A DNA stretch of 64,000 nt from Chryseobacterium suipulveris (lineage in GTDB: Bacteria; Bacteroidota; Bacteroidia; Flavobacteriales; Weeksellaceae): positions 2,894,501 to 2,958,500 of the forward strand of contig NZ_CP094532.1 in assembly GCF_022811685.1 (NCBI RefSeq). Reading direction: 5' to 3'. The notes beneath the pieces were generated by a model that saw nothing but the letters and a program-made list of their open reading frames with translations, did no database searches and was not told the origin of the DNA. Shown one piece after another: positions 1-64,000 of the stretch; position 1 is the first letter of the stretch, and each line of letters begins with the position of its first letter. The translations under genes and the position numbers were made by a program.

Positions 1-743
1 CTTCTGGTGTCCGGATTCGGGTGGGTTGATAAGAATTCCGGTGGTCTGTTTCCGTTGGATGTCGCCTCCATTCTTTGCCAGAAAGGTTGTGCTTCCCGTG
101 GATCGTATCCCGCCATTCCCATTAAATAAAGACCCATTTCGTCTGCCTCCAATTCCTGACTTCTTCCGTATTTCAATAGCGCAACCTGGGCTCCGATCGG
201 ATATGCCTGAGAAAAAATCTGCGCCAACTGTGCATTCGATATTGTAGCACCCAGAATTGCTCCACCATACTGTGCAACCATCGCCTGAGAAATTCTTTCA
301 TTTCCATGTCCTGCAAGTGCGTGAGAAATCTCGTGTCCCAAAACCACAGCTAAACCTGCGTCAGTTTTGGTTACAGGCATAATCCCGGTATATACCGCAA
401 CTTTTCCACCCGGCATACACCAAGCGTTGATCTGCTTGTCATCGATGAGATTAAACTCCCACTGATAATCGGCAATATCGCCTTCACGCCCAATTCCGCG
501 GTAGTAATTATTGGCGGCATTCTTTATTCTTAAACCAACATTCTGTACGCTTTTGGCTGCAGTAGTTCCCGAAATCACCTTTGCTTTCGAAAGGGTTTCT
601 CTGTACTGTTGCAACGCCATCGCCGCGATTTCCTGATTGTTGGCTAACTGTAACGTTTTTCTTCCTGTAATCGGATTCGTGGTACACGCAACCATAATTG
701 CAGACAACGCTCCGACCGTAAGTAAACTTTTAACTTTTTTCAT
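1..743 (-). CDS. M48 family metalloprotease lipoprotein (C-terminus cut by window edge)
   Basis: The frame is open from an ATG at 743 to the window edge, giving at least 247 residues. The N-terminus is a lipoprotein signal (basic start, hydrophobic stretch, then VACTTNPITGRK). The zinc motif appears as GHEISHAL, followed by an ELEADEMG segment that supplies the third ligand in M48 peptidases, and a late STHPNPDTR motif typical of the YcaL/LoiP/BepA-like group. The family degrades or helps assemble misfolded outer-membrane proteins in the periplasm. It is divergent from the DUF4251 gene with a 99-bp spacer in which I see no clear promoter. Family call is strong; the substrate is unknown. Confidence 0.9.
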   Translation of the reverse strand, partial: MKKVKSLLTVGALSAIMVACTTNPITGRKTLQLANNQEIAAMALQQYRETLSKAKVISGTTAAKSVQNVGLRIKNAANNYYRGIGREGDIADYQWEFNLIDDKQINAWCMPGGKVAVYTGIMPVTKTDAGLAVVLGHEISHALAGHGNERISQAMVAQYGGAILGATISNAQLAQIFSQAYPIGAQVALLKYGRSQELEADEMGLYLMGMAGYDPREAQPFWQRMEATSNGNRPPEFLSTHPNPDTR

Positions 744-842
744 AGCTGTATTATTTCATTTGAGTCTATTAAAACAATTATTATTCCAAATAAATTTTTA
801 CCTTTAACTTAGTTAAGTCTAATAAATCAAACTACAAAAAAT

Positions 843-1373
843 ATGAAAAATTTAATCCTGATATTGGCGTCATCGTTTCTTTTCGCGATTTTGGGTTCAT
901 GCAGCTCACAATCCGCAATTGCGCCCGAGAAAGTTTCAGCATTGGTAAACTCCGGTGAGTTTACATTTATTGCGCAACGAGCAAATCCTATGAACATGGA
1001 TGTAGTGAATGTGATGAATTCTTTGCCCGGCTCTTCTTCCACAAGAATTCTGGATTTGGATTATGGCTACACCGTACAGATTTCTAAAGATCAGCTTGAA
1101 GTGACTTTGCCGTATTTCGGAAGATTATACAACCCAAGTTACGATACGATAAAGAATGGTTTCCGTTTTACTTCCAAAGATTACAAAGTAACGCAAGAAG
1201 ATGGAAGAAAAGGGAGCAAGGTATTTTATATCACCGTTAATGACCAACAAAACATCCGCAAAATGAATCTTGAGGTTTTCAAAAACGGCAAAGCGTATCT
1301 TTCCATCGATGCCAATGACCGACAACCGATTTCGTATGACGGCTATATCATGGAAAATTCTACCAAGAAGTAA
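843..1373 (+). CDS. DUF4251 lipoprotein
   Basis: A 176-residue protein starting with a lipoprotein signal (MKNLILILASSFLFAILGSC). The rest fits DUF4251, a Bacteroidota family of about 170 residues: an early FTFIAQRANPM segment, a LDYGYTVQ strand, the conserved LPYFGRLY motif near residue 95 and a closing PISYDGYI. The function is unknown; it should sit in the periplasm or outer membrane. Its stop codon directly abuts the stop of the convergent meaB gene, and its likely terminator lies inside meaB at 1407-1451. Confidence 0.85.
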   Translation: MKNLILILASSFLFAILGSCSSQSAIAPEKVSALVNSGEFTFIAQRANPMNMDVVNVMNSLPGSSSTRILDLDYGYTVQISKDQLEVTLPYFGRLYNPSYDTIKNGFRFTSKDYKVTQEDGRKGSKVFYITVNDQQNIRKMNLEVFKNGKAYLSIDANDRQPISYDGYIMENSTKK

Positions 1374-2357
1374 TTACTTATTGAAAAGTCGATCGACAAA
1401 TATTTTTGCCTCAGAACTTGGATTGGCTTTCAGTTCTGAGGCATTTTTTTTGTGGAGCTCGTAGAAAGTTTCCGTGGACTGGTTTTCTTTCGTTTTCTGA
1501 AGAATATATTCCTGAACCCAATAGTCAAAACGTTTCTCCTGCTGTTTTCTTCGGGTTTCGCTGAAGGTTTGGTTTTTTATTTTCAGCTGGATAAAGTCGT
1601 CGATTCTGGCATAAACTTCGTCCAAACCTTTATTATTTAATGCCGAACCAAGCAGAACGGGAACTTTCCAATCCTTTTCTTTTGATGGCATAAAATGCAA
1701 AGCGCGCATCAGTTCAACTTTGGTATTTTTTGCTTTGTTGAGGTTCTCATCTTCCACTTTATTAATGAAGATCAGATCGACCATCTCCATAATTCCGCGT
1801 TTAATCCCCTGAAGTTCGTCTCCACCACCAATAATTTTCAGGAACAGAAAAACGTCGGTAATGTCTGAAACCAAAACCTCACTCTGCCCAACTCCAACTG
1901 TTTCAATCAAGATAAAGTCGTAACCTGCCGCTTCGCAAATCAGCATCGTCTCAAAAGTCGTATTGGCAACTCCGCCCAAAAAACCCGAACTCGGCGAAGG
2001 ACGGATGAAGGCGTTTTCTTCTTTCGCCAATTCTTCCATCCTGGTTTTATCGCCCAAAATTGAACCTTTGTTCAAAGACGAACTGGGATCGATTGCAAGC
2101 ACGGCGACCTTCTTTCCTTTGCTTAAAGCGAGCTTTCCAAAACTTTCGATAAAGGTTGACTTTCCAGCACCGGGAACTCCCGTAATTCCCACTCTGATTG
2201 AATTTCCCGTTAAAGGCAAAATCTCTTTCAGCAGTTCTTCGGCCTGAATTCGGTGTTCGGGTTTTTTGCTTTCTACCAACGTGATGGCTTTCCCGAGCAA
2301 CCGCTTGTCGCCGGAAATAATCCCTTTAACTAAATCTTTCGTGGAAACCGTTTTCAT
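1374..2357 (-). CDS. meaB: methylmalonyl-CoA mutase-associated GTPase MeaB (ArgK family)
   Basis: A 327-residue G3E-type P-loop GTPase. The Walker A motif GVPGAGKST is near residue 62, followed by AIDPSS, the switch region with DKTRMEEL, ETVGVGQSE, and FINKVED as the base-recognition motif. The length is normal for MeaB. The family loads and protects adenosylcobalamin-dependent methylmalonyl-CoA mutase, so a mutase is expected elsewhere on the chromosome; none is in this window. The ATG at 2357 gives the complete family N-terminus. The gene is convergent with the DUF4251 gene. Confidence 0.93.
   Translation of the reverse strand: MKTVSTKDLVKGIISGDKRLLGKAITLVESKKPEHRIQAEELLKEILPLTGNSIRVGITGVPGAGKSTFIESFGKLALSKGKKVAVLAIDPSSSLNKGSILGDKTRMEELAKEENAFIRPSPSSGFLGGVANTTFETMLICEAAGYDFILIETVGVGQSEVLVSDITDVFLFLKIIGGGDELQGIKRGIMEMVDLIFINKVEDENLNKAKNTKVELMRALHFMPSKEKDWKVPVLLGSALNNKGLDEVYARIDDFIQLKIKNQTFSETRRKQQEKRFDYWVQEYILQKTKENQSTETFYELHKKNASELKANPSSEAKIFVDRLFNK
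1407..1451 (+). terminator. intrinsic terminator embedded in the meaB coding region
   Basis: A perfect 12-bp stem (1407-1418 with 1432-1443, core GCCTCAGAACT / AGTTCTGAGGC) with a 13-nt loop is followed by eight T on the plus strand. It lies 34 bp past the DUF4251 stop, so it fits as that gene's terminator, but it is within the last codons of the opposite-strand meaB. Confidence 0.85.
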
Positions 2358-2453
2358 CTACTCAAAAATACGATACTTTTTACGAATTCGGTTCATTCCA
2401 ACGAAAGTAAGCGGAAATTTCTTTATTTTTGAGAACATTAAATCTGAAATACT

Positions 2454-2735
2454 ATGAAAATTTTAGCTGTAACCGCAATTTTGGGAACCGCATTCATCGT
2501 TTCCTGTACACCGAAGACTCCCGCTGTAAGCGGGCCGAAAACCATTACTGCGGAATATCTTGCACAGGGAAAAGTTATTTTCGACAACTCCTGCAAAAAG
2601 TGCCACGATTTACCAAATCCAAAGGATCACTCCGCACAGGATTGGGTGGGAATTATGAATTCGATGGCGCCAAAAGCAAAGCTGAATGACACACAACACC
2701 AAATGGTTTACGACTATATCGTTTCGGTAAAATAG
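2454..2735 (+). CDS. small c-type cytochrome lipoprotein
   Basis: A 93-residue protein with a lipoprotein signal (TAFIVSC at about residue 18) and one haem-binding motif CKKCH near residue 49, followed by a Met-containing segment (MNSMAPKAKL) that could supply the distal ligand. The size and a single haem fit a mono-haem cytochrome c anchored in the periplasm as an electron carrier. The next gene follows 7 bp after the stop, so they may be co-transcribed. The partner is not evident from context. Confidence 0.8.
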   Translation: MKILAVTAILGTAFIVSCTPKTPAVSGPKTITAEYLAQGKVIFDNSCKKCHDLPNPKDHSAQDWVGIMNSMAPKAKLNDTQHQMVYDYIVSVK

Positions 2736-2742
2736 TGATTTG

Positions 2743-3087
2743 ATGGAGGCGAAACCTGAGATTTCCTGGGAAGATTTCGAGAAAATCGACATGAGGAGCG
2801 GAACTGTGCTTTCGGTATCGGATTTTCCGAAGGCGAGAAAGCCATCCTACATTCTTGAAATTGATTTTGGCGAACTGGGAATCAGAAAATCTTCCGCGCA
2901 GATTACTGAACTGTATTCAAAAGAGGAACTTGTTGGAAAACAGATCATTGCCGTTGTGAATTTCCCCAAAAAACAGATTGCGAATTTTTTCAGCGAATGT
3001 CTTGTCCTCGGAGTTTATGGTGAAAATAGGGAGGTTACGTTGCTTTCGCCCTCGCTTGAAGTAAAAAATGGTTGTCAGGTTGGCTAA
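2743..3087 (+). CDS. csaA: CsaA-like tRNA-binding-domain protein
   Basis: A 114-residue protein made of a single OB-fold tRNA-binding domain, as in CsaA: IDMRSGTVL at the start, KPSYILEIDFG, SSAQITELY, and a VVNFPKKQIANF segment with the conserved P-K-x-I. The family has been linked to chaperone-like export functions and to tRNA binding. ATG 2743 is preferred over the in-frame TTG three bases upstream. The stop codon is directly followed by the ATG of the next gene (TAA then ATG), which indicates an operon with the acetyltransferase. Confidence 0.85.
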   Translation: MEAKPEISWEDFEKIDMRSGTVLSVSDFPKARKPSYILEIDFGELGIRKSSAQITELYSKEELVGKQIIAVVNFPKKQIANFFSECLVLGVYGENREVTLLSPSLEVKNGCQVG

Positions 3088-3633
3088 ATGAAATATCTGC
3101 TCACAGATCAGGAAACAGAACGACTGAAATTTCGAAAGCTTGAAATTTCGGACTTCGAAGTTTGGAAAGAGCTTTTTGCCGATGCCGACACTCGGGATTT
3201 ATTGGGAATGTCAGAATTCGAAACTCCCGAAAAATGTTGCAAGAAATGGTTTGAATGGACCTTTCACCGTTACGACAACAATTTGGGCGGACAAAATATC
3301 CTGATCGAAAAAGCTTCTGGCGAAATCGTCGGTCAAGCTGGACTTTTGATAAGGGAAATTGATGGAGTTGAAGAACTGGAAATTGCTTATTCTATTCTGC
3401 CAAAATTCAGAAGAAAAGGGTTCGCCGCGGAAGCCAGCAAAAAATGTCAGGACTTTGCTTTTGAAAATAATTTTAAGGAAAGATTAGTTTCACTGATTGT
3501 TCCTGAAAACATCAATTCGAAACGAACTGCATTGAAAAACGGATTGCGCTTCAAAGAGCAGATTAATTTTCACAATCAGCTGTTTGATGTGTATGAGATT
3601 ACAAAGGACGACTGGCTTCATCAAAACAATTAA
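3088..3633 (+). CDS. GNAT family N-acetyltransferase (RimJ/RimL-like)
   Basis: A 181-residue protein of the GNAT class. It opens with TERLKFRKLEISD, has the acetyl-CoA-binding strand-loop ILPKFRRKGFAAEA (the R/Q-x-x-G-x-G/A signature, about residues 107-120) and the ENINSKRTALKNGL motif typical of RimJ/RimL-type enzymes that act on protein or small-molecule amines. The substrate cannot be told from the sequence. It abuts the CsaA-like gene without a gap. Confidence 0.85.
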   Translation: MKYLLTDQETERLKFRKLEISDFEVWKELFADADTRDLLGMSEFETPEKCCKKWFEWTFHRYDNNLGGQNILIEKASGEIVGQAGLLIREIDGVEELEIAYSILPKFRRKGFAAEASKKCQDFAFENNFKERLVSLIVPENINSKRTALKNGLRFKEQINFHNQLFDVYEITKDDWLHQNN

Positions 3634-3679
3634 TAATTTTACTTAAGGAAACTCAACCTCAACTATAAAAACACCAACC

Positions 3680-4375
3680 ATGCTTAATTCCATTCCTTTA
3701 GAAAAAGTACTTTTCCTTGACATCGAAACCGTTCCACAATATGCAGAATGGGACGAAATGCATGAATCACAGCAACAACTTTGGGACAAGAAAACCAAAA
3801 CTCAAAGAAAAGAAGATTTTTCCGCAGAAGAGTTCTATAAAGAACGTGGTGGAATTATGGCGGAATTTGGCAAAATCATTTGCATCTCCGTTGGGATTTT
3901 GGATAAGAATGAAAGGTTGATGATCAAGAGTTTCTACGGCGATGATGAGAAAAAGCTGCTGGAAGAATTCGGCGAAATCTTCAACCGGCCGAAACTTCGG
4001 GAAGTGATTCTCTGCGCCCACAACGGGAAGGAATTCGATTTCCCGTGGATTGCGAGAAGATTTTTGATCAATGGAATGCAGCCGCCAAAAGCTTTTCAGT
4101 TATTCGGAAAAAAACCTTGGGAAATTCCACATCTCGACACCATGGAACTGTGGAAATTTGGTGATTACAAATCTTATGTCTCGCTGGAACTTTTGGCAAA
4201 TGTCTTCGCAATCCCCACTCCAAAGGACGATATCGACGGTTCAATGGTGGCGTCAATCTACTGGATAGAGAAAGACTTATTTAGAATTGTTCAATATTGT
4301 GAAAAAGATGTGTTAACTTTGGCAAATATTTTCCGCAGGATGCGGCAGGAAAATCTCCTGGAGAAATCAGAATAA
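3680..4375 (+). CDS. predicted 3'-5' exonuclease, PolB-like (DNA_pol_B_exo2)
   Basis: A 231-residue stand-alone DEDD-type exonuclease. The catalytic acidic residues are visible as LFLDIETVP (Exo I, near residue 13), AHNGKEFDFPWI (Exo II), and the QYCEKDVLTL segment (Exo III) close to the C-terminus. HLDTMELWKFGD also matches the family. These proteins resemble the proofreading domain of family-B polymerases but carry no polymerase. The probable role is DNA repair or end processing. Confidence 0.85.
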   Translation: MLNSIPLEKVLFLDIETVPQYAEWDEMHESQQQLWDKKTKTQRKEDFSAEEFYKERGGIMAEFGKIICISVGILDKNERLMIKSFYGDDEKKLLEEFGEIFNRPKLREVILCAHNGKEFDFPWIARRFLINGMQPPKAFQLFGKKPWEIPHLDTMELWKFGDYKSYVSLELLANVFAIPTPKDDIDGSMVASIYWIEKDLFRIVQYCEKDVLTLANIFRRMRQENLLEKSE

Positions 4376-4400
4376 AAAAAATACCGAAGCTGACCAACCA

Positions 4401-4727
4401 ATGAAATACACCGACGACCAAATTGCCGACATCGGCGAAAACATAATCAGAGTACTTAAAACAATTTACGACCCTGAAATTCCCGTGGACATTTATGAAC
4501 TGGGATTGATCTACGATGTGCAGATTTCTGACGAAGCTGCCGTGAAAATCATTATGACGCTCACTTCACCAAACTGCCCCGTTGCAGAAAGTTTACCCGC
4601 AGAAGTGAAGGAAAAAGTTGCGATTGTGGAACACGTAAAAGAAGTCGACCTGGAACTCACTTTCGAGCCATCGTGGAACAAAGACATGATGAGCGAGGAA
4701 GCGAGATTCGAACTCGGAATGCTGTAA
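4401..4727 (+). CDS. DUF59/MIP18-family Fe-S cluster assembly protein (SufT-like), copy 1
   Basis: A 108-residue single-domain MIP18/DUF59 protein: ALKTIYDPEIPV-type opening (here VLKTIYDPEIPVDIYELGLIYD), MTLTSPNCPVAESLP with the conserved cysteine, and LTFEPSWN near the end. The family assists Fe-S cluster maturation or transfer in the SUF pathway. A paralogue of the same length is at 16227-16556 at the end of the nitrosative-stress operon. It lies 25 bp after the exonuclease gene and may be co-transcribed with it. Confidence 0.88.
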   Translation: MKYTDDQIADIGENIIRVLKTIYDPEIPVDIYELGLIYDVQISDEAAVKIIMTLTSPNCPVAESLPAEVKEKVAIVEHVKEVDLELTFEPSWNKDMMSEEARFELGML

Positions 4728-4735
4728 TCTGAAGA

Positions 4736-5059
4736 TTAAATCGGCACGAAAATTACCGCTGCAACTGCTGCAACACCTATCGCGATGGTAGAAAGCCAAT
4801 CTACCCTTTTTGCTTCACGCACATCGGTTCTGTTGAGCACAACCTCTTCTCCAGTCTTTGTTTTTCCGTAAATTTTATCGTCGTCCTGTCTTAGAACCTG
4901 CATTTTTACCGTCTTCGCATCATTCGTCTGGAAAGTGTATTTCTGGTAAAGTTCGAGTGAGTTTTTCTGCATCGGTTTTTGAGGACTCACCACTCTTACC
5001 TGGCAAGAAGTTACAGAAAGAACAAGTAGCAAAACTATAATGGAAAAGAATCTTTTCAT
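4736..5059 (-). CDS. small hypothetical lipoprotein
   Basis: A 107-residue protein. The ATG at 5059 gives a clean lipoprotein signal (MKRFFSIIVLLLVLSVTSC). The middle has a KTGEEVVLNRTDVREAKRVDW segment like short beta-rich domains in Bacteroidota surface lipoproteins, and the C-terminus is a hydrophobic stretch (IAIGVAAVAAVIFVPI) that could be a second membrane contact. I do not recognise a named family. Convergent with the DUF59 gene, 8 bp apart. Confidence 0.65.
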   Translation of the reverse strand: MKRFFSIIVLLLVLSVTSCQVRVVSPQKPMQKNSLELYQKYTFQTNDAKTVKMQVLRQDDDKIYGKTKTGEEVVLNRTDVREAKRVDWLSTIAIGVAAVAAVIFVPI

Positions 5060-5121
5060 TTTTTCGAAATAAAATTTTGTCAAATTTAATAAAATAAATG
5101 TTTCCCTTTGAGTTTTTACTA

Positions 5122-6336
5122 TTAAAGTTCAATTGAATTCAAATCCTGCGCAATCAGCCACGCTTCACTCCAACACGCCTGAAAATTAAATCCGCCTGTA
5201 ACCGCATCAATGTTCAGCACTTCCCCCGCAACATAAACGTTTTCCAGGATTTTTGACGACATATTTTTAAAGTTGATCTCCTTCAAATTAACTCCACCTG
5301 CAGTCACAAACTCGTCTTTATAGGTTGATTTCCCTGTGACCTTCATTCGGTTGCCGCACAGATTTTGTAAAATTGACTGAATTTCCTTCGCAGAAATATT
5401 GGAAATATTCTTGTTTAAATCCACTTTTGAAATCCAAAGAATCCGGTGCCAAAATCTGGAGGTAATATCGAAAACCTTTGAAGTTCCAATTGTTTTCTTC
5501 GGATTTTCGTTTCTGAATTTTTTGAAGGTTTCTTCCGCAGTTTCAATGTCGATTCCCAAAAAATTGACCAAGATTTCGAACTGATATTTCAGGTCTGCAA
5601 GTTCCCTTGCTTTCCACGCAGAAATTTTCAAAATCGCCGGTCCCGAAAGTCCCCAATGTGTAATCAGCATCGGTCCAGATTCCTCCGTTTTCAGTTGAGG
5701 GATGGAAACTTCGGCGTTGGTAAAACTCGTTCCAGGCAAATCATTCAGTAATTCATTTTTAATGTTAAAGGTAAAAAGGGAAGGAACCGGGTCAACGATT
5801 TGATGTCCTAAATTCTGAATCAGCTTTAAAGATTTGGGTGCACTTCCAGTCGTATAAACAACATAATCTGCAGTGTAATCTCCTGAATTAGTTTGGATTA
5901 AATATTGACTGTCCTGCTTTACAATTCCGTTAACTACTGATTTAGTTTTGATGTTAAAGTTCTTATCAGAAACTTCTTTAACCAAAGTATTAATGATGGT
6001 TTGTGAGGAATTACTTTCAGGAAAGATGCGGTTGTCGTTTTCAATCGTTAAGGGAACATTTCTCTGCTCGAACCAATCTATCGTATCTCCCGGCTGAAAT
6101 TTGTGAAAAACGCTGAGAAGTTCCTTGTTTCCCCTCGGATAAAATCCCGCCAGTTCACGCGGGTCGAAACAAGCGTGAGTCACGTTGCATCTACCGCCAC
6201 CGGAAATTTTTACTTTCTGTAGAACATCCGAATGCTGCTCAAGGATGATGACATCAAATTTTTGTTCGTCGAGATTTGCGGCACAGAAAAAACCTGCAGC
6301 TCCACCTCCGATGATGATTATTTTCTTTCTATCCAT
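5122..6336 (-). CDS. FAD-dependent oxidoreductase of the HI0933/YhiN/BaiN family
   Basis: A 404-residue flavoprotein with an N-terminal dinucleotide-binding motif GGGAAGFFCA, the family hallmark KVKISGGGRCNVTH near residue 40, LFTFNI and GPMLITHWGLSGPAIL in the middle, and the closing VYVAGEVLNIDAVTGGFNFQ. This is the aminoacetone-oxidase-like/BaiN group; the physiological substrate is not settled for most members. The full-length ATG is at 6336. The region upstream carries two CTAAAG-centred palindromes. Confidence 0.88.
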   Translation of the reverse strand: MDRKKIIIIGGGAAGFFCAANLDEQKFDVIILEQHSDVLQKVKISGGGRCNVTHACFDPRELAGFYPRGNKELLSVFHKFQPGDTIDWFEQRNVPLTIENDNRIFPESNSSQTIINTLVKEVSDKNFNIKTKSVVNGIVKQDSQYLIQTNSGDYTADYVVYTTGSAPKSLKLIQNLGHQIVDPVPSLFTFNIKNELLNDLPGTSFTNAEVSIPQLKTEESGPMLITHWGLSGPAILKISAWKARELADLKYQFEILVNFLGIDIETAEETFKKFRNENPKKTIGTSKVFDITSRFWHRILWISKVDLNKNISNISAKEIQSILQNLCGNRMKVTGKSTYKDEFVTAGGVNLKEINFKNMSSKILENVYVAGEVLNIDAVTGGFNFQACWSEAWLIAQDLNSIEL

Positions 6337-6341
6337 AAAAA

Positions 6342-6357
6342 TTTGGCTAAAGCCAAA
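6342..6357. repeat. CTAAAG-core palindrome
   Basis: TTTGGC, loop TAAA, GCCAAA: a perfect 6-bp stem with a 4-nt loop, in the leader of the BaiN-type gene. Confidence 0.7.
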
Positions 6358-6375
6358 CGAATCTTTTAACTTGCA

Positions 6376-6393
6376 AACGGACTAAAGTCCGTT
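6376..6393. repeat. CTAAAG-core palindrome
   Basis: AACGGAC, loop TAAA, GTCCGTT: a perfect 7-bp stem with the same loop as its neighbour at 6342-6357, 18 bp away. Confidence 0.7.
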
Positions 6394-6495
6394 CCTACTG
6401 AACTGCAAAAATACAATTTTTATAACCCGTCATTTATGGTTAATTTTGCGCATTACAATTTTTAATTTTTCATTCTTACTTTTTCATTAGCAAAT

Positions 6496-7020
6496 ATGTC
6501 TGATTATCATTATAAATTCGAGGTGAGATGGAGCGACATCGATGCCAACAAACACCTCGCCAACTCCGCTTATGTGGAATACTGCGCACAAACCAGAATG
6601 GCGTTTATGAACACCCACAAAATGGGTCTGAAAGAACTCAGCAGATGGGGAATCGGTCCCGTTATTCTGCACGAACGATATTCTTTTTTTAAGGAGATTT
6701 ATGCCGACCAAACTGTTTACGTATCGCTGGAAATTTCGGGAATGTCGGAAGATGCGAGTATTTATCAGTTCATCCACAAGTTTTATCTTCCGGACGGGAC
6801 ACATATGGCAACCTCTGAAGCAACTGGAGTCTGGATCGATATGATGTTGAGAAAATCGACAACCCCACCCGACGAAATTCTCGAGGTGATGCAGGAATTC
6901 AGCAGCGAACACGTAAAAACTTTAACAAGAGACGATCTGAAAAACCTCCCTTTCAAACCTGAAAATGTGGAAGCATTCCACAAAAGAGGAACTTTCACCT
7001 GGAGAAAAAAAGAAGAATAA
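6496..7020 (+). CDS. acyl-CoA thioesterase, hotdog fold (4HBT/YbgC-like)
   Basis: A 174-residue hotdog-fold protein. The N-terminal segment RWSDIDANKHLANSAYVEYC contains the usual D-x-N-x-H-x-x-N-x-x-Y pattern of 4-hydroxybenzoyl-CoA-type thioesterases. HERYSFFKEIYADQTVYVSLEI forms the second half of the fold. It probably hydrolyses short or branched acyl-CoA. The 5' leader (about 6455-6490) is made of T/A-rich 7-bp periods. ThiL follows 41 bp downstream across a heptad-repeat leader. Confidence 0.85.
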   Translation: MSDYHYKFEVRWSDIDANKHLANSAYVEYCAQTRMAFMNTHKMGLKELSRWGIGPVILHERYSFFKEIYADQTVYVSLEISGMSEDASIYQFIHKFYLPDGTHMATSEATGVWIDMMLRKSTTPPDEILEVMQEFSSEHVKTLTRDDLKNLPFKPENVEAFHKRGTFTWRKKEE

Positions 7021-7061
7021 TCATCTATCACTCATCACCAATCACCCATCACCTATAAAAA
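7020..7061. repeat. heptad direct repeats (unit ATCACCN) in the thiL leader
   Basis: Six consecutive 7-bp units fill the whole spacer between the thioesterase stop and the thiL ATG: ATCATCT, ATCACTC, ATCACCA, ATCACCC, ATCACCT, ATAAAAA. The last unit ends on the base before ATG. Confidence 0.85.
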
Positions 7062-8120
7062 ATGTCCATCCTCGAAGATAAAAACCCACAACTCACTCCG
7101 ATCTCTGCTTATGGCGAATTCGGACTGATCAAGCATCTCACCGAAAACTTTAGTTTTGAAAATTCCTCAACAGAAACCGCGGTTGGAGATGACGCCGCAA
7201 TCATTAATCCCGAAGGAAAAAAAGTAGTCGTAAGCACCGATGTTTTGGCTGAAGGTGTTCATTTCAACCTCGGTTATGTTCCGCTGAAACATTTGGGTTA
7301 CAAAGCGGTGGTAGTGAACTTGAGCGACATTGCAGCAATGAACGCGACTCCGACACAGATTTTGGTTTCACTCGCTGTTTCCAATCGTTTTCCGGTGGAA
7401 GCTCTGGAAGAAATCTACAGCGGAATTGCTTTGGCGTGCAAACACTACAAAGTAGATTTGGTAGGAGGCGACACCACGAGTTCAACTTCCGGTTTGGTGA
7501 TGAGCATTACCGCAATCGGCTTGGAAGACGAAGAAAACATTGTAAAAAGAAACGGGGCGAAAGTGAACGATTTGCTGGTGTTGACCGGAGATTTGGGAGG
7601 AGCTTATCTCGGACTTCAAATCTTGGAAAGGGAACATTCCGTTTTTCTGGCGAATCCGAATATGCAGCCAGAAATGGATGGTTACGATTATATTTTGGAA
7701 CGGCAACTGAAACCAGAAGCACGAACCGACATCAAAAATATCCTGAAAGAACTCGATGTGAAACCTACTTCGATGATCGATGTTTCTGATGGTTTGTCGT
7801 CTGAAATCCTGCATCTTTCCGACCAAAGCAAAGTTGGGTTCCGGTTGTATGAAGAGAAAATCCCGATGGATTCGCTCACAATTTCTACGGCGGAAGAACT
7901 GAACCTGAATCCCGTGATGTGCGCGTTGAGCGGAGGCGAAGACTACGAACTGCTTTTCACCATTTCACCGAACGATTTCGACAAAATTAAAAACCATCCC
8001 GACTTCACAGTGATTGGTCACGCTGTAGATTTGGAGCAGGGAAATTATTTGGTAGCGAGAGGAAGCGGCGAACTGATCGCGCTGAACGCTCAAGGTTGGG
8101 ACGCTTTTCTGAATAAGTAA
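7062..8120 (+). CDS. thiL: thiamine-monophosphate kinase ThiL
   Basis: A 352-residue member of the PurM/ThiL (AIRS) superfamily. The sequence shows FGLIKHL, the metal/ATP site AVGDDAAI, the STDVLAEGVHF motif, NLSDIAAMNATP, VGGDTTSS, LTGDLGGAYLGL, MIDVSDGLSSEI and SGGEDYELLFTI, all in the expected order. The enzyme phosphorylates thiamine monophosphate to the active diphosphate. The length is typical of Bacteroidota ThiL. It converges on the phosphoesterase gene with one base between the two stop codons. Confidence 0.96.
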   Translation: MSILEDKNPQLTPISAYGEFGLIKHLTENFSFENSSTETAVGDDAAIINPEGKKVVVSTDVLAEGVHFNLGYVPLKHLGYKAVVVNLSDIAAMNATPTQILVSLAVSNRFPVEALEEIYSGIALACKHYKVDLVGGDTTSSTSGLVMSITAIGLEDEENIVKRNGAKVNDLLVLTGDLGGAYLGLQILEREHSVFLANPNMQPEMDGYDYILERQLKPEARTDIKNILKELDVKPTSMIDVSDGLSSEILHLSDQSKVGFRLYEEKIPMDSLTISTAEELNLNPVMCALSGGEDYELLFTISPNDFDKIKNHPDFTVIGHAVDLEQGNYLVARGSGELIALNAQGWDAFLNK

Positions 8121-8121
8121 G

Positions 8122-8967
8122 CTAAACTTTCGCGCCTACAAAAGCAGCAAAAATCTGCGGGTGTATCAGCTCCTCGACATTTACCGAAATATCGTTGGAC
8201 TCGATTTCAGGTTTTTCGTATTGGGTTTCGTCAAAGTAGAGCAGCTTCCATTCATTATTATTGAATTCGATATAGGAAAGATTCTCAATCCAGTCGCCGG
8301 AATTCAGATAGTTAACAGTGCCTTTTTCATTGGTCACAATTTTGTCCGCCGGTTGGTGGATGTGTCCGCAGAATACGTATTCGTAATGATTTTCGATGGC
8401 GAGTTCGATGGCTTTTTCCTCAAAATCGGCGATAAATTTCACCGCATTTTTTACGGAATTTTTGATTTTCTTTGAAAGGGAAACTTTCTTTTTCCCGATA
8501 CTTTCCAATAAAAAGTTGATGGCGCGGTTCACCAGAATCAGCCAGTCGTAACCGATTCCACCGATTTTCGCAATAATCTTCGCCCCGCCTTTCGTGGTAT
8601 GGTCGAAAATATCGCCGTGGAAAAACCAGTGTTTTTTGCCATTGATTTCCAGCAAATATTTGTCGGTCAGGAAAAGGTTTCCCATCGTGAGATCCGTGTA
8701 TTTTCTAAGGAATTCATCGTGGTTTCCGGTGATGTAGATCACGTCGGTTCCGTTTTTCATCATTTTGAAAAACTCGCTCAGAACCGCCATGTGCGAATTG
8801 GGAAAGTATTTTTTCGAGAACGCCCAACCGTCGATAATATCGCCATTCAGGATGAGCAGTTTCGGACTGACGCTTTTCAGATAAGCAACCAGCTCCGTTG
8901 CGTGACATCCGTAAGTTCCCAAATGTATATCGGAAAGAACAACAATTTCAATGTTTCGTTTCTCCAT
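8122..8967 (-). CDS. LpxH-like UDP-2,3-diacylglucosamine diphosphatase (metallophosphoesterase)
   Basis: A 281-residue calcineurin-like phosphoesterase. Metal-binding motifs are in order: LSDIHLG, NGDIIDGWAF, TGNHDEF, FHGDIFDH, and CGHIHQP followed by LNSGDWIENLSY. This arrangement matches the LpxH/LpxH2 group of lipid A biosynthesis enzymes, which cleave UDP-2,3-diacylglucosamine to lipid X. An insertion of about 45 residues between the fourth and fifth motifs is lysine-rich and would suit membrane association. I did not assign lpxH outright because related Bacteroidota phosphoesterases exist. Confidence 0.85.
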   Translation of the reverse strand: MEKRNIEIVVLSDIHLGTYGCHATELVAYLKSVSPKLLILNGDIIDGWAFSKKYFPNSHMAVLSEFFKMMKNGTDVIYITGNHDEFLRKYTDLTMGNLFLTDKYLLEINGKKHWFFHGDIFDHTTKGGAKIIAKIGGIGYDWLILVNRAINFLLESIGKKKVSLSKKIKNSVKNAVKFIADFEEKAIELAIENHYEYVFCGHIHQPADKIVTNEKGTVNYLNSGDWIENLSYIEFNNNEWKLLYFDETQYEKPEIESNDISVNVEELIHPQIFAAFVGAKV

Positions 8968-9044
8968 CGAAGTTTTTTCAAAGTTAAGGTTTCAATATGA
9001 AATAAAGGTAAATGGAAAATTAAATTTCTGGAATGGCTGAAAAC

Positions 9045-9075
9045 AAAAATTCCCAATCTCACGATCGGGAATTTT
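9045..9075 (-). terminator. intrinsic terminator after rpmA
   Basis: A 9-bp stem (9046-9054 AAAATTCCC with 9067-9075 GGGAATTTT) and a 12-nt loop; on the minus strand it ends in a T-rich run. It lies 21 bp past the rpmA stop. Confidence 0.75.
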
Positions 9076-9096
9076 GTGTTTATTATACGCTGTAAA

Positions 9097-9354
9097 TTAA
9101 GCGTTTGGCTCTACAGATACGAAAGATCTGTTGTTTGCTTTCTTTCTGAAAACTACTTTACCGTCAACAAGCGCGTGCAAAGTGTGGTCTTTACCCATTC
9201 CCACGTTTTCACCTGGGTGGTGTTGAGTTCCTCTTTGTCTCACGATGATGTTTCCCGCGATTGCTTCCTGTCCACCGAAAATCTTCACTCCCAATCTTTT
9301 GGAGTGCGATTCTCTACCATTTTTGGAGCTACCAACTCCCTTCTTGTGTGCCAT
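9097..9354 (-). CDS. rpmA: 50S ribosomal protein L27
   Basis: An 85-residue basic protein with the L27 signature [41 protein letters not shown] and [13 protein letters not shown]27 sits at the peptidyl-transferase site of the large subunit. The start directly exposes AHKKG, so there is no cleaved N-terminal extension of the Firmicutes kind. It follows rplU with a 12-bp gap in the usual L21-L27 operon. Confidence 0.98.
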
Positions 9355-9366
9355 TTTACTTTGGAA

Positions 9367-10026
9367 TTATTTTTTTGGAGTTAATTTGTCGATATTTTCT
9401 GCAATGTAAGCATCGAATACTTCAGTACTCAAAATTCTTTTACCTTCTTTTTCTTTGCACTCTTTACCAAGTTCTACAAGAACTTTTCTGTTGTCTGCAG
9501 ATTCAGACATACCGTGCTTTTGAAGAAGATAGTTCAATTCGTGTTCTTCGCTGAAGTTTACCGTTGCAGCATCATCTTTTGAAGAAGCTTTTTTCTCCTC
9601 TGTCTTTTCAGCTTTTGGAGCTGCCGCTTTTTCAGCTTTAGGTTCTGCTTTTACCGTTTTTGCTTCAGTAGATTCAGCTTTAGCGGTTTCTTTTTTCGCC
9701 GTTTTTTTTGCTCCGTCAAATCCGGTGATTCCAGTGATTTGAATTTGAGTTAAAGATTGACGGTGACCGTTTTTCTTTTCGTAACCTTTTCTTCTTTTCT
9801 TTTTGAAAACGATTACTTTATCCGCTTTCACGTGGTCAAGGATTTCAGCATCTACAGTGATGCCGCTTACAGCCGGGGCGCCGATTGTTGTAGTACCGTT
9901 CACGGTAAGAAGAACTTTGTCGAAAGAAACTTTCGCTCCTTTGTCTCCTTTCAAACGGTTTACAAACAACTTCTGGTCTTGTACAACTTTGTATTGAAGC
10001 CCTGCTATTTCTACAATTGCAAACAT
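9367..10026 (-). CDS. rplU: 50S ribosomal protein L21 with long C-terminal extension
   Basis: 219 residues, about twice the usual 100-105. Residues 1-103 are a complete L21 (MFAIVEIAGLQYKV, VLLTVNG, KVIVFKKKRRKGYEKKNGHRQ, IQITGI). Residues 110-150 are a Lys/Ala/Glu-rich linker. The last 70 residues (from about NFSEEHELNYLL) look like a small helical domain with HELNYLLQKHGM and FDAYIAENIDKLTPKK. Long L21 tails occur in Bacteroidota; the role of the extra domain is unknown. The promoter is at 10059-10088. Confidence 0.95.
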   Translation of the reverse strand: MFAIVEIAGLQYKVVQDQKLFVNRLKGDKGAKVSFDKVLLTVNGTTTIGAPAVSGITVDAEILDHVKADKVIVFKKKRRKGYEKKNGHRQSLTQIQITGITGFDGAKKTAKKETAKAESTEAKTVKAEPKAEKAAAPKAEKTEEKKASSKDDAATVNFSEEHELNYLLQKHGMSESADNRKVLVELGKECKEKEGKRILSTEVFDAYIAENIDKLTPKK

Positions 10027-10058
10027 TGTTTATAAATTTTGTTAGTTAATTCGAGGTG

Positions 10059-10088
10059 CAAAAGTACAAATTTTTTCTGAATTACAAA
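10059..10088 (-). promoter_or_regulatory. promoter of rplU-rpmA
   Basis: On the minus strand: -33 TTTG (10085-10088), 18 bp, -7 TACTTTTG (10059-10066), an exact match to the Bacteroidota TTTG / TAnnTTTG consensus. It ends 32 bp before the rplU ATG. Confidence 0.8.
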
Positions 10089-10248
10089 TAGTTATGCGTT
10101 TTTTTGTGATTAAAATATTGAGGGTCATTTTGTTTCGGGGAAATAAGAAAAGATATAATGTTAAAAATATTCGCGAAATCTCAGTAATCCGCGAGAAAAA
10201 ATCGCAAAGGTTAATTGAAATAATCTCTGTTCAAGATGGCAAAGTCTT

Positions 10249-10262
10249 TCCGCTAAAGCGGA
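10249..10262. repeat. CTAAAG-core palindrome
   Basis: TCCGC, loop TAAA, GCGGA: a perfect 5-bp stem with the same TAAA loop as the pair near 6.35 kb. Confidence 0.6.
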
Positions 10263-10363
10263 TTGATGAAGCAGTCGCTTAAGCAGCGGATTTATCCGCA
10301 GTCTTTACTTACTTAAGTTTTGAATGACAAAATGAATCTTTGCGTAGAATTTTGAATTCTTTG

Positions 10364-10792
10364 TTAGTGTATTCGTGGCACAAAAACCTCATCCACTCCA
10401 TCCGTTCCGGTATAAACCGCCTTCTTTCCATGGTCGGAGATCATCAGAACCGAGCCGTCTTTTTCATAAACTTCGGTGTGATGGTCGCCGTCTTCCAATG
10501 TCATTTTTAAAGATGGTCGATTTCCTCTTTTCGCGACAACGAATTTTTCATCACCTTCTTCCTTAAACTCAAGCGACAGCTTTTCACCTTTATCATTGTA
10601 GAGCAAAATGGTTTTATTTAAAGGTAACGAAATCGTTTCCACTTCCTCGATTTCTTTTGTATTGCTATCCTTAATTTGAATTTCACCCACTGGATTTTCG
10701 GGAACTTCTGCCTTCACAGTAAGCGCCGAACTCTCTTTACCACAGGAAACCAACAAAAAAATAAGGGCAGGAAATAGTGCTTTTTTCATCAT
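10364..10792 (-). CDS. hypothetical lipoprotein
   Basis: A 142-residue protein with a lipoprotein signal (KKALFPALIFLLVSC) and a beta-rich, acidic body (KTILLYNDKGEKLSLEF, KMTLEDGDHHTEVYEKDGSVLMISDHGKKAVYTG). The repeated strand-turn pattern suggests a small beta-sandwich or MliC-like domain, but I do not recognise the family. ATG 10792 is preferred; a second ATG is one codon downstream. No operon partner is evident. Confidence 0.6.
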   Translation of the reverse strand: MMKKALFPALIFLLVSCGKESSALTVKAEVPENPVGEIQIKDSNTKEIEEVETISLPLNKTILLYNDKGEKLSLEFKEEGDEKFVVAKRGNRPSLKMTLEDGDHHTEVYEKDGSVLMISDHGKKAVYTGTDGVDEVFVPRIH

Positions 10793-10905
10793 CAAAATTT
10801 AATGGGCTAAAAATAGCCAAACAAAGCCATACCGGAAAGTAAACTTTATTTAATTTTCATTAAAAGCGATGAACTTATTTTCTATATTTGGTCAACTAAA
10901 CTTTT

Positions 10906-11460
10906 ATGAAAACTCTTCTTTACGCATTCTTAGGATTTTTCACGGTTTCGTGCATTTCAATTTCGGGTTCAATTTCGGGATTGACCGACGATTATGGTTC
11001 GCTGAAAGATCAACTGAAAAACCGAATTATTCCCGCAACCGATTTTGCCAAAACCGACACGCTGCATATTTATAAAGTCAACGCCAATCAGCTGAAAACA
11101 GAACTCAATAAATATCCTAAGGCGATGGTTTATGTTTTCACCAATGGCTGCAAGTCGAATTACTGTCTGCCAATGTCGGCTTATCAGGATTTTTCGGAGC
11201 AGAATAATTACAAGCTTTTTCTCGTGATGAACGGTTTTGGAATGGTGAACGAGACTTTGAAACAGCGCTCCGAAATTTTCACCGAACCTTTATTTGCGAT
11301 TGATGGCAATCATTATGGATCCAAAATCAGGACAAACTATACCACAAAATTCGAGAATGAACTCCGCGGATTTGAGCAGAAAGGAAAATCAAAATACGAA
11401 GGAAACCTTTTCTTTTTTGAAAATGGTAAACTTGTAAAAACCACTCACGACCTACCGTAA
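10906..11460 (+). CDS. hypothetical exported protein with thioredoxin-like features
   Basis: A 184-residue protein with an N-terminal signal containing a lipobox-like VSCISI. KAMVYVFTNGCKSNYCLP resembles the strand plus Cys-containing loop of thioredoxin-like folds, although the spacing (C-x-x-x-x-C) is not the standard CxxC. EPLFAIDGNHYG and GNLFFFENGKLVKT resemble the later strands of such folds. A -7-like TATATTTG is at 10883-10890 without a good -33. Probably in an operon with the acyltransferase 8 bp downstream. Function unknown. Confidence 0.6.
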   Translation: MKTLLYAFLGFFTVSCISISGSISGLTDDYGSLKDQLKNRIIPATDFAKTDTLHIYKVNANQLKTELNKYPKAMVYVFTNGCKSNYCLPMSAYQDFSEQNNYKLFLVMNGFGMVNETLKQRSEIFTEPLFAIDGNHYGSKIRTNYTTKFENELRGFEQKGKSKYEGNLFFFENGKLVKTTHDLP

Positions 11461-11468
11461 AAATTTCT

Positions 11469-12560
11469 ATGAAAAGAGACCTCTACATCGACTTTGCAAA
11501 GGGTTTTGCAACATTGGCCATTATCTTTATCCACACCGTCTTTTGGTCGGGGCAATACTATGTACCAACAGAATGGCGTGTTTTATCACTTCTGATTGAT
11601 GTTCCGCTCTTTTATGCTTTGAGCGGACTGACTTCAGGAGGAAATGTTGAAAAAACCCTTTACCGACTGCTGAAACTGCAGATTACATATATGATTTTCG
11701 TGACATTTCTTTTCTTCCTCGATTATTTGTTCAAAGTTTTCGGACTGAGCTTTTTCGGGATGCAGTGGATGAAGGATTTCTACAGCACTTTCGGCGGAAA
11801 GTATGTTCCGCAAAACATTTCGACCGATCCGCAGTGGCAGAATTTGGGGAATTGGTATCTTCACCAATACACGAATGCCGACACTTTTCCTGTGGTGATG
11901 GGAAGTTTTTGGTACCTGAAAGTATATTTTATTTTGACCGTTTTCGGGGTTTTGATTTTGCGGTTTTTCCCAAAACATATCAACGCATTTATCGCGCTTT
12001 GTTTTGGGTTGACTCTGGTTTTCAATCTTTTGCCGTGGTTTTATCCGACAGGACAGGTTGGTTATGTTGCGTTCTACCTTGGATTATTTTTGGTCGCGCA
12101 TCAATTAAAAGGAAAAAAAATCCCCACGAAATGGATTCCAATATTATATGGAATTCTCTTCATCATCCTCATTGTTCTCTTCTGGAATTACGGTAAAGAT
12201 CTTTTTATGAGGATGAACAAAGCCAAATTCCCACCGAAGCTGCTCTATATTTTCTGGTCGTGTTTCTCGTTGGTGACGCTTTTTGTTCTTTACAACCGAC
12301 TGAAAATCAGCAAAAACAATTTCATCACCTATATCGGGAAGAACGCGATTTTCTATTATTTCGCGCAAGGAATGAGTTCTTCACTGGTGTATTTTCTGGT
12401 GGTTCCATTAAAGGACAAAATGGAATGGTGGATTCTGATGATCCTTATTTTCGCAATCAATATTCTTCTTGCGGTCATCATTGCCGAAGGAGCGAAAAAG
12501 ATCGATGCTTTGGGTTGGAAAACCCTTGAGTTTCTGCGAAAAAAAACCGCTTCAGTGTGA
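11469..12560 (+). CDS. membrane acyltransferase family 3 protein
   Basis: A 363-residue integral membrane protein with about ten hydrophobic segments. It starts RDLYIDFAKGFATLAIIFIHTVFW, the usual D-x-x-(R/K)-G-x-A-x-x-x-V-x-x-H arrangement of Acyl_transf_3 proteins, with the catalytic-type His at the end of the first membrane segment. The family O-acetylates or O-acylates cell-surface polymers, such as peptidoglycan, exopolysaccharide or LPS. The acceptor cannot be deduced. It lies directly behind the exported protein at 10906. Confidence 0.8.
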   Translation: MKRDLYIDFAKGFATLAIIFIHTVFWSGQYYVPTEWRVLSLLIDVPLFYALSGLTSGGNVEKTLYRLLKLQITYMIFVTFLFFLDYLFKVFGLSFFGMQWMKDFYSTFGGKYVPQNISTDPQWQNLGNWYLHQYTNADTFPVVMGSFWYLKVYFILTVFGVLILRFFPKHINAFIALCFGLTLVFNLLPWFYPTGQVGYVAFYLGLFLVAHQLKGKKIPTKWIPILYGILFIILIVLFWNYGKDLFMRMNKAKFPPKLLYIFWSCFSLVTLFVLYNRLKISKNNFITYIGKNAIFYYFAQGMSSSLVYFLVVPLKDKMEWWILMILIFAINILLAVIIAEGAKKIDALGWKTLEFLRKKTASV

Positions 12561-12574
12561 TCTGAAACGGTTTT
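12543..12574. terminator. terminator at the end of the acyltransferase gene
   Basis: AAAACCG (12543-12549) pairs with CGGTTTT (12568-12574), and TTCAG / CTGAA extends the stem inside across one mismatch. It overlaps the stop codon and can serve both converging genes. Confidence 0.7.
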
Positions 12575-12602
12575 AGCAAATTTTTACGTTAAGTAAAAAC
12601 GC

Positions 12603-12848
12603 TTATTCTTTGTTGCCTCCTCCTCTTGCTACAACTGCGATTAGGATGATCAATAACAACGCACCGATTACCCAATAAACAGGATTGGTAAACCATTCTT
12701 CTGTAGTTGTGGTAGTTTTGGTGGTGGTGATGTCAACTTTTGCGTCCGGAGTTGTAGATTCCTGAGCAAGAGCAAGAACGCTGAAGAAGAAAGTCAGTAA
12801 AAAAATCCCGAAGCTTTCCGCTTTTTTGAAGATAACCTGTGTGTTCAT
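12603..12848 (-). CDS. small membrane protein of unknown function
   Basis: An 81-residue protein. It has an N-terminal signal-like hydrophobic stretch (FGIFLLTFFFSVLALAQ), a Thr-rich spacer (DITTTKTTTTTEE), then a C-terminal membrane span (PVYWVIGALLLIILIAVVA) ending in RGGGNKE. The Thr run and single terminal anchor suggest a periplasm-facing or membrane-tethered small protein. No family recognised. It converges on the acyltransferase gene. Confidence 0.6.
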   Translation of the reverse strand: MNTQVIFKKAESFGIFLLTFFFSVLALAQESTTPDAKVDITTTKTTTTTEEWFTNPVYWVIGALLLIILIAVVARGGGNKE

Positions 12849-13318
12849 AATTTATTTTTTTAATGTTATAATTTTTAACTTTCAAGTTTTATGCCAATTA
12901 TTGCCAATTATTTTTGAGGGAAATGAAATCTTTAACCAAAAACCTTTACTTTTTCATATTGATCTTATTTTCTTTCGTTAAAGAAATATGACCTATTATG
13001 TCTTTAAGAAAAATCTATACTTAATTAATAATCAGCTGTTTATAAAAACCTTGTCTTGCATTGTTAAACGAAGTGCCTTTGTTTGTCTTGAAAATATGCA
13101 GATTTTTATTTAAATATTTCCTAGCGAACTTTGCGAGAAAAAAATACTCGCAAAGCCACACAAGGTTAGATTAATTTGTGCGCTGCTTTTAAGATAAACC
13201 AAGGCGCTTTCGCTCATTAAAGACATACAAAGAAATAAATGCACAGTTGGAATATCCTGTTTCTAAAAGCTGTAAACTCTTGAATAGAATCACTATTTTT
13301 ACCGAAAAGTTTTTTGAA
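12849..13318. other. 470-bp intergenic region, no convincing gene
   Basis: It contains a perfect tandem duplication of TGCCAATTAT (12892-12911), a -7-like TATTTTTG (12909-12916) just ahead of a 22-codon hydrophobic frame (ATG 12923), and a 9-bp inverted repeat CTTTGCGAG / CTCGCAAAG (13129-13155). I see no conserved gene; the 22-codon frame is too short to support by eye. Confidence 0.6.
13129..13155. repeat. inverted repeat with GCGAGAAAAAA core
   Basis: CTTTGCGAG (13129-13137), 9-nt spacer, CTCGCAAAG (13147-13155). The sequence GCGAGAAAAAA..CGCAAAG recurs in reduced form at about 10190-10208, which suggests a dispersed non-coding element. Confidence 0.55.
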
Positions 13319-13897
13319 ATGTTTAAACTGAAACTCCTCACTGATCCACGATGGGCGAATATCGCCGAAGGAAACCTGGAAGAGATCCTCACCGATCACG
13401 CATGGTGCGAGCAGAAAGCCACAACCAACGCAATCACGCTGATCACGATGCTTCCCGAACACCCAGAAATTGTGACCGAACTTTTGGATATCGCCAAAGA
13501 AGAGCTCGAACATTTTCAGCAGGTACACGAAATCATCAAGCAGCGCGGATACGAATTCGGGCGCGAAAGAAAAGACGACTACGTGAACCAGCTTTTCAAA
13601 TTCATCATCCAGGGAAGCCGCGAAGACTATATTATCGACAGAATGCTTTTTGCCGCAATGATCGAGGCGAGAAGCTGCGAACGATTCAAAGTCTTGACCG
13701 AAAACATTAAAGACGAGGAACTGAAAACCTTCTACAAAGAACTGATGATTTCTGAAGCAAACCATTACACGACCTTCATCGGATTTGCCAGAAAACTTGG
13801 GAATCCCGAAAAAGTAAACCAACGCTGGGAAGAATGGCTCGAATACGAAGCAGAAATCATCAAATCTTACGGAAAAAAAGAGACGATTCACGGGTAA
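13319..13897 (+). CDS. miaE: tRNA-(ms2io6A37) hydroxylase MiaE
   Basis: A 192-residue helical di-iron protein. Conserved features are WCEQKATTNAITLI, EELEHFQQVHEII (E-x-x-H ligand pair), DRMLFAAMIEARSCERF, and SEANHYTTFIGFARK (the second E-x-x-H). MiaE hydroxylates the isopentenyl group of ms2i6A at position 37 of tRNAs reading UNN codons. ATG 13319 is chosen because the family begins close to KLLTDPRW; an upstream in-frame ATG at 13247 would add 24 unconserved residues. Confidence 0.92.
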   Translation: MFKLKLLTDPRWANIAEGNLEEILTDHAWCEQKATTNAITLITMLPEHPEIVTELLDIAKEELEHFQQVHEIIKQRGYEFGRERKDDYVNQLFKFIIQGSREDYIIDRMLFAAMIEARSCERFKVLTENIKDEELKTFYKELMISEANHYTTFIGFARKLGNPEKVNQRWEEWLEYEAEIIKSYGKKETIHG

Positions 13898-13904
13898 AAA
13901 AAAA

Positions 13905-13939
13905 TGTTTCGAGTTTCAGGTTTCAGGTTTCAGGTTCAT
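13905..13939. repeat. heptad direct repeats (unit NGTTTCA)
   Basis: Five 7-bp units follow the miaE stop: TGTTTCG, AGTTTCA, GGTTTCA, GGTTTCA, GGTTCAT. Confidence 0.8.
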
Positions 13940-14008
13940 TGAATTTTCTTATTTTTACTGAACATCAATTATAAGTCTTAAACGATCATCTACAACTTGT
14001 CTCAGGAA

Positions 14009-14043
14009 GAGTCTTGAGACTTGAAACGTGAAACTCGAAACCA
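14009..14043. repeat. heptad direct repeats in the opposite orientation (unit GAAACNN)
   Basis: Units GAGTCTT, GAGACTT, GAAACGT, GAAACTC, GAAACCA. GAAACTC is the reverse complement of the GAGTTTC in the array at 13905, so the two arrays face each other across about 70 bp. Confidence 0.75.
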
Positions 14044-14052
14044 AAAAATGTC

Positions 14053-14673
14053 ATGCAAGAATCCCTACTAAAAACGACGCTCAATACCTTGGCAAAATCC
14101 TTTTTCCAGGGTTTGCTGATTTTGGGTCCGTTTGCAGTTACGGTCTGGATTATTTGGTACGTGGTTTCCAGCATCGACAACCTGATTCCCACCCTTTCAG
14201 AGAAAACCTATCCAGGAATTACCTTCCTCATTGTAATCGCAACTACAACGCTGATCGGCTATCTCGGAAGCAAATTTATTTTAGGACGTGTAATTGTGGA
14301 CAGTTTCGACTACATCCTCGAACATACGCCGGGAATTAAATTCATCTACACTTCACTGAAAGACGTGATGACTTCATTCGTGGGCGACAAAAAGAAATTC
14401 AACCAACCCGTTCTCATCAAAACCGCGGAAATGCCTGAAGTTTGGCGCGTAGGATTTCTAACTCAAAACGATCTTTCGTCCGTCGGTTATCCTGAATATG
14501 TTGCGGTGTATCTCCCTCATTCTTACGCAGTTTCAGGTTGGGTTGTTTTCGTTTTGGCTGAAAACATCGTGCACCTCGAAAACGTCACAGCGGCACAGGC
14601 GATGAAGTTTGCGGTAAGCGGCGGTGTTGCAGGATTCCATTCGGATGACAATGTTTTCAAAGCACCGGAATGA
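14053..14673 (+). CDS. DUF502 family membrane protein
   Basis: A 206-residue protein with two N-terminal membrane segments (FFQGLLILGPFAVTVWIIWYV and GITFLIVIATTTLIGYLG), a linker with HTPGIKFIYTSLKDV, then a cytosolic beta-rich part (VGFLTQN, YVAVYLPHSYAVSGWVVFV, MKFAVSGGVAGF). This is the DUF502 layout, including the PGIKxIYxxxKD motif. The function is unknown. ATG 14053 is in frame with the family start; another ATG five bases upstream is out of frame. Confidence 0.85.
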   Translation: MQESLLKTTLNTLAKSFFQGLLILGPFAVTVWIIWYVVSSIDNLIPTLSEKTYPGITFLIVIATTTLIGYLGSKFILGRVIVDSFDYILEHTPGIKFIYTSLKDVMTSFVGDKKKFNQPVLIKTAEMPEVWRVGFLTQNDLSSVGYPEYVAVYLPHSYAVSGWVVFVLAENIVHLENVTAAQAMKFAVSGGVAGFHSDDNVFKAPE

Positions 14674-14750
14674 GTTGGAGCATGGGTGAGTCGGTGAGTA
14701 GATTGAGTTTTCAGTAATGCTGAGCATTCTCTATTACTCACACTATTTGT

Positions 14751-14813
14751 TCAAACGATTCACAGTCTTACGATTAACTTCAAACCTCAAACTTCAAACT
14801 TCAAACATTCATA
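14751..14813. repeat. heptad direct repeats (unit TTCAAAC) in the tnaA leader
   Basis: Nine 7-bp units: TCAAACG, ATTCACA, GTCTTAC, GATTAAC, TTCAAAC, CTCAAAC, TTCAAAC, TTCAAAC, ATTCATA. They end one base before the tnaA ATG. Confidence 0.8.
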
Positions 14814-14814
14814 A

Positions 14815-16191
14815 ATGAACCTTCCCTACGCAGAACCCTACAGAATAAAAATGACCGAAGAGATTCGGCAATCCACCCGAGAAGAAAGAGAGCAGTGGCT
14901 GAAAGAAGCCGGCTATAATTTGTTTAATTTAAAATCTTCGCAGGTTTTTATCGACCTTCTCACCGATTCCGGAACGGGTGCAATGAGCGACAAACAATGG
15001 GCTGCATTGATGACCGGTGACGAAAGTTACGCGGGATCGAAAAGTTTTGAACAGTTGCACGAAACCGTCAAGAAAATTTCTGGTTACCAATATCTTTTAC
15101 CTACGCACCAAGGAAGAGCTGCCGAAAACGTACTCTTCTCCGTTTTGGTTAAAGAGGGCGACGTAATCCCCGGAAATTCCCATTTCGACACCACGAAAGG
15201 ACATATCGAATTCCGAAAAGCTCACGCCATCGACTGTACCGTGGATGAAGCTTTTGACGTGGAAAACCTTTTTCCCTTTAAAGGTAATATCGATTTAGAA
15301 AAATTAGAAAAAGTTTACCAAACCTATCCAAAGCAAAAAATTCCGTTCTGCTTGGTGACGATTACCTGCAATTCTTCCGGCGGACAACCGGTTTCCCTTG
15401 AAAACATGAAAGCGGTGAAGGAACTTTCCGACCGATACGGAATTCCCATTTTCTTCGATTCTGCCCGTTTTGCTGAAAATGCCTACTTCATTAAGACTCG
15501 TGAAAAAGGTCAGGAACATCGAACAATCAAAGAAATTGCACGGGAAGTTTTCTCCTACGGAGTCGGAATGACGATGAGCTCTAAGAAAGATGGATTGGTG
15601 AATATCGGCGGATTTATTGCGCTGAATGACGAAAACCTTTTCAGGGCGGCATCGAATTTTACCATTATTTATGAAGGGTTCATTACTTATGGCGGAATGG
15701 CGGGAAGAGATATGGCGGCTTTGGCGGTTGGTCTCGACGAAGCGACCGAATTCAAATATCTTCAAAGTAGAATTTCGCAGGTGGAATATCTCGGCAACAA
15801 ACTGATTGAGTACGGAATCCCCGTTCAGAAACCGATTGGTGGACATGCCGTTTTCATCGACTCGCTGAAATTTTTACCCAATATCAAAAGAGAGGAATAT
15901 CCGGCGCAGACTTTGGCGAACGAAATCTACAAAGAAGCGGGAATCCGAACGGTGGAAATCGGGACACTGCTTGCTGACCGCGATCCTGAAACCCGCGAAA
16001 ACCGTTACCCAAAACTGGAACTCGTGCGTTTGGCGATCCCGCGAAAAACCTATACCAACAATCACATGGACTATATCGCAGCCGCGGTAAAAAATGTGTA
16101 TGACCGCCGTGAAGAAATTGCAAAAGGTTATCAAATTGTTTGGGAATCAGAGATTTTGCGCCACTTTACGGTGAAGCTTGAAGAAGCGTAA
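14815..16191 (+). CDS. tnaA: tryptophanase
   Basis: A 458-residue PLP-dependent beta-eliminating lyase. DLLTDSGTGAM, PTHQGRAAENVLFS, GGQPVS and SSKKDGLVNIGG (PLP-binding lysine) place it in the tryptophanase/tyrosine phenol-lyase family. The discriminating positions favour tryptophanase: FDTTKGH has Asp where tyrosine phenol-lyase has Thr, DSARFAENAYF matches TnaA, VEIGTLLADRDP matches TnaA, and LRHFTVKL carries the His that is Phe in the lyase. The reaction gives indole, pyruvate and ammonia. No tnaC-like leader or tnaB permease is adjacent. Confidence 0.92.
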   Translation: MNLPYAEPYRIKMTEEIRQSTREEREQWLKEAGYNLFNLKSSQVFIDLLTDSGTGAMSDKQWAALMTGDESYAGSKSFEQLHETVKKISGYQYLLPTHQGRAAENVLFSVLVKEGDVIPGNSHFDTTKGHIEFRKAHAIDCTVDEAFDVENLFPFKGNIDLEKLEKVYQTYPKQKIPFCLVTITCNSSGGQPVSLENMKAVKELSDRYGIPIFFDSARFAENAYFIKTREKGQEHRTIKEIAREVFSYGVGMTMSSKKDGLVNIGGFIALNDENLFRAASNFTIIYEGFITYGGMAGRDMAALAVGLDEATEFKYLQSRISQVEYLGNKLIEYGIPVQKPIGGHAVFIDSLKFLPNIKREEYPAQTLANEIYKEAGIRTVEIGTLLADRDPETRENRYPKLELVRLAIPRKTYTNNHMDYIAAAVKNVYDRREEIAKGYQIVWESEILRHFTVKLEEA

Positions 16192-16197
16192 AAATCA

Positions 16198-16223
16198 TTG
16201 AGCGTCATTTCGGTGGCGCTCAA
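16198..16223. terminator. bidirectional terminator between tnaA and the nitrosative-stress operon
   Basis: TTGAGCGTCA pairs with TGGCGCTCAA (10 bp with one G-T) around a 6-nt loop, followed by ATTTTAT on the plus strand. Confidence 0.75.
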
Positions 16224-16226
16224 ATT

Positions 16227-16556
16227 TTATCTGTTTTGCAGCTCCATCATTCCTTCCGGAGAAACGAAATCGTAATTCCACGCCGGCTCGAAGGTAAGCT
16301 CGATTTCTACCTCGATTCCCGGGAATTCTTTTTCCAGTGCATTTTGCACACCGGTTTTGATCGCGTCTCCCATCGGACAGAACGGAGAGGTTAAGGTCAT
16401 CAGAACATGAACTTTATTCTCTTCCGGGAAATTGATTTCGTAAACCAAACCGAGATCGATGATGTTCACCATCAGTTCGGGATCCATCACTTCGTAGAGG
16501 ACAAATTCTGCGCGCCGCTGCAAATCGTAACTTTTATCGTTTTCGTTGAAAATCAT
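16227..16556 (-). CDS. DUF59/MIP18-family Fe-S assembly protein, copy 2
   Basis: A 109-residue MIP18/DUF59 protein: YEVMDPELMVNIIDLGLVYEI, MTLTSPFCPMGDAI with the conserved Cys, ELTFEPAWNYDF. It resembles the copy at 4401-4727. Its ATG overlaps the TGA of the upstream haem-copper-oxidase-like gene (ATGA), so translation is probably coupled. Its place as last gene of an operon with di-iron repair proteins suggests a job in rebuilding Fe-S clusters after nitrosative damage. That is inference from context. Confidence 0.87.
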   Translation of the reverse strand: MIFNENDKSYDLQRRAEFVLYEVMDPELMVNIIDLGLVYEINFPEENKVHVLMTLTSPFCPMGDAIKTGVQNALEKEFPGIEVEIELTFEPAWNYDFVSPEGMMELQNR

Positions 16557-17824
16557 TCTAATTTTTTTGTTTTGTGTAAAAGGAGTTTGAAGACATTCAG
16601 GTTATAAATCACCGCCAAAACAATCCACAGGAAAAGTCCGATACGGATAACGATGAGTTGCTGCAAAGCCAATCCCAGTGCGAAAGTGAGGAATGCCGCA
16701 ATGAATATCCTGAATTGCCAAATCGTGAGTTGCTCACTGTAAAGATGTTTCGGTAGCGGAACCTTCACCTTTCCTGAAAGATGTTTGTAATGCCCGTTCC
16801 AAATAATAAAAGGTAAAGTCTTGAAGGTTTTCCCGAGAATAATATTGGTAATCCAGCCAAGAAAAATCAGTGTTCCATAAACCATTGTCCATCGGTAACC
16901 TTCAGAATAATAGACGATTGGGATGAGCAAAACGGCAATTACCAAACTCAGGAATGAAAGAAAGGCGTGTTTCATCAGCAGTTCGACTCGTTTTCTGAGC
17001 CGGTTTTTGTAGGCGTCACGAAGGTAAAGCAACCAGAAAATAATTCCGGTTAAAACCAATCCAGCGTAAATAAAAATTCTCCAGCTGATTTCGAAAAAAT
17101 AACCATCGACCAAAAAGAGAATCAACCCTAAATTTTGAAAGACAAACGAGTTTTTAAGTAGGTATTCTTTAGCAGATTTCCCCAGCAAAAACATTGGAAC
17201 CAACTTCGTGCTCACTCCCGTAATCAGCTGCAGAAACCAGCCCGCGATTCCCATGTGTGCGTGAAGTTTTAGGACTTCGAGGTGGCTCGTTCTGAAAAGC
17301 GGAGTCGTTAAACCCAAATTAAGTGCCAGCAAAAGTCCCACCGAAACGGTAAACAACAGCCAAATTGCAGAACTTGTAATAAACAACCTCTGTGCTGAAT
17401 ATTTCACGCAGATCTTGGTGGTTTTCAGAACATTAACAACGAAAAGCAATACCGAAAAAACAATCAGAGAACCGCCGGTTATCATCACCCAACCGATGTC
17501 GAGATTCCAGAATTTCCAGGTGAGGAGAATGATTCCCAAAGTTAAGGTGTACCAACTGGAAGACGCCAGTTTCTCGCTGTACAGATCCTGCTCACAAATC
17601 ACGGGAAGCAGTTGGTGCGCCGCGCCGAAAATAATCATCGTTCCCCATCCCAAAGCAGCGATATGCACGATGGTGAGCAAATGCGGCGTGAAGTAATGCC
17701 GGGTAAAAGATTCTGGAGTACAGAACATTACCACAGTCAAAACCAAAAAAGCGATCGCCGCCGTCGCATAAAACGGAAGTATCGCAGAGTTTCCTGGTGC
17801 TTTACCGATGTTGATATCTGACAC
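16553..17824 (-). CDS. 12-TM haem-copper-oxidase subunit I-like / NnrS-like membrane protein
   Basis: A 423-residue protein with twelve hydrophobic segments. Histidines within membrane segments are HLLTIVHIAALGW and GAAHQLLPV (segment 2) and LKLHAHMGIAGWF (segment 6), a pattern like haem-binding subunit I of oxidases or NnrS. It is much shorter than a full oxidase or NorB subunit and I cannot identify all copper ligands. The start is a GTG at 17824; an in-frame stop lies upstream and no ATG is available. It probably acts on or responds to NO in the inner membrane. Family assignment is tentative. Confidence 0.72.
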   Translation of the reverse strand: MSDINIGKAPGNSAILPFYATAAIAFLVLTVVMFCTPESFTRHYFTPHLLTIVHIAALGWGTMIIFGAAHQLLPVICEQDLYSEKLASSSWYTLTLGIILLTWKFWNLDIGWVMITGGSLIVFSVLLFVVNVLKTTKICVKYSAQRLFITSSAIWLLFTVSVGLLLALNLGLTTPLFRTSHLEVLKLHAHMGIAGWFLQLITGVSTKLVPMFLLGKSAKEYLLKNSFVFQNLGLILFLVDGYFFEISWRIFIYAGLVLTGIIFWLLYLRDAYKNRLRKRVELLMKHAFLSFLSLVIAVLLIPIVYYSEGYRWTMVYGTLIFLGWITNIILGKTFKTLPFIIWNGHYKHLSGKVKVPLPKHLYSEQLTIWQFRIFIAAFLTFALGLALQQLIVIRIGLFLWIVLAVIYNLNVFKLLLHKTKKLE

Positions 17825-17836
17825 GTTTTGTTTTTA

Positions 17837-17878
17837 AATGAATAATTAAGAATTAATAATTAATAATGGGTTGTGTGA
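17837..17878. repeat. heptad direct repeats (unit AATTAAT)
   Basis: Units AATGAAT, AATTAAG, AATTAAT, AATTAAT, AATGGGT, TGTGTGA in the leader of the haem-copper-oxidase-like gene. Confidence 0.75.
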
Positions 17879-17907
17879 TGGAACAGAATTTTGTTTTTGA
17901 TCCGTGT

Positions 17908-17949
17908 TTCAATTCTTCATTGTTCATTATTAAATTTTCATTATCTTTT
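17908..17949. repeat. heptad direct repeats (unit NTTCATT)
   Basis: Units TTCAATT, CTTCATT, GTTCATT, ATTAAAT, TTTCATT, ATCTTTT at the end of the DUF2249 gene. Together with 17837-17878 the spacer is mostly heptad DNA. Confidence 0.75.
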
Positions 17950-18776
17950 CAAAAAATCAGCATTTTCACATTTCCTTCCTCAATGTTTCGGATGTGGACT
18001 TCATAATTCTTGTCCGCCAATTCTTCGAGCAGATAGACCGGAACTCTTTTGTGGTCGATGTATAGAGCGTTTCCTGCGGGAAGTACTTCCAGTTCGCCAA
18101 GGATTGCCTGCATCGGACCCGGCATTTCGAGTTCACGCACATCGAGTTTGCGGATATTGCTTTCGCCGAATTGCGACAAAGCTTTGTTGAAACTGCTTTC
18201 GTCATCCATCAAAACTTTTTCGTCGGCAGATTGGGAGGAATGTTCCGTTTCCTTCAGTTTCTTCAAAAAGTAGGTGTGAAATTCTTTTTCGCCAATCTGT
18301 TCTACGAACGCGTCTTCTGCTTTTTCCTGTTTCAAAAGGTGGATTAAAGGAGTAGGCACGAAATTGTTAACAATGCAGAGGATTTTTCCCGGCTCCACTT
18401 CTTTGAAGCGGTGAAGAATCTCCTTCAGCGGATCGGCTCCATTGTCGATGATCGGTCGAACGTCGTAGAATTCGATGTTGATCTGTGGAGCATTCTGCAG
18501 CCAGATCGGTTTTGGTTCTTTCGAAACATCTTCTTTAACTTGCTCCTCGCCTTCGAAGATAAACCCAAGTGGCGAAAGCACTCTTTTGAAATCTTCCACT
18601 TTTGCACCGCCCATTTTTGCAGCTTCTGCGATAGTTACTCGCGATGCCATTATTTTCCGCAGGATCGGGTTTCTGAGTTTTTCCAAAGGTTTCGCGATCG
18701 ATGCGATGGCTTCGATGCTTTGCGAGTTTTCTTTGATCAGTTCAGATATTTTTGTTTTGGCTGAAATTGTTTTCAT
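17949..18776 (-). CDS. DUF1858 plus tandem DUF2249 protein
   Basis: A 275-residue cytosolic protein. Residues 1-75 are a DUF1858-type helical domain (TKISELIKENSQSIEAI..MGGAKVEDFKRVL). Two DUF2249 domains follow: one from about INIEFYDVRPIIDNGADPLKEIL and one from IRKLDVRELEMPGPMQAIL, each with the D-V-R start and a GKIL/GNALYI strand. DUF2249 proteins cluster with hemerythrins and NO-response genes. ATG 18776 is chosen; a longer frame reaching 18956 would overlap the hemerythrin gene. It lies 4 bp behind that gene. Confidence 0.82.
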   Translation of the reverse strand: MKTISAKTKISELIKENSQSIEAIASIAKPLEKLRNPILRKIMASRVTIAEAAKMGGAKVEDFKRVLSPLGFIFEGEEQVKEDVSKEPKPIWLQNAPQINIEFYDVRPIIDNGADPLKEILHRFKEVEPGKILCIVNNFVPTPLIHLLKQEKAEDAFVEQIGEKEFHTYFLKKLKETEHSSQSADEKVLMDDESSFNKALSQFGESNIRKLDVRELEMPGPMQAILGELEVLPAGNALYIDHKRVPVYLLEELADKNYEVHIRNIEEGNVKMLIF

Positions 18777-18780
18777 TACT

Positions 18781-19266
18781 TTATTTTTCTTTAACCCAGA
18801 ATTCGTCGTCGTAATTTTCCAACGCCGTATGTTCCTCACTGTGAAGGGTTTTCCCGATCTCGTCAAGTTTTTGGTCGCTGAATTTTTCTTCCAGATAGGG
18901 GAAGAGTTCCCGCTCCTCATATCTTGTGTGCTGATCGACCAAATCTGCGAGTTCATGGTAAAGCGGATAGCTTTTTTCCTCGGTCCTCAAATTGATTTCG
19001 TTGATTTTGGCTAAAATCCTTTGGTGTTCTTCCAACCCTTTTTTTACCATTTCGTCGTTATGGTCGATGAACAGGAGTTTTTCTTCCGTATCGAAATGAT
19101 GTTCCAGATGGTGTTTCCAAAACCAGTTCATGTACTTGGTGATTCTTTCCGGCTCGATTTCCATTTTCACACCGTTACGAAGTTTCCAGCAGAAAAGCAG
19201 CGTTGCGTGATGTTCGCGGGAAACAGGAACTAAATTCTCGTTACGTTTGATGGGTTTCTTTTCCAT
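18781..19266 (-). CDS. hemerythrin-domain protein
   Basis: A 161-residue four-helix-bundle protein with the hemerythrin metal-binding pattern: SREHHATLLF near residue 17, KHHLEHHFDTEEKLLF, LEEHQRIL and VDQHTRYEERELFPYLEE. The His/Glu ligands fit a non-haem di-iron site. Such proteins bind O2 or NO or help repair iron centres. ATG 19266 is chosen because upstream residues belong to the neighbouring gene. Spacing is 4-5 bp on both sides, indicating an operon. Confidence 0.87.
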   Translation of the reverse strand: MEKKPIKRNENLVPVSREHHATLLFCWKLRNGVKMEIEPERITKYMNWFWKHHLEHHFDTEEKLLFIDHNDEMVKKGLEEHQRILAKINEINLRTEEKSYPLYHELADLVDQHTRYEERELFPYLEEKFSDQKLDEIGKTLHSEEHTALENYDDEFWVKEK

Positions 19267-19271
19267 TTTGG

Positions 19272-20558
19272 TTAATGATTTTGCGTCAGTAATTCCCATT
19301 GTGGTTTTTCGGTTTTTAATTTTACTTTGTCTGTGATAATCAATCGTAGCGACGAGTCGTTGGTGAAGAAGGTCCACATCCAGTTGATGAAGATAATGAG
19401 TTTGTTTTTCACGCTCAGAATCAGCATCAGGTGCAGGAACATCCAGAAAACCCAGGCAAAAAATCCCTTGAAGCTCAGCATTGGCAAATCGACAGCAGCT
19501 TTGTATTTGCCGACTGTCGCCATGCTTCCCTGGTCTCTATATATAAAAGGTTTTAGTTTGCGGTCCCGAATCTGTCGGTTAAAATTCATTGCCAGATTCT
19601 TTGCCTGGTTGATGGCGACATTTGCAACCTGCGGATGACCTTTTGGATATTCTACCGACCGCTGCATCGCGATATCGCCGATTGCATATACATTTTCTGT
19701 TTTTTCTACTTTGTTAAAATCATCCACAATATACCGGTTGTTCTGGGTAAGCTCGGCCGGAATTCCATCGATGAGGTTTCCGGTGACTCCTGCTGCCCAA
19801 ATTACGTTGGTCGATTTTATGGTTTCGCCTCCTTTCATAATCAGGGTTCCGTTTTCGTAGGTATCTACAAATCTGTTCAAGAGTACTTCAACACCAAGTT
19901 TCTGCAGGTATTCGAGTGATGCGCTCTGTGCAAGCTCACTCATATTTCCCAATGTTTTTCCGCTTCCTTCGACGAGAATAATTCTGATTTTGGAAGTATC
20001 GATTTCGGGATAATCGTTGGGAAGGATATTCTTTTTCATTTCTGCAAAAGCTCCCGCCAATTCCACGCCGGTTGGACCCGCTCCTACGATTACGATGGTG
20101 TTCAATCCTGTTTCATAGTTTCGTGTCGCATTAATATTTTCAAAACTTTTTAGAATGCGGTTTCTGATCTGTATCGCCTCGAAGGTGCTTTTCAGCGGCA
20201 TTGCCGATTGCTCCAGCTTTTCGATGTTGAAGTAGTTGGTTTTGCATCCGGTTGCGATCACGAGAGAATCGTACTCAAAGTTTCCCGCGTCGGTGTAAAT
20301 GGTTTTCTGGTTGGTGTCCACGGAATTTACTTCCGCCATTTGGATGCTGATTCCTTTCCTTTTCTGAAAAATTTTCCTGAAGGGGAAGGAGATACTCGAT
20401 GGTTCCAGTTGTGCAGCCGCAACTTGGTAAAACAGCGGCTGAAACTGGTGGTGGTTTGATTTGTCCAGCAGCAGCACTTCGTAATGCCTCGTGTCGATTT
20501 GTTTCGCGAACTGAAGTCCTGCGAATCCGCCGCCGATTACTGCTATTTTCTTTTTCAC
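19272..20558 (-). CDS. ndh: type II NADH dehydrogenase
   Basis: A 428-residue single-polypeptide NADH:quinone oxidoreductase. FAD motif IAVIGGGFAGLQFA at the start, NAD motif TIVIVGAGPTGVELAGAFAEM near residue 165, VYAIGDIAMQR before the quinone-site segment HPQVANVAINQAKNLAMNF, and a hydrophobic C-terminal region (FFAWVFWMFLHLMLI) for membrane binding. The start is GTG at 20558 with no in-frame ATG nearby. It transfers electrons from NADH to menaquinone without proton pumping. Its presence in a nitrosative-stress operon suggests a bypass when the Fe-S-rich complex I is damaged (inference). Confidence 0.9.
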   Translation of the reverse strand: MKKKIAVIGGGFAGLQFAKQIDTRHYEVLLLDKSNHHQFQPLFYQVAAAQLEPSSISFPFRKIFQKRKGISIQMAEVNSVDTNQKTIYTDAGNFEYDSLVIATGCKTNYFNIEKLEQSAMPLKSTFEAIQIRNRILKSFENINATRNYETGLNTIVIVGAGPTGVELAGAFAEMKKNILPNDYPEIDTSKIRIILVEGSGKTLGNMSELAQSASLEYLQKLGVEVLLNRFVDTYENGTLIMKGGETIKSTNVIWAAGVTGNLIDGIPAELTQNNRYIVDDFNKVEKTENVYAIGDIAMQRSVEYPKGHPQVANVAINQAKNLAMNFNRQIRDRKLKPFIYRDQGSMATVGKYKAAVDLPMLSFKGFFAWVFWMFLHLMLILSVKNKLIIFINWMWTFFTNDSSLRLIITDKVKLKTEKPQWELLTQNH

Positions 20559-20620
20559 TTTTTTGATATTGATGTTTTGTTGTGCTGTTCATTGAGGTTG
20601 ATCAGCATCAATTTATATTG

Positions 20621-21748
20621 TCAGGCATTCGCCAATTCTTCATCCTGTTTCAATGCCTTTGGGAAAAGATAGTCGTTTTCCAGTCGGATGTGCGTGTGGA
20701 GATCTTCTTCAAATTCCTTCAGTTTGCTGTAGAGGTAGCTAAACGAGTTGCACGCATTCTTAGGTGGGGTGAAGTTATTGGTAATTCTTCTGAGGAAATT
20801 CAGGTCTTCGCCTGCAATTTCGTGGTCTTTTGTTAGGATTCTGATGGGATGGTCGAGTGTTCCGATTTCGTAGGTTACTTTCTCGTCGGATTTCCTTTTT
20901 TTCGCCAATCCCTGTTTGATAACGGGAAAGAGTACTTCTTCTTCGTTTGCAATATGGTCCAGCAAATCCTGCAGGAAATGGTGGGTTTGTGTTGCAACGC
21001 GGTGAAGTTCAGGATGATCCGTTCCGTGATGCTCAGAAACCTTGATGGCTAAACCGTTTAAGCTTTCAGCGTTATCTTTAATGTATTGGTGGTGCTTATC
21101 AACGATGTAGTCGGCGAGCTCATCTAATTCCCATTCGTCGTAGTTGGTGTTTTCAGGGTATTTTGATCCAGAATCGCTGCATCCGAATTTCACGCCTTTT
21201 TCTTTAAGAAATTCGGCTTTCTTAAGATCCTTTTCGGGAATGGAACCATTTTCTTTTTTTATTTCTGAAGGGTTTTTTGAAATCAGAACCTTAAATCTTT
21301 CAGGTCCCTGTTCCAGATATTCCCAGGTGAAGATATTTCCTCTTTCCGCCAGAAGCTCGTAATACAGTGGTTTCGGATCATGGTCATTGTCGATGATGAA
21401 GCTTTCTCCCGGATTAAGCGCATCAAAATGTTTAAAAATCGTCGGGTGCTTAAACTTCGGTTCTATCGCGGTTACATCGATGGTTTCTTTTGGCTCGTTG
21501 GTTTTTGCTTCTTCCGCAGGATTTTTTGCAATCTGCACGATGTACCATTCCGGGCCTTTTTCAAGGTATTCCCAGGTGAAGATATTTCCTCTTTCCGCTA
21601 GAAGTTCGTAGTAAAGCGGTTTTGGATCGTGGTCATTTTCGATCACGAAACTTTCGCCGGGATTCAGTGCGTCGAAATGTTTGAAGATCGTTGGGTGTTT
21701 CAGCCGGGGTTCGATTTTCGTTACGTCGAGGGTTTCCATTGTTGCCAT
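20621..21748 (-). CDS. RIC-like di-iron hemerythrin protein with duplicated DUF2249 domains
   Basis: A 375-residue protein. Residues about 5-75 and 88-160 are two near-identical DUF2249 domains sharing KHPTIFKHFDALNPGESF, NDHDPKPLYYELLAERGN and IFTWEYLE. After a linker with FLKEKGVKFGCSDSG comes a hemerythrin domain like that of RIC/YtfE/ScdA: ADYIVDKHHQYI, SEHHGTDHPEL, HIANEEEVLFPVIKQ, LDHPIRILTKDHE and HTHIRLENDYLFP. RIC proteins repair Fe-S clusters damaged by NO or oxidants. The standard N-terminal DUF542 domain is not visible. It follows the Rrf2 gene by 78 bp. Confidence 0.85.
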   Translation of the reverse strand: MATMETLDVTKIEPRLKHPTIFKHFDALNPGESFVIENDHDPKPLYYELLAERGNIFTWEYLEKGPEWYIVQIAKNPAEEAKTNEPKETIDVTAIEPKFKHPTIFKHFDALNPGESFIIDNDHDPKPLYYELLAERGNIFTWEYLEQGPERFKVLISKNPSEIKKENGSIPEKDLKKAEFLKEKGVKFGCSDSGSKYPENTNYDEWELDELADYIVDKHHQYIKDNAESLNGLAIKVSEHHGTDHPELHRVATQTHHFLQDLLDHIANEEEVLFPVIKQGLAKKRKSDEKVTYEIGTLDHPIRILTKDHEIAGEDLNFLRRITNNFTPPKNACNSFSYLYSKLKEFEEDLHTHIRLENDYLFPKALKQDEELANA

Positions 21749-21826
21749 TGCGGTAAATGTTATTGAGTTAAATGATAGTATTTCGCATTAAGGACTTTTT
21801 TATCCTTTATTAAATTAAAAATTTTT

Positions 21827-22261
21827 TCAGTTTCTTTTCAGTTGTAATTCGTTGTCCGAATCGCCATTCCGAAATTTGTTTAAAGTAACTTTTCCATAGA
21901 TTTCGTAGAGTTTGTCGCGCGCTTCCTTATACTCGTTATGGATCGGGCAGGGATTGGTTTCCGAGCAAAACGCCAAACCTAAACCGCACCCGTGAAACAT
22001 TTTGTCGCCATCGATTGCTTCAACAATATCTGCGAGAGAAGACCTGGCCTCCATTTCAGAAATACTGAAACCACCATATCGTCCTTTTGTGCTGTGCAGA
22101 AATCCCTGTTTGCTGAGCTGCTGCAGAATCTTGGCGATAAAGAGTTCGGGTGAATTGATCTTCTCCGAAATTTCTTTAGTCGTCACCATCGTTCCGTATT
22201 TGGATTGCTGCGCGACATAAATCATCGCTCTCAAAGCATATTCGCAGGTTTTCGAAAGCAT
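21827..22261 (-). CDS. Rrf2 family transcriptional regulator (NsrR/IscR-like)
   Basis: A 144-residue Rrf2 protein: MLSKTCEYALRAMIYVA start, a winged helix with LFIAKILQQLSKQGFLHSTKG and GGFSI, and the Fe-S cysteine cluster CGLGLAFC..C (C-x6-C-x5-C), consistent with an [Fe-S] sensor such as NsrR. It is the first gene of the minus-strand operon running to 16227, so it probably controls the operon and itself. The promoter at 22281-22312 and a 10-bp inverted repeat at 22324-22352 lie just upstream. Confidence 0.87.
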   Translation of the reverse strand: MLSKTCEYALRAMIYVAQQSKYGTMVTTKEISEKINSPELFIAKILQQLSKQGFLHSTKGRYGGFSISEMEARSSLADIVEAIDGDKMFHGCGLGLAFCSETNPCPIHNEYKEARDKLYEIYGKVTLNKFRNGDSDNELQLKRN

Positions 22262-22280
22262 ATTTTTTAATTCTACACCA

Positions 22281-22312
22281 CAAAGGTAAAGATTATTTTT
22301 AATTAGGACAAA
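22281..22312 (-). promoter_or_regulatory. promoter of the Rrf2-RIC-ndh operon
   Basis: -33 TTTG (22309-22312), 20 bp, -7 TACCTTTG (22281-22288) on the minus strand, matching the Bacteroidota consensus. It ends 19 bp before the rrf2 ATG. Confidence 0.72.
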
Positions 22313-22323
22313 TTAGTCTGAAT

Positions 22324-22352
22324 TAAATTTAGAAATTATTACTCTAAATTTA
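22324..22352. promoter_or_regulatory. candidate Rrf2 operator (inverted repeat)
   Basis: TAAATTTAGA (22324-22333), 9-bp spacer, TCTAAATTTA (22343-22352): perfect 10-bp arms, 11 bp upstream of the -33 box. A looser GAC-N6-GTC dyad (22307-22318) overlaps the -33 box itself. Operator role is inference. Confidence 0.45.
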
Positions 22353-22474
22353 GTCAAGAAACTATTCTTTCCGGAATATCTTTTTGTTTATTTGAAACGA
22401 ATGAGAATGACCTGATAAAAATGTTTGTACACCCCTTCAACCAAGTTCACTTCTCTTGAATAGCTATTTAATGA

Positions 22475-24466
22475 TTATCCTTTTAGAACCGCAATCTCGT
22501 CGCGTAACTGTGCAGCTTTAATAAAATCAAGATTTTTTGCAGCTGCTTCCATTGCTTTCTGTTTTTCAGCGATGAGCTTATCGACATTTTCGCTACCATA
22601 GCTTGCGCGTTCTTCGGCAACTTTCTGAAGAATTTCTTTCTGGGTATATTTTTCGTCAGGGAAATCTTTGCTCCTTCCCACCAAAACTTCAGAAATTTTC
22701 TTATTTAAAGCAGTCGGAACCAAATCGTTATCTGCATTATACTTCATCTGCTTCTCGCGGCGGTAATTGGTTTCGTCAATGGTTGCCTGCATCGATTTAG
22801 TCATTTTGTCGGCATACATAATCGCCTTGCCGTTGATATTTCTTGCAGCACGACCCACAGTTTGGATCATCGAACGGCGCGAACGGAGCATTCCTTCTTT
22901 ATCAGCATCCAAAATTGCAACGAGCGAAACTTCGGGTAAATCGAGTCCTTCACGCAAAAGATTCACGCCTACCAAGACATCAAACAGCCCCACTCTCAAA
23001 TCCTGCATAATTTGAATTCTTTCTAAAGTTTCCACATCGGAGTGAATGTAGCGAGTCCTGATTCCGAACTTGGTGAAATACTTCGTCAGTTCTTCCGCCA
23101 TTTTTTTGGTTAAAGTCGTCACCAAAGTCCTTTCGTCTTCTTCCGCTCTTTTCTGTATTTCCTCGATCAGGTCGTCGATTTGGTTTAAAGTTGGGCGAAC
23201 TTCAATAACCGGATCCAGCAAACCCGTCGGACGAATTATCTGCTCGATATATTCACCGCCGGTTTTCTCCAGCTCGTAATCGGCAGGAGTCGCGGAAACA
23301 AAAATCACCTGGTTCTGCATCCCTTCAAACTCGTCGAATTTTAGGGGACGGTTGTCCAAAGCGGCAGGAAGGCGGAAACCGTGCTCCACCAAAACTTCTT
23401 TTCTGCTTCTGTCGCCTCCGTACATCGCGTGTACCTGCGGAATTGTCACGTGACTTTCATCGATCACCATCAGATAATCTTTCGGGAAATAATCGAGAAG
23501 ACAGAACGGACGGGAACCGGGCAATCTTCCGTCAAAATACCTTGAATAGTTCTCAATCCCGCTACAGTAGCCAAGTTCCTTCATCATTTCCAGATCGAGT
23601 TCGGTTCGCTCCTGAAGACGTTTTGCTTCAAAAGGTTTTTCGATACTGTTAAAGAAATCCACCTGTTTCACCATATCATCCTGAATCTCGCGGATTGCAT
23701 TTTGTTGAGTTTCCTTGGAGGTTACGAAAAGATTTGCCGGATAAATCTGAATCTCGTCAAAGTTCGACATCACATTACCTGAAACCGGATCAAAGCTTTG
23801 GATCGTTTCAATCTCATCCCCAAAAAACTGAATACGGATCGCGTTGTCCGCATAAGCTGGATACACATCCACAACATCGCCTTTGACCCTAAAAGTTCCG
23901 CGCTGGAATTCATTCAAAGTTCTCGCGTATAAAGCATTTACCAAAGAATGGAGCAGATTGGTTCGGGTGAGTTTCTGGTTTTTTTCAATAGTGATTAAAG
24001 ACTTGTTAAACTCGGTGGGATTTCCGATACCGTAAATACAGGAAACTGAAGCGACAATCAAAACATCCCTTCTTCCGGAGAGCAAACTCGCCGTTGCTGA
24101 AAGCCGCAACTTCTCTACTTCTTCGTTGATGGAAAGGTCTTTTTCGATATAGGTATTCGTGGAGGCGATAAATGCTTCCGGTTGATAATAATCGTAATAA
24201 CTCACGAAATATTCCACCGCGTTTTCAGGGAAAAACTCCTTGAATTCCATAAAAAGTTGTGCCGCCAAAGTCTTGTTGTGCGCCAAAACCAACGTCGGTT
24301 TCTGCACATTCTGCACCACGTTTGCCACCGTAAAGGTTTTTCCGGATCCGGTTACGCCGAGAAGTGTTTGGTATTTTTCACCGATTTCAAGCCCGTTCGT
24401 CAATTTTTCAATTGCTTGCGGTTGGTCGCCGGTTGGTTGATATTCGGAGTGGAGTTGGAAGTTCAT
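22475..24466 (-). CDS. uvrB: excinuclease ABC subunit B
   Basis: A 663-residue protein with the full UvrB layout: Walker A GVTGSGKTFTVA near residue 40, the beta-hairpin YYDYYQPEAFIASTNTYIEKD, DESHVTIPQ, helicase motifs GVNLLREGLDLPEV and QTVGRAARN, and a C-terminal UVR motif (EKQKAMEAAAKNLDFIKAAQLRDEI) for UvrC contact. It loads onto damaged DNA with UvrA in nucleotide excision repair. The length is normal. Confidence 0.97.
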   Translation of the reverse strand: MNFQLHSEYQPTGDQPQAIEKLTNGLEIGEKYQTLLGVTGSGKTFTVANVVQNVQKPTLVLAHNKTLAAQLFMEFKEFFPENAVEYFVSYYDYYQPEAFIASTNTYIEKDLSINEEVEKLRLSATASLLSGRRDVLIVASVSCIYGIGNPTEFNKSLITIEKNQKLTRTNLLHSLVNALYARTLNEFQRGTFRVKGDVVDVYPAYADNAIRIQFFGDEIETIQSFDPVSGNVMSNFDEIQIYPANLFVTSKETQQNAIREIQDDMVKQVDFFNSIEKPFEAKRLQERTELDLEMMKELGYCSGIENYSRYFDGRLPGSRPFCLLDYFPKDYLMVIDESHVTIPQVHAMYGGDRSRKEVLVEHGFRLPAALDNRPLKFDEFEGMQNQVIFVSATPADYELEKTGGEYIEQIIRPTGLLDPVIEVRPTLNQIDDLIEEIQKRAEEDERTLVTTLTKKMAEELTKYFTKFGIRTRYIHSDVETLERIQIMQDLRVGLFDVLVGVNLLREGLDLPEVSLVAILDADKEGMLRSRRSMIQTVGRAARNINGKAIMYADKMTKSMQATIDETNYRREKQMKYNADNDLVPTALNKKISEVLVGRSKDFPDEKYTQKEILQKVAEERASYGSENVDKLIAEKQKAMEAAAKNLDFIKAAQLRDEIAVLKG

Positions 24467-24535
24467 ATTGAAGTTGTTGGCAAAAAAGTATGAGATTTTG
24501 CACAGAACAAAAATACTAAAATTGGTAATGGGAAT

Positions 24536-24826
24536 TTAGAACAAATCGGAATGAGAACCAATTCTCGTTAGATAAATCGTATTCGTCGGTTCATCAAATT
24601 GAAACCAAATCAGCAGCAAATCCGGACGGACGTGGCATTCCCAATGATCTTTGTATTTACCCTTCAATTGGTGTGGAACCATTTTCTTGGAAATACCTTT
24701 GACGCCGGAAATTTCTAAAATTTCTAATGTTGATGCAATATCTTCAAAAAGTGCCGGGTTTCTCAAAAATTTTTTCACATCTCTCCTGAATTTTCCCGAT
24801 TCTATGAGGTTATACTTCTTCTCCAT
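24536..24826 (-). CDS. type II toxin, YafQ-like mRNA interferase
   Basis: A 96-residue RelE-superfamily toxin. FRRDVKKFLRNP, VPHQLKGKYKDHWECHVRPDLLLIW and the terminal LTRIGSHSDLF match the YafQ branch, including the His of HSDLF used for ribosome-dependent mRNA cleavage. It overlaps the antitoxin gene upstream by 17 bp on the same strand, the usual antitoxin-first order. Confidence 0.87.
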   Translation of the reverse strand: MEKKYNLIESGKFRRDVKKFLRNPALFEDIASTLEILEISGVKGISKKMVPHQLKGKYKDHWECHVRPDLLLIWFQFDEPTNTIYLTRIGSHSDLF

Positions 24827-25076
24827 CTTCGTCCCTCATCATTTCAAGAAATTCACGGATATTTTTTATTGGTTTTCCCGTCCCGTTTTTAATCATTTCC
24901 TGCACTTCTTCCATCGCGGCAATGGTTTCTTCGTTCGGTTCATAAGAAACACTTTCATAGAGGGCGGTCTCGATAAAATTATTTAGACTTCTGTTTTCTC
25001 TCTTAGCCGCCATTTGCAATCTTAGATAAAGATTTTTGTCAATTCTAATGGACGTCAGTTTTTTCTCCTTAATCAT
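24810..25076 (-). CDS. type II antitoxin, ribbon-helix-helix type
   Basis: An 88-residue acidic protein. The N-terminus (LTSIRIDKNLYLRLQMAAKRENRSLNNFIETAL) is a ribbon-helix-helix DNA-binding domain; the C-terminus is an acidic toxin-neutralising tail ending in MMRDEDGEEV. It overlaps the YafQ-like toxin. It should bind the toxin and repress its own promoter, where two perfect 11-bp direct repeats lie (25090-25111). Confidence 0.85.
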   Translation of the reverse strand: MIKEKKLTSIRIDKNLYLRLQMAAKRENRSLNNFIETALYESVSYEPNEETIAAMEEVQEMIKNGTGKPIKNIREFLEMMRDEDGEEV

Positions 25077-25089
25077 TTTTGTGCTATTT

Positions 25090-25111
25090 TGTAATACAAA
25101 TGTAATACAAA
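25090..25111. repeat. tandem 11-bp direct repeat, probable antitoxin operator
   Basis: TGTAATACAAA occurs twice head to tail (25090-25100 and 25101-25111), spanning one turn of DNA each and covering the -7 box. Direct repeats are a usual binding site for ribbon-helix-helix repressors. Confidence 0.65.
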
Positions 25112-25124
25112 TAAATATACCAAA
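25097..25124 (-). promoter_or_regulatory. promoter of the YafQ-type toxin-antitoxin pair
   Basis: -33 TTTG (25121-25124), 16 bp, -7 TACATTTG (25097-25104) on the minus strand. The -7 box lies inside the 11-bp direct repeats. Confidence 0.6.
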
Positions 25125-25132
25125 CGCAAAAT

Positions 25133-25158
25133 AAAAGAGCAGAAAATTCCCGCTCTTT
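25133..25158 (-). terminator. intrinsic terminator after the MORN-like lipoprotein
   Basis: AAAGAGC (25134-25140) pairs with GCTCTTT (25152-25158); on the minus strand it runs into TTTTATTTTG. It ends the blaI-M56-lipoprotein transcript. Confidence 0.7.
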
Positions 25159-25183
25159 GTAAATGTGATATCTATTGATTAAT

Positions 25184-25645
25184 TCAGAAGATGTTTGAAC
25201 TTCTGCGATTTTTTACAAAAGCACTATCCACTTTGTTTCCCTTATCGTAAAATTTCGAGTAGATGTACTTCCCGTTTTTATCATAAAACTTCCATTCTCC
25301 TTGATAAAACCAATGTCTCTCTTTTTCGGAAACGTCCGTTTGCGTTTTACCTTGTTGCATCAAAACGCCATTCGGATAATACACTTTTACTTTGGAATAA
25401 TCTTTTAAAAAACGTTCCTTTTGATAAATTTTTCCTTCAAAAGAAGTTTTCCACAACCCAACTTTTTCGCCATTCCTGTATTTTCCTTTTTCCTGCAGCT
25501 CACCATTGTTTGACGATGAATTTTCTATCCACATTCCGTTTCTTTTCTGATTCCCTTTTTCATCGATAACATATTTATTAAATCTTGAACTTTTCACTGA
25601 ACAGGAAATTAGAAGAACAGCAGTAAATAGAATAAAAAATCTCAT
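25184..25645 (-). CDS. MORN-repeat-like lipoprotein
   Basis: A 153-residue lipoprotein (signal MRFFILFTAVLLISC) followed by short repeats of the type found in MORN/YwqK-like proteins: NGELQEKGKYRNGEKVGLWK, YPNGVLMQQGKT and YQGEWKFYDKNGKYIYSKFYDKG. Such repeats form beta-hairpin ladders; the function is unknown. ATG 25645 is preferred over a TTG at 25651 that abuts the previous stop codon. It is the last gene of the blaI-M56 operon, so it may be a target or accessory of that sensor. Confidence 0.75.
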   Translation of the reverse strand: MRFFILFTAVLLISCSVKSSRFNKYVIDEKGNQKRNGMWIENSSSNNGELQEKGKYRNGEKVGLWKTSFEGKIYQKERFLKDYSKVKVYYPNGVLMQQGKTQTDVSEKERHWFYQGEWKFYDKNGKYIYSKFYDKGNKVDSAFVKNRRSSNIF

Positions 25646-25651
25646 GGTCAA

Positions 25652-27040
25652 TTATTTGCTAAAGACCATGGTCAATGGCATTTTAAAGGAACTCGCAACA
25701 TTTTTTCCATCTTTCGTTGCGGGAATAAATTTCACATCTTTCGTGGATTCTGCAAAAGTTCTTTTCGCTTCCTTATTGAATATTTCATTGTTTCCTTCGG
25801 CAGTGATGTTGGTAACATTTCCCGAATCATCAATTGTTAATGTTACTTCGGTTTTTATTAATCCTTGAATGTCGCTAAAAATACTCGTGTCAAAATTTTT
25901 ATTGATAATCATTCTGAAAGCATTTGTTCCATCAGGAAATAAAGGTTTGGTTTCGTAGCTTTCAGCAATTGAAGTTGTGGGAATTAAGGATTTTTCTTCT
26001 TTTTTCACAATTTTGGTTTTTTTCTTAATTGTGTCCGTTTGAATAGGAATTGTCACCGCAGATTTTTTGTTGCTTTCAACGGTTTCAACTGTTTTTCTTT
26101 CATGAGTTGTTTGGATTTCTCTTGATTCAGGAACTGCGCTATCAAATTTCTCGACAGGTTTTGTTGCAGAAGATTCGACACTTTTCTGTGCAGGAATTTT
26201 CTCCACGAAAGTGAAAAACAAAATTGCAGAAACTGGCAAAATCAAATACTTTTTAAGTTTCGAAACTGAGGTTGGTTTTTTGGTCATCATAATAAATCTC
26301 TTTTTGGTGTTATTTAAATTGAATTGGTTGGAAAAGATGAGTTTTTCGGTTGCAAGTTCGTTTAACAGTAATTTTTTGTATCCGTAGAAATCTGGATTGT
26401 TTTTCAGAACCTCTTCATCAGCTAAAAATTCGTGATTAGTGAGAATGGCTTTTTTATAAAAATAAAATGCAGGATTGAACCAAAAAGCAACCAGCAGAAA
26501 CTCGATCAATAAGATATCAAAACTGTGGAACTGCTGAATATGAGCCGATTCGTGAACAATAATTTTTGGGTCAATTTTTCCATTTTTAAAATCCGCTTTG
26601 TTCAGGAAAATATATTTCAAAAAACTGTGAGGAGTCGTTGGTTCGGTTTTTAGGATAATTATTTTACCGTTAATGATTTGCTTTTCACCTCTTTTTATTT
26701 CGCGGTTGATAGAAATTAAATTCCACGAAAACCTTAATAGCAAAATGGCTGAGACGATGAAATAAGTCGCAATCAAGATGTTTTCAATGCTAAAAATCGA
26801 ATGCATATTTTGGGTTTCATTAATGGAAAAAGTTTCTTTTCCTGCCAGAAGATTTCCATTAATCTCTGAATTTACAACACCATAATTAATGCTTAGTAAT
26901 GGAATGATTAACGAAAATAAAATAGTTGAAAGCAGAAAAAACCGATTAAACCGATGCATCTTTTCCTTTTCCAAAAAGAAAAAATACAGCCCAATAAAAA
27001 TTGACGAACAAAGAATGGTTTTGAGAATATACGTTTCCAT
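25652..27040 (-). CDS. BlaR1-like M56 family metallopeptidase sensor
   Basis: A 462-residue protein. Hydrophobic segments lie at the N-terminus and around residue 100. The zinc site is HESAHIQQFHSFD near residue 166, with NHEFLADEEVL after it, as in BlaR1/MecR1. A fourth membrane segment (KYLILPVSAILFFTFVE) is followed by a periplasmic part with a Lys/Glu/Thr-rich linker and a TonB-C-like domain (IKTEVTLTIDDSGNVTNI). There is no penicillin-binding sensor domain, so the signal is probably not a beta-lactam. It overlaps the blaI-type gene by one base. Confidence 0.85.
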   Translation of the reverse strand: METYILKTILCSSIFIGLYFFFLEKEKMHRFNRFFLLSTILFSLIIPLLSINYGVVNSEINGNLLAGKETFSINETQNMHSIFSIENILIATYFIVSAILLLRFSWNLISINREIKRGEKQIINGKIIILKTEPTTPHSFLKYIFLNKADFKNGKIDPKIIVHESAHIQQFHSFDILLIEFLLVAFWFNPAFYFYKKAILTNHEFLADEEVLKNNPDFYGYKKLLLNELATEKLIFSNQFNLNNTKKRFIMMTKKPTSVSKLKKYLILPVSAILFFTFVEKIPAQKSVESSATKPVEKFDSAVPESREIQTTHERKTVETVESNKKSAVTIPIQTDTIKKKTKIVKKEEKSLIPTTSIAESYETKPLFPDGTNAFRMIINKNFDTSIFSDIQGLIKTEVTLTIDDSGNVTNITAEGNNEIFNKEAKRTFAESTKDVKFIPATKDGKNVASSFKMPLTMVFSK

Positions 27041-27417
27041 TATTTCTGTTTTTTGTCGAGTTCGGACTCAATTATTTTCTTAATCTCTTCCAATTCTTTT
27101 TGTGAAAGTTTTGCATTTGCCGTAAAAAAGGAGGCAAACTGCGTCACGGAATTGTTGAAGAATTTGTCGATCAGTCCTTTCATTTCTCCCGTGAAATATT
27201 TTCCCTTTTCAATTTTGGGGAAGTATTCTCGGGAATTTCCGAAAGTTTTGTAACCCACCAGATTTTTGTTCTGCATTCTTTTCAGCAGTGTCGCGATGGT
27301 GGTTGTAGCAGGTTTTTGTTCAGGAAAAGCATCGATTAAATCTTTCATAAAAGCTTTTTCCTTTTCCCACAAAATATCCATTAATTCTTTTTCGGCGTCG
27401 GTCAATTTTTGATTCAT
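27040..27417 (-). CDS. BlaI/MecI/CopY family transcriptional repressor
   Basis: A 125-residue winged-helix protein: LTDAEKELMDILWEKEKAFMKDLI, TTTIATLLKRMQNKNLVGYKTFGNSREYFP, and a C-terminal dimerisation helix (LSQKELEEIKKIIESELDK). In this family the partner M56 peptidase triggers cleavage of the repressor. Its stop overlaps the start of the M56 gene. The promoter carries a TACA/TGTA dyad placed on the -7 box, which fits autorepression. Confidence 0.9.
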   Translation of the reverse strand: MNQKLTDAEKELMDILWEKEKAFMKDLIDAFPEQKPATTTIATLLKRMQNKNLVGYKTFGNSREYFPKIEKGKYFTGEMKGLIDKFFNNSVTQFASFFTANAKLSQKELEEIKKIIESELDKKQK

Positions 27418-27439
27418 CTCTACAAAAATATAATTTCCT

Positions 27440-27451
27440 CTACAAATGTAG
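27440..27451. promoter_or_regulatory. BlaI-type operator (CTACAAATGTAG)
   Basis: A perfect TACA/TGTA dyad, the half-sites used by BlaI, MecI and CopY, overlapping the -7 box. An imperfect TACAAAAATA lies 20 bp nearer the gene. Confidence 0.65.
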
Positions 27452-27473
27452 AATTAATTTTCAAATAGTCAAA
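27443..27473 (-). promoter_or_regulatory. promoter of the blaI-M56 operon
   Basis: -33 TTTG (27470-27473), 19 bp, -7 TACATTTG (27443-27450) on the minus strand. It ends 25 bp before the ATG. Confidence 0.72.
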
Positions 27474-27631
27474 CTTATTATTAGAAAATTCTACTCACAG
27501 AATTGGAAACGACCAACTTGAAAAGAATACTGCTTCGCAAAATAGTATGATTATTTCCATCAAAATTTGAATTAATAATATGTTAGAAAATGTACATCTT
27601 CCTAATTTGCAAAGTATGCAGAAATGTAATC

Positions 27632-28678
27632 TCAGAACAATCTCAGTTGATGCTCCTTTGTTCCGGTAAAATGTTCCGTCGAAAGTGGGTCGATTCTTTT
27701 GTCAGCAAAATATTTCTTCCTCGCCAAACGGTAGGTGTCGTGAATCATTTCCGCGACATTTCCCTCACCTTTGTATCTTTCGAAATATCTCTTCTCGCCG
27801 AGATTTCCACCACGCATCGAGCGGATTAAGTTCAAGACTTTTTGCGCCCGATCCGGAAAATGGTTATTCAGCCAGTTGACAAAAACAGGTTCAACCGTAT
27901 CGTTTAAACGGATCAGAACGTGGTGTGCGCTTTTCGCTCCCAATTCGGAAACGGTTTTGTAAATGTTTAAGCCCTCATCAGAATTGAGCGCAGGAATTAC
28001 GGGAGCGACCATCACATTCACCGGAATATCGTTCTGGGAAAGAACTTCGATTGCTTTCAGCTTATTTTTTACTGATGAAGTTCGTGGTTCCATTATGCGC
28101 CGCAAATCTTCGTTAATGGTGGGAATACTCAAGTTCACACTCACCAAATTTAATTCCCGAAGTTTGACCAGAAAATCCAAATCCCTCAGAATCAGAGCGT
28201 TTTTAGTAATAAACGAAACCGGATGCCGATAATCGAGAAAAACTTTCAAAAGGTTTCGCGTGATTTCCAGTTCGCGTTCTATCGGCTGATAAGGATCAGT
28301 ATTTCCCGACATCACTATAGTTTTTGGAACATAGCCACGTTTCTTGAAAAACTTTTCCAACAGTTCTGGAGCATTTTTCTTGACCATAATCTTCCTTTCG
28401 AAATCGGTGCCCGCAGAAAATCCCCAATATTCGTGGGTGGGTCTTGCAAAACAGTACGAACAGCCGTGTTCGCAACCTTGATATGGATTCAGCGAGTATT
28501 CCATCGACAAGTCCGGACTTTTCACGGGATTCACGATTGTTTTGGGAAAGACTTCAGTGAAGGAAGTTTTCACTTTCAAAAAATCCTCTTCGTCTGGCTC
28601 ATAGGTATATCTGTCGAAACGATTGATCTCGTTCCGAACTGCGCCTTGACCTTTGTATGGGGTTTGAGGTTTGATAAT
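27632..28678 (-). CDS. PA0069-family radical SAM protein (no standard start codon at the expected N-terminus)
   Basis: The radical SAM cluster motif is CEHGCSYC within YSLNPYQGCEHG; MSGNTDPYQPIERE and GEKRYFERYKGEGNVAEMIHDTY match the PA0069/spore-photoproduct-lyase-like group. Translation from the first usual start (TTG 28579) would omit family-conserved residues that are plainly in frame upstream: PYKGQGA..NRFDRYTYEPDEEDF. That extension runs back to a TAA at 28679-28681 and offers only ATT (28678) or ATC (28675) as first codons. A heptad-repeat array overlaps this point. Either a non-standard start is used or the start was lost. About 348 residues; substrate unknown. Confidence 0.75.
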   Translation of the reverse strand: MIKPQTPYKGQGAVRNEINRFDRYTYEPDEEDFLKVKTSFTEVFPKTIVNPVKSPDLSMEYSLNPYQGCEHGCSYCFARPTHEYWGFSAGTDFERKIMVKKNAPELLEKFFKKRGYVPKTIVMSGNTDPYQPIERELEITRNLLKVFLDYRHPVSFITKNALILRDLDFLVKLRELNLVSVNLSIPTINEDLRRIMEPRTSSVKNKLKAIEVLSQNDIPVNVMVAPVIPALNSDEGLNIYKTVSELGAKSAHHVLIRLNDTVEPVFVNWLNNHFPDRAQKVLNLIRSMRGGNLGEKRYFERYKGEGNVAEMIHDTYRLARKKYFADKRIDPLSTEHFTGTKEHQLRLF

Positions 28679-28730
28679 TTAAATTTGAGGTTTGAAGTTT
28701 GGTGTTTCGAGTTTTAGGTTCCAAGTTTCA
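28661..28730. repeat. heptad direct repeats (unit NGTTTGA) at the radical SAM gene start
   Basis: Ten 7-bp units, e.g. GGTTTGA, GGTTTGA, TAATTTA, AATTTGA, GGTTTGA, AGTTTGG, TGTTTCG, AGTTTTA, GGTTCCA, AGTTTCA. Three more (AGTTTGA, TGTTTGG, AGTTTAC) occur at 28751-28771. Confidence 0.82.
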
Positions 28731-28825
28731 TTCCGCATCCGCGGGACGAGAGTTTGATGTTTGGAGTTTACAAAATTATCTTCCGCATACTAAAAATAAT
28801 GAGTTTTAAGACTAATTTTATCCAC

Positions 28826-28855
28826 AAAAAATCCTGCTTCGATTAAGAAACAGGA
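28826..28855 (-). terminator. intrinsic terminator after the 64-residue gene
   Basis: TCCTGCTTC (28832-28840) pairs with GAAACAGGA (28847-28855), 9 bp with one wobble, 6-nt loop; on the minus strand it is followed by six T. Confidence 0.8.
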
Positions 28856-28880
28856 ATGGTAATTGAATTTAAAGGGCAAT

Positions 28881-29075
28881 TTATTGCATCGCCAAAAATT
28901 CTACTCCGTGATGTCCTTCGTTTCTATATCTTTTCTCAAAATGACGGTGAAAGTCTGAGTAATATTCATCGTAATCTTTATGTCTTTTCTTTAAAAATTT
29001 TCTAATCCCGAAAATCCCCAAACCAATGATGATCCCGATGCTTCCGGCCAACAATATCCCTGTCTCTTTTTTCAT
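28881..29075 (-). CDS. small single-span membrane protein
   Basis: A 64-residue protein with one membrane span (TGILLAGSIGIIIGLGIFGI) followed by a basic patch (RKFLKKRHKDYDEY) and a His-rich tail (FHRHFEKRYRNEGHHGVEF). The layout fits a tail facing the cytosol. No named family recognised. It has a clear ATG and its own strong terminator, which supports it as a real gene. Confidence 0.6.
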   Translation of the reverse strand: MKKETGILLAGSIGIIIGLGIFGIRKFLKKRHKDYDEYYSDFHRHFEKRYRNEGHHGVEFLAMQ

Positions 29076-29207
29076 ATTTTAAAAATTTGCTGATAAAAAT
29101 AAGCAAATTTTATTCCCTTTCGAGCTTCGGAAATTTTAAAGTTTGTTAATGTTGATGCACTTTACCATAAAATGCTTTAAAATTCTTATTTTTGGGAAAA
29201 TCTAAAA

Positions 29208-31321
29208 ATGAAGATACATTCGCTTATGCTTTCTGCAGGAGTCCTTTTCTTGGCTTCTTGCGCTACACAAAAAATGACCAACAGTTTACATTACCCTGAA
29301 ACAAAAAAAGTTTCACAAATCGACGAATATTTCGGGACCATAGTTGAAGATCCTTATCGATGGTTGGAAGATGATCGAGCCGAAGATACCAAAGATTGGG
29401 TAAAAAGGCAGGTTGCATTCACCAATGATTATCTTTCTAAAATTCCATTCCGTGAGGAGATTAAAAGTCAATTGAAAGACATTTGGAATTACGAAAGAAT
29501 CGGCTCACCTTTTAAGGAAGGAGATTTCACCTACTTTTATAAAAACGACGGGCTTCAAGCGCAATCCGTTTTATACAGAACCGACAAGAACGGCAAAACA
29601 GAAGTCTTTCTGGATCCCAACAAATTCTCAGCAAACGGGACGACTTCTTTGTCTGGAGTTTCATTCAACAAAAAAGGAAATTTGGTTGCCTACTCCATTT
29701 CCGAAGGAGGAAGCGACTGGAATAAAATCATCATTCTCAATGCTTTAACCAAAGAAAAAATTGACGAGACCATAACCGATGTTAAATTTTCGGGTGCGTC
29801 TTGGTTGGGTGAAGAAGGTTTTTTCTATTCAAGTTACGATAAACCGAAAGGAAGCGAACTTTCTGCAAAAACAGATACCCACAAAGTTTACTTCCATAAA
29901 TTGGGAACGAAACAATCACAGGATCAATTGATTAAAGGTGGGGAAAACTTCAAGAGAAGATATATGAGTGTTGGTGTTTCTGATGATGAGCGGTACCAAA
30001 TCCTGAGAGCTTCAGAAGCAACCAACGGAAACGAGCTTTATATCAAGGATTTGAAAAACAAAACAGATATTGTTCCTATACAAACTGGCTACGATTTCAA
30101 TACCAATTTCGTGGATTCGAAAGGTGATTTTATTTACGCCGTTACTGACAAGAATGCACCAAACCGGCGATTGGTGAAATTCAACATTAATAAACCCGAT
30201 GTTTGGACCGACGTAATTCCCGAAACTGAAAATGTGTTGAGCATTTCCACTGGTGGTGGTTATCTGTTTGCGAGATATATGAAAGATGCGGTGAGTTATG
30301 TAAAACAGTTTGACTATGACGGAAAGCTCATCCGAGAAATCCAGTTGCCGGGAATCGGTACTGCAGGCGGATTCAGCGGAAAGGAAAAAGAGAAAGACCT
30401 TTATTTTTCATTTACCAATTATATTACGCCTGCAACAATCTATAAATTTAATGCAGATACCGGAAAATCTGAAGTTTACCAAAAACCGAAAGTGAAATTC
30501 AATCCAGAAAATTATGTTTCGGAGCAGGTATTCTACACTTCAAAAGACGGCACAAAAGTTCCGATGATGATTAGCTATAAAAAAGGGTTGAAACTCGATG
30601 GCAAAAATCCTACGATTCTTTATTCTTATGGCGGCTTCAACATCAGTTTGCAACCGGGATTCTCGGTAGTTAATGCAATCTGGATGGAAAACGGTGGGGT
30701 TTACGCTGTTCCTAATATTCGTGGTGGAGGTGAATATGGAAAAAAATGGCACGACGCAGGAACGAAGATGCAGAAGAAAAATGTATTCAACGACTTTATC
30801 GCGGCAGGTGAATATCTGCAAAATAAAGGGTATACTTCTAAAGATTATATGGCTATTTCCGGTGGATCGAATGGCGGACTTCTTGTCGGAGCAACAATGA
30901 CGATTCGTCCAGACTTGGCGAAAGTGGCGCTTCCTGCAGTGGGCGTTCTCGATATGCTCCGTTACAACAATTTACAGCAGGAGCAGGTTGGAGCTACGAT
31001 TACGGAACTGCCGAAGATTCTAAAGAAATGTTCGAATACCTGAAATCTTATTCACCGCTTCACAATGTAAAAAAGGGAGTTTGCTATCCTTCAACAATGG
31101 TTACAACCGGCGATCACGACGACAGAGTTGTTCCGGCGCACTCTTTCAAATTTGGCGCGGAACTTCAGAACAGGCAGAGCTGCAGTAATCCGACTCTGTT
31201 GAGAATTGAAACCGACGGCGGTCACGGTGCAGGTCGATCAACCCAGCAGATGATTAATGAAAATGCCGATAAAATGAGTTTCACGCTATACGAAATGGGC
31301 ATCAACGCTTTAAAAAAATAA
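29208..31321 (+). pseudogene. prolyl oligopeptidase (S9A) lipoprotein broken by a one-base deletion
   Basis: An S9A prolyl oligopeptidase of about 704 residues if repaired. It has an N-terminal lipoprotein signal (LFLASC), a beta-propeller region, then the catalytic domain with the nucleophile [10 protein letters not shown]. After MLRYNN the frame fails: the expected [24 protein letters not shown] is encoded in the next frame. The break lies at the TTT at 30971-30973, where one base is missing, and the first frame ends at 31043. The catalytic Asp ([14 protein letters not shown]) and His (DGGHGAG) are in the second part. Everything else is intact, so the lesion is recent or a sequencing error. 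Confidence 0.88.
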
Positions 31322-31411
31322 ATGATAAATAATTGTGTTAAAAACTTCCTGGACTTTGTTTGGGAAGTTTTTTCATCAAAAATAAATAGATAAAATCCCT
31401 ATTTTTACCAA

Positions 31412-32131
31412 ATGAAAAAAGAGGATATTGCCGAATTTTATGACGAGTACGTACAAAGGCAGCTTGCAATTGGCGCCAATGAGCGGCTGATTTCTTTGTA
31501 CAAAAGATTGATCGCTATAGGTTTGAACAGCTCTTCAAGGATTTTGGAACTTGGTTGCGGAGTGGGAATTTTCACCAAACTCTTAAGCAAGAAAATTACC
31601 TCTGGCTTAATCGAAGCGGTGGATTTGAGCGAGAAAAGTGTTGCCGTGGCCAAAAACGAACTGAAAAACAAAAAAAATATTCACCTCGACGTAGCCGATG
31701 TAGTCAAATATCACGCTAAAAATTCCCGATTCGATTTCATTACTTTAATGGATGTGATCGAACATATTCCTATCGACCAACACGATGAACTCTTTGGAAA
31801 TTTGGCAAAGATTGCAGATGACAAAACAAGAATCGCCGTCAACATTCCAAACCCACAATACATTGAGTACGCGAGAATTAACCATCCTGAAAGTTTGCAG
31901 GTCATCGATCAGGAGGTGCATCTTTTTCCGCTGATTCAGATTTTCGAAAAACACGGATTAGAATTGGTTTTTTTCGAAAAATACGGGATTTGGGAAGAAG
32001 AGGATTACCATTTTATGGTCATCAGAAAAAAAAGAAAATTTGAACTGAAGCATCTTGCTGACCAAAGAACGGTTTCCGAAAAAATCTCGAAGAAAATCAG
32101 CACCAAAATTGACGAATTAAAATACAGATAG
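31412..32131 (+). CDS. class I SAM-dependent methyltransferase
   Basis: A 239-residue protein. The SAM-binding motif ILELGCGVGIFT is near residue 44, followed by LIEAVDLSEKSVAVAKNEL, DVADVV and FITLMDVIEHIPIDQHDELF, typical of methyltransf_11/25 domains. The C-terminal 30 residues are basic (KISKKISTKIDELKYR). The substrate is unknown. It lies 45 bp upstream of mutL. Confidence 0.8.
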   Translation: MKKEDIAEFYDEYVQRQLAIGANERLISLYKRLIAIGLNSSSRILELGCGVGIFTKLLSKKITSGLIEAVDLSEKSVAVAKNELKNKKNIHLDVADVVKYHAKNSRFDFITLMDVIEHIPIDQHDELFGNLAKIADDKTRIAVNIPNPQYIEYARINHPESLQVIDQEVHLFPLIQIFEKHGLELVFFEKYGIWEEEDYHFMVIRKKRKFELKHLADQRTVSEKISKKISTKIDELKYR

Positions 32132-32176
32132 CAAGAAAGCAAGAAAACTAATCACTATTTTTGTGGGTTTAAGAAA

Positions 32177-33937
32177 ATGTCGGACATCATCAAGCTTTTG
32201 CCGGATCATGTAGCCAACCAAATCGCCGCCGGTGAAGTGGTTCAGAGACCTGCGTCCATCGTAAAGGAACTGATGGAAAACTCCGTAGATGCAGGTGCCA
32301 CCAAAATCGAGCTCATCATCCGTGATGCGGGAAAAAACCTGATCCAAGTGGTTGACAACGGAATTGGGATGAGCGAAACCGATGCGAGAATGGCTTTCGA
32401 AAGACATGCCACCTCCAAAATAAATTCCACAGAAGATATTTTCAGAATTTCGACCAAAGGTTTCCGAGGCGAAGCTTTGGCGTCCATCGCGGCAGTTGCA
32501 CAGGTTGAACTGAAGACGAAAGCAAAAGACGCAAAAACTGGCACCAACATCTACATTGAAGGTGGCGGATTGCAGTTTCAGGAACCGATTCAAACTGCGG
32601 AAGGTTCAAACTTTCTCGTGAAAAATTTGTTTTACAACGTCCCTGCAAGAAGAAAATTTCTGAAGAACAACAATGTGGAATTCCGCCATATCATTGATGA
32701 ATTCCAAAGAGTTGCATTGGCTCACGAACATCTGGATTTCGAGCTGTTCCACAACGACGATATCATTTTCCGTTTAAGGAAATCGAACCTACTACAAAGG
32801 ATTGTCGAAATTTTCGGCAGAAAACTTCAGCCGATTTTGGTTCCGATCAAAGAAGATTTGGGTTGGATTAAACTCAATGGTTTTGTAGCAAAACCGGAAG
32901 GTGCGAAGAAAGTTCGTGGTGAACAGTTTTTCTTTGTTAATGGTAGATTTTTCAGAAGCGCTTATTTCAATAAAGCGGTTCAGGATGCGTTCGAAGGACT
33001 TCTTTTACCTGGTTATATTCCGACGTTTTTCCTTTTCCTGGAGCTGGATCCCGAGAAAGTCGATGTAAATATTCATCCCCAAAAAACTGAGGTAAAGTTC
33101 GAAGATGAAAATCTGATTTACGCGCTGATCCGTTCCACGATCAAAAAATCGCTCGGGATTTATAATGTTGCCCCAAGTCTGGATTTCGACCGCGACGCTT
33201 CGATTGACGCTTTTGTACATCAAAAACCAACTGGCGGCACTTTCAAGGCACCCGAAATTTCGGTGGACAGAAACTACAATCCTTTCAAAGAGGAAGCAGC
33301 TTCTGCAGGCGAAAAGATTGCAATGACGGAAATCTACCAGCAAAATATTCCAGCCGAACCTTCAAAAATTAACCTTTTCGAAGATGAGGATTTTGATGAG
33401 GATTTGATGCGGCTACCGAACGGTTACTGGCTTTTTAATAAAAGTGGAAAAACACTGATGCTCGATCTAGGCAGGATGCACCGATTGGTGGTGAGCGAAA
33501 GAAATGCGAAGAAGAAAATCAGCAACGAAAGACATACTTTGCTTTTCTCGCTGGAATACCACATGAACGAAATCGAGAAGAATAAGTTCCGCTCCATCAA
33601 GAAGTTTTTGCCGGAACTCGGTTTCGAAATGGTAATTGCAAATGACAATGTTTTGAGGATTGACGCAGTTCCCATAGGTTTAAAGGAAACCCAGGTGATG
33701 AAGTTTATGGAGAATCTTTTTGAAATCCTGGAATATAAAACAGAAGACGAGTTCATGAACTTCTACAGAAACCAGTGGAACAAAATGCAAAGCAAATCCC
33801 GGTTTGACTTCATTTATAAAATCGATGCCGAACAGGTGATCAGAGATTTCACCGTGCTTGGTTTCCCGGAATATTTACCCGACGGGAAAAGGTGCTTTAC
33901 CGAACTTCCTTTAGAAGAACTGAAAAATAAATTTTAA
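32177..33937 (+). CDS. mutL: DNA mismatch repair protein MutL
   Basis: A 586-residue protein. The N-terminal GHKL ATPase is intact: IAAGEVVQRPASIVKELMEN, DNGIGM, TKGFRGEALASIA, and VNGRFFRSAYFNKAVQ. The C-terminal dimerisation domain begins near LMRLPNGYWLFNK. Where many MutL proteins have DQHA-x2-E-x4-E, this one reads DLGRMHRLVVSE, and the late C-P-H-G-R-P motif is replaced by PDGKRCFTELP. The endonuclease site therefore looks degenerate. A -7-like TATTTTTG is at 32156-32163. It is followed by the rhomboid gene after 6 bp. Confidence 0.95.
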   Translation: MSDIIKLLPDHVANQIAAGEVVQRPASIVKELMENSVDAGATKIELIIRDAGKNLIQVVDNGIGMSETDARMAFERHATSKINSTEDIFRISTKGFRGEALASIAAVAQVELKTKAKDAKTGTNIYIEGGGLQFQEPIQTAEGSNFLVKNLFYNVPARRKFLKNNNVEFRHIIDEFQRVALAHEHLDFELFHNDDIIFRLRKSNLLQRIVEIFGRKLQPILVPIKEDLGWIKLNGFVAKPEGAKKVRGEQFFFVNGRFFRSAYFNKAVQDAFEGLLLPGYIPTFFLFLELDPEKVDVNIHPQKTEVKFEDENLIYALIRSTIKKSLGIYNVAPSLDFDRDASIDAFVHQKPTGGTFKAPEISVDRNYNPFKEEAASAGEKIAMTEIYQQNIPAEPSKINLFEDEDFDEDLMRLPNGYWLFNKSGKTLMLDLGRMHRLVVSERNAKKKISNERHTLLFSLEYHMNEIEKNKFRSIKKFLPELGFEMVIANDNVLRIDAVPIGLKETQVMKFMENLFEILEYKTEDEFMNFYRNQWNKMQSKSRFDFIYKIDAEQVIRDFTVLGFPEYLPDGKRCFTELPLEELKNKF

Positions 33938-33943
33938 GAAATT

Positions 33944-34582
33944 ATGTTTCCAAAACTAACGCCGGTTACCCGAAATATTGTCATTCTGAATGTGATTTTC
34001 TATTTGGCTTCGAACTTTGTTTATCCGCAGCTTTATGATATTTTTTCGGTTTTCTATATAGAGTCGCCGTTTTTCAGAGTGTGGCAAATCATCACGCATA
34101 TGTTTATGCACGCACCGATGGGTTACGGAATTGGTTTGACGCACATCCTTTTTAATATGTTGACTTTGGCGAGTTTCGGACCAGTTTTGGAGCAGGTTTT
34201 AGGGGAGCGAAAATATATAATGCTTTATTTCTTGAGCGGAATTGGCGCCTATTTGCTGAACTGTGGCTGGAATTACTTTGAGATTATGCAAGGAGCAAAC
34301 GTGCAGGAAATTTATTCCATCCCGATGATGGGAGCTTCAGGCGCGATTTTCGGAGTGGTCGCTGCATTTTCCACGATGTTTCCTGATGCAAAATTGTTCT
34401 TTATGTTTATTCCTTTTCCAATCAAGGCGAAATATCTTTTACCCGGAATTATCGTAATTTCGCTATACCTCGGTTTCAGCGGTTCGATGGGCGGTATTGC
34501 CCACTTTGCACATATCGGCGGAGCAATCGTGGGTTATATTTTGGCAAAAAGTTGGAAAGACAACCAGTACAGAATCGATTAA
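33944..34582 (+). CDS. rhomboid family intramembrane serine protease
   Basis: A 212-residue membrane protein with six hydrophobic segments. The catalytic Ser is in GASGAIFG near residue 130 and the catalytic His in FAHIGGAIVGY near the end; GLTHILFNMLTLASFG provides the conserved H-x-x-x-N motif. Rhomboids cleave membrane proteins within the bilayer. The substrate is unknown. It is tightly packed between mutL and the phosphatase-family gene. Confidence 0.9.
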   Translation: MFPKLTPVTRNIVILNVIFYLASNFVYPQLYDIFSVFYIESPFFRVWQIITHMFMHAPMGYGIGLTHILFNMLTLASFGPVLEQVLGERKYIMLYFLSGIGAYLLNCGWNYFEIMQGANVQEIYSIPMMGASGAIFGVVAAFSTMFPDAKLFFMFIPFPIKAKYLLPGIIVISLYLGFSGSMGGIAHFAHIGGAIVGYILAKSWKDNQYRID

Positions 34583-34592
34583 TAGAAACTGA

Positions 34593-35570
34593 ATGAAGTT
34601 AATAAGGTTTACTTTAACGGTTGCTCATTTCTTCATCATGATTTTTCTGTTGGGAACTTTGCTCAACGCGTATGTTCCGCCGAAAACCTTTCCTTATCTG
34701 AATTTGCTTTCGCTGGCTTTTCCGGTTTTAATGATTCTCAACTTGCTGCTTCTTATTTTTTGGGCAGTTTCGCGAAAAAAAAGAGGATTGGTTTTTTTAC
34801 TGTTGTCCTTAATATTGATTAATCCTACGAGGAGATGGGTGAACTACAGTGAAAAATCTACAGAGAAACCAAATTTGAAAATTGTCACTGCCAATATTCA
34901 TAGTGTTCAGGACGGATATGGAGAAATTTTTTCTTATTTTAAATCGGTAGACGCAGATGTAGTTCTCGTGCAGGAATACAGAACGGACTTCAATATACCG
35001 GGTTATCCCTACTCTCAAATGGATCACAAAGTTGTTGCAATAAACTCAAAGTTAAAGATTGTAAGCCAAAAAATTCTTGTGAAAACCGAGATCGGCGGTG
35101 GACTTTTGTGTGATATTGAAGTGAATGGAAAAATAATAAGGTTCATATCTGTATATCTTCATCCGTTCATGTTTGAGAAAACTAAACTCACGGAAACACC
35201 AGAAATCAACACCTATAAACCAAAGGTTAAATACATTGTCGGCAAATTGATCCCAACCTTTAAAATCCATCAAAATGAAATTGCGGAAATTCGAAAGGCC
35301 ATCGACGATTCTCCGTATCCCGTGATTTTAGCTGGAGACTTTAATGCTGTCCCGAATTCTTATGAGTATTACCATTTGGGTAAAAACCTAAAGGATACTT
35401 TTATGGAAGTTGGAAACGGAAGTGGCACAAGTTTCCACGATTATCAATTCCCGATCCGAATCGACTACATTTTTTGTTCGAAGTCGATCAAGCCAGTCAA
35501 TTATCAAGTGGACCGCTCCGTAAAAATCTCCGACCACTATCCGGTGATTGCGGAATTTAAAATAGATTAA
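34593..35570 (+). CDS. membrane-anchored endonuclease/exonuclease/phosphatase family protein
   Basis: A 325-residue protein. Residues 1-85 hold two or three hydrophobic segments (FTLTVAHFFIMIFLLGTLLNAYV, YLNLLSLAFPVLMILNLLLLIFW). Then comes an EEP domain with IVTANIHSV, VLVQEYRT, VILAGDFNAVPNS, RIDYIFCS and SDHYPVIAEF, which carry the metal and catalytic residues. Such proteins may be phosphodiesterases or nucleases acting outside the cytoplasm. The substrate is unknown. It follows the rhomboid gene by 10 bp. Confidence 0.85.
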   Translation: MKLIRFTLTVAHFFIMIFLLGTLLNAYVPPKTFPYLNLLSLAFPVLMILNLLLLIFWAVSRKKRGLVFLLLSLILINPTRRWVNYSEKSTEKPNLKIVTANIHSVQDGYGEIFSYFKSVDADVVLVQEYRTDFNIPGYPYSQMDHKVVAINSKLKIVSQKILVKTEIGGGLLCDIEVNGKIIRFISVYLHPFMFEKTKLTETPEINTYKPKVKYIVGKLIPTFKIHQNEIAEIRKAIDDSPYPVILAGDFNAVPNSYEYYHLGKNLKDTFMEVGNGSGTSFHDYQFPIRIDYIFCSKSIKPVNYQVDRSVKISDHYPVIAEFKID

Positions 35571-35571
35571 A

Positions 35572-35955
35572 ATGAAAAACATACTTTTATGCACATTGGT
35601 TTTGACGCTGTTTTCGTGTGGTAAGAAAACTGCAGATTCCGAGTTTGTTGAAGCAAAAACCAGCAGCATTCCACCCTATGACACCGTGGCGAAAGATTCG
35701 TTTTCGGCGGGCGCTATTTCGGTGGATGTCGCACGAAGAATCAGAATGTCATCACAAATTTACCAGGACTCGTTACGCGAAGTCCGCAAAAAATTGGAAG
35801 AAGAAAAACTGGCAAATAAATTGAAGGAGGAAAAAGAGAAAGCCGACAAAAAAGCCGAAGAGGAAAAGAAAAAAGCAGAGGAAGCCAAAAAAACCAAGGA
35901 ACAGGAAAAACCAAAAACGGAAACGCCGTCGGTTGATAATCAGAGTAATCCATAG
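35572..35955 (+). CDS. charged coiled-coil lipoprotein
   Basis: A 127-residue lipoprotein (MKNILLCTLVLTLFSCGKK). The C-terminal half is a long Glu/Lys/Ala run (from about LREVRKKLEEEKLANKLKEE) that should form a coiled coil. The low complexity prevents assignment. It starts one base after the stop of the EEP gene, so it is in the mutL-rhomboid-EEP transcript. Confidence 0.65.
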   Translation: MKNILLCTLVLTLFSCGKKTADSEFVEAKTSSIPPYDTVAKDSFSAGAISVDVARRIRMSSQIYQDSLREVRKKLEEEKLANKLKEEKEKADKKAEEEKKKAEEAKKTKEQEKPKTETPSVDNQSNP

Positions 35956-35984
35956 ATTCAATTCACTAATTAATATTAAGAATT

Positions 35985-36326
35985 ATGAAATCAACAATTT
36001 TAGCCGCAGGAATTATTTCACTGGGCTTAATGAGCTGCAAACAATCTGAAACCAAAGTCGAAACGTCTGAAAATCCCGATGGTTCTGTTACCACAACTAC
36101 ATTCGAGACGGAAAAAACTACCGCTTTAGATTCAGCAAAAATCAACGCAACCGTTGATAAAGCCAAAGAAAAATTGAACGAAGCTGGCGAAAAAATAGAT
36201 GAAGCTGCAAAGAAAGCAGGTGAAAAATTAGAAAAAGCAGGTGACGACCTTAAAGAAGCCACCGATAAAGGTGCGGAAAAAGTGCAAAAAGGTGCTGATA
36301 AAATTAAAGATGATTTGAAGAAATAG
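35985..36326 (+). CDS. LEA/apolipoprotein-like helical lipoprotein
   Basis: A 113-residue lipoprotein (signal ending GLMSCKQ). Residues 45-113 are amphipathic repeats of roughly 11 residues with a K-E-K / A-x-x-A pattern (KAKEKLNEAGEKIDEAAKKAG, KAGDDLKEATDKGAEKVQ), as in late-embryogenesis-like stress proteins. The role is unknown; general envelope stress protection is a guess. It follows another helical lipoprotein by 29 bp. Confidence 0.65.
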   Translation: MKSTILAAGIISLGLMSCKQSETKVETSENPDGSVTTTTFETEKTTALDSAKINATVDKAKEKLNEAGEKIDEAAKKAGEKLEKAGDDLKEATDKGAEKVQKGADKIKDDLKK

Positions 36327-36335
36327 CATCCTAAG

Positions 36336-37367
36336 TCACTTAAGCAAGCGTATTTCCCTAATCATTGTATTGACAATATCGTCGCTTGTCGCCCATGAAG
36401 TAATCAATCGGATCGCCGACTTTTTATCATCGATTTTTTTCCAGACGTAGAAATCGAAGTTTTGGGAGAGTCGCTCGATTTGATCGTTCTCCAGAATCGG
36501 AAAAATCTGGTTGGTAAAAGTCTGCGAAAGAAATTCACACCCAATTTCTTTAAAAGCAGCTTTTAATTTCATCGCCTGTTGATTGGCGTGGTCGGCTAAT
36601 TCAAAATATAAATTGTCCTTTAATAATTCTTGAAACTGAGTTCCGAGAAGGCGACCTTTCGCAAGCATCGCTCCTTTTTGTTTGAGGTGAAACCCAAATT
36701 CCTCCTGTAGATTTTTATTGTTAATGACGATTGCTTCTCCGATTAATGCACCGTTTTTAGTTCCTCCTAAATAAAAAGCGTCAGTATTTTGAGCAATATC
36801 TTCTAAAGTCAAATCGTTGGTTTCTGCGGTTAATGCATGCCCCAATCTCGCACCGTCCATAAAAAGGTATAGGTTTTTTGACTGGCAAAATTCATACAGA
36901 TCTCGCAATTCCTCTTTAGAGTAAATGGTTCCAACTTCAGTAGAGTTTGAAATATAGACCAGCTTCTGCTTCACCTGATGCGGAATGTTTTGGTGAACAT
37001 CGATTACTTTTTGAATATCATCAACGCGCAGTTTTCCATCTTTGGTAAGAACACCGTGAACTTTATGTCCTGTCGCTTCAATCGCACCGCTTTCGTTGGT
37101 GAAGATATGACCCGTTTCCGCGGAAACTACACTTTCATGCGGACGCAGAAAAGCAGAAATCACGATCAAGTTTGCCTGAGTTCCACCCGAAACGAAATGA
37201 ACTTTCGAATGTGGGTTTTTAGTTTTATCAAGGATGAATTGAGCAGCGGTTTTGCAGTAATCATCGAGTCCGTAACCGTTTTGCTGATCGAAATTATATT
37301 TCACCAAAGCTTCCAAAATCCTTGGATGCGCACCTTCGGAATAATCGTTTTTGAAAGAATATTTCAT
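36336..37367 (-). CDS. low-specificity L-threonine aldolase
   Basis: A 343-residue PLP enzyme of the beta-eliminating lyase/threonine aldolase family: KNDYSEGAHPRILEAL, FVSGGTQANLIV, ETGHIFTNESGAIEATGHKV, FMDGARLGHAL and YLGGTKNGALIGEAIV with the PLP lysine. The reaction splits threonine to glycine and acetaldehyde. ATG 37367 matches the family N-terminus; an upstream start would add 11 residues. Confidence 0.88.
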   Translation of the reverse strand: MKYSFKNDYSEGAHPRILEALVKYNFDQQNGYGLDDYCKTAAQFILDKTKNPHSKVHFVSGGTQANLIVISAFLRPHESVVSAETGHIFTNESGAIEATGHKVHGVLTKDGKLRVDDIQKVIDVHQNIPHQVKQKLVYISNSTEVGTIYSKEELRDLYEFCQSKNLYLFMDGARLGHALTAETNDLTLEDIAQNTDAFYLGGTKNGALIGEAIVINNKNLQEEFGFHLKQKGAMLAKGRLLGTQFQELLKDNLYFELADHANQQAMKLKAAFKEIGCEFLSQTFTNQIFPILENDQIERLSQNFDFYVWKKIDDKKSAIRLITSWATSDDIVNTMIREIRLLK

Positions 37368-37522
37368 GGATATAAATTTAGAAAAAATGGGTGATTTCAC
37401 GGTGTTTTATTCCAGAAAGAATTCCAATCTTTGCAATAGAAATACCACCAATTTTTTCAATAAATACTGGCTGTATCATTTCCTTTTTTGTTAATTTTCC
37501 CATATAACAACAGTCAGAGCTA

Positions 37523-37551
37523 AACACACTGTTTCTTCAGTGTGTTTTTTG
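37523..37551 (+). terminator. orphan intrinsic terminator upstream of the DtxR-type gene
   Basis: AACACACTG (37523-37531), 6-nt loop, CAGTGTGTT (37538-37546), then TTTTG. It points along the plus strand, but no plus-strand gene precedes it; the upstream gene is on the minus strand. Confidence 0.8.
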
Positions 37552-37576
37552 TTCCAAAATAAAATTGTTAGTTTTG
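37548..37576 (+). promoter_or_regulatory. promoter of the DtxR-type regulator
   Basis: -33 TTTG (37548-37551), 17 bp, -7 TAGTTTTG (37569-37576). The -33 box is the T-tract of the terminator just upstream. It ends 21 bp before the ATG. Confidence 0.7.
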
Positions 37577-37597
37577 TATTAAACAGCATCTAACTTC

Positions 37598-38248
37598 ATG
37601 ATTTCCTTAACTGAAGAAAACTATCTGAAAGCCATTTTTCATCTCATTAATGAAGAAAATTCGGTCACCATCAACGAACTCAGCAAATTCCTCAATGTAA
37701 AAATGCCGAGTGTAAACAATATGATGAAGAAGTTTGCCGACAAAAAATGGGTGATTTACGAAAGCTACAAACCATTGCGAATTACAGAATCGGGGAAAAG
37801 GGAAGCCGCTCTTGTTGTACGCAAACACCGTTTAACGGAAATGTTCCTGGTAGAAAAAATGAATTTCGGCTGGGAAAATGTTCACAAAATCGCGGAACAA
37901 CTTGAGCATGTGCATTCCGAAATTTTCTTCGACAAGATGGATGAAATCTTGAATTATCCGAAGTTTGATCCTCACGGTGAGCCGATTCCCGACAAGGACG
38001 GAAATATTATCGCCCAGGATTTGCAGAAGCTCAGCAAGTGTGAAAAGGGAGACCGCGTTACGTTTTCTTCCGTCACGAGTTCGAATGACGACTTCCTGAA
38101 TTTCTTAAACGCCAAAAAACTTGAACTCAGCAAAACCATCAAAGTGATCGAAATCGAAAACTACGACCGCTCAATGACTGTAGAAATCGACGGAAAGGAA
38201 ACCATCCTCAGCAAAACTGTTACAGAAAAGATCCTTGTCAAACATTAA
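37598..38248 (+). CDS. DtxR/MntR-family metal-dependent regulator
   Basis: A 216-residue protein. An N-terminal winged helix (TEENYLKAIFHLINEENSVTINELSKFLNV..PSVNNMMKKFADKKWV) is followed by a metal-binding/dimerisation part (VVRKHRLTEMFLVEKM, VHKIAEQLEHVHSEIFFDKMDEIL, PHGEPIP) and a C-terminal FeoA-like SH3 domain. The ligand residues seen suit Mn or Fe. It probably controls metal uptake genes elsewhere; no transporter is adjacent. Confidence 0.88.
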   Translation: MISLTEENYLKAIFHLINEENSVTINELSKFLNVKMPSVNNMMKKFADKKWVIYESYKPLRITESGKREAALVVRKHRLTEMFLVEKMNFGWENVHKIAEQLEHVHSEIFFDKMDEILNYPKFDPHGEPIPDKDGNIIAQDLQKLSKCEKGDRVTFSSVTSSNDDFLNFLNAKKLELSKTIKVIEIENYDRSMTVEIDGKETILSKTVTEKILVKH

Positions 38249-38278
38249 CAAAAAATTTTTCAGGTAAAAAAATGCTGT

Positions 38279-38309
38279 TTTGAAACCAGCAATAATTGCC
38301 GTAACTTTG
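38279..38309 (+). promoter_or_regulatory. promoter of pruA
   Basis: -33 TTTG (38279-38282), 19 bp, -7 TAACTTTG (38302-38309). It ends 35 bp before the ATG. Confidence 0.75.
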
Positions 38310-38344
38310 TAACAATCACAATAAATTCAATAAAAATTAAAGAT

Positions 38345-39970
38345 ATGTCAAAAGCAATTTCACAGGTTCCGTATGCGGTGAACGAACCCGTAAGAACTTA
38401 TGAACCGGGATCGGCTGAAGTGAAATCCCTGATTTCCACCTATAAAAAAATGTGGAAAGAAAAGTCAGCAATTCCAATGGTGATCGGAGGAAAAGAGGTG
38501 AAAACCAAGAACGAAGTTCCCCTGAAATCGCCACAGGACCACCAACACGACCTCGGTTTCTATTACAAAGGAACCATGAAACATGTGGACGACGCGATTA
38601 ACGCCGCTTTGGCTGCAAGAGAAAAATGGAACAACCTCGGTTGGGAACAGCGCGCCGCAATCTTCCTTAAAGCCGCAGATTTGATCGCAGGTCCTTACAG
38701 AGACCGACTGAACGCCGCGACCATGATCGGACAAAGTAAAAATGTGCATCAGGCAGAAATCGACTCCGCTTGCGAACTGATTGATTTCCTTAGATTTAAC
38801 GTGGAATTCATGACCGAAATGTACAGCGAGCAACCTGTTTCTGACAACGGAATTTGGAACCGTGCAGAATACAGACCGTTGGAAGGATTTTGCTTCGCTG
38901 TGACTCCATTCAACTTTACCGCAATTTCTGGGAATCTACCTTCGTGTATGGCGATGATGGGGAATGTGGTGGTTTGGAAACCTTCCGACAAACAGATTCT
39001 TTCTGCAAAAGTAATTATGGACATCTTTACCGAGGCAGGTTTGCCAGATGGTGTGATCAACATGATTTTCACCAGCGGAAAAGAAACTGCTGAAAAAGTT
39101 CTTTCGCATCCTGACTTCGCGGGATTACATTTCACCGGTTCAACCAGCGTTTTCCAGAGCATGTGGAAACTGATGGGCGACAATATCCACAACTATAAAA
39201 CCTACCCAAGAATTGTGGGCGAAACGGGTGGAAAAGACTTCGTAATGGTGCATCCTTCCGCAAATGTTGACGCAGTTGCAACCGCTTTGGTAAGAGGAGC
39301 TTTCGAATATCAAGGTCAGAAATGTTCCGCCGCTTCCAGAGCGTATGTTCCAAAATCTTTATGGAAAGACGTGAAGAAAGTTATGGAATCACAAATGAAA
39401 ACCATCAAAATGGGAAGTCCTGAAGATCCATCGAACTTCGTGAATGCGGTGATTGACCAAAATTCATTCGAAAAATGTAAAGGATATATCGAGAGAGCGC
39501 AAAAATCAAAAGACGCTAAAGTGATTATCGGCGGAAAATGCGACGACAAAAAGGGCTGGTTTGTAGAGCCAACCGTAATCGAGGCGACGAATCCGAAATA
39601 CGAGTCGGTGTGCGAAGAGATTTTCGGACCAATCCTTTCCGTTTATGTTTATGAAGATAAAGATTGGGCAGCAACATTGAAATTAGTTGATGAAACCTCA
39701 CCATATTCCTTGACTGGATCAATTTTCGCTCAAGACAGATATGCGATCGACGAAGCATACAAAGCTTTGGAAAATGCCGCAGGAAACTTCTATATCAACG
39801 ACAAACCAACCGGAGCAGTTGTTGGTCAGCAACCGTTTGGTGGAGCGAGAGCTTCAGGAACCAACGACAAAGCGGGGTCTAAGATGAACCTTCTTCGTTG
39901 GGTTTCTGTGAGAAGTATTAAGGAAACTTTTGTAAGTCCAAAAGATTATAAGTATCCGTATCTTGGTTAA
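38345..39970 (+). CDS. pruA: L-glutamate gamma-semialdehyde dehydrogenase (P5C dehydrogenase)
   Basis: A 541-residue aldehyde dehydrogenase of the group-2 P5C dehydrogenase type: PLKSPQDHQHDLGFYYKG, EGFCFAVTPFNFTAISGNLPS, HFTGSTSVFQSMW, the Glu motif GETGGKDFVMVHPSA, catalytic Cys in EYQGQKCSAASRAYVP, and EEIFGPILSVYVYED. It oxidises the proline catabolic intermediate to glutamate. No PutA-type proline dehydrogenase is fused or adjacent. It has its own promoter and terminator and is monocistronic. Confidence 0.95.
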   Translation: MSKAISQVPYAVNEPVRTYEPGSAEVKSLISTYKKMWKEKSAIPMVIGGKEVKTKNEVPLKSPQDHQHDLGFYYKGTMKHVDDAINAALAAREKWNNLGWEQRAAIFLKAADLIAGPYRDRLNAATMIGQSKNVHQAEIDSACELIDFLRFNVEFMTEMYSEQPVSDNGIWNRAEYRPLEGFCFAVTPFNFTAISGNLPSCMAMMGNVVVWKPSDKQILSAKVIMDIFTEAGLPDGVINMIFTSGKETAEKVLSHPDFAGLHFTGSTSVFQSMWKLMGDNIHNYKTYPRIVGETGGKDFVMVHPSANVDAVATALVRGAFEYQGQKCSAASRAYVPKSLWKDVKKVMESQMKTIKMGSPEDPSNFVNAVIDQNSFEKCKGYIERAQKSKDAKVIIGGKCDDKKGWFVEPTVIEATNPKYESVCEEIFGPILSVYVYEDKDWAATLKLVDETSPYSLTGSIFAQDRYAIDEAYKALENAAGNFYINDKPTGAVVGQQPFGGARASGTNDKAGSKMNLLRWVSVRSIKETFVSPKDYKYPYLG

Positions 39971-40005
39971 GAGCCAAGAGCCAAGTTAAAAGAGCCAAGT
40001 AAATC
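39971..40005. repeat. heptad direct repeats (unit GAGCCAA) after pruA
   Basis: Units GAGCCAA, GAGCCAA, GTTAAAA, GAGCCAA, GTAAATC start on the base after the pruA stop and run into the terminator stem. Confidence 0.75.
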
Positions 40006-40033
40006 CGTGGAAGAAATTCTGCGGATTTTTTTT
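40001..40033 (+). terminator. intrinsic terminator of pruA
   Basis: AAATCCG (40001-40007) pairs with CGGATTT (40022-40028), with an inner GAA/TTC pair, followed by eight T. Confidence 0.8.
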
Positions 40034-40114
40034 GATATTAATTTTTGGTAATATTTCGAGGTTTGCTTTTTGTCGCACATTATTTGCTTCTAACGAGCCA
40101 TAAATCTTTTAATA

Positions 40115-40594
40115 ATGAAAAAATTAATGCTCCCACTTCTATTGACGGGTTTGATTTTGGGATCCTGTCAAAACAAAAATGAAAAGACCGCCGAAACTAC
40201 AACCTCCGAAACCACAACAGAAGTTGTTCCGCAAGATTCAGCAGAAGTAATGGAAGTTTCCGACGGACACACTACTGAAAACTCGGTGGATTGGAACGGC
40301 ACTTACAAAGGAACGATTCCATGCGCTTCCTGTCCGGGAATTGAGAGCACCCTGACTTTGAATACCGACAAAACTTATGTGTTGGAATCAAGCTATATCG
40401 GCGAGAAAAAACAGAACTTTGTGGACAAAGGAACTTTCGAATTCAGTAAGGATGGAAGTTTCATTACCTTGAAAGATGACCAAGATCCTAATGAAAGCAA
40501 AGTATTCTTAGTGGGTGAAAACCAAGTCTTTATGGCAGAAAAAGTTGGTGACCGATCCATGAAAGAGGACTACAAACTGACAAAGAAGCTATAA
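40115..40594 (+). CDS. NlpE N-terminal-domain lipoprotein
   Basis: A 159-residue lipoprotein (signal LILGSC). After a Thr/Glu-rich linker, the NlpE N-terminal domain is visible: WNGTYKGTIPCASCPGIESTLTL with the CxxC motif, DKTYVLESSYIGEK, and KGTFEFSKDGSFITLKDD. NlpE proteins sense envelope or copper stress in E. coli; Bacteroidota copies are mostly uncharacterised. No Cpx-type partner is adjacent. Confidence 0.82.
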   Translation: MKKLMLPLLLTGLILGSCQNKNEKTAETTTSETTTEVVPQDSAEVMEVSDGHTTENSVDWNGTYKGTIPCASCPGIESTLTLNTDKTYVLESSYIGEKKQNFVDKGTFEFSKDGSFITLKDDQDPNESKVFLVGENQVFMAEKVGDRSMKEDYKLTKKL

Positions 40595-40701
40595 GTTTTT
40601 ATTTAACAAAATTTTAAAGATTCAATTTGACTAATGGCACGCTTTTTACAATTGAATAGATGTCAAATAAATTTTTTGAAAAATAACTTAAACTTACAAT
40701 T

Positions 40702-40929
40702 ATGAGCACTAAAAGAAACGGTTTATTAGCTTTATTAGGACTTGGAGCACTCGCTTGGTGGAAATACAAAAACTCTACTCCAGAAGAGCAACAAGCAGTA
40801 AAGGATAAACTTAACACCGCAAAAGACAACTTCAACAAATGGGGAAGTGATCTGAAAAACAAAGCAAATGAAGTTGCTTCCCAAGTTCAGAACAAAGTTG
40901 ACGAAGCGAAAACTACAGTTCAGGATTAA
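40702..40929 (+). CDS. small YtxH-like protein
   Basis: A 75-residue protein with a short N-terminal hydrophobic segment (GLLALLGLGALAWWKY) and an amphipathic helical tail (KDKLNTAKDNFNKWGSDLKNKANEVASQVQNKVDEAK). The layout fits YtxH-like membrane-anchored stress proteins, a loosely defined group. A strong terminator follows 44 bp downstream, which supports it as a real gene. Confidence 0.65.
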   Translation: MSTKRNGLLALLGLGALAWWKYKNSTPEEQQAVKDKLNTAKDNFNKWGSDLKNKANEVASQVQNKVDEAKTTVQD

Positions 40930-40972
40930 ATGAATCAGAACTAAAAGTAAATTCACATTCATAACACTAAAG

Positions 40973-41003
40973 AACCGCCGCACCAATTGATGCGGCGGTT
41001 TTT
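40973..41003 (+). terminator. strong intrinsic terminator
   Basis: AACCGCCGCA (40973-40982), 8-nt loop, TGCGGCGGTT (40991-41000), then TTT. A 10-bp GC-rich perfect stem. Confidence 0.88.
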
Positions 41004-41054
41004 GTAAAGTTGCGGTTTGTGTATTTTTACGTGGAATTATTTTATGTGGTCTTC

Positions 41055-41113
41055 AAAATAAACCTAAATTTGATTACCCCATCCCCTAAAGGGAGCAAAT
41101 TTAGGTTTATTTT
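41055..41113. repeat. perfect 18-bp inverted repeat with CCCCTAAAGGG loop
   Basis: Arms AAAATAAACCTAAATTTG (41055-41072) and its exact complement (41096-41113) enclose a 23-nt loop holding TACCCCATCCCCTAAAGGG. It lies between two convergent genes. The loop core CTAAAG also occurs in the small palindromes elsewhere in the window. Confidence 0.75.
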
Positions 41114-41185
41114 CAGGGAATTCTTTTCGATCTCCGAGTTGGTAGTTTTAAAAAAATCCCGGAAAAGAATTTCCAGGGCTTGCAA

Positions 41186-42040
41186 TTATTTCAAGAGCGT
41201 GTTGAAAGTGTCTCCCTGCCGAATATCTCCGGTGTTGTAACCTTTCATGAACCACTCCTTACGCTGAGCAGAACTACCGTGAGTGAATCCTTCCTGATTA
41301 ACGTATCCTTGCGAACGGCTTTGAATATTGTCGTCACCTACTGCTTCCGCTGCAGAAATTGCAGATTCAATATCTCCCGGTTCCAAAATATTTTCTCGGT
41401 TTTGAGTTTGTCTTGCCCAAAGTCCGGCGTAGAAATCCGCCTGAAGTTCGGTCGCTACAGAAACCCTGTTCATTTCCGCTTCAGAATATCTTCCGCTTCT
41501 TCGGAGCTGATCCACTTTCTGTGTCGTTCCTAAAAGCGTTTGTACGTGGTGACCGATTTCGTGTGCCAAAACATAAGCTACAGAAAACTCCGTCACTTTA
41601 GCACCGAATCTTTGCTGCAGTTCACGGAAGAAACTCATGTCCATATAAACGGTTTGGTCAGCAGGACAATAAAACGGCCCCATTGCAGCTTGCGCGGTTC
41701 CGCATCCTGACTGTGTCACTGCTTCAAACATTACTACTTTTGGTGGTCGGTACTGCATTCCGTTGTCCTGGAACACTCTTCCCCAAGTTTTCTCGGTTTC
41801 TGCGGTAACCATTGAAACAAAATCTCTTACCTTCAATTCATCTGGCGTCAAATCGCGTTGCTCTGTTTGTGGCGCGCTATTCATTCCCGAGGAAAGTATT
41901 GCCGAAGGATCGCCGCCAAGGAAGAAAATAATTGCAGCGATGATGAGTGTTCCCAATCCGCCACCAACCAAAAGTCCGCCACCGCCGCCACTTCCGCGTC
42001 GGTCGTCAACATTTTGGCTTCTATCGTTTGTCCATTTCAT
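41186..42040 (-). CDS. neutral zinc metallopeptidase (YpfJ/KPN_02809 family)
   Basis: A 284-residue membrane-anchored protease. The N-terminus has WTNDRSQNVDDRRGSGGGGG, then a membrane span (LGTLIIAAIIFFLGG). The catalytic part shows FCPADQTVYMDMSFF-like residues (here YCPADQTVYMDMSFFREL), the zinc site VLAHEIGHHVQ, and ELQADFYAGLWA. It matches the YpfJ family in order and length. The substrate is unknown. Confidence 0.9.
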   Translation of the reverse strand: MKWTNDRSQNVDDRRGSGGGGGLLVGGGLGTLIIAAIIFFLGGDPSAILSSGMNSAPQTEQRDLTPDELKVRDFVSMVTAETEKTWGRVFQDNGMQYRPPKVVMFEAVTQSGCGTAQAAMGPFYCPADQTVYMDMSFFRELQQRFGAKVTEFSVAYVLAHEIGHHVQTLLGTTQKVDQLRRSGRYSEAEMNRVSVATELQADFYAGLWARQTQNRENILEPGDIESAISAAEAVGDDNIQSRSQGYVNQEGFTHGSSAQRKEWFMKGYNTGDIRQGDTFNTLLK

Positions 42041-42169
42041 AACTTGTCGATTATTTTTTATGGAATTAAAATCAATGTTAAAAGTACGAAAAATCTGAGT
42101 GTATTATTCTACGGTATCAATTTTTGTGCAAAAAGAACTGAAGCGGAAATTAATTTTCGACAATTTAGG

Positions 42170-42202
42170 AAACCTCATAGGTTTTCGAAACCTATGAGGT
42201 TT
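42170..42202. repeat. perfect 15-bp inverted repeat downstream of ribH
   Basis: AAACCTCATAGGTTT (42170-42184), 3-nt loop, AAACCTATGAGGTTT (42188-42202). It is 10 bp past the ribH stop and could end transcription, but it lacks a T-run longer than three on the minus strand. Confidence 0.7.
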
Positions 42203-42212
42203 AGCAAATGAT

Positions 42213-42728
42213 TTAGCTGCCAAAACCGATATGACCTTTCTTCACCGAAAGCTTTCGTTTAAAGTCGATCATTTGTAATGCCGTCGCAGCAGCTTCTACC
42301 CCTTTATTTCCCAAATCTCCTCCACTTCTTGCAATCGACTGTTCTTTATTGTCGTCCGTCAATAGGCAGAAGATCGTGGGAGTATCGGTTAAGATATTGC
42401 AGTCTTTGATTCCCTGCGCAACTGCGGAACACACGTAGTCGAAGTGCGGCGTCTCACCACGGATCACACATCCGATAGAAATTACGGCATCGAACGTTCT
42501 TTCCTTGCAGAGCTGCATGGAAGCATAATTCAGTTCAAATGCTCCGGGAACAGAAAACAGCTGGATATTTTCTTCAAGGACACCTTCTTTCTTCAAAGTT
42601 TCCAAAGCGCCGTCGCGAAGGTTATGAGTTACGAAACCGTTCCATTCTGAAACAACGATACCGATTCTGAAAGAACCGGCATCAGTTAGTTGCAATGGTT
42701 TGTAATCTGAAAGATTTACAGTAGCCAT
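42213..42728 (-). CDS. ribH: 6,7-dimethyl-8-ribityllumazine synthase
   Basis: A 171-residue protein with the lumazine synthase motifs in order: FRIGIVVSEWNGFVTHNL, FSVPGAFELNYAS, SIGCVIRGETPHFDYVCSAVAQGI, and DNKEQSIARSGGDLGNKGVEAA. It joins the ribityl-pyrimidine and the dihydroxybutanone phosphate in riboflavin synthesis. The gene follows the TPR gene after 10 bp. Confidence 0.96.
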   Translation of the reverse strand: MATVNLSDYKPLQLTDAGSFRIGIVVSEWNGFVTHNLRDGALETLKKEGVLEENIQLFSVPGAFELNYASMQLCKERTFDAVISIGCVIRGETPHFDYVCSAVAQGIKDCNILTDTPTIFCLLTDDNKEQSIARSGGDLGNKGVEAAATALQMIDFKRKLSVKKGHIGFGS

Positions 42729-42738
42729 TTTGTATTTT

Positions 42739-43449
42739 TTAATAATATTTTACCATTTCGATGTATGAATCCGACATTCCGTTGTCATAATCCTGGAACT
42801 TTTCGTCAATCGTCGAGAAGTATTTTTTAGCTTCCGCATTTTTCTTCATTGCCAACGCCATAATTCCTGCTTTTCTGGTGAAGTAGTAGGAAGTGTAAGG
42901 ATCGTCTGAAGCGGTAGTCGCTTTGTCTAAAAGTGAAAGTGCGTCGTCGTTTTTGTTGAGATTTGACATACAGTCGGCCATTGCGCCATATTTCAAAGCC
43001 ATCAAGGTTGCATTTTCAGAAGAAAACTTGTCGAGCAAGTCATAAGCTTCCTGATATTTACCCTCCTTGAATTTCAGCAGACCTGCGTTGTAAGCAGAAA
43101 GTTTTCCTACTTTGGTTCCGGAGAAGTTATTGTAAGTTCCCATGAAACCAGGGTTTGCAGCGGTTTTTCCACCAAAAGCAAGTTCATCTTTCCCGTCTGA
43201 AAGATTTTTTTGTGCAGCGAGGTAGCTCATTGTTGCCTCCTCATTTTTTGGTCCCAGATAAAACTGCTGGAAAGCGAAATAACCTAAAACTGCCAATACC
43301 AAAGCTCCGAAAACAGTGATTAATGTTTTCGCGTGTTTTTCAATAAACTGCTCAGTATCGAATGCTGTTTTGTCGAGGTCTCTGAAAACTTCTACCGTTT
43401 CCTTTCCTTCAAGCTCTTTTTTATTTGGTTTTTTGTTGAACTTTGCCAT
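42739..43449 (-). CDS. TPR protein, YfgM-like
   Basis: A 236-residue protein. A charged N-terminus (KFNKKPNKKELEGKETVEVFRDLD) precedes one membrane span (LITVFGALVLAVLGYFAFQQFYL); the remainder is helical, with tetratricopeptide-like units (KEGKYQEAYDLLDKFSSENATLMALKYGAMADCMSNLNKNDDALSLLDKAT). The layout matches YfgM-type periplasmic TPR proteins linked to the Sec translocon. It has a promoter at 43472-43502. Confidence 0.8.
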   Translation of the reverse strand: MAKFNKKPNKKELEGKETVEVFRDLDKTAFDTEQFIEKHAKTLITVFGALVLAVLGYFAFQQFYLGPKNEEATMSYLAAQKNLSDGKDELAFGGKTAANPGFMGTYNNFSGTKVGKLSAYNAGLLKFKEGKYQEAYDLLDKFSSENATLMALKYGAMADCMSNLNKNDDALSLLDKATTASDDPYTSYYFTRKAGIMALAMKKNAEAKKYFSTIDEKFQDYDNGMSDSYIEMVKYY

Positions 43450-43471
43450 AATCTCTATAAAAAATTGAGTG

Positions 43472-43502
43472 CAAATTTAACTGTTTTTGAGCGATATACA
43501 AA
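43472..43502 (-). promoter_or_regulatory. promoter of the TPR-ribH transcript
   Basis: -33 TTTG (43499-43502), 19 bp, -7 TAAATTTG (43472-43479) on the minus strand; ends 22 bp before the ATG. Confidence 0.72.
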
Positions 43503-43557
43503 ATATTGTTTGAATAAAACAATTTTGGTTTTTTGATCAGTAGTTTTGACCTTAATC

Positions 43558-44094
43558 TCAATATTCCAGAATCTGGTGGATTTCAGCGTCGAACTGTTTC
43601 AGCCGGTCTGTTCCGCACAGATCTTTCAAGCCGATCAGGAAGCTGAACTGGGTAACTTTTCCGCCCTGCTTTTCAACGAGTTTTGCGGCGGCTTCCGTAG
43701 TTCCGCCAGTTGCGAGTAAGTCGTCGTGGATCAGCACCCTCTCGCCGGGTTGGAGTTGACCGGTTCTCATTTCAATTTCTGCAGAACCATATTCCAAATC
43801 ATATTTCTGACCTACAAATGGCGGCGGAAGTTTGCCTTTTTTTCTGATGAGGATGAATGGCACTTCGAGTGCGACTGCGATGGCGATCCCGAAAAGGTAA
43901 CCTCTGCTTTCGATTCCGCAAACTGCGTCGATCTTTCCGCGGCTGAAATTGGCTAAATCTTCAATGACTTCCTCGTACAGTTTAGGATTCAGAAATATCG
44001 GTGTGATGTCTTTAAACTGAATTCCAGGTTTTGGAAAATCAGGGATATTCTCGATGGTGCTTTCTAATTTCTTGATAAGTTCCGGATTGGTCAT
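43558..44094 (-). CDS. apt: adenine phosphoribosyltransferase
   Basis: A 178-residue type I phosphoribosyltransferase: IENIPDFPKPGIQFKDITP, GIESRGYLFG, LIRKKGKLPPP, and the PRPP-binding loop VLIHDDLLATGGTTEAA. It salvages adenine to AMP. ATG 44094 is chosen because the family starts near it; the longer frame overlaps the upstream lipoprotein gene, whose stop lies one base before this start. Confidence 0.96.
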   Translation of the reverse strand: MTNPELIKKLESTIENIPDFPKPGIQFKDITPIFLNPKLYEEVIEDLANFSRGKIDAVCGIESRGYLFGIAIAVALEVPFILIRKKGKLPPPFVGQKYDLEYGSAEIEMRTGQLQPGERVLIHDDLLATGGTTEAAAKLVEKQGGKVTQFSFLIGLKDLCGTDRLKQFDAEIHQILEY

Positions 44095-44095
44095 T

Positions 44096-45274
44096 TTAAT
44101 TGATTTTATAGCTGGAGATTTTCCACTCTCCATTCACATTTTTCAAACCGAAAGTTACCTGCAAAGCGGTGGTTTTCCCTTCCTTGTCAGTAACATCGTA
44201 GGTTGCGTTTACACTCGCTGCATTGGCAGAAGAACTGTTGGTTGAGACATTCTTAACGCTGATGTTCTTCACCCCGCCAAAACCAGAAGTTGGATTGGAA
44301 AAGGTTTCGTAAGAACCCCAGTTCGGATTGTCGGAAGTGTCATAAGCTGCTTTGAAGTTCTGCGAACCAAGATTGTTCAGGAATTTCGTAACGCTGCTTT
44401 TTGGATCACCGATTGGTTTTGTGGTACCCGTTGTTCCACCGGTTCCTCCATTTTCTGCTGGATTGGACAAATCTGGCGAAGCAAGGTCGTCATCAATCGC
44501 AGTCGGGTTTGCCGGATTGAGTTCCGGATCTCCTGCAGGCATCAGCAAAGCTTTTGGATTTACATCAACACCCACTTTCGACATCTTGAAGGTCTTCTTC
44601 GTGGTTTTCACCGAAACGGTAATGTCAATTTTGTTGTCGATGATTTTCTGCGCTGGAAGCGAAGCAAATCTCAGGTTAAAGCCCTTGAAATTATTGTCCT
44701 GCATCAAATTTTTGGAAGTGAAGATTCTATTTCCACCACTCGAAACCTCCATTACTGTCTCTAAGGCAGATCCGCTGAACGCGACATTTTTTCCGGAATT
44801 GTCAACAAGCCGCGGAAGCACTTTCACAGATTGCGCTCCCAAAATATTGTCTGTCGCAACTGGTTCCACGAGAATGTCTAATGAACTTGCCGTAATATCG
44901 TTCGGATCGGATTCTTTTGCGCCCTCGTTTCCGAAGATATTCATCTCGCCCAAAGAAGGCGGACCTTTACTCGACCAATCGATACCGTTCTTTTGTGCGA
45001 CCTGGTCTGCAAGCGATAGAATTCCCGGAACCTTCATTCCGTTGATGAGTTTTCCTAACGCATTAATCTCGTTCACATCACCTTCCGCATCGACGCCGAA
45101 GGTTTTCAGGATGTATAGCGCCTCGTTAAACTTCACCTGCTGAAGGGTGTTTAAGCTTGTCGCCATATCATTAATACTCGACTGGAACGCCTTCGGATTG
45201 GTTGCGTCAACTTTATCTTTCTTACAGCTTACGAGAAACAAGCCGAAAAGCAACAGCAAAAGAACTTTTTTCAT
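44096..45274 (-). CDS. hypothetical lipoprotein with C-terminal NTF2-like region
   Basis: A 392-residue lipoprotein (signal LLLFGLFLVSCKK). The N-terminal part resembles a DUF6694-type segment (FQSSINDMATSLNTLQQVKFNEALYILKTFG). The middle is beta-rich, followed by a low-complexity Gly/Thr/Pro linker (GGTGGTTGTTKPIGD). The C-terminus (VTKFLNNLGSQNFKAAYDTSDNPNWGSYETF..VNGEWKISSYKIN) looks like an NTF2/DUF4878 fold. The function is unknown. It overlaps no gene but sits one base before apt, suggesting co-transcription. Confidence 0.72.
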   Translation of the reverse strand: MKKVLLLLLFGLFLVSCKKDKVDATNPKAFQSSINDMATSLNTLQQVKFNEALYILKTFGVDAEGDVNEINALGKLINGMKVPGILSLADQVAQKNGIDWSSKGPPSLGEMNIFGNEGAKESDPNDITASSLDILVEPVATDNILGAQSVKVLPRLVDNSGKNVAFSGSALETVMEVSSGGNRIFTSKNLMQDNNFKGFNLRFASLPAQKIIDNKIDITVSVKTTKKTFKMSKVGVDVNPKALLMPAGDPELNPANPTAIDDDLASPDLSNPAENGGTGGTTGTTKPIGDPKSSVTKFLNNLGSQNFKAAYDTSDNPNWGSYETFSNPTSGFGGVKNISVKNVSTNSSSANAASVNATYDVTDKEGKTTALQVTFGLKNVNGEWKISSYKIN

Positions 45275-45300
45275 TGCATTGAGGTTTTCACAAATTTATA

Positions 45301-45323
45301 AAAAATCCCGACATAAAGCCGGG
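45301..45323 (-). terminator. terminator after the pseudogene
   Basis: On the minus strand CCCGGC, TTTAT, GTCGGG (one mismatch) followed by ATTTTTTA. It lies between the pseudogene and the lipoprotein gene. Confidence 0.6.
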
Positions 45324-45331
45324 TAAATTTT

Positions 45332-46352
45332 CTAATCGGAAGTTTTGTTTATAACCTCTTTCAAATCGTTTTTGAAGAAATTCTGAAATACTTTCTGCAA
45401 ATTGGGGAAGCCTTCGTTCTGCCAGAATTTAGTTCGGTAAGAACTGTTGGCTGTTCTAAATTTCACTTCCGGAATTTTGTCACTTTCAGCATATTCAATT
45501 TCCGTCGGATAAAAATTTCTCTGGATGATGAGCTGGTTGAAGTTGGTTTCGGATTTGTGCTTTAATTTTAGCTCCTGTTATCGGAATATTCAACCAAATC
45601 ACGATACAGTTTTCGCGAGTCTTTATCAAATGCAAAGTCGAGCGCGGTGTTGGAGTCGAAAAAACGGTAACCAAAAAGTGAAAACTCCTTGTCTTGAAGC
45701 AGCTTCTTTCTCACTTCCATCACATCTTTGCCGGCTGCCGAAACTTCTTTAACAACTGCATTCTTGTCATTTCTGAATTCCTCCATATTTACAACGCTCT
45801 TCATATCCGGAATTTCCAGAAAAAATTTATAGTCCCAATCCGAAGTGTTTTTTCCGCTTTCACCGGGATTAACCAAATCGAAGACCCTGTATTCCTGAAC
45901 TTTTCTTGACTTCAGAGTCTTGGTTTTATTATCGAAAATGAATGTCACAATTCCGTCCGTGTACGAATTCAACTTATTGTTGACAAAAACATAGGAATTG
46001 AAATTTCCTTTCAAAATAAGATATTTTACTTTCGCATTATTCTTAATCACAACAGGTTCTACCTCTACAATTTTCTCACGGAGTCTGATCACGTTCTGGT
46101 CAAGATCACCACTTCTGAGTTTTCCAATAATGAAATTGTCGTAAACCAAGTCGTATTCAGGTTGCATGGATTCAGAGACGATTTTTCAATAGTTCCGTCA
46201 TTACTCGAAGTGGTCACCAAATCGCCATCGATGTTAAAAACCATCACCTTTGGAAGCGGCATTCCTGAATTTTCAGAAATGAACGTAATATTTTGAGCAA
46301 ATCCGAAAATAAAACTCACCGAGATTAATAAGAGGGAAATCAGTTTTTTTAT
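45332..46352 (-). pseudogene. exported protein of about 340 residues, broken by three lesions
   Basis: Read on the minus strand, the frame opens with a signal peptide (KKLISLLLISVSFIFGFAQ) preceded by ATA where ATG is expected (46350-46352). It continues as NITFISENSGMPLPKVMVFN up to TIEK, then shifts frame at a run of five A (46182-46186) into IVSESMQPEYDLVYDNF. It runs to EYSDNR and shifts again near 45575, where ELKLKHKSETNFNQL continues in the other frame to a TAG at 45332. Each shift is a one-base deletion. The opening looks like a carboxypeptidase-regulatory-like beta domain. Three independent lesions argue for a true pseudogene. Confidence 0.78.
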
Positions 46353-46417
46353 GGTTAATGCAAGAGTCTGGATAAAATTTATTTAAAAAAATATATCGGA
46401 AATTTTCTTTACCCCAA

Positions 46418-46427
46418 CCCTAAAGGG
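46418..46427. repeat. CTAAAG-core palindrome in AT-rich inverted element
   Basis: CCC, loop TAAA, GGG within TACCCCAACCCTAAAGGGCGG, flanked on both sides by AAATTTTC / GAAAATTT. It resembles the element at 41055-41113. Confidence 0.5.
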
Positions 46428-46464
46428 CGGAAAATTTTCTTCAAAATAAGACAGATTCTAAGTT

Positions 46465-46497
46465 AAAAAAAATTCCGGCTAAAAAATTAACCGGAAT
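46465..46497 (-). terminator. intrinsic terminator of the act operon
   Basis: ATTCCGG (46472-46478) pairs with CCGGAAT (46491-46497); on the minus strand it is followed by seven or more T. It lies 23 bp past the actF stop. Confidence 0.85.
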
Positions 46498-46520
46498 GAT
46501 GTTATTGAGAAATCTATCCA

Positions 46521-47852
46521 TTAGAACGGATATTCATAAATCTCAGATTCTTTCAGGAATGGGTTTCCTGTCGGGATGAGTTTAAGCTTAGAAAGTGCCG
46601 TCATCACGACGAAAACGAACAATCCTACAAACAGTAATACTGCTCCAAGATTCAATAGAAGAACTTCTGGAGTTTTCCAGTAAGGTCCAACTGTTCCCGG
46701 CATCACCATATTGAAGTAGTTCATAAACTGACCGCAAACTACGATTACCGCCATGGTAGTCACCACCTTGTAATTTCTCTTGATGCTCGAACTTACCAAT
46801 ACCAATAATGGAAGCAAGAAAACGAAAATCATCACTGGAAGGAAAGTTTCTCTGTAGTATTCGAATCTTCCGAAGAAGTAGTTAACCTCTTCAGGAATGT
46901 TTGCGTACCAGTACAACATGAACTGAGCGAACCAGGTATAAGTCCAAAGCATGCTCGTTGCAAAAAGGAATACTCCCAAATCGTGCAGATGGTTGTCATT
47001 AAACTGTGGAAGGAAACCATTTTTCTTAAGGTAAACACTGATCAAAATGATTACCGCGATCGATGACGCCAAAGCACTTACCATCGCATACCAAATATAC
47101 ATTGTGGAATACCAGTGCGGATCAATCGACATCAACCAATCCCATGCCCAAAGTGCAGAAGCGAATCCGAAGAATACAATGTAGCCAACGCTCCAGCTGT
47201 AATAGCTTGCGTAAACTTTTCTGCTCTTGGTTTCATCAACTTTTTTGGAAAGAGACTTCAGCTTCCATGCAAAAAATGTTGCACCCACTACATAAAGAAC
47301 TGTTCTGAATACGTAGAAAGGGATATTGAGGAAGATTTTCTTTTCGTAAAGAATTGGGTCAAAATGTGCATCTCCAGGAGTGGTCAACGATGGATCCATC
47401 CAGTGGAAAAGATGCCCGAAATGCATTGCATTCAGGATGGTTAAAATAATCAACGCTCCTCCTGCCCACGGAATGAATGACGCGATTGCCTCCATTACTC
47501 TCAGGATAATGATTGGCCAACCTGCGTGAGCAGCATTTTGGATACTGTAGAAAAACAGTGCACAGCAGCTCAATGCGAACAAGAATACCGCAATGGTGTG
47601 TACTGCTGCAAGCGGTTGGTTGTGAACCTGCATCGTTGCATGATCCAAATGTGCTTGATGATCTTGCGGACCTACCATTTCACTGGAATGCGTAGGTGCG
47701 GTAATTCCACCGGAATGTGCCGCCTCCATCATATGTTCAATTCTTGCATCATCAATACCATGATTCATGAAGTAACCAGCTCCAAAAAGTATTAATCCCA
47801 GAACGATGAATATGATTGAATATAATCTTAATTTTGGTGAAAAACTATACAT
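46521..47852 (-). CDS. actF: alternative complex III subunit ActF (quinol:cytochrome c oxidoreductase membrane subunit)
   Basis: A 443-residue integral membrane protein with ten hydrophobic segments, related to ActC/NrfD. Characteristic parts are GHLFHWMDP, LWAWDWLMSIDPHWYSTMYIWYAMVSAL and LLFVGLFVFVVMTALSKLKLIPTGNPFLKESE. ActF helps form the quinol-oxidising membrane part of alternative complex III, which replaces cytochrome bc1 in Bacteroidota. Last of the six act genes and followed by a strong terminator. Confidence 0.92.
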   Translation of the reverse strand: MYSFSPKLRLYSIIFIVLGLILFGAGYFMNHGIDDARIEHMMEAAHSGGITAPTHSSEMVGPQDHQAHLDHATMQVHNQPLAAVHTIAVFLFALSCCALFFYSIQNAAHAGWPIIILRVMEAIASFIPWAGGALIILTILNAMHFGHLFHWMDPSLTTPGDAHFDPILYEKKIFLNIPFYVFRTVLYVVGATFFAWKLKSLSKKVDETKSRKVYASYYSWSVGYIVFFGFASALWAWDWLMSIDPHWYSTMYIWYAMVSALASSIAVIILISVYLKKNGFLPQFNDNHLHDLGVFLFATSMLWTYTWFAQFMLYWYANIPEEVNYFFGRFEYYRETFLPVMIFVFLLPLLVLVSSSIKRNYKVVTTMAVIVVCGQFMNYFNMVMPGTVGPYWKTPEVLLLNLGAVLLFVGLFVFVVMTALSKLKLIPTGNPFLKESEIYEYPF

Positions 47853-47865
47853 TTCTTAATTCTTT

Positions 47866-48603
47866 TTATTTTTTAGGACTGGTTGTTACACTTGCTGCGG
47901 CAGCATCTGCAGGAGCAGGAGCGGCTGTCGCAGGATCCGGTGTGGTTGCAGTGGCTGTTGCAGGCGCTGCAGGAGCCGGATTAATTCCTCCTTTAAATTC
48001 ATTCATCACATACATTGCAACTCTCCATCTGTCACCTGGTTTCAGTTGACCTGCAAATGAGCCCATCGCGTTTCTACCATTGGTCAAAACATAATGTACT
48101 GAACCAACCGTGATCTGACGGTCTTTATAGTTTGGTACTCCGGAATAGGCACCGCTCGCTACAATCGATCCCTGTCCGTCGCCACCAGTTCCGTGACATG
48201 CTGCACAGGTTTTGTTGTAAAGGTCTTTGCCTCTTTCAAGATCTTTCTGCTGATTTGCCGGATCAAGTGGTGAAGCGGTCACCAATTTTGATGCGTCATA
48301 TCCTGCATTATACTGATCCATTGTCATCGCTGTATTTGCAGCTTCGTCGGCAACTCCTTCTTTGTTTTGCGCAACAGTTCCGTTTACAGGACCTAATCCA
48401 GTCGCTCCGTTTTGTTTTACGAAAGCAGGGATTTCGTTCTCATGTTTTGAGTAAGCGTCTTCTGCTTTAGCCAAAGGATCGTATGCTACCGGGAAATACA
48501 TGTCGGGGAAATATACCAAAGGTGGGTTCTGCTTGCTGCAAGAACTCAATGAAATTGCTGCAAAACCTAAGATAGCTGTAATTTTTAAAATATTCTTTGT
48601 CAT
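47866..48603 (-). CDS. actE: alternative complex III subunit ActE (mono-haem cytochrome c lipoprotein)
   Basis: A 245-residue cytochrome c. ATG 48603 gives a lipoprotein signal (ILGFAAISLSSC). PLVYFPDMYFPVAYDP and the YSKHENEIPAF region precede one haem motif CAACHG, then GGDGQGSIV and MGSFAGQLKPGDRWRVAMYVM. The C-terminus is Pro/Ala/Thr-rich low complexity. ActE passes electrons to the terminal oxidase. An ATG at 48615 would overlap the actD stop. Confidence 0.92.
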   Translation of the reverse strand: MTKNILKITAILGFAAISLSSCSKQNPPLVYFPDMYFPVAYDPLAKAEDAYSKHENEIPAFVKQNGATGLGPVNGTVAQNKEGVADEAANTAMTMDQYNAGYDASKLVTASPLDPANQQKDLERGKDLYNKTCAACHGTGGDGQGSIVASGAYSGVPNYKDRQITVGSVHYVLTNGRNAMGSFAGQLKPGDRWRVAMYVMNEFKGGINPAPAAPATATATTPDPATAAPAPADAAAASVTTSPKK

Positions 48604-48607
48604 TGTA

Positions 48608-49129
48608 TTAAGCATCTTTTACAGTTATTTCTTCTACATTAGTATCAATCAGGATTTGTTTCACTGCGTCCACATTGTCGGTTACAAATTCCATCATAAA
48701 TTTGTCATCGGTAGTTCTTGGGTCCGGGTTTTGTGGTGGACAACCAGGATACATCTTATTTCTTACCAGGAAGGTAAGCGACATCATGTGTGCTGCACAG
48801 AAAACCATCAATTCAAACATCGGAACCACAAATGCAAGCATGTTTTCGCCCCAGGTGAATGCGGGTTTACCACCGATATTTTGTGGCCAGTCGTGATTCA
48901 TGGTGTACCAAGTCACCAAGATTCCTATCGTTACTCCATATACTGCATAAATAAAGGCAGCGTCGGAGATTCTTGTCTTTCTTAAACCTAAAGCTTTGTC
49001 AAGACCGTGCACTGGGAAAGGCGTGTAAACTTCCGCAATCTTGATTCCCTTGTCGTTGCACGCATGAACGCCGTTCAGTAAGTCATCGTCGTCGGCATAG
49101 ATACCGTATATTCTTTTAGTGGTGCTCAT
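48608..49129 (-). CDS. actD: alternative complex III subunit ActD (DUF3341)
   Basis: A 173-residue DUF3341 protein: IYGIYADDDDLLNGVHA, KIAEVYTPFPVHGLDKALGL, RISDAAFIYAVYGVTIGILVTWY (membrane), and MMSLTFLVRNKMYPGCPPQNPDPRTTDD. ActD is a small membrane subunit with no known cofactor. ATG 49129 is used; it overlaps the end of actC by 14 bp, as usual in act operons. Confidence 0.92.
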   Translation of the reverse strand: MSTTKRIYGIYADDDDLLNGVHACNDKGIKIAEVYTPFPVHGLDKALGLRKTRISDAAFIYAVYGVTIGILVTWYTMNHDWPQNIGGKPAFTWGENMLAFVVPMFELMVFCAAHMMSLTFLVRNKMYPGCPPQNPDPRTTDDKFMMEFVTDNVDAVKQILIDTNVEEITVKDA

Positions 49130-50513
49130 CTTCTTCTTTAGCTTTATAAGTTTCACCTGAAATTTTCAAAATAGTCTTCAATTCCGCCTGTGCGATTACC
49201 GGGAATGTTCTTGCGTAAAGAAGGAACAGTACAGAGAAGAACCCGATTGTTCCGAGGAATACGCCCACGTCGATAATTGTAGGTTTAAACATCGTCCAAC
49301 CTGAAGGCAAGTAATCTCTTGCAATGTTGATTACGATAATGTCGAAACGCTCGAACCACATCCCGATATTGATGATCAATGCCACGATGAAAGTCCAGAT
49401 AATGTTTGTTCTCAATCTCTTGAACCAAAACGATGCAGGAACTACAAGGTTACAGATGATCAGTGACCAGAAAGCCCACCAATAAGGACCTGTAGCGGCA
49501 CCCGGTGAAAGATACGTGAAATCCTCATATCTTGAACCTGAATACCATGCGATGAAATATTCCGCTGCATAAGCTACGGTAACCATACCTCCTGTTACGA
49601 TGATTACGATGTTCATAATCTCGATGTGGTACATGGTGATGTACTCTTCGAGGTGACAAACTTTTCGTGCAACCAACAAAAGCGTCTGTACCATTGCGAA
49701 TCCTGAGAAAATCGCACCGGCAACGAAGTAAGGAGGATAAATTGTGGAGTGCCATCCTTTGATAACCGATGTCGCGAAGTCGAAGGATACTGTGGTGTGA
49801 ACCGAGAATACAAGTGGTGTTGCCAAACCTGCCAAAACGAGTGAAAGTTCCTCGAATCTTTGCCAGTGCTTTGCTTTACCGCCCCATCCAAATGCAAGGA
49901 AGGTGTAGATTCTTTTCGTCCATGGAGTTTTTGCGCGATCTCTGATCATCGCGAAGTCCGGAATCAATCCCATAAACCAGAAAACGGTCGATACGGAGAA
50001 ATAAGTAGAGATCGCAAATACGTCCCAAAGTAGCGGCGAGTTGAAGTTGGTCCAAAGTGAACCGAACTGGTTTGGCAACGGGAATACCCAATAACCAACC
50101 CAAACTCTACCCATGTGAATTACCGGGAAGATTGCCGCCTGAACTACCGCGAAGATGGTCATCGCCTCAGCAGAGCGGTTTACCGACATTCTCCATCTTT
50201 GTCTAAATAACAATAGTACCGCAGAAATCAGCGTTCCGGCGTGACCGATACCTACCCACCATACGAAGTTGGTAATATCCCATCCCCAGTTGTTGGTTCT
50301 GTTGAGTCCCCATGCACCGATTCCGGTTCCGATGGTGTAAGCAATACAGCCGAATCCATAAACGAATAGCGTTAAAGCCACCCAAAATGAAACCCACCAT
50401 AGTTTTCCGGCTCTTTCTTCGATAGGTCGTGCGATATCTTCTGAAATATCATGATAAGTTTTGTGACCAATAATTAAAGGTTCCCTTATCGGAGCTTCGT
50501 AATGTCCTGACAT
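49116..50513 (-). CDS. actC: alternative complex III subunit ActC (NrfD-like)
   Basis: A 465-residue membrane protein of the NrfD/PsrC type with about ten hydrophobic segments: GWDITNFVWWVGIGHAGTLISAVLLLFRQRWRMSVNRSAEAMTIF, HMGRVWVGYWVFPLP, and GWHSTIYPPYFVAGAIFSGFAMV. It carries the quinol site of alternative complex III. An 18-bp gap separates it from actB. Confidence 0.94.
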   Translation of the reverse strand: MSGHYEAPIREPLIIGHKTYHDISEDIARPIEERAGKLWWVSFWVALTLFVYGFGCIAYTIGTGIGAWGLNRTNNWGWDITNFVWWVGIGHAGTLISAVLLLFRQRWRMSVNRSAEAMTIFAVVQAAIFPVIHMGRVWVGYWVFPLPNQFGSLWTNFNSPLLWDVFAISTYFSVSTVFWFMGLIPDFAMIRDRAKTPWTKRIYTFLAFGWGGKAKHWQRFEELSLVLAGLATPLVFSVHTTVSFDFATSVIKGWHSTIYPPYFVAGAIFSGFAMVQTLLLVARKVCHLEEYITMYHIEIMNIVIIVTGGMVTVAYAAEYFIAWYSGSRYEDFTYLSPGAATGPYWWAFWSLIICNLVVPASFWFKRLRTNIIWTFIVALIINIGMWFERFDIIVINIARDYLPSGWTMFKPTIIDVGVFLGTIGFFSVLFLLYARTFPVIAQAELKTILKISGETYKAKEEDEHH

Positions 50514-50531
50514 TTTTTACCTATTTATTAT

Positions 50532-53500
50532 TTAAACTTTATTTTCTTTTCTGTTTCTTACTTTAGTGTGGTAGAAAACGTTTGGTTTCGTACCGATTTC
50601 CTCGAGCAAGGTGTATCTTCTGTTGCTTCCGTAAAGTGATCTTACTTCAGAAGCTTTGTCGTTCATATCCCCGAACTTCATTGCTCCGGTAGAACAAGCA
50701 TTCACACAAGCTGTGGAGAATTCGCCGTCTTTCACAACTCTTCCCTCTTTCTTGGCTTCAAGAATTACGTTCTGAGTCATTTGGATACACATTGAACATT
50801 TCTCCATAACCCCTCTCGTTCTTACCACCACGTCAGGATTCAGTACCATTCTTCCTAAATCGTTGTTTTGGTTGTAGTCGAACTTATCGTTAAGGTTATA
50901 AGTAAACCAGTTGAATCTTCTTACTTTATACGGACAGTTGTTTGCACAATATCTTGTACCGATACATCTGTTATAAGCCATTTGGTTCTGTCCCTGCTTA
51001 CCGTGCGAAGTTGCCGCAACCGGACAAACTGTTTCACAAGGAGCGTGGTTACAGTGCTGACACATCACCGGTTGGAAAATTACATCCGGATTATCTGCAG
51101 GGTGGTTCAGAATACCGCTTTCTTTGCTCAGGAAGTGACCATACATTCCAGGAACATCAAGACCTGCGTCGACTGCTTCTGCTTGAGAAAGTTTGCCGTC
51201 TTTGTTCTTATCCATTCCTGCTGGAATATCGGTGGTGTAGTAACGGTCGATTCTTAACCAGAACATATCTCTGGACATTCTCACCTCTTTCTTACCAACT
51301 ACAGGAACGTTGTTTTCTGCTTGACAAGCGATGATACACGCTCCACAACCAGTACATGAGTTCAGGTCGATTGACAAGTTGAAGTGTGGCCCATCCGTAT
51401 CATCAAAAGCATCCCAAAGGTCAACTTTCGCTGCAGGAAGTGCTCCACCGATCGTGTGATATTCCAATGGTTTATTCCAACCGTCTTTTTCGTCATCAAA
51501 TTTTACGTTAAGGAAAGTGTCAAGAGGAACTTCTCTCGCAATTTCGTAACGGCCCATCAAAGTATTCTGAAGCTGCATTCCTGCGAACTCGTGCTCTTCA
51601 CCAGTTTTTTCGATCGTTACATTTGATAGAACAGTGTTAGAACCATCAAACAATGGATAAGCGTTTACACCAGTTTCAGCAACTTTACCTGAATCTTTTT
51701 TACCGTAACCCAAGGCAAGACCGAGTGAACCTTCAGCTTGACCTGGCTGTACAAAAACGGGAACGTTCTTAATGGTAACTCCATTTGCAGTAAGGTTCAC
51801 GATAGAGCCGTCCAACTGCATTCTCGCATTCAGATTGTTCTTGATTCCTAAACGCTTCGCATCTTTCGGAGAAATAGTCAGGTAGTTGTCCCAGGTCATT
51901 CTCGTAATCGGATCCGGCAATTCTTGCAACCATGGATTGTTTGCCTGAGTTCCGTCTCCCATCGCGGTTTTGGTATAAAGCACCAGTTCCAAATCAGATG
52001 CTTTGAAGCTAGCCAATTCGGTTGCTGCCTGTGCTGCGTTTCCTCCTGTGTAAGCAAGTGTCGCTGTATTTCCGCCTTCTAAGACACCATTGTAAAGTGC
52101 TTTGTTGAAAGTAGTTCCACCGATTAAGGTTGTTGCGTTTGCTTTAAGGTAATCGTAATAGTTATTTGCAGGATTTCCTTTTCCGTTCATCCAAACAAGA
52201 AGGGAATCCTCAATCTGTCTTGATTTATAGATCTTTTGGATCGTTGGTTGCATCAATGTATAAACACCTGTTTGCGGCGCCATATCTCCCCAAGATTCCA
52301 ACCAGTTAGCAACAGGAATTACCGCTTTCGCAGCTTTGTACATTTCATTTTTCTTGTCGGCAATTGCAACCACTGTAGGTACTTTTGCTACAAGAGATTT
52401 GAAGTTTTCTCCTTTATTGCTGGAATAGATTGGGTTTACGTTATTGGTGATCAACACGCCAACTTGACCCGAGTTCATCCAAGAAAGGAATTCCTGATAT
52501 CTCGCTCCGTCAAATTCTTTCAGGAAGTTTGCCTTACCTGTGAAAGCGGTTGATGCTAGTTTTTGGTTAATGAGGTGCGCTAAAACGTGGGCAGCTTTAG
52601 AACCGTCCGCGAAAACAACAGCGTTGCTTCCTTTTGCTTGAAGTTCTTTTACAATTTCGCCCGCTTCTTTGCTTACGGAACCTCCATTTAATCCGTTATA
52701 AACTTCAACAAGCACTTTGTTTACGGCGCTTGGTTTCAACTGGATTCTTGTATCAGCATTGGCTCCAGTCAAAGACATGTTCGATTCAACCTGAATGTGT
52801 CTCAACATATCCGCACCTGGCTTTCTTGCCGCTGCATAAGAGGTTTCTAAAGTTCCACCGTTGAATTCACCCAAGAAATCCGCCTGGAAAGAAACGACCA
52901 ATTGAGTTTTAGAAAGGTCGTAAACCGGCAAAGCTCTCTGTCCGAAAACTTCCTGAGCTGCATCCAAAGCTGCAGAATAAGGAACAGAATCATAAGTTAC
53001 CAGTTCCGCAGTAGGAAATTTCGTCTTGAAGTCGGCAAACAATTTCTTGAAAGTCGGTGACGCGAAAGAATGCGAAAGAAGTACGATTTTCTTTCCGCTT
53101 GCCTGTGCTGAAGTCAATCCTTTAATAACGAAATCGTCAACTTTGTCGAAAGTTTCATCTTTACCGTCAAGTTTTGGCTGCTTTACTTTGTCGTTATCAT
53201 AGAGTGAAAGAACTGATGCCTGTGCTCTTGCATTGGTTTTACCTAATGCGTTTGCCATCGGGTTTGGTTCAATCTTGATCGGTCTTCCTTCTCTGGTTTT
53301 CACTAAAACACTTGCGAAGTCGTAACCGTCAAAATAAGTAGATGCGTAATAGTTTGGGACTCCCGGAATAATTTCGTGCGGCTTCACCACATAAGGAATC
53401 GTTTTGATCACGGGAGCTTCACAAGCTGCCAAAGTTACAGCAGCGGTGGAGAAACCAAGAAGCTTAAGGAAATCTCTACGAGAAGTTCCGCTCTGCTCAG

Positions 53501-53636
53501 ATTCGTTTGCTTTTAACTCTCCCGTTTTTTCATCCACTGGGATTTCCTCAAGGAATTCCTTTTGAGCCAACCTTCCTGTTAAGGTTGGATCTTCCAGTTC
53601 GTGGATACTTCTGAATTGTATTTTATTTGAAGACAT
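50532..53636 (-). CDS. actB: alternative complex III subunit ActB (molybdopterin-fold plus Fe-S domain)
   Basis: A 1034-residue periplasmic subunit. A twin-arginine signal (TSRRDFLKLLGFSTAAVTLAAC) lies after an unusual 50-residue leader. Residues 60-730 have the molybdopterin-oxidoreductase fold, which in this family lacks the cofactor. The C-terminal ferredoxin-like part holds the cluster motifs CTGCGACIIACQAEN, CQHCNHAPCETVCP, CIGTRYCANNCPY and CSMCIQM..CVNACSTGA. It relays electrons from quinol to the haems of ActA/ActE. Confidence 0.94.
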   Translation of the reverse strand: MSSNKIQFRSIHELEDPTLTGRLAQKEFLEEIPVDEKTGELKANESEQSGTSRRDFLKLLGFSTAAVTLAACEAPVIKTIPYVVKPHEIIPGVPNYYASTYFDGYDFASVLVKTREGRPIKIEPNPMANALGKTNARAQASVLSLYDNDKVKQPKLDGKDETFDKVDDFVIKGLTSAQASGKKIVLLSHSFASPTFKKLFADFKTKFPTAELVTYDSVPYSAALDAAQEVFGQRALPVYDLSKTQLVVSFQADFLGEFNGGTLETSYAAARKPGADMLRHIQVESNMSLTGANADTRIQLKPSAVNKVLVEVYNGLNGGSVSKEAGEIVKELQAKGSNAVVFADGSKAAHVLAHLINQKLASTAFTGKANFLKEFDGARYQEFLSWMNSGQVGVLITNNVNPIYSSNKGENFKSLVAKVPTVVAIADKKNEMYKAAKAVIPVANWLESWGDMAPQTGVYTLMQPTIQKIYKSRQIEDSLLVWMNGKGNPANNYYDYLKANATTLIGGTTFNKALYNGVLEGGNTATLAYTGGNAAQAATELASFKASDLELVLYTKTAMGDGTQANNPWLQELPDPITRMTWDNYLTISPKDAKRLGIKNNLNARMQLDGSIVNLTANGVTIKNVPVFVQPGQAEGSLGLALGYGKKDSGKVAETGVNAYPLFDGSNTVLSNVTIEKTGEEHEFAGMQLQNTLMGRYEIAREVPLDTFLNVKFDDEKDGWNKPLEYHTIGGALPAAKVDLWDAFDDTDGPHFNLSIDLNSCTGCGACIIACQAENNVPVVGKKEVRMSRDMFWLRIDRYYTTDIPAGMDKNKDGKLSQAEAVDAGLDVPGMYGHFLSKESGILNHPADNPDVIFQPVMCQHCNHAPCETVCPVAATSHGKQGQNQMAYNRCIGTRYCANNCPYKVRRFNWFTYNLNDKFDYNQNNDLGRMVLNPDVVVRTRGVMEKCSMCIQMTQNVILEAKKEGRVVKDGEFSTACVNACSTGAMKFGDMNDKASEVRSLYGSNRRYTLLEEIGTKPNVFYHTKVRNRKENKV

Positions 53637-53657
53637 TGATACTTCTGATTTTAGTTA

Positions 53658-55022
53658 TTAATAATGACATTTACCACATTCAAGACCTCCAATCGCATCT
53701 ACGGTGATTTTTCCTTCAGATTGAGGATACTGTTTTTTCAGTTTGTCGTGTAGATTTTTGAAGTATTCTTTATTATAACCGTTGTTCATATCAACTTCCG
53801 TTGTTCTGTGACACTCGATACACCATCCCATTGTGAAATCGTTTGCCATCTGCACTACGTTCATCGTATCCACCTGTCCGTGACAAGCTTTACAAACCAC
53901 ATCGATTTTCGCGTTAGGATTTTTCTTGTTATGGGAATTAATGATCGCCTGCTCACCTGCAACTACGTGCTGTGCGTGGTTGAAGTAAACGAAATCAGGC
54001 ATATTGTGGATTCTCACCCATTCAACCGGTTGAGTTTTCCCGGTGTACTGCTGTTTTCCTGGATCCCAACCTGTAGCTGCGTAAATTTTTTGGATTTCGG
54101 CATCATAGAAAGCTTTGTCTTTTCCTGGCTCCATATATTTTCCTTTGTACTCGGAAATATTTCGGTGACAGTTCATACAAACGTTCATTGAAGGAATTTC
54201 GGAAACTTTTCCGTATTTCGCCGAAGAGTGGCAAAGTTGGCAATCGATCTTATTGTCTCCGGCATGGATTTTATGCGAGAAGTGAATTGGCTGTTCCGGC
54301 TTGTAACCTTTATAAACGCCGATCCACATCATCCAGTTCCAGATTCCGTAGCAAGCGAGAATTCCCAGCAAGGCAAGGATTCCTTTACCAACATAGTCGT
54401 ATTTTTTGTAGAGATCCGCAAAAGAAGTAGCTCGGGTTGCGTTAAGTCCCGCCAACTCATCGGTTTGCTGCAGTTTCACCAACTGTCTCAACCTCAATAA
54501 CAACCAAAGAAGCAAGCCCCCGATTGTAAGAAGTGAAATTAAAATGATTTTGGAGTTTAAAGAATCTTTCTTAGCCGCTTCCAGTGCTGCAACAGAATTC
54601 GTATCAACCGCTGCTGCTGCATCTGCAGCCGGTTCCGGCGCAGGAGGATTGGTGGTGTATTCTAAGATATCGTTGATGTCCTGGTCAGAAAGATTAGGGA
54701 ACGGAAGCATTTCAACCTTGTTGAACTTCGCAAAAATTTCGTTGGCATACTTGTCACCCGATTCGCGAAGCGCCTTATTGTCCTTAATCCATTTGTGCAG
54801 CCAGTCTGTATCCAGATTCTGCTCAGTTTTCAGTTTTTCAACTATTCCGCCCAATGCAGGTCCCACCATTTGTTTATCCAGGGCGTGACACGCAGTACAG
54901 TTTGCCTTGAAAAGCTTTTCGCCGTTTTTGGCGTCACCTTGAGCGTAAATAGAAGCACTGGTCGATAACAACAGTCCTATTGCAATCAGACCCCTTTTGT
55001 AATGCTTTCTCCAACTAATCAT
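53658..55022 (-). CDS. actA: alternative complex III subunit ActA with N-terminal cytochrome c domain
   Basis: A 454-residue cytochrome. A signal segment (KRGLIAIGLLLSTSASIYAQ) precedes a class I cytochrome c domain (haem CTACH at about 42-46, then KQMVGPALGGI and MLPFPNLSDQDINDIL). A membrane span (IILISLLTIGGLLLWLLLRL) and a second span follow, then the pentahaem ActA domain with CQLCH, CMNCH, CKACH, CIECH and CGKCH. Six haem motifs in total. First gene of the act operon; a -7-like TATTTTTG is at 55073-55080 without a good -33. Confidence 0.94.
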   Translation of the reverse strand: MISWRKHYKRGLIAIGLLLSTSASIYAQGDAKNGEKLFKANCTACHALDKQMVGPALGGIVEKLKTEQNLDTDWLHKWIKDNKALRESGDKYANEIFAKFNKVEMLPFPNLSDQDINDILEYTTNPPAPEPAADAAAAVDTNSVAALEAAKKDSLNSKIILISLLTIGGLLLWLLLRLRQLVKLQQTDELAGLNATRATSFADLYKKYDYVGKGILALLGILACYGIWNWMMWIGVYKGYKPEQPIHFSHKIHAGDNKIDCQLCHSSAKYGKVSEIPSMNVCMNCHRNISEYKGKYMEPGKDKAFYDAEIQKIYAATGWDPGKQQYTGKTQPVEWVRIHNMPDFVYFNHAQHVVAGEQAIINSHNKKNPNAKIDVVCKACHGQVDTMNVVQMANDFTMGWCIECHRTTEVDMNNGYNKEYFKNLHDKLKKQYPQSEGKITVDAIGGLECGKCHY

Positions 55023-55159
55023 TTATAAAATCTTGGGTTGTTAAAATGTAATGAGTTTACTTTTCAATTTGGCAAAAATAAGACTTTTAACACAAATTTA
55101 ACAGCGGTTAAAGGCGCTTTTCGAGAATTCACATAATTTGTAATTGTTCTAAATAACAA

Positions 55160-55192
55160 TTTGTGGTATAATTTTTATTTGTTTTAAATTTG
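55160..55192 (+). promoter_or_regulatory. promoter of the SPOR-domain gene
   Basis: -33 TTTG (55160-55163), 21 bp, -7 TAAATTTG (55185-55192). It ends 17 bp before the ATG. Confidence 0.55.
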
Positions 55193-55209
55193 TCCCAAAA
55201 TAAATTTTG

Positions 55210-55752
55210 ATGAAATCCATTCTGAAGATATTCTCTGTCCTTATTCTTATCACCACGAATTTTGTTGGAGCACAACTTGTTGTGAAAAACGACACGATTT
55301 CTGGCACACCACTTTCCATCAGTATGGACAAGCGCATTGATAATTTGATGAGCGACATGGAAGACAAATGCGCTACGAGATCGACGACTAGTAGTGGAGA
55401 AAATACCGCAAACGACTCTTCAACAAGAAATACTGCACCAAAAATTGTTGTTCCTGAAAGAGAACTTACCCAAGCGGAAATCTGCAGGAGAAACCCCAGA
55501 ATTATGGGCTACAAGATTCAGCTCGCCGTGGTAAAAAGCAATGAGGAAGCGAGAGAAGTCGGAATGTACTTTCGCAGAAGATTCCCAAATATGAAGGTGG
55601 AGATCGATGCGTCATTAAGACCCAATTATAAAGTAATGGCGGGAAGCTACCTCACGAAACAAAGCGCCGCTCCTGACCTTGCAAAAATCAAACCATACTT
55701 TAATTCCGCTTTAGCGATCCAGTATAGGGTTTTCTGTGTGGAAGCAAAATAA
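55210..55752 (+). CDS. exported SPOR-domain-like protein
   Basis: A 180-residue protein with a signal peptide (ILKIFSVLILITTNFVGAQ). A Ser/Thr/Asn-rich middle leads to a C-terminal region YKIQLAVVKSNEEAREVGMYFRRRFPNMKVEIDASLRPNYKVMAGSYLTKQSA, which has the strand-helix-strand layout of SPOR peptidoglycan-binding domains. Septum or cell-wall association is inferred from the family. ATG 55210 is preferred over a TTG one codon upstream. Divergent from actA. Confidence 0.8.
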   Translation: MKSILKIFSVLILITTNFVGAQLVVKNDTISGTPLSISMDKRIDNLMSDMEDKCATRSTTSSGENTANDSSTRNTAPKIVVPERELTQAEICRRNPRIMGYKIQLAVVKSNEEAREVGMYFRRRFPNMKVEIDASLRPNYKVMAGSYLTKQSAAPDLAKIKPYFNSALAIQYRVFCVEAK

Positions 55753-55869
55753 ACTTACTTTTGATAATATTTATGATTCTGCTGGTCTTCTTGGCAAATT
55801 TTTTTTTAGATTTCAAAATTTCGTTTTTCATTTTATTCGTATCTTTAAAACACCAAAAAACAAGATACA

Positions 55870-56211
55870 ATGGCACACCACAATCTAAAAACTTTATCAG
55901 AAGTTCTTGAGACGCTCCGCCGTCGCGGAATCACCAAAGAAATCAGAATGAACAAAGAAAACGTGATGGTATTGGGAGACAATGAGAAAACCTACAAACC
56001 ATCCGATCTATCCATCGTAAAATCCTACCGATTCGAGGGAAACAGCAGTGCAGACGATAACGCCGTTCTCTATTTAATTGAAGACAGAGAAGGCGAGAAA
56101 GCGACTATTCTCGATTCTTACGGTTCCGATAGCAATTACAGCGGACCCGAATTTGACAATTTTTTGAGGCAGATTCCTTTCGATGAAAAGTCCGAATACG
56201 ACAGTTATTAA
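55870..56211 (+). CDS. conserved hypothetical protein of the small family often mislabelled phosphoribosylpyrophosphate synthetase
   Basis: A 113-residue protein: LSEVLETLRRRGITKEIRM at the start, SYRFEGNSSADDNAVLYLIED in the middle and ATILDSYG after it. These match a Bacteroidota family of about 100 residues that databases often call PRPP synthetase. It has none of the enzyme's motifs and is too short to be that enzyme. The true function is unknown. Confidence 0.72.
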   Translation: MAHHNLKTLSEVLETLRRRGITKEIRMNKENVMVLGDNEKTYKPSDLSIVKSYRFEGNSSADDNAVLYLIEDREGEKATILDSYGSDSNYSGPEFDNFLRQIPFDEKSEYDSY

Positions 56212-56225
56212 TATTGATCCGAAAT

Positions 56226-58880
56226 TTATTTTTCGAATTTTTTCTTGAAGATCCCGCGAAGAAATCCTTTCTCCTTGACAGATTCTTTTACCTCCTGAAC
56301 TTTGCCTTTCACTTCCGTGGTCGCATGCTTGAAATCAGATTTCGTTTGAGTTACAGTCGTTTTGGTAGCTTCAACTGTATTTCGGATTTTGGTTTCGGTT
56401 TGGGGTGCGTTTTTGCCGATGAGCGTCTTTTTCAGTCCCTGCTCAATACCGCGCCAGAAAAGGTTGAAGAAGGATTTGGTCGGATCACGTTGTACATTTT
56501 CTACGGAAACACTTTCAGGATAATCCCCCGAATTGGATTTCACAAAAACATTAGCAACAGCCGAAAGAATCTTGTCTTTTTCACCGGTCGATTTTAGGAG
56601 CGCGACCTGTAATTTCTGATGTTTCATCCTTAAACCTCCATCCAGTCCAGATTTATTCCCATCAAACTCAAAACGTAAGTCGGAGATATTACCTGTCGCT
56701 CTGATTTTCAAATAAGGTTCAATGAATGGGTTGATCTCTGAAGCAGGCAAGCTGGAAATATTTCCAGAAATTGAAAACGCATCGTCCATTTTAGCGGTGT
56801 CGAAATTCCATTTTACATTCATCGGAGACGCGTCCATAAATCTGCAATTGATCGTAATCGGAACCAGAGTCGGTTTTCCTTTTGATTTTCCAGAATTCAG
56901 GTTTTTTACGTTCATGTTGAAGTTGCTGAAAATAAGTTTTCCGGGACCGTCGCTTTTCTTGGTGTCTTCTTCGTACACAAGAAGGGAATTTCTGAGGTCG
57001 AGGTTTTGCACAAAGACAGGAAACTTAATACTCCTCAACAACTTGGAGTACAGCGGTTTTTCTGTTAAGTCATCTTTTGGTATCTTACTCCTGAAAATAT
57101 TGGCGTTAACTCCATTCAACGTGACTTGCGATGCGTCAAGATACTTGTTTTCCCAACCCAGATCCCAGTTTCCTTTTGCTGAAATTTGGTTAACTTTTAG
57201 ATCATACAAATCTTTTTCCGCAGGAATCATTCGGATAAACTGTGCCCGCGAAACCAAAGGTTTTAAACTGAAATTATTGACCTGCAGCGAGTTTTTGTTC
57301 TGCGTCAAAACGCCTATATTCATTTGATAAAACTGGTTGATTCTGTAGCTGAAATTCTTCGTTGTTAAAGTATAGTTATCGGTTTTGAACGGGATTTTTT
57401 CAAGAACGGTTTTTTCGTTCATTTCCAGATTCTGGATCTTCGCATTCAGATCGTTGAAGACCAAAGGTTTGTCCTGGTTATCAAAAACCAAGTTGGAATT
57501 TCTTAGATCGATATTTCTAATTCTCAACGGAAACTGGATTCCGCCATAATCTGGTTTCTTTTTGTTTGGGTTTTTAGGTGCTGTCACTTTTCCGTTCAAA
57601 CCATTAACCAGAACATTTTGCACGTCCAATTTCAGTTTACTGTTCAATAAATTCCATTCTTTAATTTTCAGATTGATCTGTTTCGCATTCAAATCCATCA
57701 GAGCTTTATCGGAAACTGAAACCGTAGGTTTTACCGAAATATTTCTTAAGTCCGCCGATTTTGGATTAATTGCCATAGCAGAAATTTTCACGTTTTCTCG
57801 GTTGGAATTAAAAATAATATTTTGTCCCTTGATTCTGAAATCGTCATAATTAAACGGAATATTTCCTTTGGCGCTTTCGTCGTCCATCACAAAACGGTCG
57901 ATATTCACATTCAGGTTTCCTGCGGTAAAAAGTGGATTTCCGTCGGGTTGAAGAATGTTGACCTTTGCGTTATTCATCGCCGCATTTTCAAGCTCAAGTT
58001 TGTATTTAAAGCTTTTTTCCTTGCTCGCGGAATTGGAGTTGGTGGTGAAAACTTTCAGTTCGGGATACTCAAAGCGGAGGTTGGTCAAACTAATTTTGTT
58101 CTTTTTGAGATGGATGTCCTTAAACTCCATTTCGGAAGACTTGAAGTCGAAGAGGTTTCTTTTTTTCGGATAAAACCTTCTGAAATTTTGGTAGGAAAGC
58201 AGCGGCACCATCGCAAAATCCTTGATGCTCATTTGGTTGTCTTTCGTGGTGACGTATTTCGCGGTAAAAGCGTAAACGTTGTCGGGACGGAAAAAGAAAT
58301 CCTTACCGCTAATTTCATATTTGTCAAAAACGATGGGAAGCTTTTCCTCGACGGATTCCTCGGTCATCTGAAGATTTTCCACATCAAGGTTGAGTTTGCT
58401 GACCGACAGAAATTTCTGCTTGTTGAAACGGAAAATCTGTATATCGCCGTCACTGATTTTAATATTTTCAAAAACGACGGGGTTTCTTTTCTTTCCGGTT
58501 TTCTCATCGACAGGTTTTGCGAGGATAATGTTCAGCCGCGGGTTTTTCATCAAAAGGTCGGAACTGTTGATCCGCTTCCTGAAAATGGCATCGTAAATTC
58601 CAAGCCGAGAAATAGAGAGCGTATCGACCGTTCCCTGAAGTCCGATCACGTTTTGGTTTTGGGGATTTTTGCTGTTGATGGAAATTCCTGTGGAGAAAAT
58701 ATTTCCCGTTCCCAGATCCACATCGAGCGATTTATAGGAAATTATATAGTCGGAATTGTTTTTCAGATAATTGGGCAGATTGGTTTTAAGCCAGTAATTC
58801 AGTCCGAAATTGGCCACGAGAAAAAGCAGGACAAAAATCCCGAGAACGGTAGCAAAAATTCTAAGGTAATTTTTTCGCAT
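56226..58880 (-). CDS. large AsmA/DUF748-like envelope protein
   Basis: An 884-residue protein with one N-terminal membrane anchor (IFATVLGIFVLLFLVANFGLNYWL) and a long periplasmic beta-rich body. Repeating units of the type PVFVQNLDLRNSLLVYEED, VFENIKISDGDIQIFRF and LKFSNFNMNVKNL recur about five times, as in AsmA/TamB/DUF748 bridge-like proteins that may carry lipids across the periplasm. The C-terminal 70 residues are Thr/Lys-rich and helical (VEATKTTVTQTKSDFKHATTEVKGKVQEV). ATG 58880 places the anchor at the N-terminus. The specific role is inferred. Confidence 0.75.
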   Translation of the reverse strand: MRKNYLRIFATVLGIFVLLFLVANFGLNYWLKTNLPNYLKNNSDYIISYKSLDVDLGTGNIFSTGISINSKNPQNQNVIGLQGTVDTLSISRLGIYDAIFRKRINSSDLLMKNPRLNIILAKPVDEKTGKKRNPVVFENIKISDGDIQIFRFNKQKFLSVSKLNLDVENLQMTEESVEEKLPIVFDKYEISGKDFFFRPDNVYAFTAKYVTTKDNQMSIKDFAMVPLLSYQNFRRFYPKKRNLFDFKSSEMEFKDIHLKKNKISLTNLRFEYPELKVFTTNSNSASKEKSFKYKLELENAAMNNAKVNILQPDGNPLFTAGNLNVNIDRFVMDDESAKGNIPFNYDDFRIKGQNIIFNSNRENVKISAMAINPKSADLRNISVKPTVSVSDKALMDLNAKQINLKIKEWNLLNSKLKLDVQNVLVNGLNGKVTAPKNPNKKKPDYGGIQFPLRIRNIDLRNSNLVFDNQDKPLVFNDLNAKIQNLEMNEKTVLEKIPFKTDNYTLTTKNFSYRINQFYQMNIGVLTQNKNSLQVNNFSLKPLVSRAQFIRMIPAEKDLYDLKVNQISAKGNWDLGWENKYLDASQVTLNGVNANIFRSKIPKDDLTEKPLYSKLLRSIKFPVFVQNLDLRNSLLVYEEDTKKSDGPGKLIFSNFNMNVKNLNSGKSKGKPTLVPITINCRFMDASPMNVKWNFDTAKMDDAFSISGNISSLPASEINPFIEPYLKIRATGNISDLRFEFDGNKSGLDGGLRMKHQKLQVALLKSTGEKDKILSAVANVFVKSNSGDYPESVSVENVQRDPTKSFFNLFWRGIEQGLKKTLIGKNAPQTETKIRNTVEATKTTVTQTKSDFKHATTEVKGKVQEVKESVKEKGFLRGIFKKKFEK

Positions 58881-59015
58881 TTTTTGAAAATTAAAATTTT
58901 GTGCCAATGAACCATGAAAAATCAATTATCAAAGAAAAGAAGACCCAAACTACCCCGTCAAAAATTTTCTTCAAAAATTTTCGCCACCCCTTCAAATAAG
59001 GGGAATCATTCAGTT

Positions 59016-59813
59016 TTACAGACCTGTCTGTAACTCAATCACATACCCTTCATGTCCTCTAACATTCATGAAATTTCCACCGTCGAAAGAGATGTACTGA
59101 CCTTTAATTCCTCTTAAAATACCTTCGAATTCAGGATTTTTGTCGAGCGTGAACGAGTTGATTTTTTCGGGTTTTTCGTACGGATAATCGAGTTGCACGA
59201 TCTCGTTGTCGTCACGGTAGAAATTCTGGAAATCTGTCGGAAAATAGTTTTTCACCTTTTCGCGGAAATCGGCCAAATCTAAATCATCCTCAAAATCATC
59301 TTCGAGCATTTTTTTCCAGTTGGTTTTGTCGGCGAGGTGTTCTTTCAGTGCAACCTCGATCATTCCCGCTTCGTAGCGGTTTTCGGTTTTTGCAATCGGT
59401 AAAGCGAACGTTGCTCCCTGGTCAATCCAACGTGTAGGAATTTGCGATTCGCGCGTCACACCGACTTTCACGTCACCTGTGTACGCGAGATATACAACGT
59501 GCGGTTGCAGCTGGATCGTTTTTTCAATTTCAAGATCGCGTTCCTCAATTCCCAAATGCGCGGTGGAAAGTTCGGGTCGGATAATCGTATCGCTTGCGTA
59601 CGGACTTTCGAAAAAGCACTTCTTGCAGAATCCCATTCGGTAGATTTTCTCGTCGCTGCCGCAATTTATACATTGGTAACCGATGTGCTTTATTCTCATT
59701 TTCTTTCCAATCAGCTGATTCATATTAATCAAATCATTAGAAAGATTCAGAAAATATTGGATGGGTTTTCCGTTTTGGGTAGTCATTTTTAGGATTTGTC
59801 CCTGGAAGTGCAT
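59016..59813 (-). CDS. DUF2797 protein
   Basis: A 265-residue protein. YQCINCGSDEKIYRMGFCKKCFFESPYA is a four-Cys zinc-binding motif of the DUF2797 type; VVYLAYTGDVKVGVTRESQIPTRWIDQGA is the conserved segment that resembles GIY-YIG-type folds; GIKGQYISFDGGNFMNVRGHEGY closes the domain. The function is unknown. ATG 59813 is chosen; a longer frame upstream runs into sequence without family character. A second ATG at about 59785 is possible. Confidence 0.82.
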   Translation of the reverse strand: MHFQGQILKMTTQNGKPIQYFLNLSNDLINMNQLIGKKMRIKHIGYQCINCGSDEKIYRMGFCKKCFFESPYASDTIIRPELSTAHLGIEERDLEIEKTIQLQPHVVYLAYTGDVKVGVTRESQIPTRWIDQGATFALPIAKTENRYEAGMIEVALKEHLADKTNWKKMLEDDFEDDLDLADFREKVKNYFPTDFQNFYRDDNEIVQLDYPYEKPEKINSFTLDKNPEFEGILRGIKGQYISFDGGNFMNVRGHEGYVIELQTGL

Positions 59814-59887
59814 AGCGATAAATTTCAGTAAAAATAAGGAATAAAAGTTGAAGTGTAAATGGCTATATTTGTATAAAATAAAATGTG

Positions 59888-60103
59888 ATGACAGAAATAA
59901 TTTTAAAAACCCACTTGGAATCAAGAAAGTTAAAAGCTCTTCTGGAGTTTTTGAGATCTTGGAATATTGATGCGGAAGTAAAAACGACACCGAAAAAAAG
60001 TTCGGAAGAAAAGATAAGTTTTTTTGATGGAGAGGGCATTTGGAAAGATTATGATATTGACGGAAAAGAATTAAGAAAAAGAGCTTGGGAAAGAAACAAA
60101 TGA
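59888..60103 (+). CDS. antitoxin of a PIN-domain toxin-antitoxin pair
   Basis: A 71-residue protein: TEIILKTHLESRKLKALLEFLRSWNIDAEVKTTPKKSSEEK followed by FFDGEGIWKDYDIDGKELRKRAWERNK. The tail resembles toxin-binding tails of VapB-like antitoxins (WKDYDIDGKELRKRAW). ATG 59888 is used. Its TGA overlaps the ATG of the PIN toxin by 4 bp (ATGA). The assignment rests mainly on gene arrangement. Confidence 0.78.
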   Translation: MTEIILKTHLESRKLKALLEFLRSWNIDAEVKTTPKKSSEEKISFFDGEGIWKDYDIDGKELRKRAWERNK

Positions 60104-60471
60104 TTCTCTGCGACACCAACATCCTCATCGATTTATACAGAGGAAATCAAAAAATTGTTTCTTTGTTAAAGCAAATTGGCGAAGAAAATATTGCTATTTC
60201 AGATATTACCACAGCAGAAATTTTTTTCGGAGCAAGAGATCGAAAAGACTTAATTTTTCTAGAAAAACAACTCCAACAGATCGCAAAGCTTGCAGTAAAT
60301 GAAAGTACTTCTAAATTAGCGGTTGAACTCATCATTAAATATTCCCTTTCAGATCGACTTTCACTTGCAGATGCGTTTATTGCTTCCACCGCAATTCAAT
60401 ATGATTTTCCTTTATTCACATTGAAAGACTTTAGATATATCGACGGGCTTCAACTTTATCCATCCTTGTAA
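60100..60471 (+). CDS. VapC-type PIN-domain toxin (ribonuclease)
   Basis: A 123-residue PIN domain. The acidic metal-binding residues are in MILCDTNILIDLYRGN (first Asp), ITTAEIFFGARD (Glu) and SLADAFIASTAIQYDFPLFTLKDFRY (Asp pair), the VapC signature. VapC enzymes cleave tRNA or rRNA. ATG 60100 overlaps the antitoxin stop. The next gene, an epimerase, starts 7 bp downstream and may be read by the same transcript. Confidence 0.88.
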   Translation: MILCDTNILIDLYRGNQKIVSLLKQIGEENIAISDITTAEIFFGARDRKDLIFLEKQLQQIAKLAVNESTSKLAVELIIKYSLSDRLSLADAFIASTAIQYDFPLFTLKDFRYIDGLQLYPSL

Positions 60472-60478
60472 ACCACAA

Positions 60479-61501
60479 ATGAACTATCTCATCACAGGCG
60501 GAAGCGGCTTCATCGGTTCCCATCTCGCGGAACACTTGCTGAAAAACGGACATTCTGTCATTAATATTGACAACTTTGATGACTTTTACGATTACCGCAT
60601 CAAAATAAAAAACACTTTGGAATCGGTCGGCGAAAATCCGACTTTCAGCTTTCAGGAAAGGGAGCTCGACATCCAAAAACTGATCCTCGAAACCTCATCA
60701 AAGAATTACCAGCTTTATTATCAGGATCTTACAGATAAAAATGGTCTCGAAAAAATCTTCCGCAAACATAAAATAGATTTGGTGATTCATCTTGCAGCTT
60801 TGGCGGGAGTTCGTCCTTCGATCGAGCGACCTTTGGATTATGAGGAGGTGAATGTAAAAGGTACGATGAATCTCTGGGAACTGTGCAGGGAATTCAAGAT
60901 CGATAAATTTGTATGCGCTTCAAGTTCGAGCGTTTACGGAAACAATGAATCCATCCCTTTTGCCGAAACCGACAGTGTTGACCGACCCATTTCTCCCTAT
61001 GCGGCGACGAAAAAGTGTTGCGAGATTTTAGGCCACGTTTATCATCACCTGTACAAAATCGATATGCTCCACCTTCGATTCTTTACTGTGTATGGACCGA
61101 GACAGCGACCAGATTTAGCCATCCATAAGTTCACCAAAATCATTACGGAAAATGGTGAAATCCCTTTCTACGGCGACGGTTCCACTTCGCGAGATTATAC
61201 TTTCATTGATGATGTTATTGATGGAATCCTGAAATCCATCCATTACCTGGAAACCCACGATAACGTTTATGAAATCGTAAATCTTGGCGAAAGCGAGGTC
61301 ATCAGTTTAGACGAAATGCTCTCCACTTTAGAAAACCATCTCGGCGGAATTTCCAACAAAAAAAATCTGCCACTTCAACCCGGAGATGTTCAAAAAACCC
61401 ACGCCGACATTACCAAAGCAAGGACTTTGCTGGGTTACAATCCGACCACACCGTTCCAAATTGGCACAAAAAAGTTTGTGGAATGGTTTTTGAGAAAGTG
61501 A
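60479..61501 (+). CDS. NAD-dependent epimerase, UDP-glucuronate 4-epimerase-like
   Basis: A 340-residue extended SDR. The NAD motif TGGSGFIGSHLAEHLL opens the protein; LVIHLAALAGVRPSIERP, SSSSVYG, the catalytic PYAATKK (Y-x-x-x-K) and FFTVYGPRQRPDLAIHKFT match nucleotide-sugar 4-epimerases of the UDP-glucuronate (CapI/LpsL) type. It should supply UDP-galacturonate or a related sugar for surface polysaccharide. A 25-residue insertion (about 40-70) is not typical. No polysaccharide cluster is in view. Confidence 0.82.
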   Translation: MNYLITGGSGFIGSHLAEHLLKNGHSVINIDNFDDFYDYRIKIKNTLESVGENPTFSFQERELDIQKLILETSSKNYQLYYQDLTDKNGLEKIFRKHKIDLVIHLAALAGVRPSIERPLDYEEVNVKGTMNLWELCREFKIDKFVCASSSSVYGNNESIPFAETDSVDRPISPYAATKKCCEILGHVYHHLYKIDMLHLRFFTVYGPRQRPDLAIHKFTKIITENGEIPFYGDGSTSRDYTFIDDVIDGILKSIHYLETHDNVYEIVNLGESEVISLDEMLSTLENHLGGISNKKNLPLQPGDVQKTHADITKARTLLGYNPTTPFQIGTKKFVEWFLRK

Positions 61502-61659
61502 GTCGAGTTCCGAGATTTGGAGCGGGGATTTTGTGAAATTTGAAGTAAGTTGAAATCGTTTCGACATCAAATTTTCCAGCAGCCAATGCTACTTTTCACA
61601 GCATAAGCCGAACCTCGTTTCTCCTAACTCAAAAAGATTGAAAATCAAGGACAAAAACC

Positions 61660-61689
61660 TTTGAAATCTCACCTAATTTTATACTTTTG
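61660..61689 (+). promoter_or_regulatory. promoter of the DUF2795 gene (and probably secA)
   Basis: -33 TTTG (61660-61663), 18 bp, -7 TACTTTTG (61682-61689). The boxes and spacing equal those of rplU. Confidence 0.8.
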
Positions 61690-61704
61690 CAAAAAAATTA
61701 AAAT

Positions 61705-61926
61705 ATGTACTGGACATTAGAATTAGCATCCTACCTCAGCGACGCACCTTGGCCAATGACAAAGGCAGAATTGATCGATTACGCAATCAGAACCGGTGCA
61801 CCAATGGAAGTGGTCGAAAACCTTCAGGCGATTGAAGACGAGGGAGAAATCTACGAGTCGATCGAAGAAGTATGGAGCGACTATCCTACTGACGAGGACT
61901 TCCTTTGGAACGAGGACGAATATTAA
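61705..61926 (+). CDS. DUF2795 protein
   Basis: A 73-residue acidic protein: YWTLELASYLSDAPWPMTKAELIDYAIRTGAPMEVVENLQAIEDEGEIYESIEEVWSDYPTDEDFLWNEDEY in outline, with the helical L-x-x-x-P-W-P-x-x-K-x-E-L motif of DUF2795. The function is unknown. In Flavobacteriia a gene of this type often precedes secA, as here. It has a strong promoter and a terminator-like hairpin right after its stop codon. Confidence 0.85.
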   Translation: MYWTLELASYLSDAPWPMTKAELIDYAIRTGAPMEVVENLQAIEDEGEIYESIEEVWSDYPTDEDFLWNEDEY

Positions 61927-61967
61927 GAAAGCAGCCGGCAATCAGCAGTCTGCTTTCTGCTGTTTTT
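61926..61967 (+). terminator. terminator-like hairpin between the DUF2795 gene and secA
   Basis: CAGCAG (61943-61948), 8-nt loop, CTGCTG (61957-61962), then TTTTT. An alternative outer stem AGAAAGCAG / CTGCTTTCT (61926-61934 with 61950-61958) is exclusive with it. It could attenuate secA expression. Confidence 0.6.
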
Positions 61968-62037
61968 GCCACCAAATTATTTTAAAGCAGTTAATTGGTG
62001 CTGAATGCCAAATGCAGACAGCCGAAAGCAAAAAAAT
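61927..62037. repeat. heptad direct repeats (unit NNNNGCA) filling the spacer before secA
   Basis: Units such as GAAAGCA, GCCGGCA, ATCAGCA, GTCTGCT, TTCTGCT, then after a gap GCTGAAT, GCCAAAT, GCAGACA, GCCGAAA, GCAAAAA (62000-62034) three bases before the secA ATG. Confidence 0.82.
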
Positions 62038-64000
62038 ATGGGATTATTAGACAAAGTTCTGAAAGGTTTCTTGGGCGATAAAAATGCGACCGACCTGAAA
62101 GAAGTAAGAAAAGTTGTAACAAAAATCAAAGCGGTAGAGCCAAAAATTCAGGAGCTTTCTGATGACGGCTTAAGAGCAAAGACTACCGAATTCAAGGAAA
62201 AAATAAAGGCCGCAACCGCAAATATCACCGCTCAGATTGAAGAGACCAAAGAACAGATCGAAAAATCTTCAAACGTCGATGAAAAAGAGGCGCTGTTTGC
62301 CAAAGTTGAATCCCTGAAAAAAGATTCATACCAAATCGAGGAAAAAGTACTGAACGAGATTCTTCCCGAAGCTTTTGCCTTAATCAAAGAAACAGCACGA
62401 CGACTTGCAGAAAATAAAGAGATTCGCGTTGCAGCAACAGATTTGGACCGCGAACTTGCTTCAACTAAAGATTTCGTTGAAATCCAGGGAGACACCGCAG
62501 TTTGGAAAAACCACTGGAATGCTCACGGAACCGACGTTGTTTGGGACATGATCCACTACGATGTGCAGTACATCGGTGGTGTCGTTCTCCACAGTGGAAA
62601 AATTGCCGAAATGGCGACAGGTGAAGGTAAAACCCTCGTTGGAACTTTGCCGATTTACCTGAACGCACTTCCAGGAAGAGGGGTGCACGTCGTAACAGTT
62701 AACGACTATCTTGCAAAACGTGACTCCGCTTGGATGGGACCACTTTATCAGTTCCACGGTTTGACGATCGACTGTATCGACAATCACCAACCGAACTCCG
62801 ATTCCAGGAGAAAAGCATACCAATCGAGCATTACCTACGGAACCAATAACGAATTCGGTTTCGATTACCTGAGAGACAATATGGTGACCTCGCCTGAAGA
62901 ACTTGTTCAGGGAGAGTTGAACTTCGCGATCGTCGATGAGGTGGATTCCGTTTTGGTGGATGATGCGAGAACACCGCTCATTATTTCGGGACCTGTTCCG
63001 CAAGGTGACCGTCAGGAATTCGACGTGCTGAAACCTTCCGTTGACAGAATTGTTGAGGTTCAAAAAAAAACCATCACTTCCATTCTCAACGAGGCCAAAA
63101 AACTCATCGCCGCAGGAAATACCAAAGACGGTGGTTACAAACTGTTACAGGCGTACAGAGGTTTGCCTAAAAACCGACAGCTGATCAAATTCCTTTCTGA
63201 AGCAGGAAACAAAACCCTTCTCCAGAAAACGGAAGCGCACTATATGCAGGACAATAACAAAGAAATGCCGAAGGTTGACAAAGACCTGTATTTCGTTATT
63301 GACGAGAAAAATAATCAGATCGACCTTACCGACAAAGGGGTAGAATATTTGTCTGCCGGAAACGAAGACAAGGACTTCTTCGTACTTCAGGACATCGCGA
63401 CAGAAATTGCTGAGCTTGAAGCAAAAGGTTTGACTAAGGAAGAAGAATTTGAAGCAAAAGAAAAACTTTTCAGCGATTTTGCAGTGAAGTCGGAAAGAGT
63501 TCACACGATGAGCCAACTTCTGAAAGCATACACGCTCTTCGAAAAAGATGATGAATACGTGGTAATCGACGGAGAAGTAAAAATCGTTGACGAGCAAACC
63601 GGCCGTATTATGGAAGGAAGACGTTATTCCGACGGACTTCACCAAGCCATCGAAGCGAAGGAAAATGTAAAGATCGAAGCAGCGACGCAGACTTTCGCAA
63701 CCATTACTTTGCAGAACTATTTCCGTATGTACAACAAATTGGCGGGAATGACCGGTACTGCGGAAACCGAAGCAGGCGAATTTTGGGAAATCTACAAACT
63801 CGACGTTGTGGTAATCCCGACAAACCGTCCGATTCAAAGAGACGACAGACAGGATTTGGTGTACAAAACCAACCGCGAAAAATACAACGCCGTAATCGAA
63901 GAAATCGAGAGGTTAACTGCTCAGGGAAGACCAGTTCTTGTGGGGACAACTTCTGTAGAAATTTCGCAGTTGCTTTCCAGGGCATTGCAGTTGAGAAAAA
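62038..64000 (+). CDS. secA: preprotein translocase ATPase SecA (C-terminus cut by window edge)
   Basis: At least 654 residues are present. [20 protein letters not shown] opens the protein. Walker A is [16 protein letters not shown] near residue 195; [26 protein letters not shown] and [20 protein letters not shown] follow. The second half has [17 protein letters not shown] and [16 protein letters not shown]. Compared with E. coli there are insertions in the first 120 residues and around residue 350, common in Bacteroidota SecA. It drives protein export through SecYEG. Confidence 0.97.

Follow-up and report, generated by a model that had tools for sequence, protein, structure and literature searches.

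The window, by which we mean the whole stretch of 64,000 nucleotides analysed here, carries thiL and, upstream of it, an acyl-CoA thioesterase-like gene. The spacer of 41 bases between them is taken up by a tandem array of heptads and a short A/T tail. The features of this locus are the following.

6496..7020, + strand: acyl-CoA thioesterase-like gene, upstream of thiL (TIGR00051 match, below the cut-off)
7020..7054, + strand: thiL leader array of five ATCANNN heptads (read from the sequence)
7055..7061, + strand: A/T tail ATAAAAA between the array and the thiL ATG (read from the sequence)
7062..8120, + strand: thiL, thiamine-phosphate kinase (TIGR01379, 312 bits against a cut-off of 184)

From position 7020 the spacer reads ATCATCT, ATCACTC, ATCACCA, ATCACCC, ATCACCT, ATAAAAA, and then ATG. 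The initial annotation described it as six ATCACCN units ending on the base before the thiL ATG. Six 7-base blocks do lie at 7020-7061 and do end there, but the first base of the first block is the last A of the thioesterase stop codon, and the sixth block, i.e., the A/T tail that places 7 nt between the last unit and the ATG, shares AT alone with the five blocks that have ATCA in common, which leaves five real units. Lag-7 matches number 23 of 34 in the 41-nt spacer, a value reached by 4 of 100,000 letter shuffles. Neither a second arm nor a predicted fold was found for this array. Arrays or array-like stretches occur in other spacers of the window as well.

13906..13936, + strand: array GTTTCGA GTTTCAG GTTTCAG GTTTCAG GTT after the stop of a MiaE-like gene; arm 1 of an inverted pair
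14009..14041, + strand: array GAGTCTT GAGACTT GAAACGT GAAACTC GAAAC before the start of a DUF502 gene; arm 2 of the pair
14674..14707, + strand: weak 8-base periodic stretch, GAGTNGGT-like, after the stop of the DUF502 gene (by eye, under the array threshold)
14776..14806, + strand: array AACTTCA AACCTCA AACTTCA AACTTCA AAC before the start of a beta-eliminating-lyase gene
17837..17867, + strand: AATTAAT/AATGAAT heptad array; a roughly complementary A/T-rich stretch ends the spacer, up to 17948
28661..28728, + strand: degenerate GTTTGAG/GTTTCGA array; a CCGCGG-centred palindrome and more GTTTG units come next
39969..39985, + strand: 2.4 copies of AAGAGCC at the stop of an aldehyde-dehydrogenase gene (under the array threshold)

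Period 7 had been proposed for other spacers of the window too, and it is clear at 14.78, 17.84 and 28.68 kb. The sites at 13.9 and 14.0 kb, counted as separate spacers, belong to a single one: the 14009..14041 arm is largely complementary to the 13906..13936 arm, and an older spacer core lies between both. The site at 39.97 kb amounts to merely 2.4 copies of AAGAGCC, and the one at 62.0 kb, located at 61938-61961 with a score of 7, is weak. Within or beside GTTTGAG arrays, a small palindrome (TCCCGC...GCGGGA or CCGCATCCGCGG) is seen at 28733-28750 of the window, at L124 9369-9607 and at L132 2-239.

The genome of the window (G000; 3.04 Mb, single contig, Kaistella-like) was sampled as the window plus 60 evenly spaced 20-kb stretches, altogether 1.264 Mb or 41.6% of the genome, and tandem arrays were counted by a lag-match score in 896 spacers of at least 25 bp each, delimited by longest-ORF gene calls, some edges of which will be wrong. 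The initial annotation had proposed comparing lag 7 in spacers with shuffled controls, and the excess is indeed present: 86 period-7 intergenic arrays, located in 70 of the 896 spacers, against a mean of 1.8 (maximum 3) in 10 dinucleotide shuffles. Period 7 tops the other periods, with 30 arrays of period 8, 16 of period 10 and 0 to 6 for each of the periods 4-6, 9 and 11-13; multiples of 7 and 8 are likewise high. The spacer set also has raised values at lags 3, 6, 9 and 12 (z of 4.8 to 6.1, with 9.3 for lag 7), which means that some called spacers contain coding sequence, and in one array count 8 of 34 period-7 arrays were contained in called ORFs. The earlier claims that period 7 dominates many spacers and that it is not a coding effect were both borne out.

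The further claim that unit sequences are unrelated from spacer to spacer was not, since a few degenerate families (ATCANNN/ATTANNN, GTTTNRN, AAGTNNG and others) recur, in other genera too. Among the G000 arrays listed, the recurrent heptad families are ATCANNN, AAACYTN/GTTTNRN, ACTTCGN, CTGANAT, TGCTGAN and AAAAGAN, the recurrent octad units are CAATNTAN and CAACTCNC, and a 10-mer, GTTTGANNTN, recurs as well; those listed include long homogeneous arrays, at L124 4204-4298 and L140 12323-12398. Within 7-base arrays, unit identity drops with distance from.83 to.59, the value for adjacent units being inflated by the detection rule; this trend is the sole part used of a pooled family profile that is smeared by ambiguous phase. 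The similarity of octad units, unlike that of heptads, falls little with distance. When G000 arrays are taken singly, heptads give a weak contiguous-core signal (z about -2.3, 55 arrays) and octads give none.

Heptad arrays near gene ends have a fixed orientation. For heptads within 20 bp of a gene end in G000 (55 arrays, 5 ties dropped), the G-richer strand leaves the gene in a ratio of 44:6; by edge, G outnumbers C on the outgoing strand in 23 of 26 arrays at starts and in 21 of 24 at stops (joint p = 3e-8). More than 60 bp inside a spacer the ratio is 5:10, array-free spacers have almost no G/C skew at stops (.162/.158), and octads have weak polarity at gene edges, 11:8 overall, with 2:3 at start edges and 9:5 at stop edges. 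In terms of sense, the units that run towards a start codon are ATCANNN or AAACYTN, and those that run away from a stop codon are TGATNNN or GTTTGAN; the split was less marked in a scan of G000 for four ATYA units, with the ATYA strand entering the nearer gene 12 times and leaving it 6 times. Stop edges hold arrays nearly as often as start edges (25 and 30 in G000), in the opposite sense, and therefore a pure leader role fails for the repeats. Of the ideas offered in the initial annotation, a heptad-generating replication process and a leader RNA feature, either may apply.

The number of units is also characteristic. Among 91 period-7 arrays of G000, 34 have 4.0-4.9 units, 7 have 5.0-5.9, 10 have 6.0-6.9 and 11 have 7.0-7.9, a four-unit mode that is partly shaped by the score threshold, which trims short arrays. 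No G3+ quadruplex motif is present in any of the 91, and GGG or CCC occurs in the unit of 2. In 12 of the 16 G000 spacers that carry two arrays both edges have the same period (2.2, at most 10, after shuffling); this pairing was seen in G000 alone, the thiL loci of relatives having 0 and 1 double-arrayed spacers. Arrays of period 7, 8 or 10 occupy 15 of 136 divergent and 66 of 480 co-directional spacers in G000 (p =.47), and these data do not favour transcribed spacers.

The excess, the edge polarity and the four-unit preference were found again in two other genomes, 400 kb of each being sampled. Cloacibacterium rupense (G073) has 20 period-7 arrays against 0.6 in shuffles, an edge polarity of 11:2 and four units in 8 of the 20 arrays, and G053, which belongs to the same order as G000 and to another family, has 28 against 0.2, an edge polarity of 16:4 and four units in 15 of the 28, with six at most. 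The quadruplex motif was found in 0 of 20 and 0 of 28 arrays, respectively. For spacers of at least 60 bp from both genomes, arrays are present in 33 of 279 spacers between co-directional genes, 4 of 56 between convergent genes and 0 of 82 between divergent genes (p =.0003 for co-directional vs divergent), a bias that points to transcribed boundaries. A run of four ATCANNN units was matched in 18 of 20 genomes chosen among those of the thiL loci, and in 50 of 148 spread over the phylum. A reversed-pattern control also matches, in 9 of 20 and 33 of 148, respectively, and thus these counts alone are no proof of an ATCA-specific excess; we take the control matches to represent other families of heptads. 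When the remaining spacers of the thiL loci were scanned for four ATYA units, there were 5 intergenic matches in L029-L088 against 1.0 in shuffles and 4 in L009-L028 against 0.3, i.e., these 21-kb loci are poor in the ATYA family outside thiL.

Eighty thiL loci were retrieved for comparison. A ThiL search placed the nearest kin of the window in Kaistella and Chryseobacterium, and on a thiL tree the window groups with Kaistella and Chryseobacterium koreense, the best nucleotide identity being 80%. The proposed comparison of orthologous spacers had a divided outcome: by eye, the Kaistella-like relatives L009-L027 show no clear heptads in their thiL spacers, but L028 and many Chryseobacterium have them there. 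In many of the Chryseobacterium leaders an ATAA-rich stretch similar to the tail in the window follows the last heptad. Since the spacers of close relatives look array-free, the array is dispensable for thiL. Three versions of the Chryseobacterium leader were labelled by eye: version A, with TGATNNA after the stop and ATCANNT before the ATG (24 rows, including one from Cloacibacterium); version B, with GTTYNRA (also GTTTNRA) and ATTAYYN arms (13 rows); and version C, with GTTY and ACATTNN arms (16 rows). The version changes 12 times on the thiL tree, with a possible minimum of 2 and a shuffled mean of 24.1. One clear swap comes from 18 chosen pairs: L061 and L087 are 97% identical in thiL and 96% identical upstream, yet they carry versions B and A, and the L061 spacer matches at 88% identity that of L083, a locus with a thiL of just 78-84% identity. 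Versions of the spacer thus seem to have passed from one relative to another through local recombination.

The alignments of version A (two sets, 22 rows in all) and version B (13 rows) also allow the two parts of a unit to be compared. Every tested arm has a consensus of four units, and in 6 of 6 arms the next three bases vary more than the 4-base core, the core columns having been selected by their letters in the consensus (permutation p of.0005 to.014; off-majority rates for core vs free bases of, for example,.042 vs.175 and.062 vs.259). Units at different positions of a leader retain different free bases. By a tolerant count, four units make up the right arm in 23 of 37 version A and B leaders, and none is longer; the left arm is less regular, with four units in 11 of 24 and 2 of 13 leaders (13 of 37) and one case of 6. 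That the core is conserved while the free bases vary argues for more than slippage alone in these leaders.

A second orthologous leader, between coaD and a TRIC-like gene (both names read from translations), was followed in 30 genomes. Four ATYANNN units precede the ATG in 17 of 30, against 0.06 of 30 in shuffles, five or more in 6 and fewer in 7; phase counts, biased by the counting rule, were left aside. ATCA and ATTA versions both occur, and the left arm is often not visible. Two genomes of Chryseobacterium jejuense (those of L069 and L075) have ATTA and ATCA versions of one shared leader (L266 and L267), and the sequence upstream of it differs between them. A spacer of the window has a history that can be read from its relatives. 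In 14 relatives the spacer from the MiaE-like to the DUF502 gene measures 52-77 bases with the stop codon included, mostly around a GAATTTTCCTATTTTTACC-like centre, and the 158 bases of the window retain a similar centre with one array added per side, inverted. By this comparison, the arrays grew alongside the old spacer without replacing it. In the spacer between DUF502 and the beta-eliminating lyase, the edges as read by eye have period 6 or 7 in several Kaistella; some Kaistella-like genomes have period 6 where others have 7 (loci L012, L018, L019, L022 and L024).

Surplus heptamers in bacterial spacers are already in print, without an accepted cause (PMC4692102). The G-rich repeats GGGNATN of Xanthomonas and GGGGAYT of Nostoc sp. 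PCC 7120 (Rehm et al. 2015, PMC4692102) are described as preferring four units, which are related to G-quadruplexes, as forming inverted pairs and as having a fixed polarity, with the G-rich strand leaving the nearest gene and with under-representation between divergent genes; the heptanucleotides of Calothrix are mentioned there as well. The arrays described here share with these repeats the spacer excess, the four-unit mode, the polarity and the inverted pairs, but lack G-tracts and belong to several unit families per genome. Conservation of the core in orthologous leaders and swaps of spacer versions are further features shown for the arrays described here. Divergent spacers are not avoided in G000 (15 of 136), unlike in Xanthomonas and Nostoc; in G073 and G053 together, 0 of 82 hold an array.

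TAACTGA direct repeats stand before start codons in Beggiatoaceae, Cyanobacteria and five Bacteroidetes, and S1, Csp or Csr proteins were suggested to read them (MacGregor 2015, PMC4679880). In the Orange Guaymas genome it is mostly the TAACTGA strand that runs towards the start codon, and heptamer assemblages were already noted in Elizabethkingia anophelis (PMC4679880). Heptads near start codons are the likeness to the arrays described here, and the reverse complement of TAACTGA rotates to ATCAGTT, which is within the ATCANNN family of G000 and is present at C1:400580-400604. At thiL, in contrast, the complementary ATCA strand reads into the start codon, i.e., in the opposite sense. The thiL array of the window, made of ATCATCT, ATCACTC and ATCACCN, contains neither TAACTGA nor its complement. 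The STRR heptanucleotides of cyanobacteria and the heptads of the Nostoc tRNA-Leu intron P6b are degenerate 7-base repeats, some of them inverted, and by this description they resemble the arrays described here; the parallel drawn in the initial annotation with cyanobacterial heptanucleotide repeats was to that extent right. Its remark that no Bacteroidota family familiar to it explains the pattern is to be corrected, the kind being in print for other phyla and a few Bacteroidetes (PMC4692102 and PMC4679880). For Weeksellaceae, neither ATYANNN arrays nor core conservation nor swapped spacers turned up in a search of open-licence literature. Within this known kind, arrays that lack G-tracts and have orthologous core conservation and swapped spacers form a variant undescribed in the open-licence literature searched.

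The thiL spacer carries one copy of a dispersed class of short gene-edge arrays, in which a 4-base core and 3 freer bases are repeated at a pitch of 7 bases, mostly within about 20 bp of a gene end and most often in about four units. Our preferred explanation, held tentatively and with somewhat less than even confidence, is that the arrays are born by slippage and that some of them are kept because, at gene boundaries, their core is read in steps of 7 bases by a predicted factor. New arrays would arise by duplication or slippage of a 7-base unit, and part of them would then be retained by a nucleic-acid-binding factor with several contacts at a 7-base pitch, which would read the core most likely on the message, at the boundary between neighbouring genes. 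A protein of the OB-fold or KH type, such as ribosomal protein S1 or a cold-shock protein, is a candidate reader and would affect start access or message ends; spacer versions may also be exchanged among relatives through local recombination. We rank this explanation above a purely mutational origin, which we regard as somewhat less likely but as a strong rival, and according to which replication slippage produces degenerate 7-base repeats that are tolerated mainly in spacers, polarity and length being side effects of composition and neutral turnover. A 7-base bias of slippage that results from the hold of the polymerase on the template is an idea cited in PMC4692102. Slippage alone accounts for growth, for the long clean arrays among those listed and for the decay of similarity with distance inside 7-base arrays, and the excess of periods 8 and 10 and the variation of unit families from genome to genome agree with it. 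It misses the conserved core with varying free bases in orthologous thiL leaders, the preference for about four units, seen in unrelated leaders and in G053 (maximum 6), and the polarity, which starts and stops have in common and the interior of spacers lacks, and it is for these reasons that reading by a factor is favoured. Homogenising slippage would not predict that units at different positions retain different free bases.

Three other explanations have to be weighed against retention by a factor. It is improbable that the arrays are termini of a small transposable element, which a Y1/REP-associated transposase might move. Like the arrays, REP elements with their REP-associated tyrosine transposases are dispersed, intergenic and inverted; REPs are, however, palindromes beside their own transposase gene. 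G000 has 7 Y1 matches, five of them strong, the most among 60 genomes searched, and arrays lie within about 130 bp of 2 of the 5 strong genes, in each case on a single side: a clean heptad array of TCTTCCA units at L230 1375-1406, 91 bp away, and an octad array at L233, 126 bp away. None of the five has arrays on both flanks, and by eye at least four of them adjoin short REP-like palindromes, so no clear link between Y1 genes and arrays was seen; moreover, G021 has ATCACC heptads with no Y1 match, and the MiaE-DUF502 arrays flank the older spacer core rather than split it. (Palindromes of the window, GGCTAAAGCC and GGACTAAAGTCC at 6343-6400, resemble the REP-like palindromes beside one G000 Y1 gene, at L232.) An RNA hairpin or terminator, in which the inverted arrays of one spacer pair as a stem between two cistrons, is more improbable still. 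Some spacers do consist of well-complementary inverted pairs (13906-13936 with 14009-14041 in the window), complementarity between edges is above that of shuffled partners (7 of 86 array spacers score at least 14, with a control rate of.022), and double-arrayed spacers tend to have one period at both edges. Direct edge matches, however, are above control too (2 of 86, control.001), several paired arms have a common family but not a common unit order, the thiL array of the window lacks an arm and a fold, many coaD-to-TRIC leaders are one-armed, and the arms of version B (GTTTNRA and ATTAYYN) are non-complementary and yet keep the pattern. Unit-by-unit complementarity of arms is not general, and the one-armed leaders and the version B arms rule out a hairpin as the general cause. 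A G-quadruplex element, the proposal made for the heptads of Xanthomonas and Nostoc, would share the four-unit preference, inverted pairs and polarity given in PMC4692102, but the absence of any G3+ motif from the arrays of G000, G073 and G053 refutes it for the arrays sampled, and we consider it barely credible.

The same rules (about four units, polarity at both ends, inverted pairs, 4-base core) are thus met in Bacteroidota in units without G-tracts, and for this reason a quadruplex is disfavoured as their general cause. Two testable reasons are left: a bias of slippage, or a factor with a 7-base pitch. A wider possibility, which we consider doubtful, is a boundary element common to several phyla, made of four repeats of a 4-base core and 3 free bases, with core letters that vary between lineages and with constant pitch, number and polarity; a predicted conserved multi-domain factor would read it at the starts and ends of cistrons, and the Xanthomonas and Nostoc repeats would be its G-rich special cases. 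Ribosomal protein S1 has four message-binding domains, and if such an element is real, there may be, for example, one heptad per domain. The thiL and coaD-to-TRIC leaders, with their natural ATCA and ATTA versions, are ready test cases.

Some further arrangements were noted in G000. At L126 5155-5332 the period switches from 7 to 10 bases in the middle of the run and the GTTTGA core is kept, and GTTTGA is also found at an 8-base pitch at L132 66-87. Inverted pairs of octad arrays (CAATNTAN vs CATTGTTA) fill entire spacers at L138 15784-15962 and 14895-14990 and at L159 2189-2292. A dispersed module (GAAGCATTCACGAACTC...AAATAAAATTGTGAGT) with AAACTTG heptads on its flanks is present at three loci, L125 6784-7007, L128 18946-19133 and L129 15792-15981.
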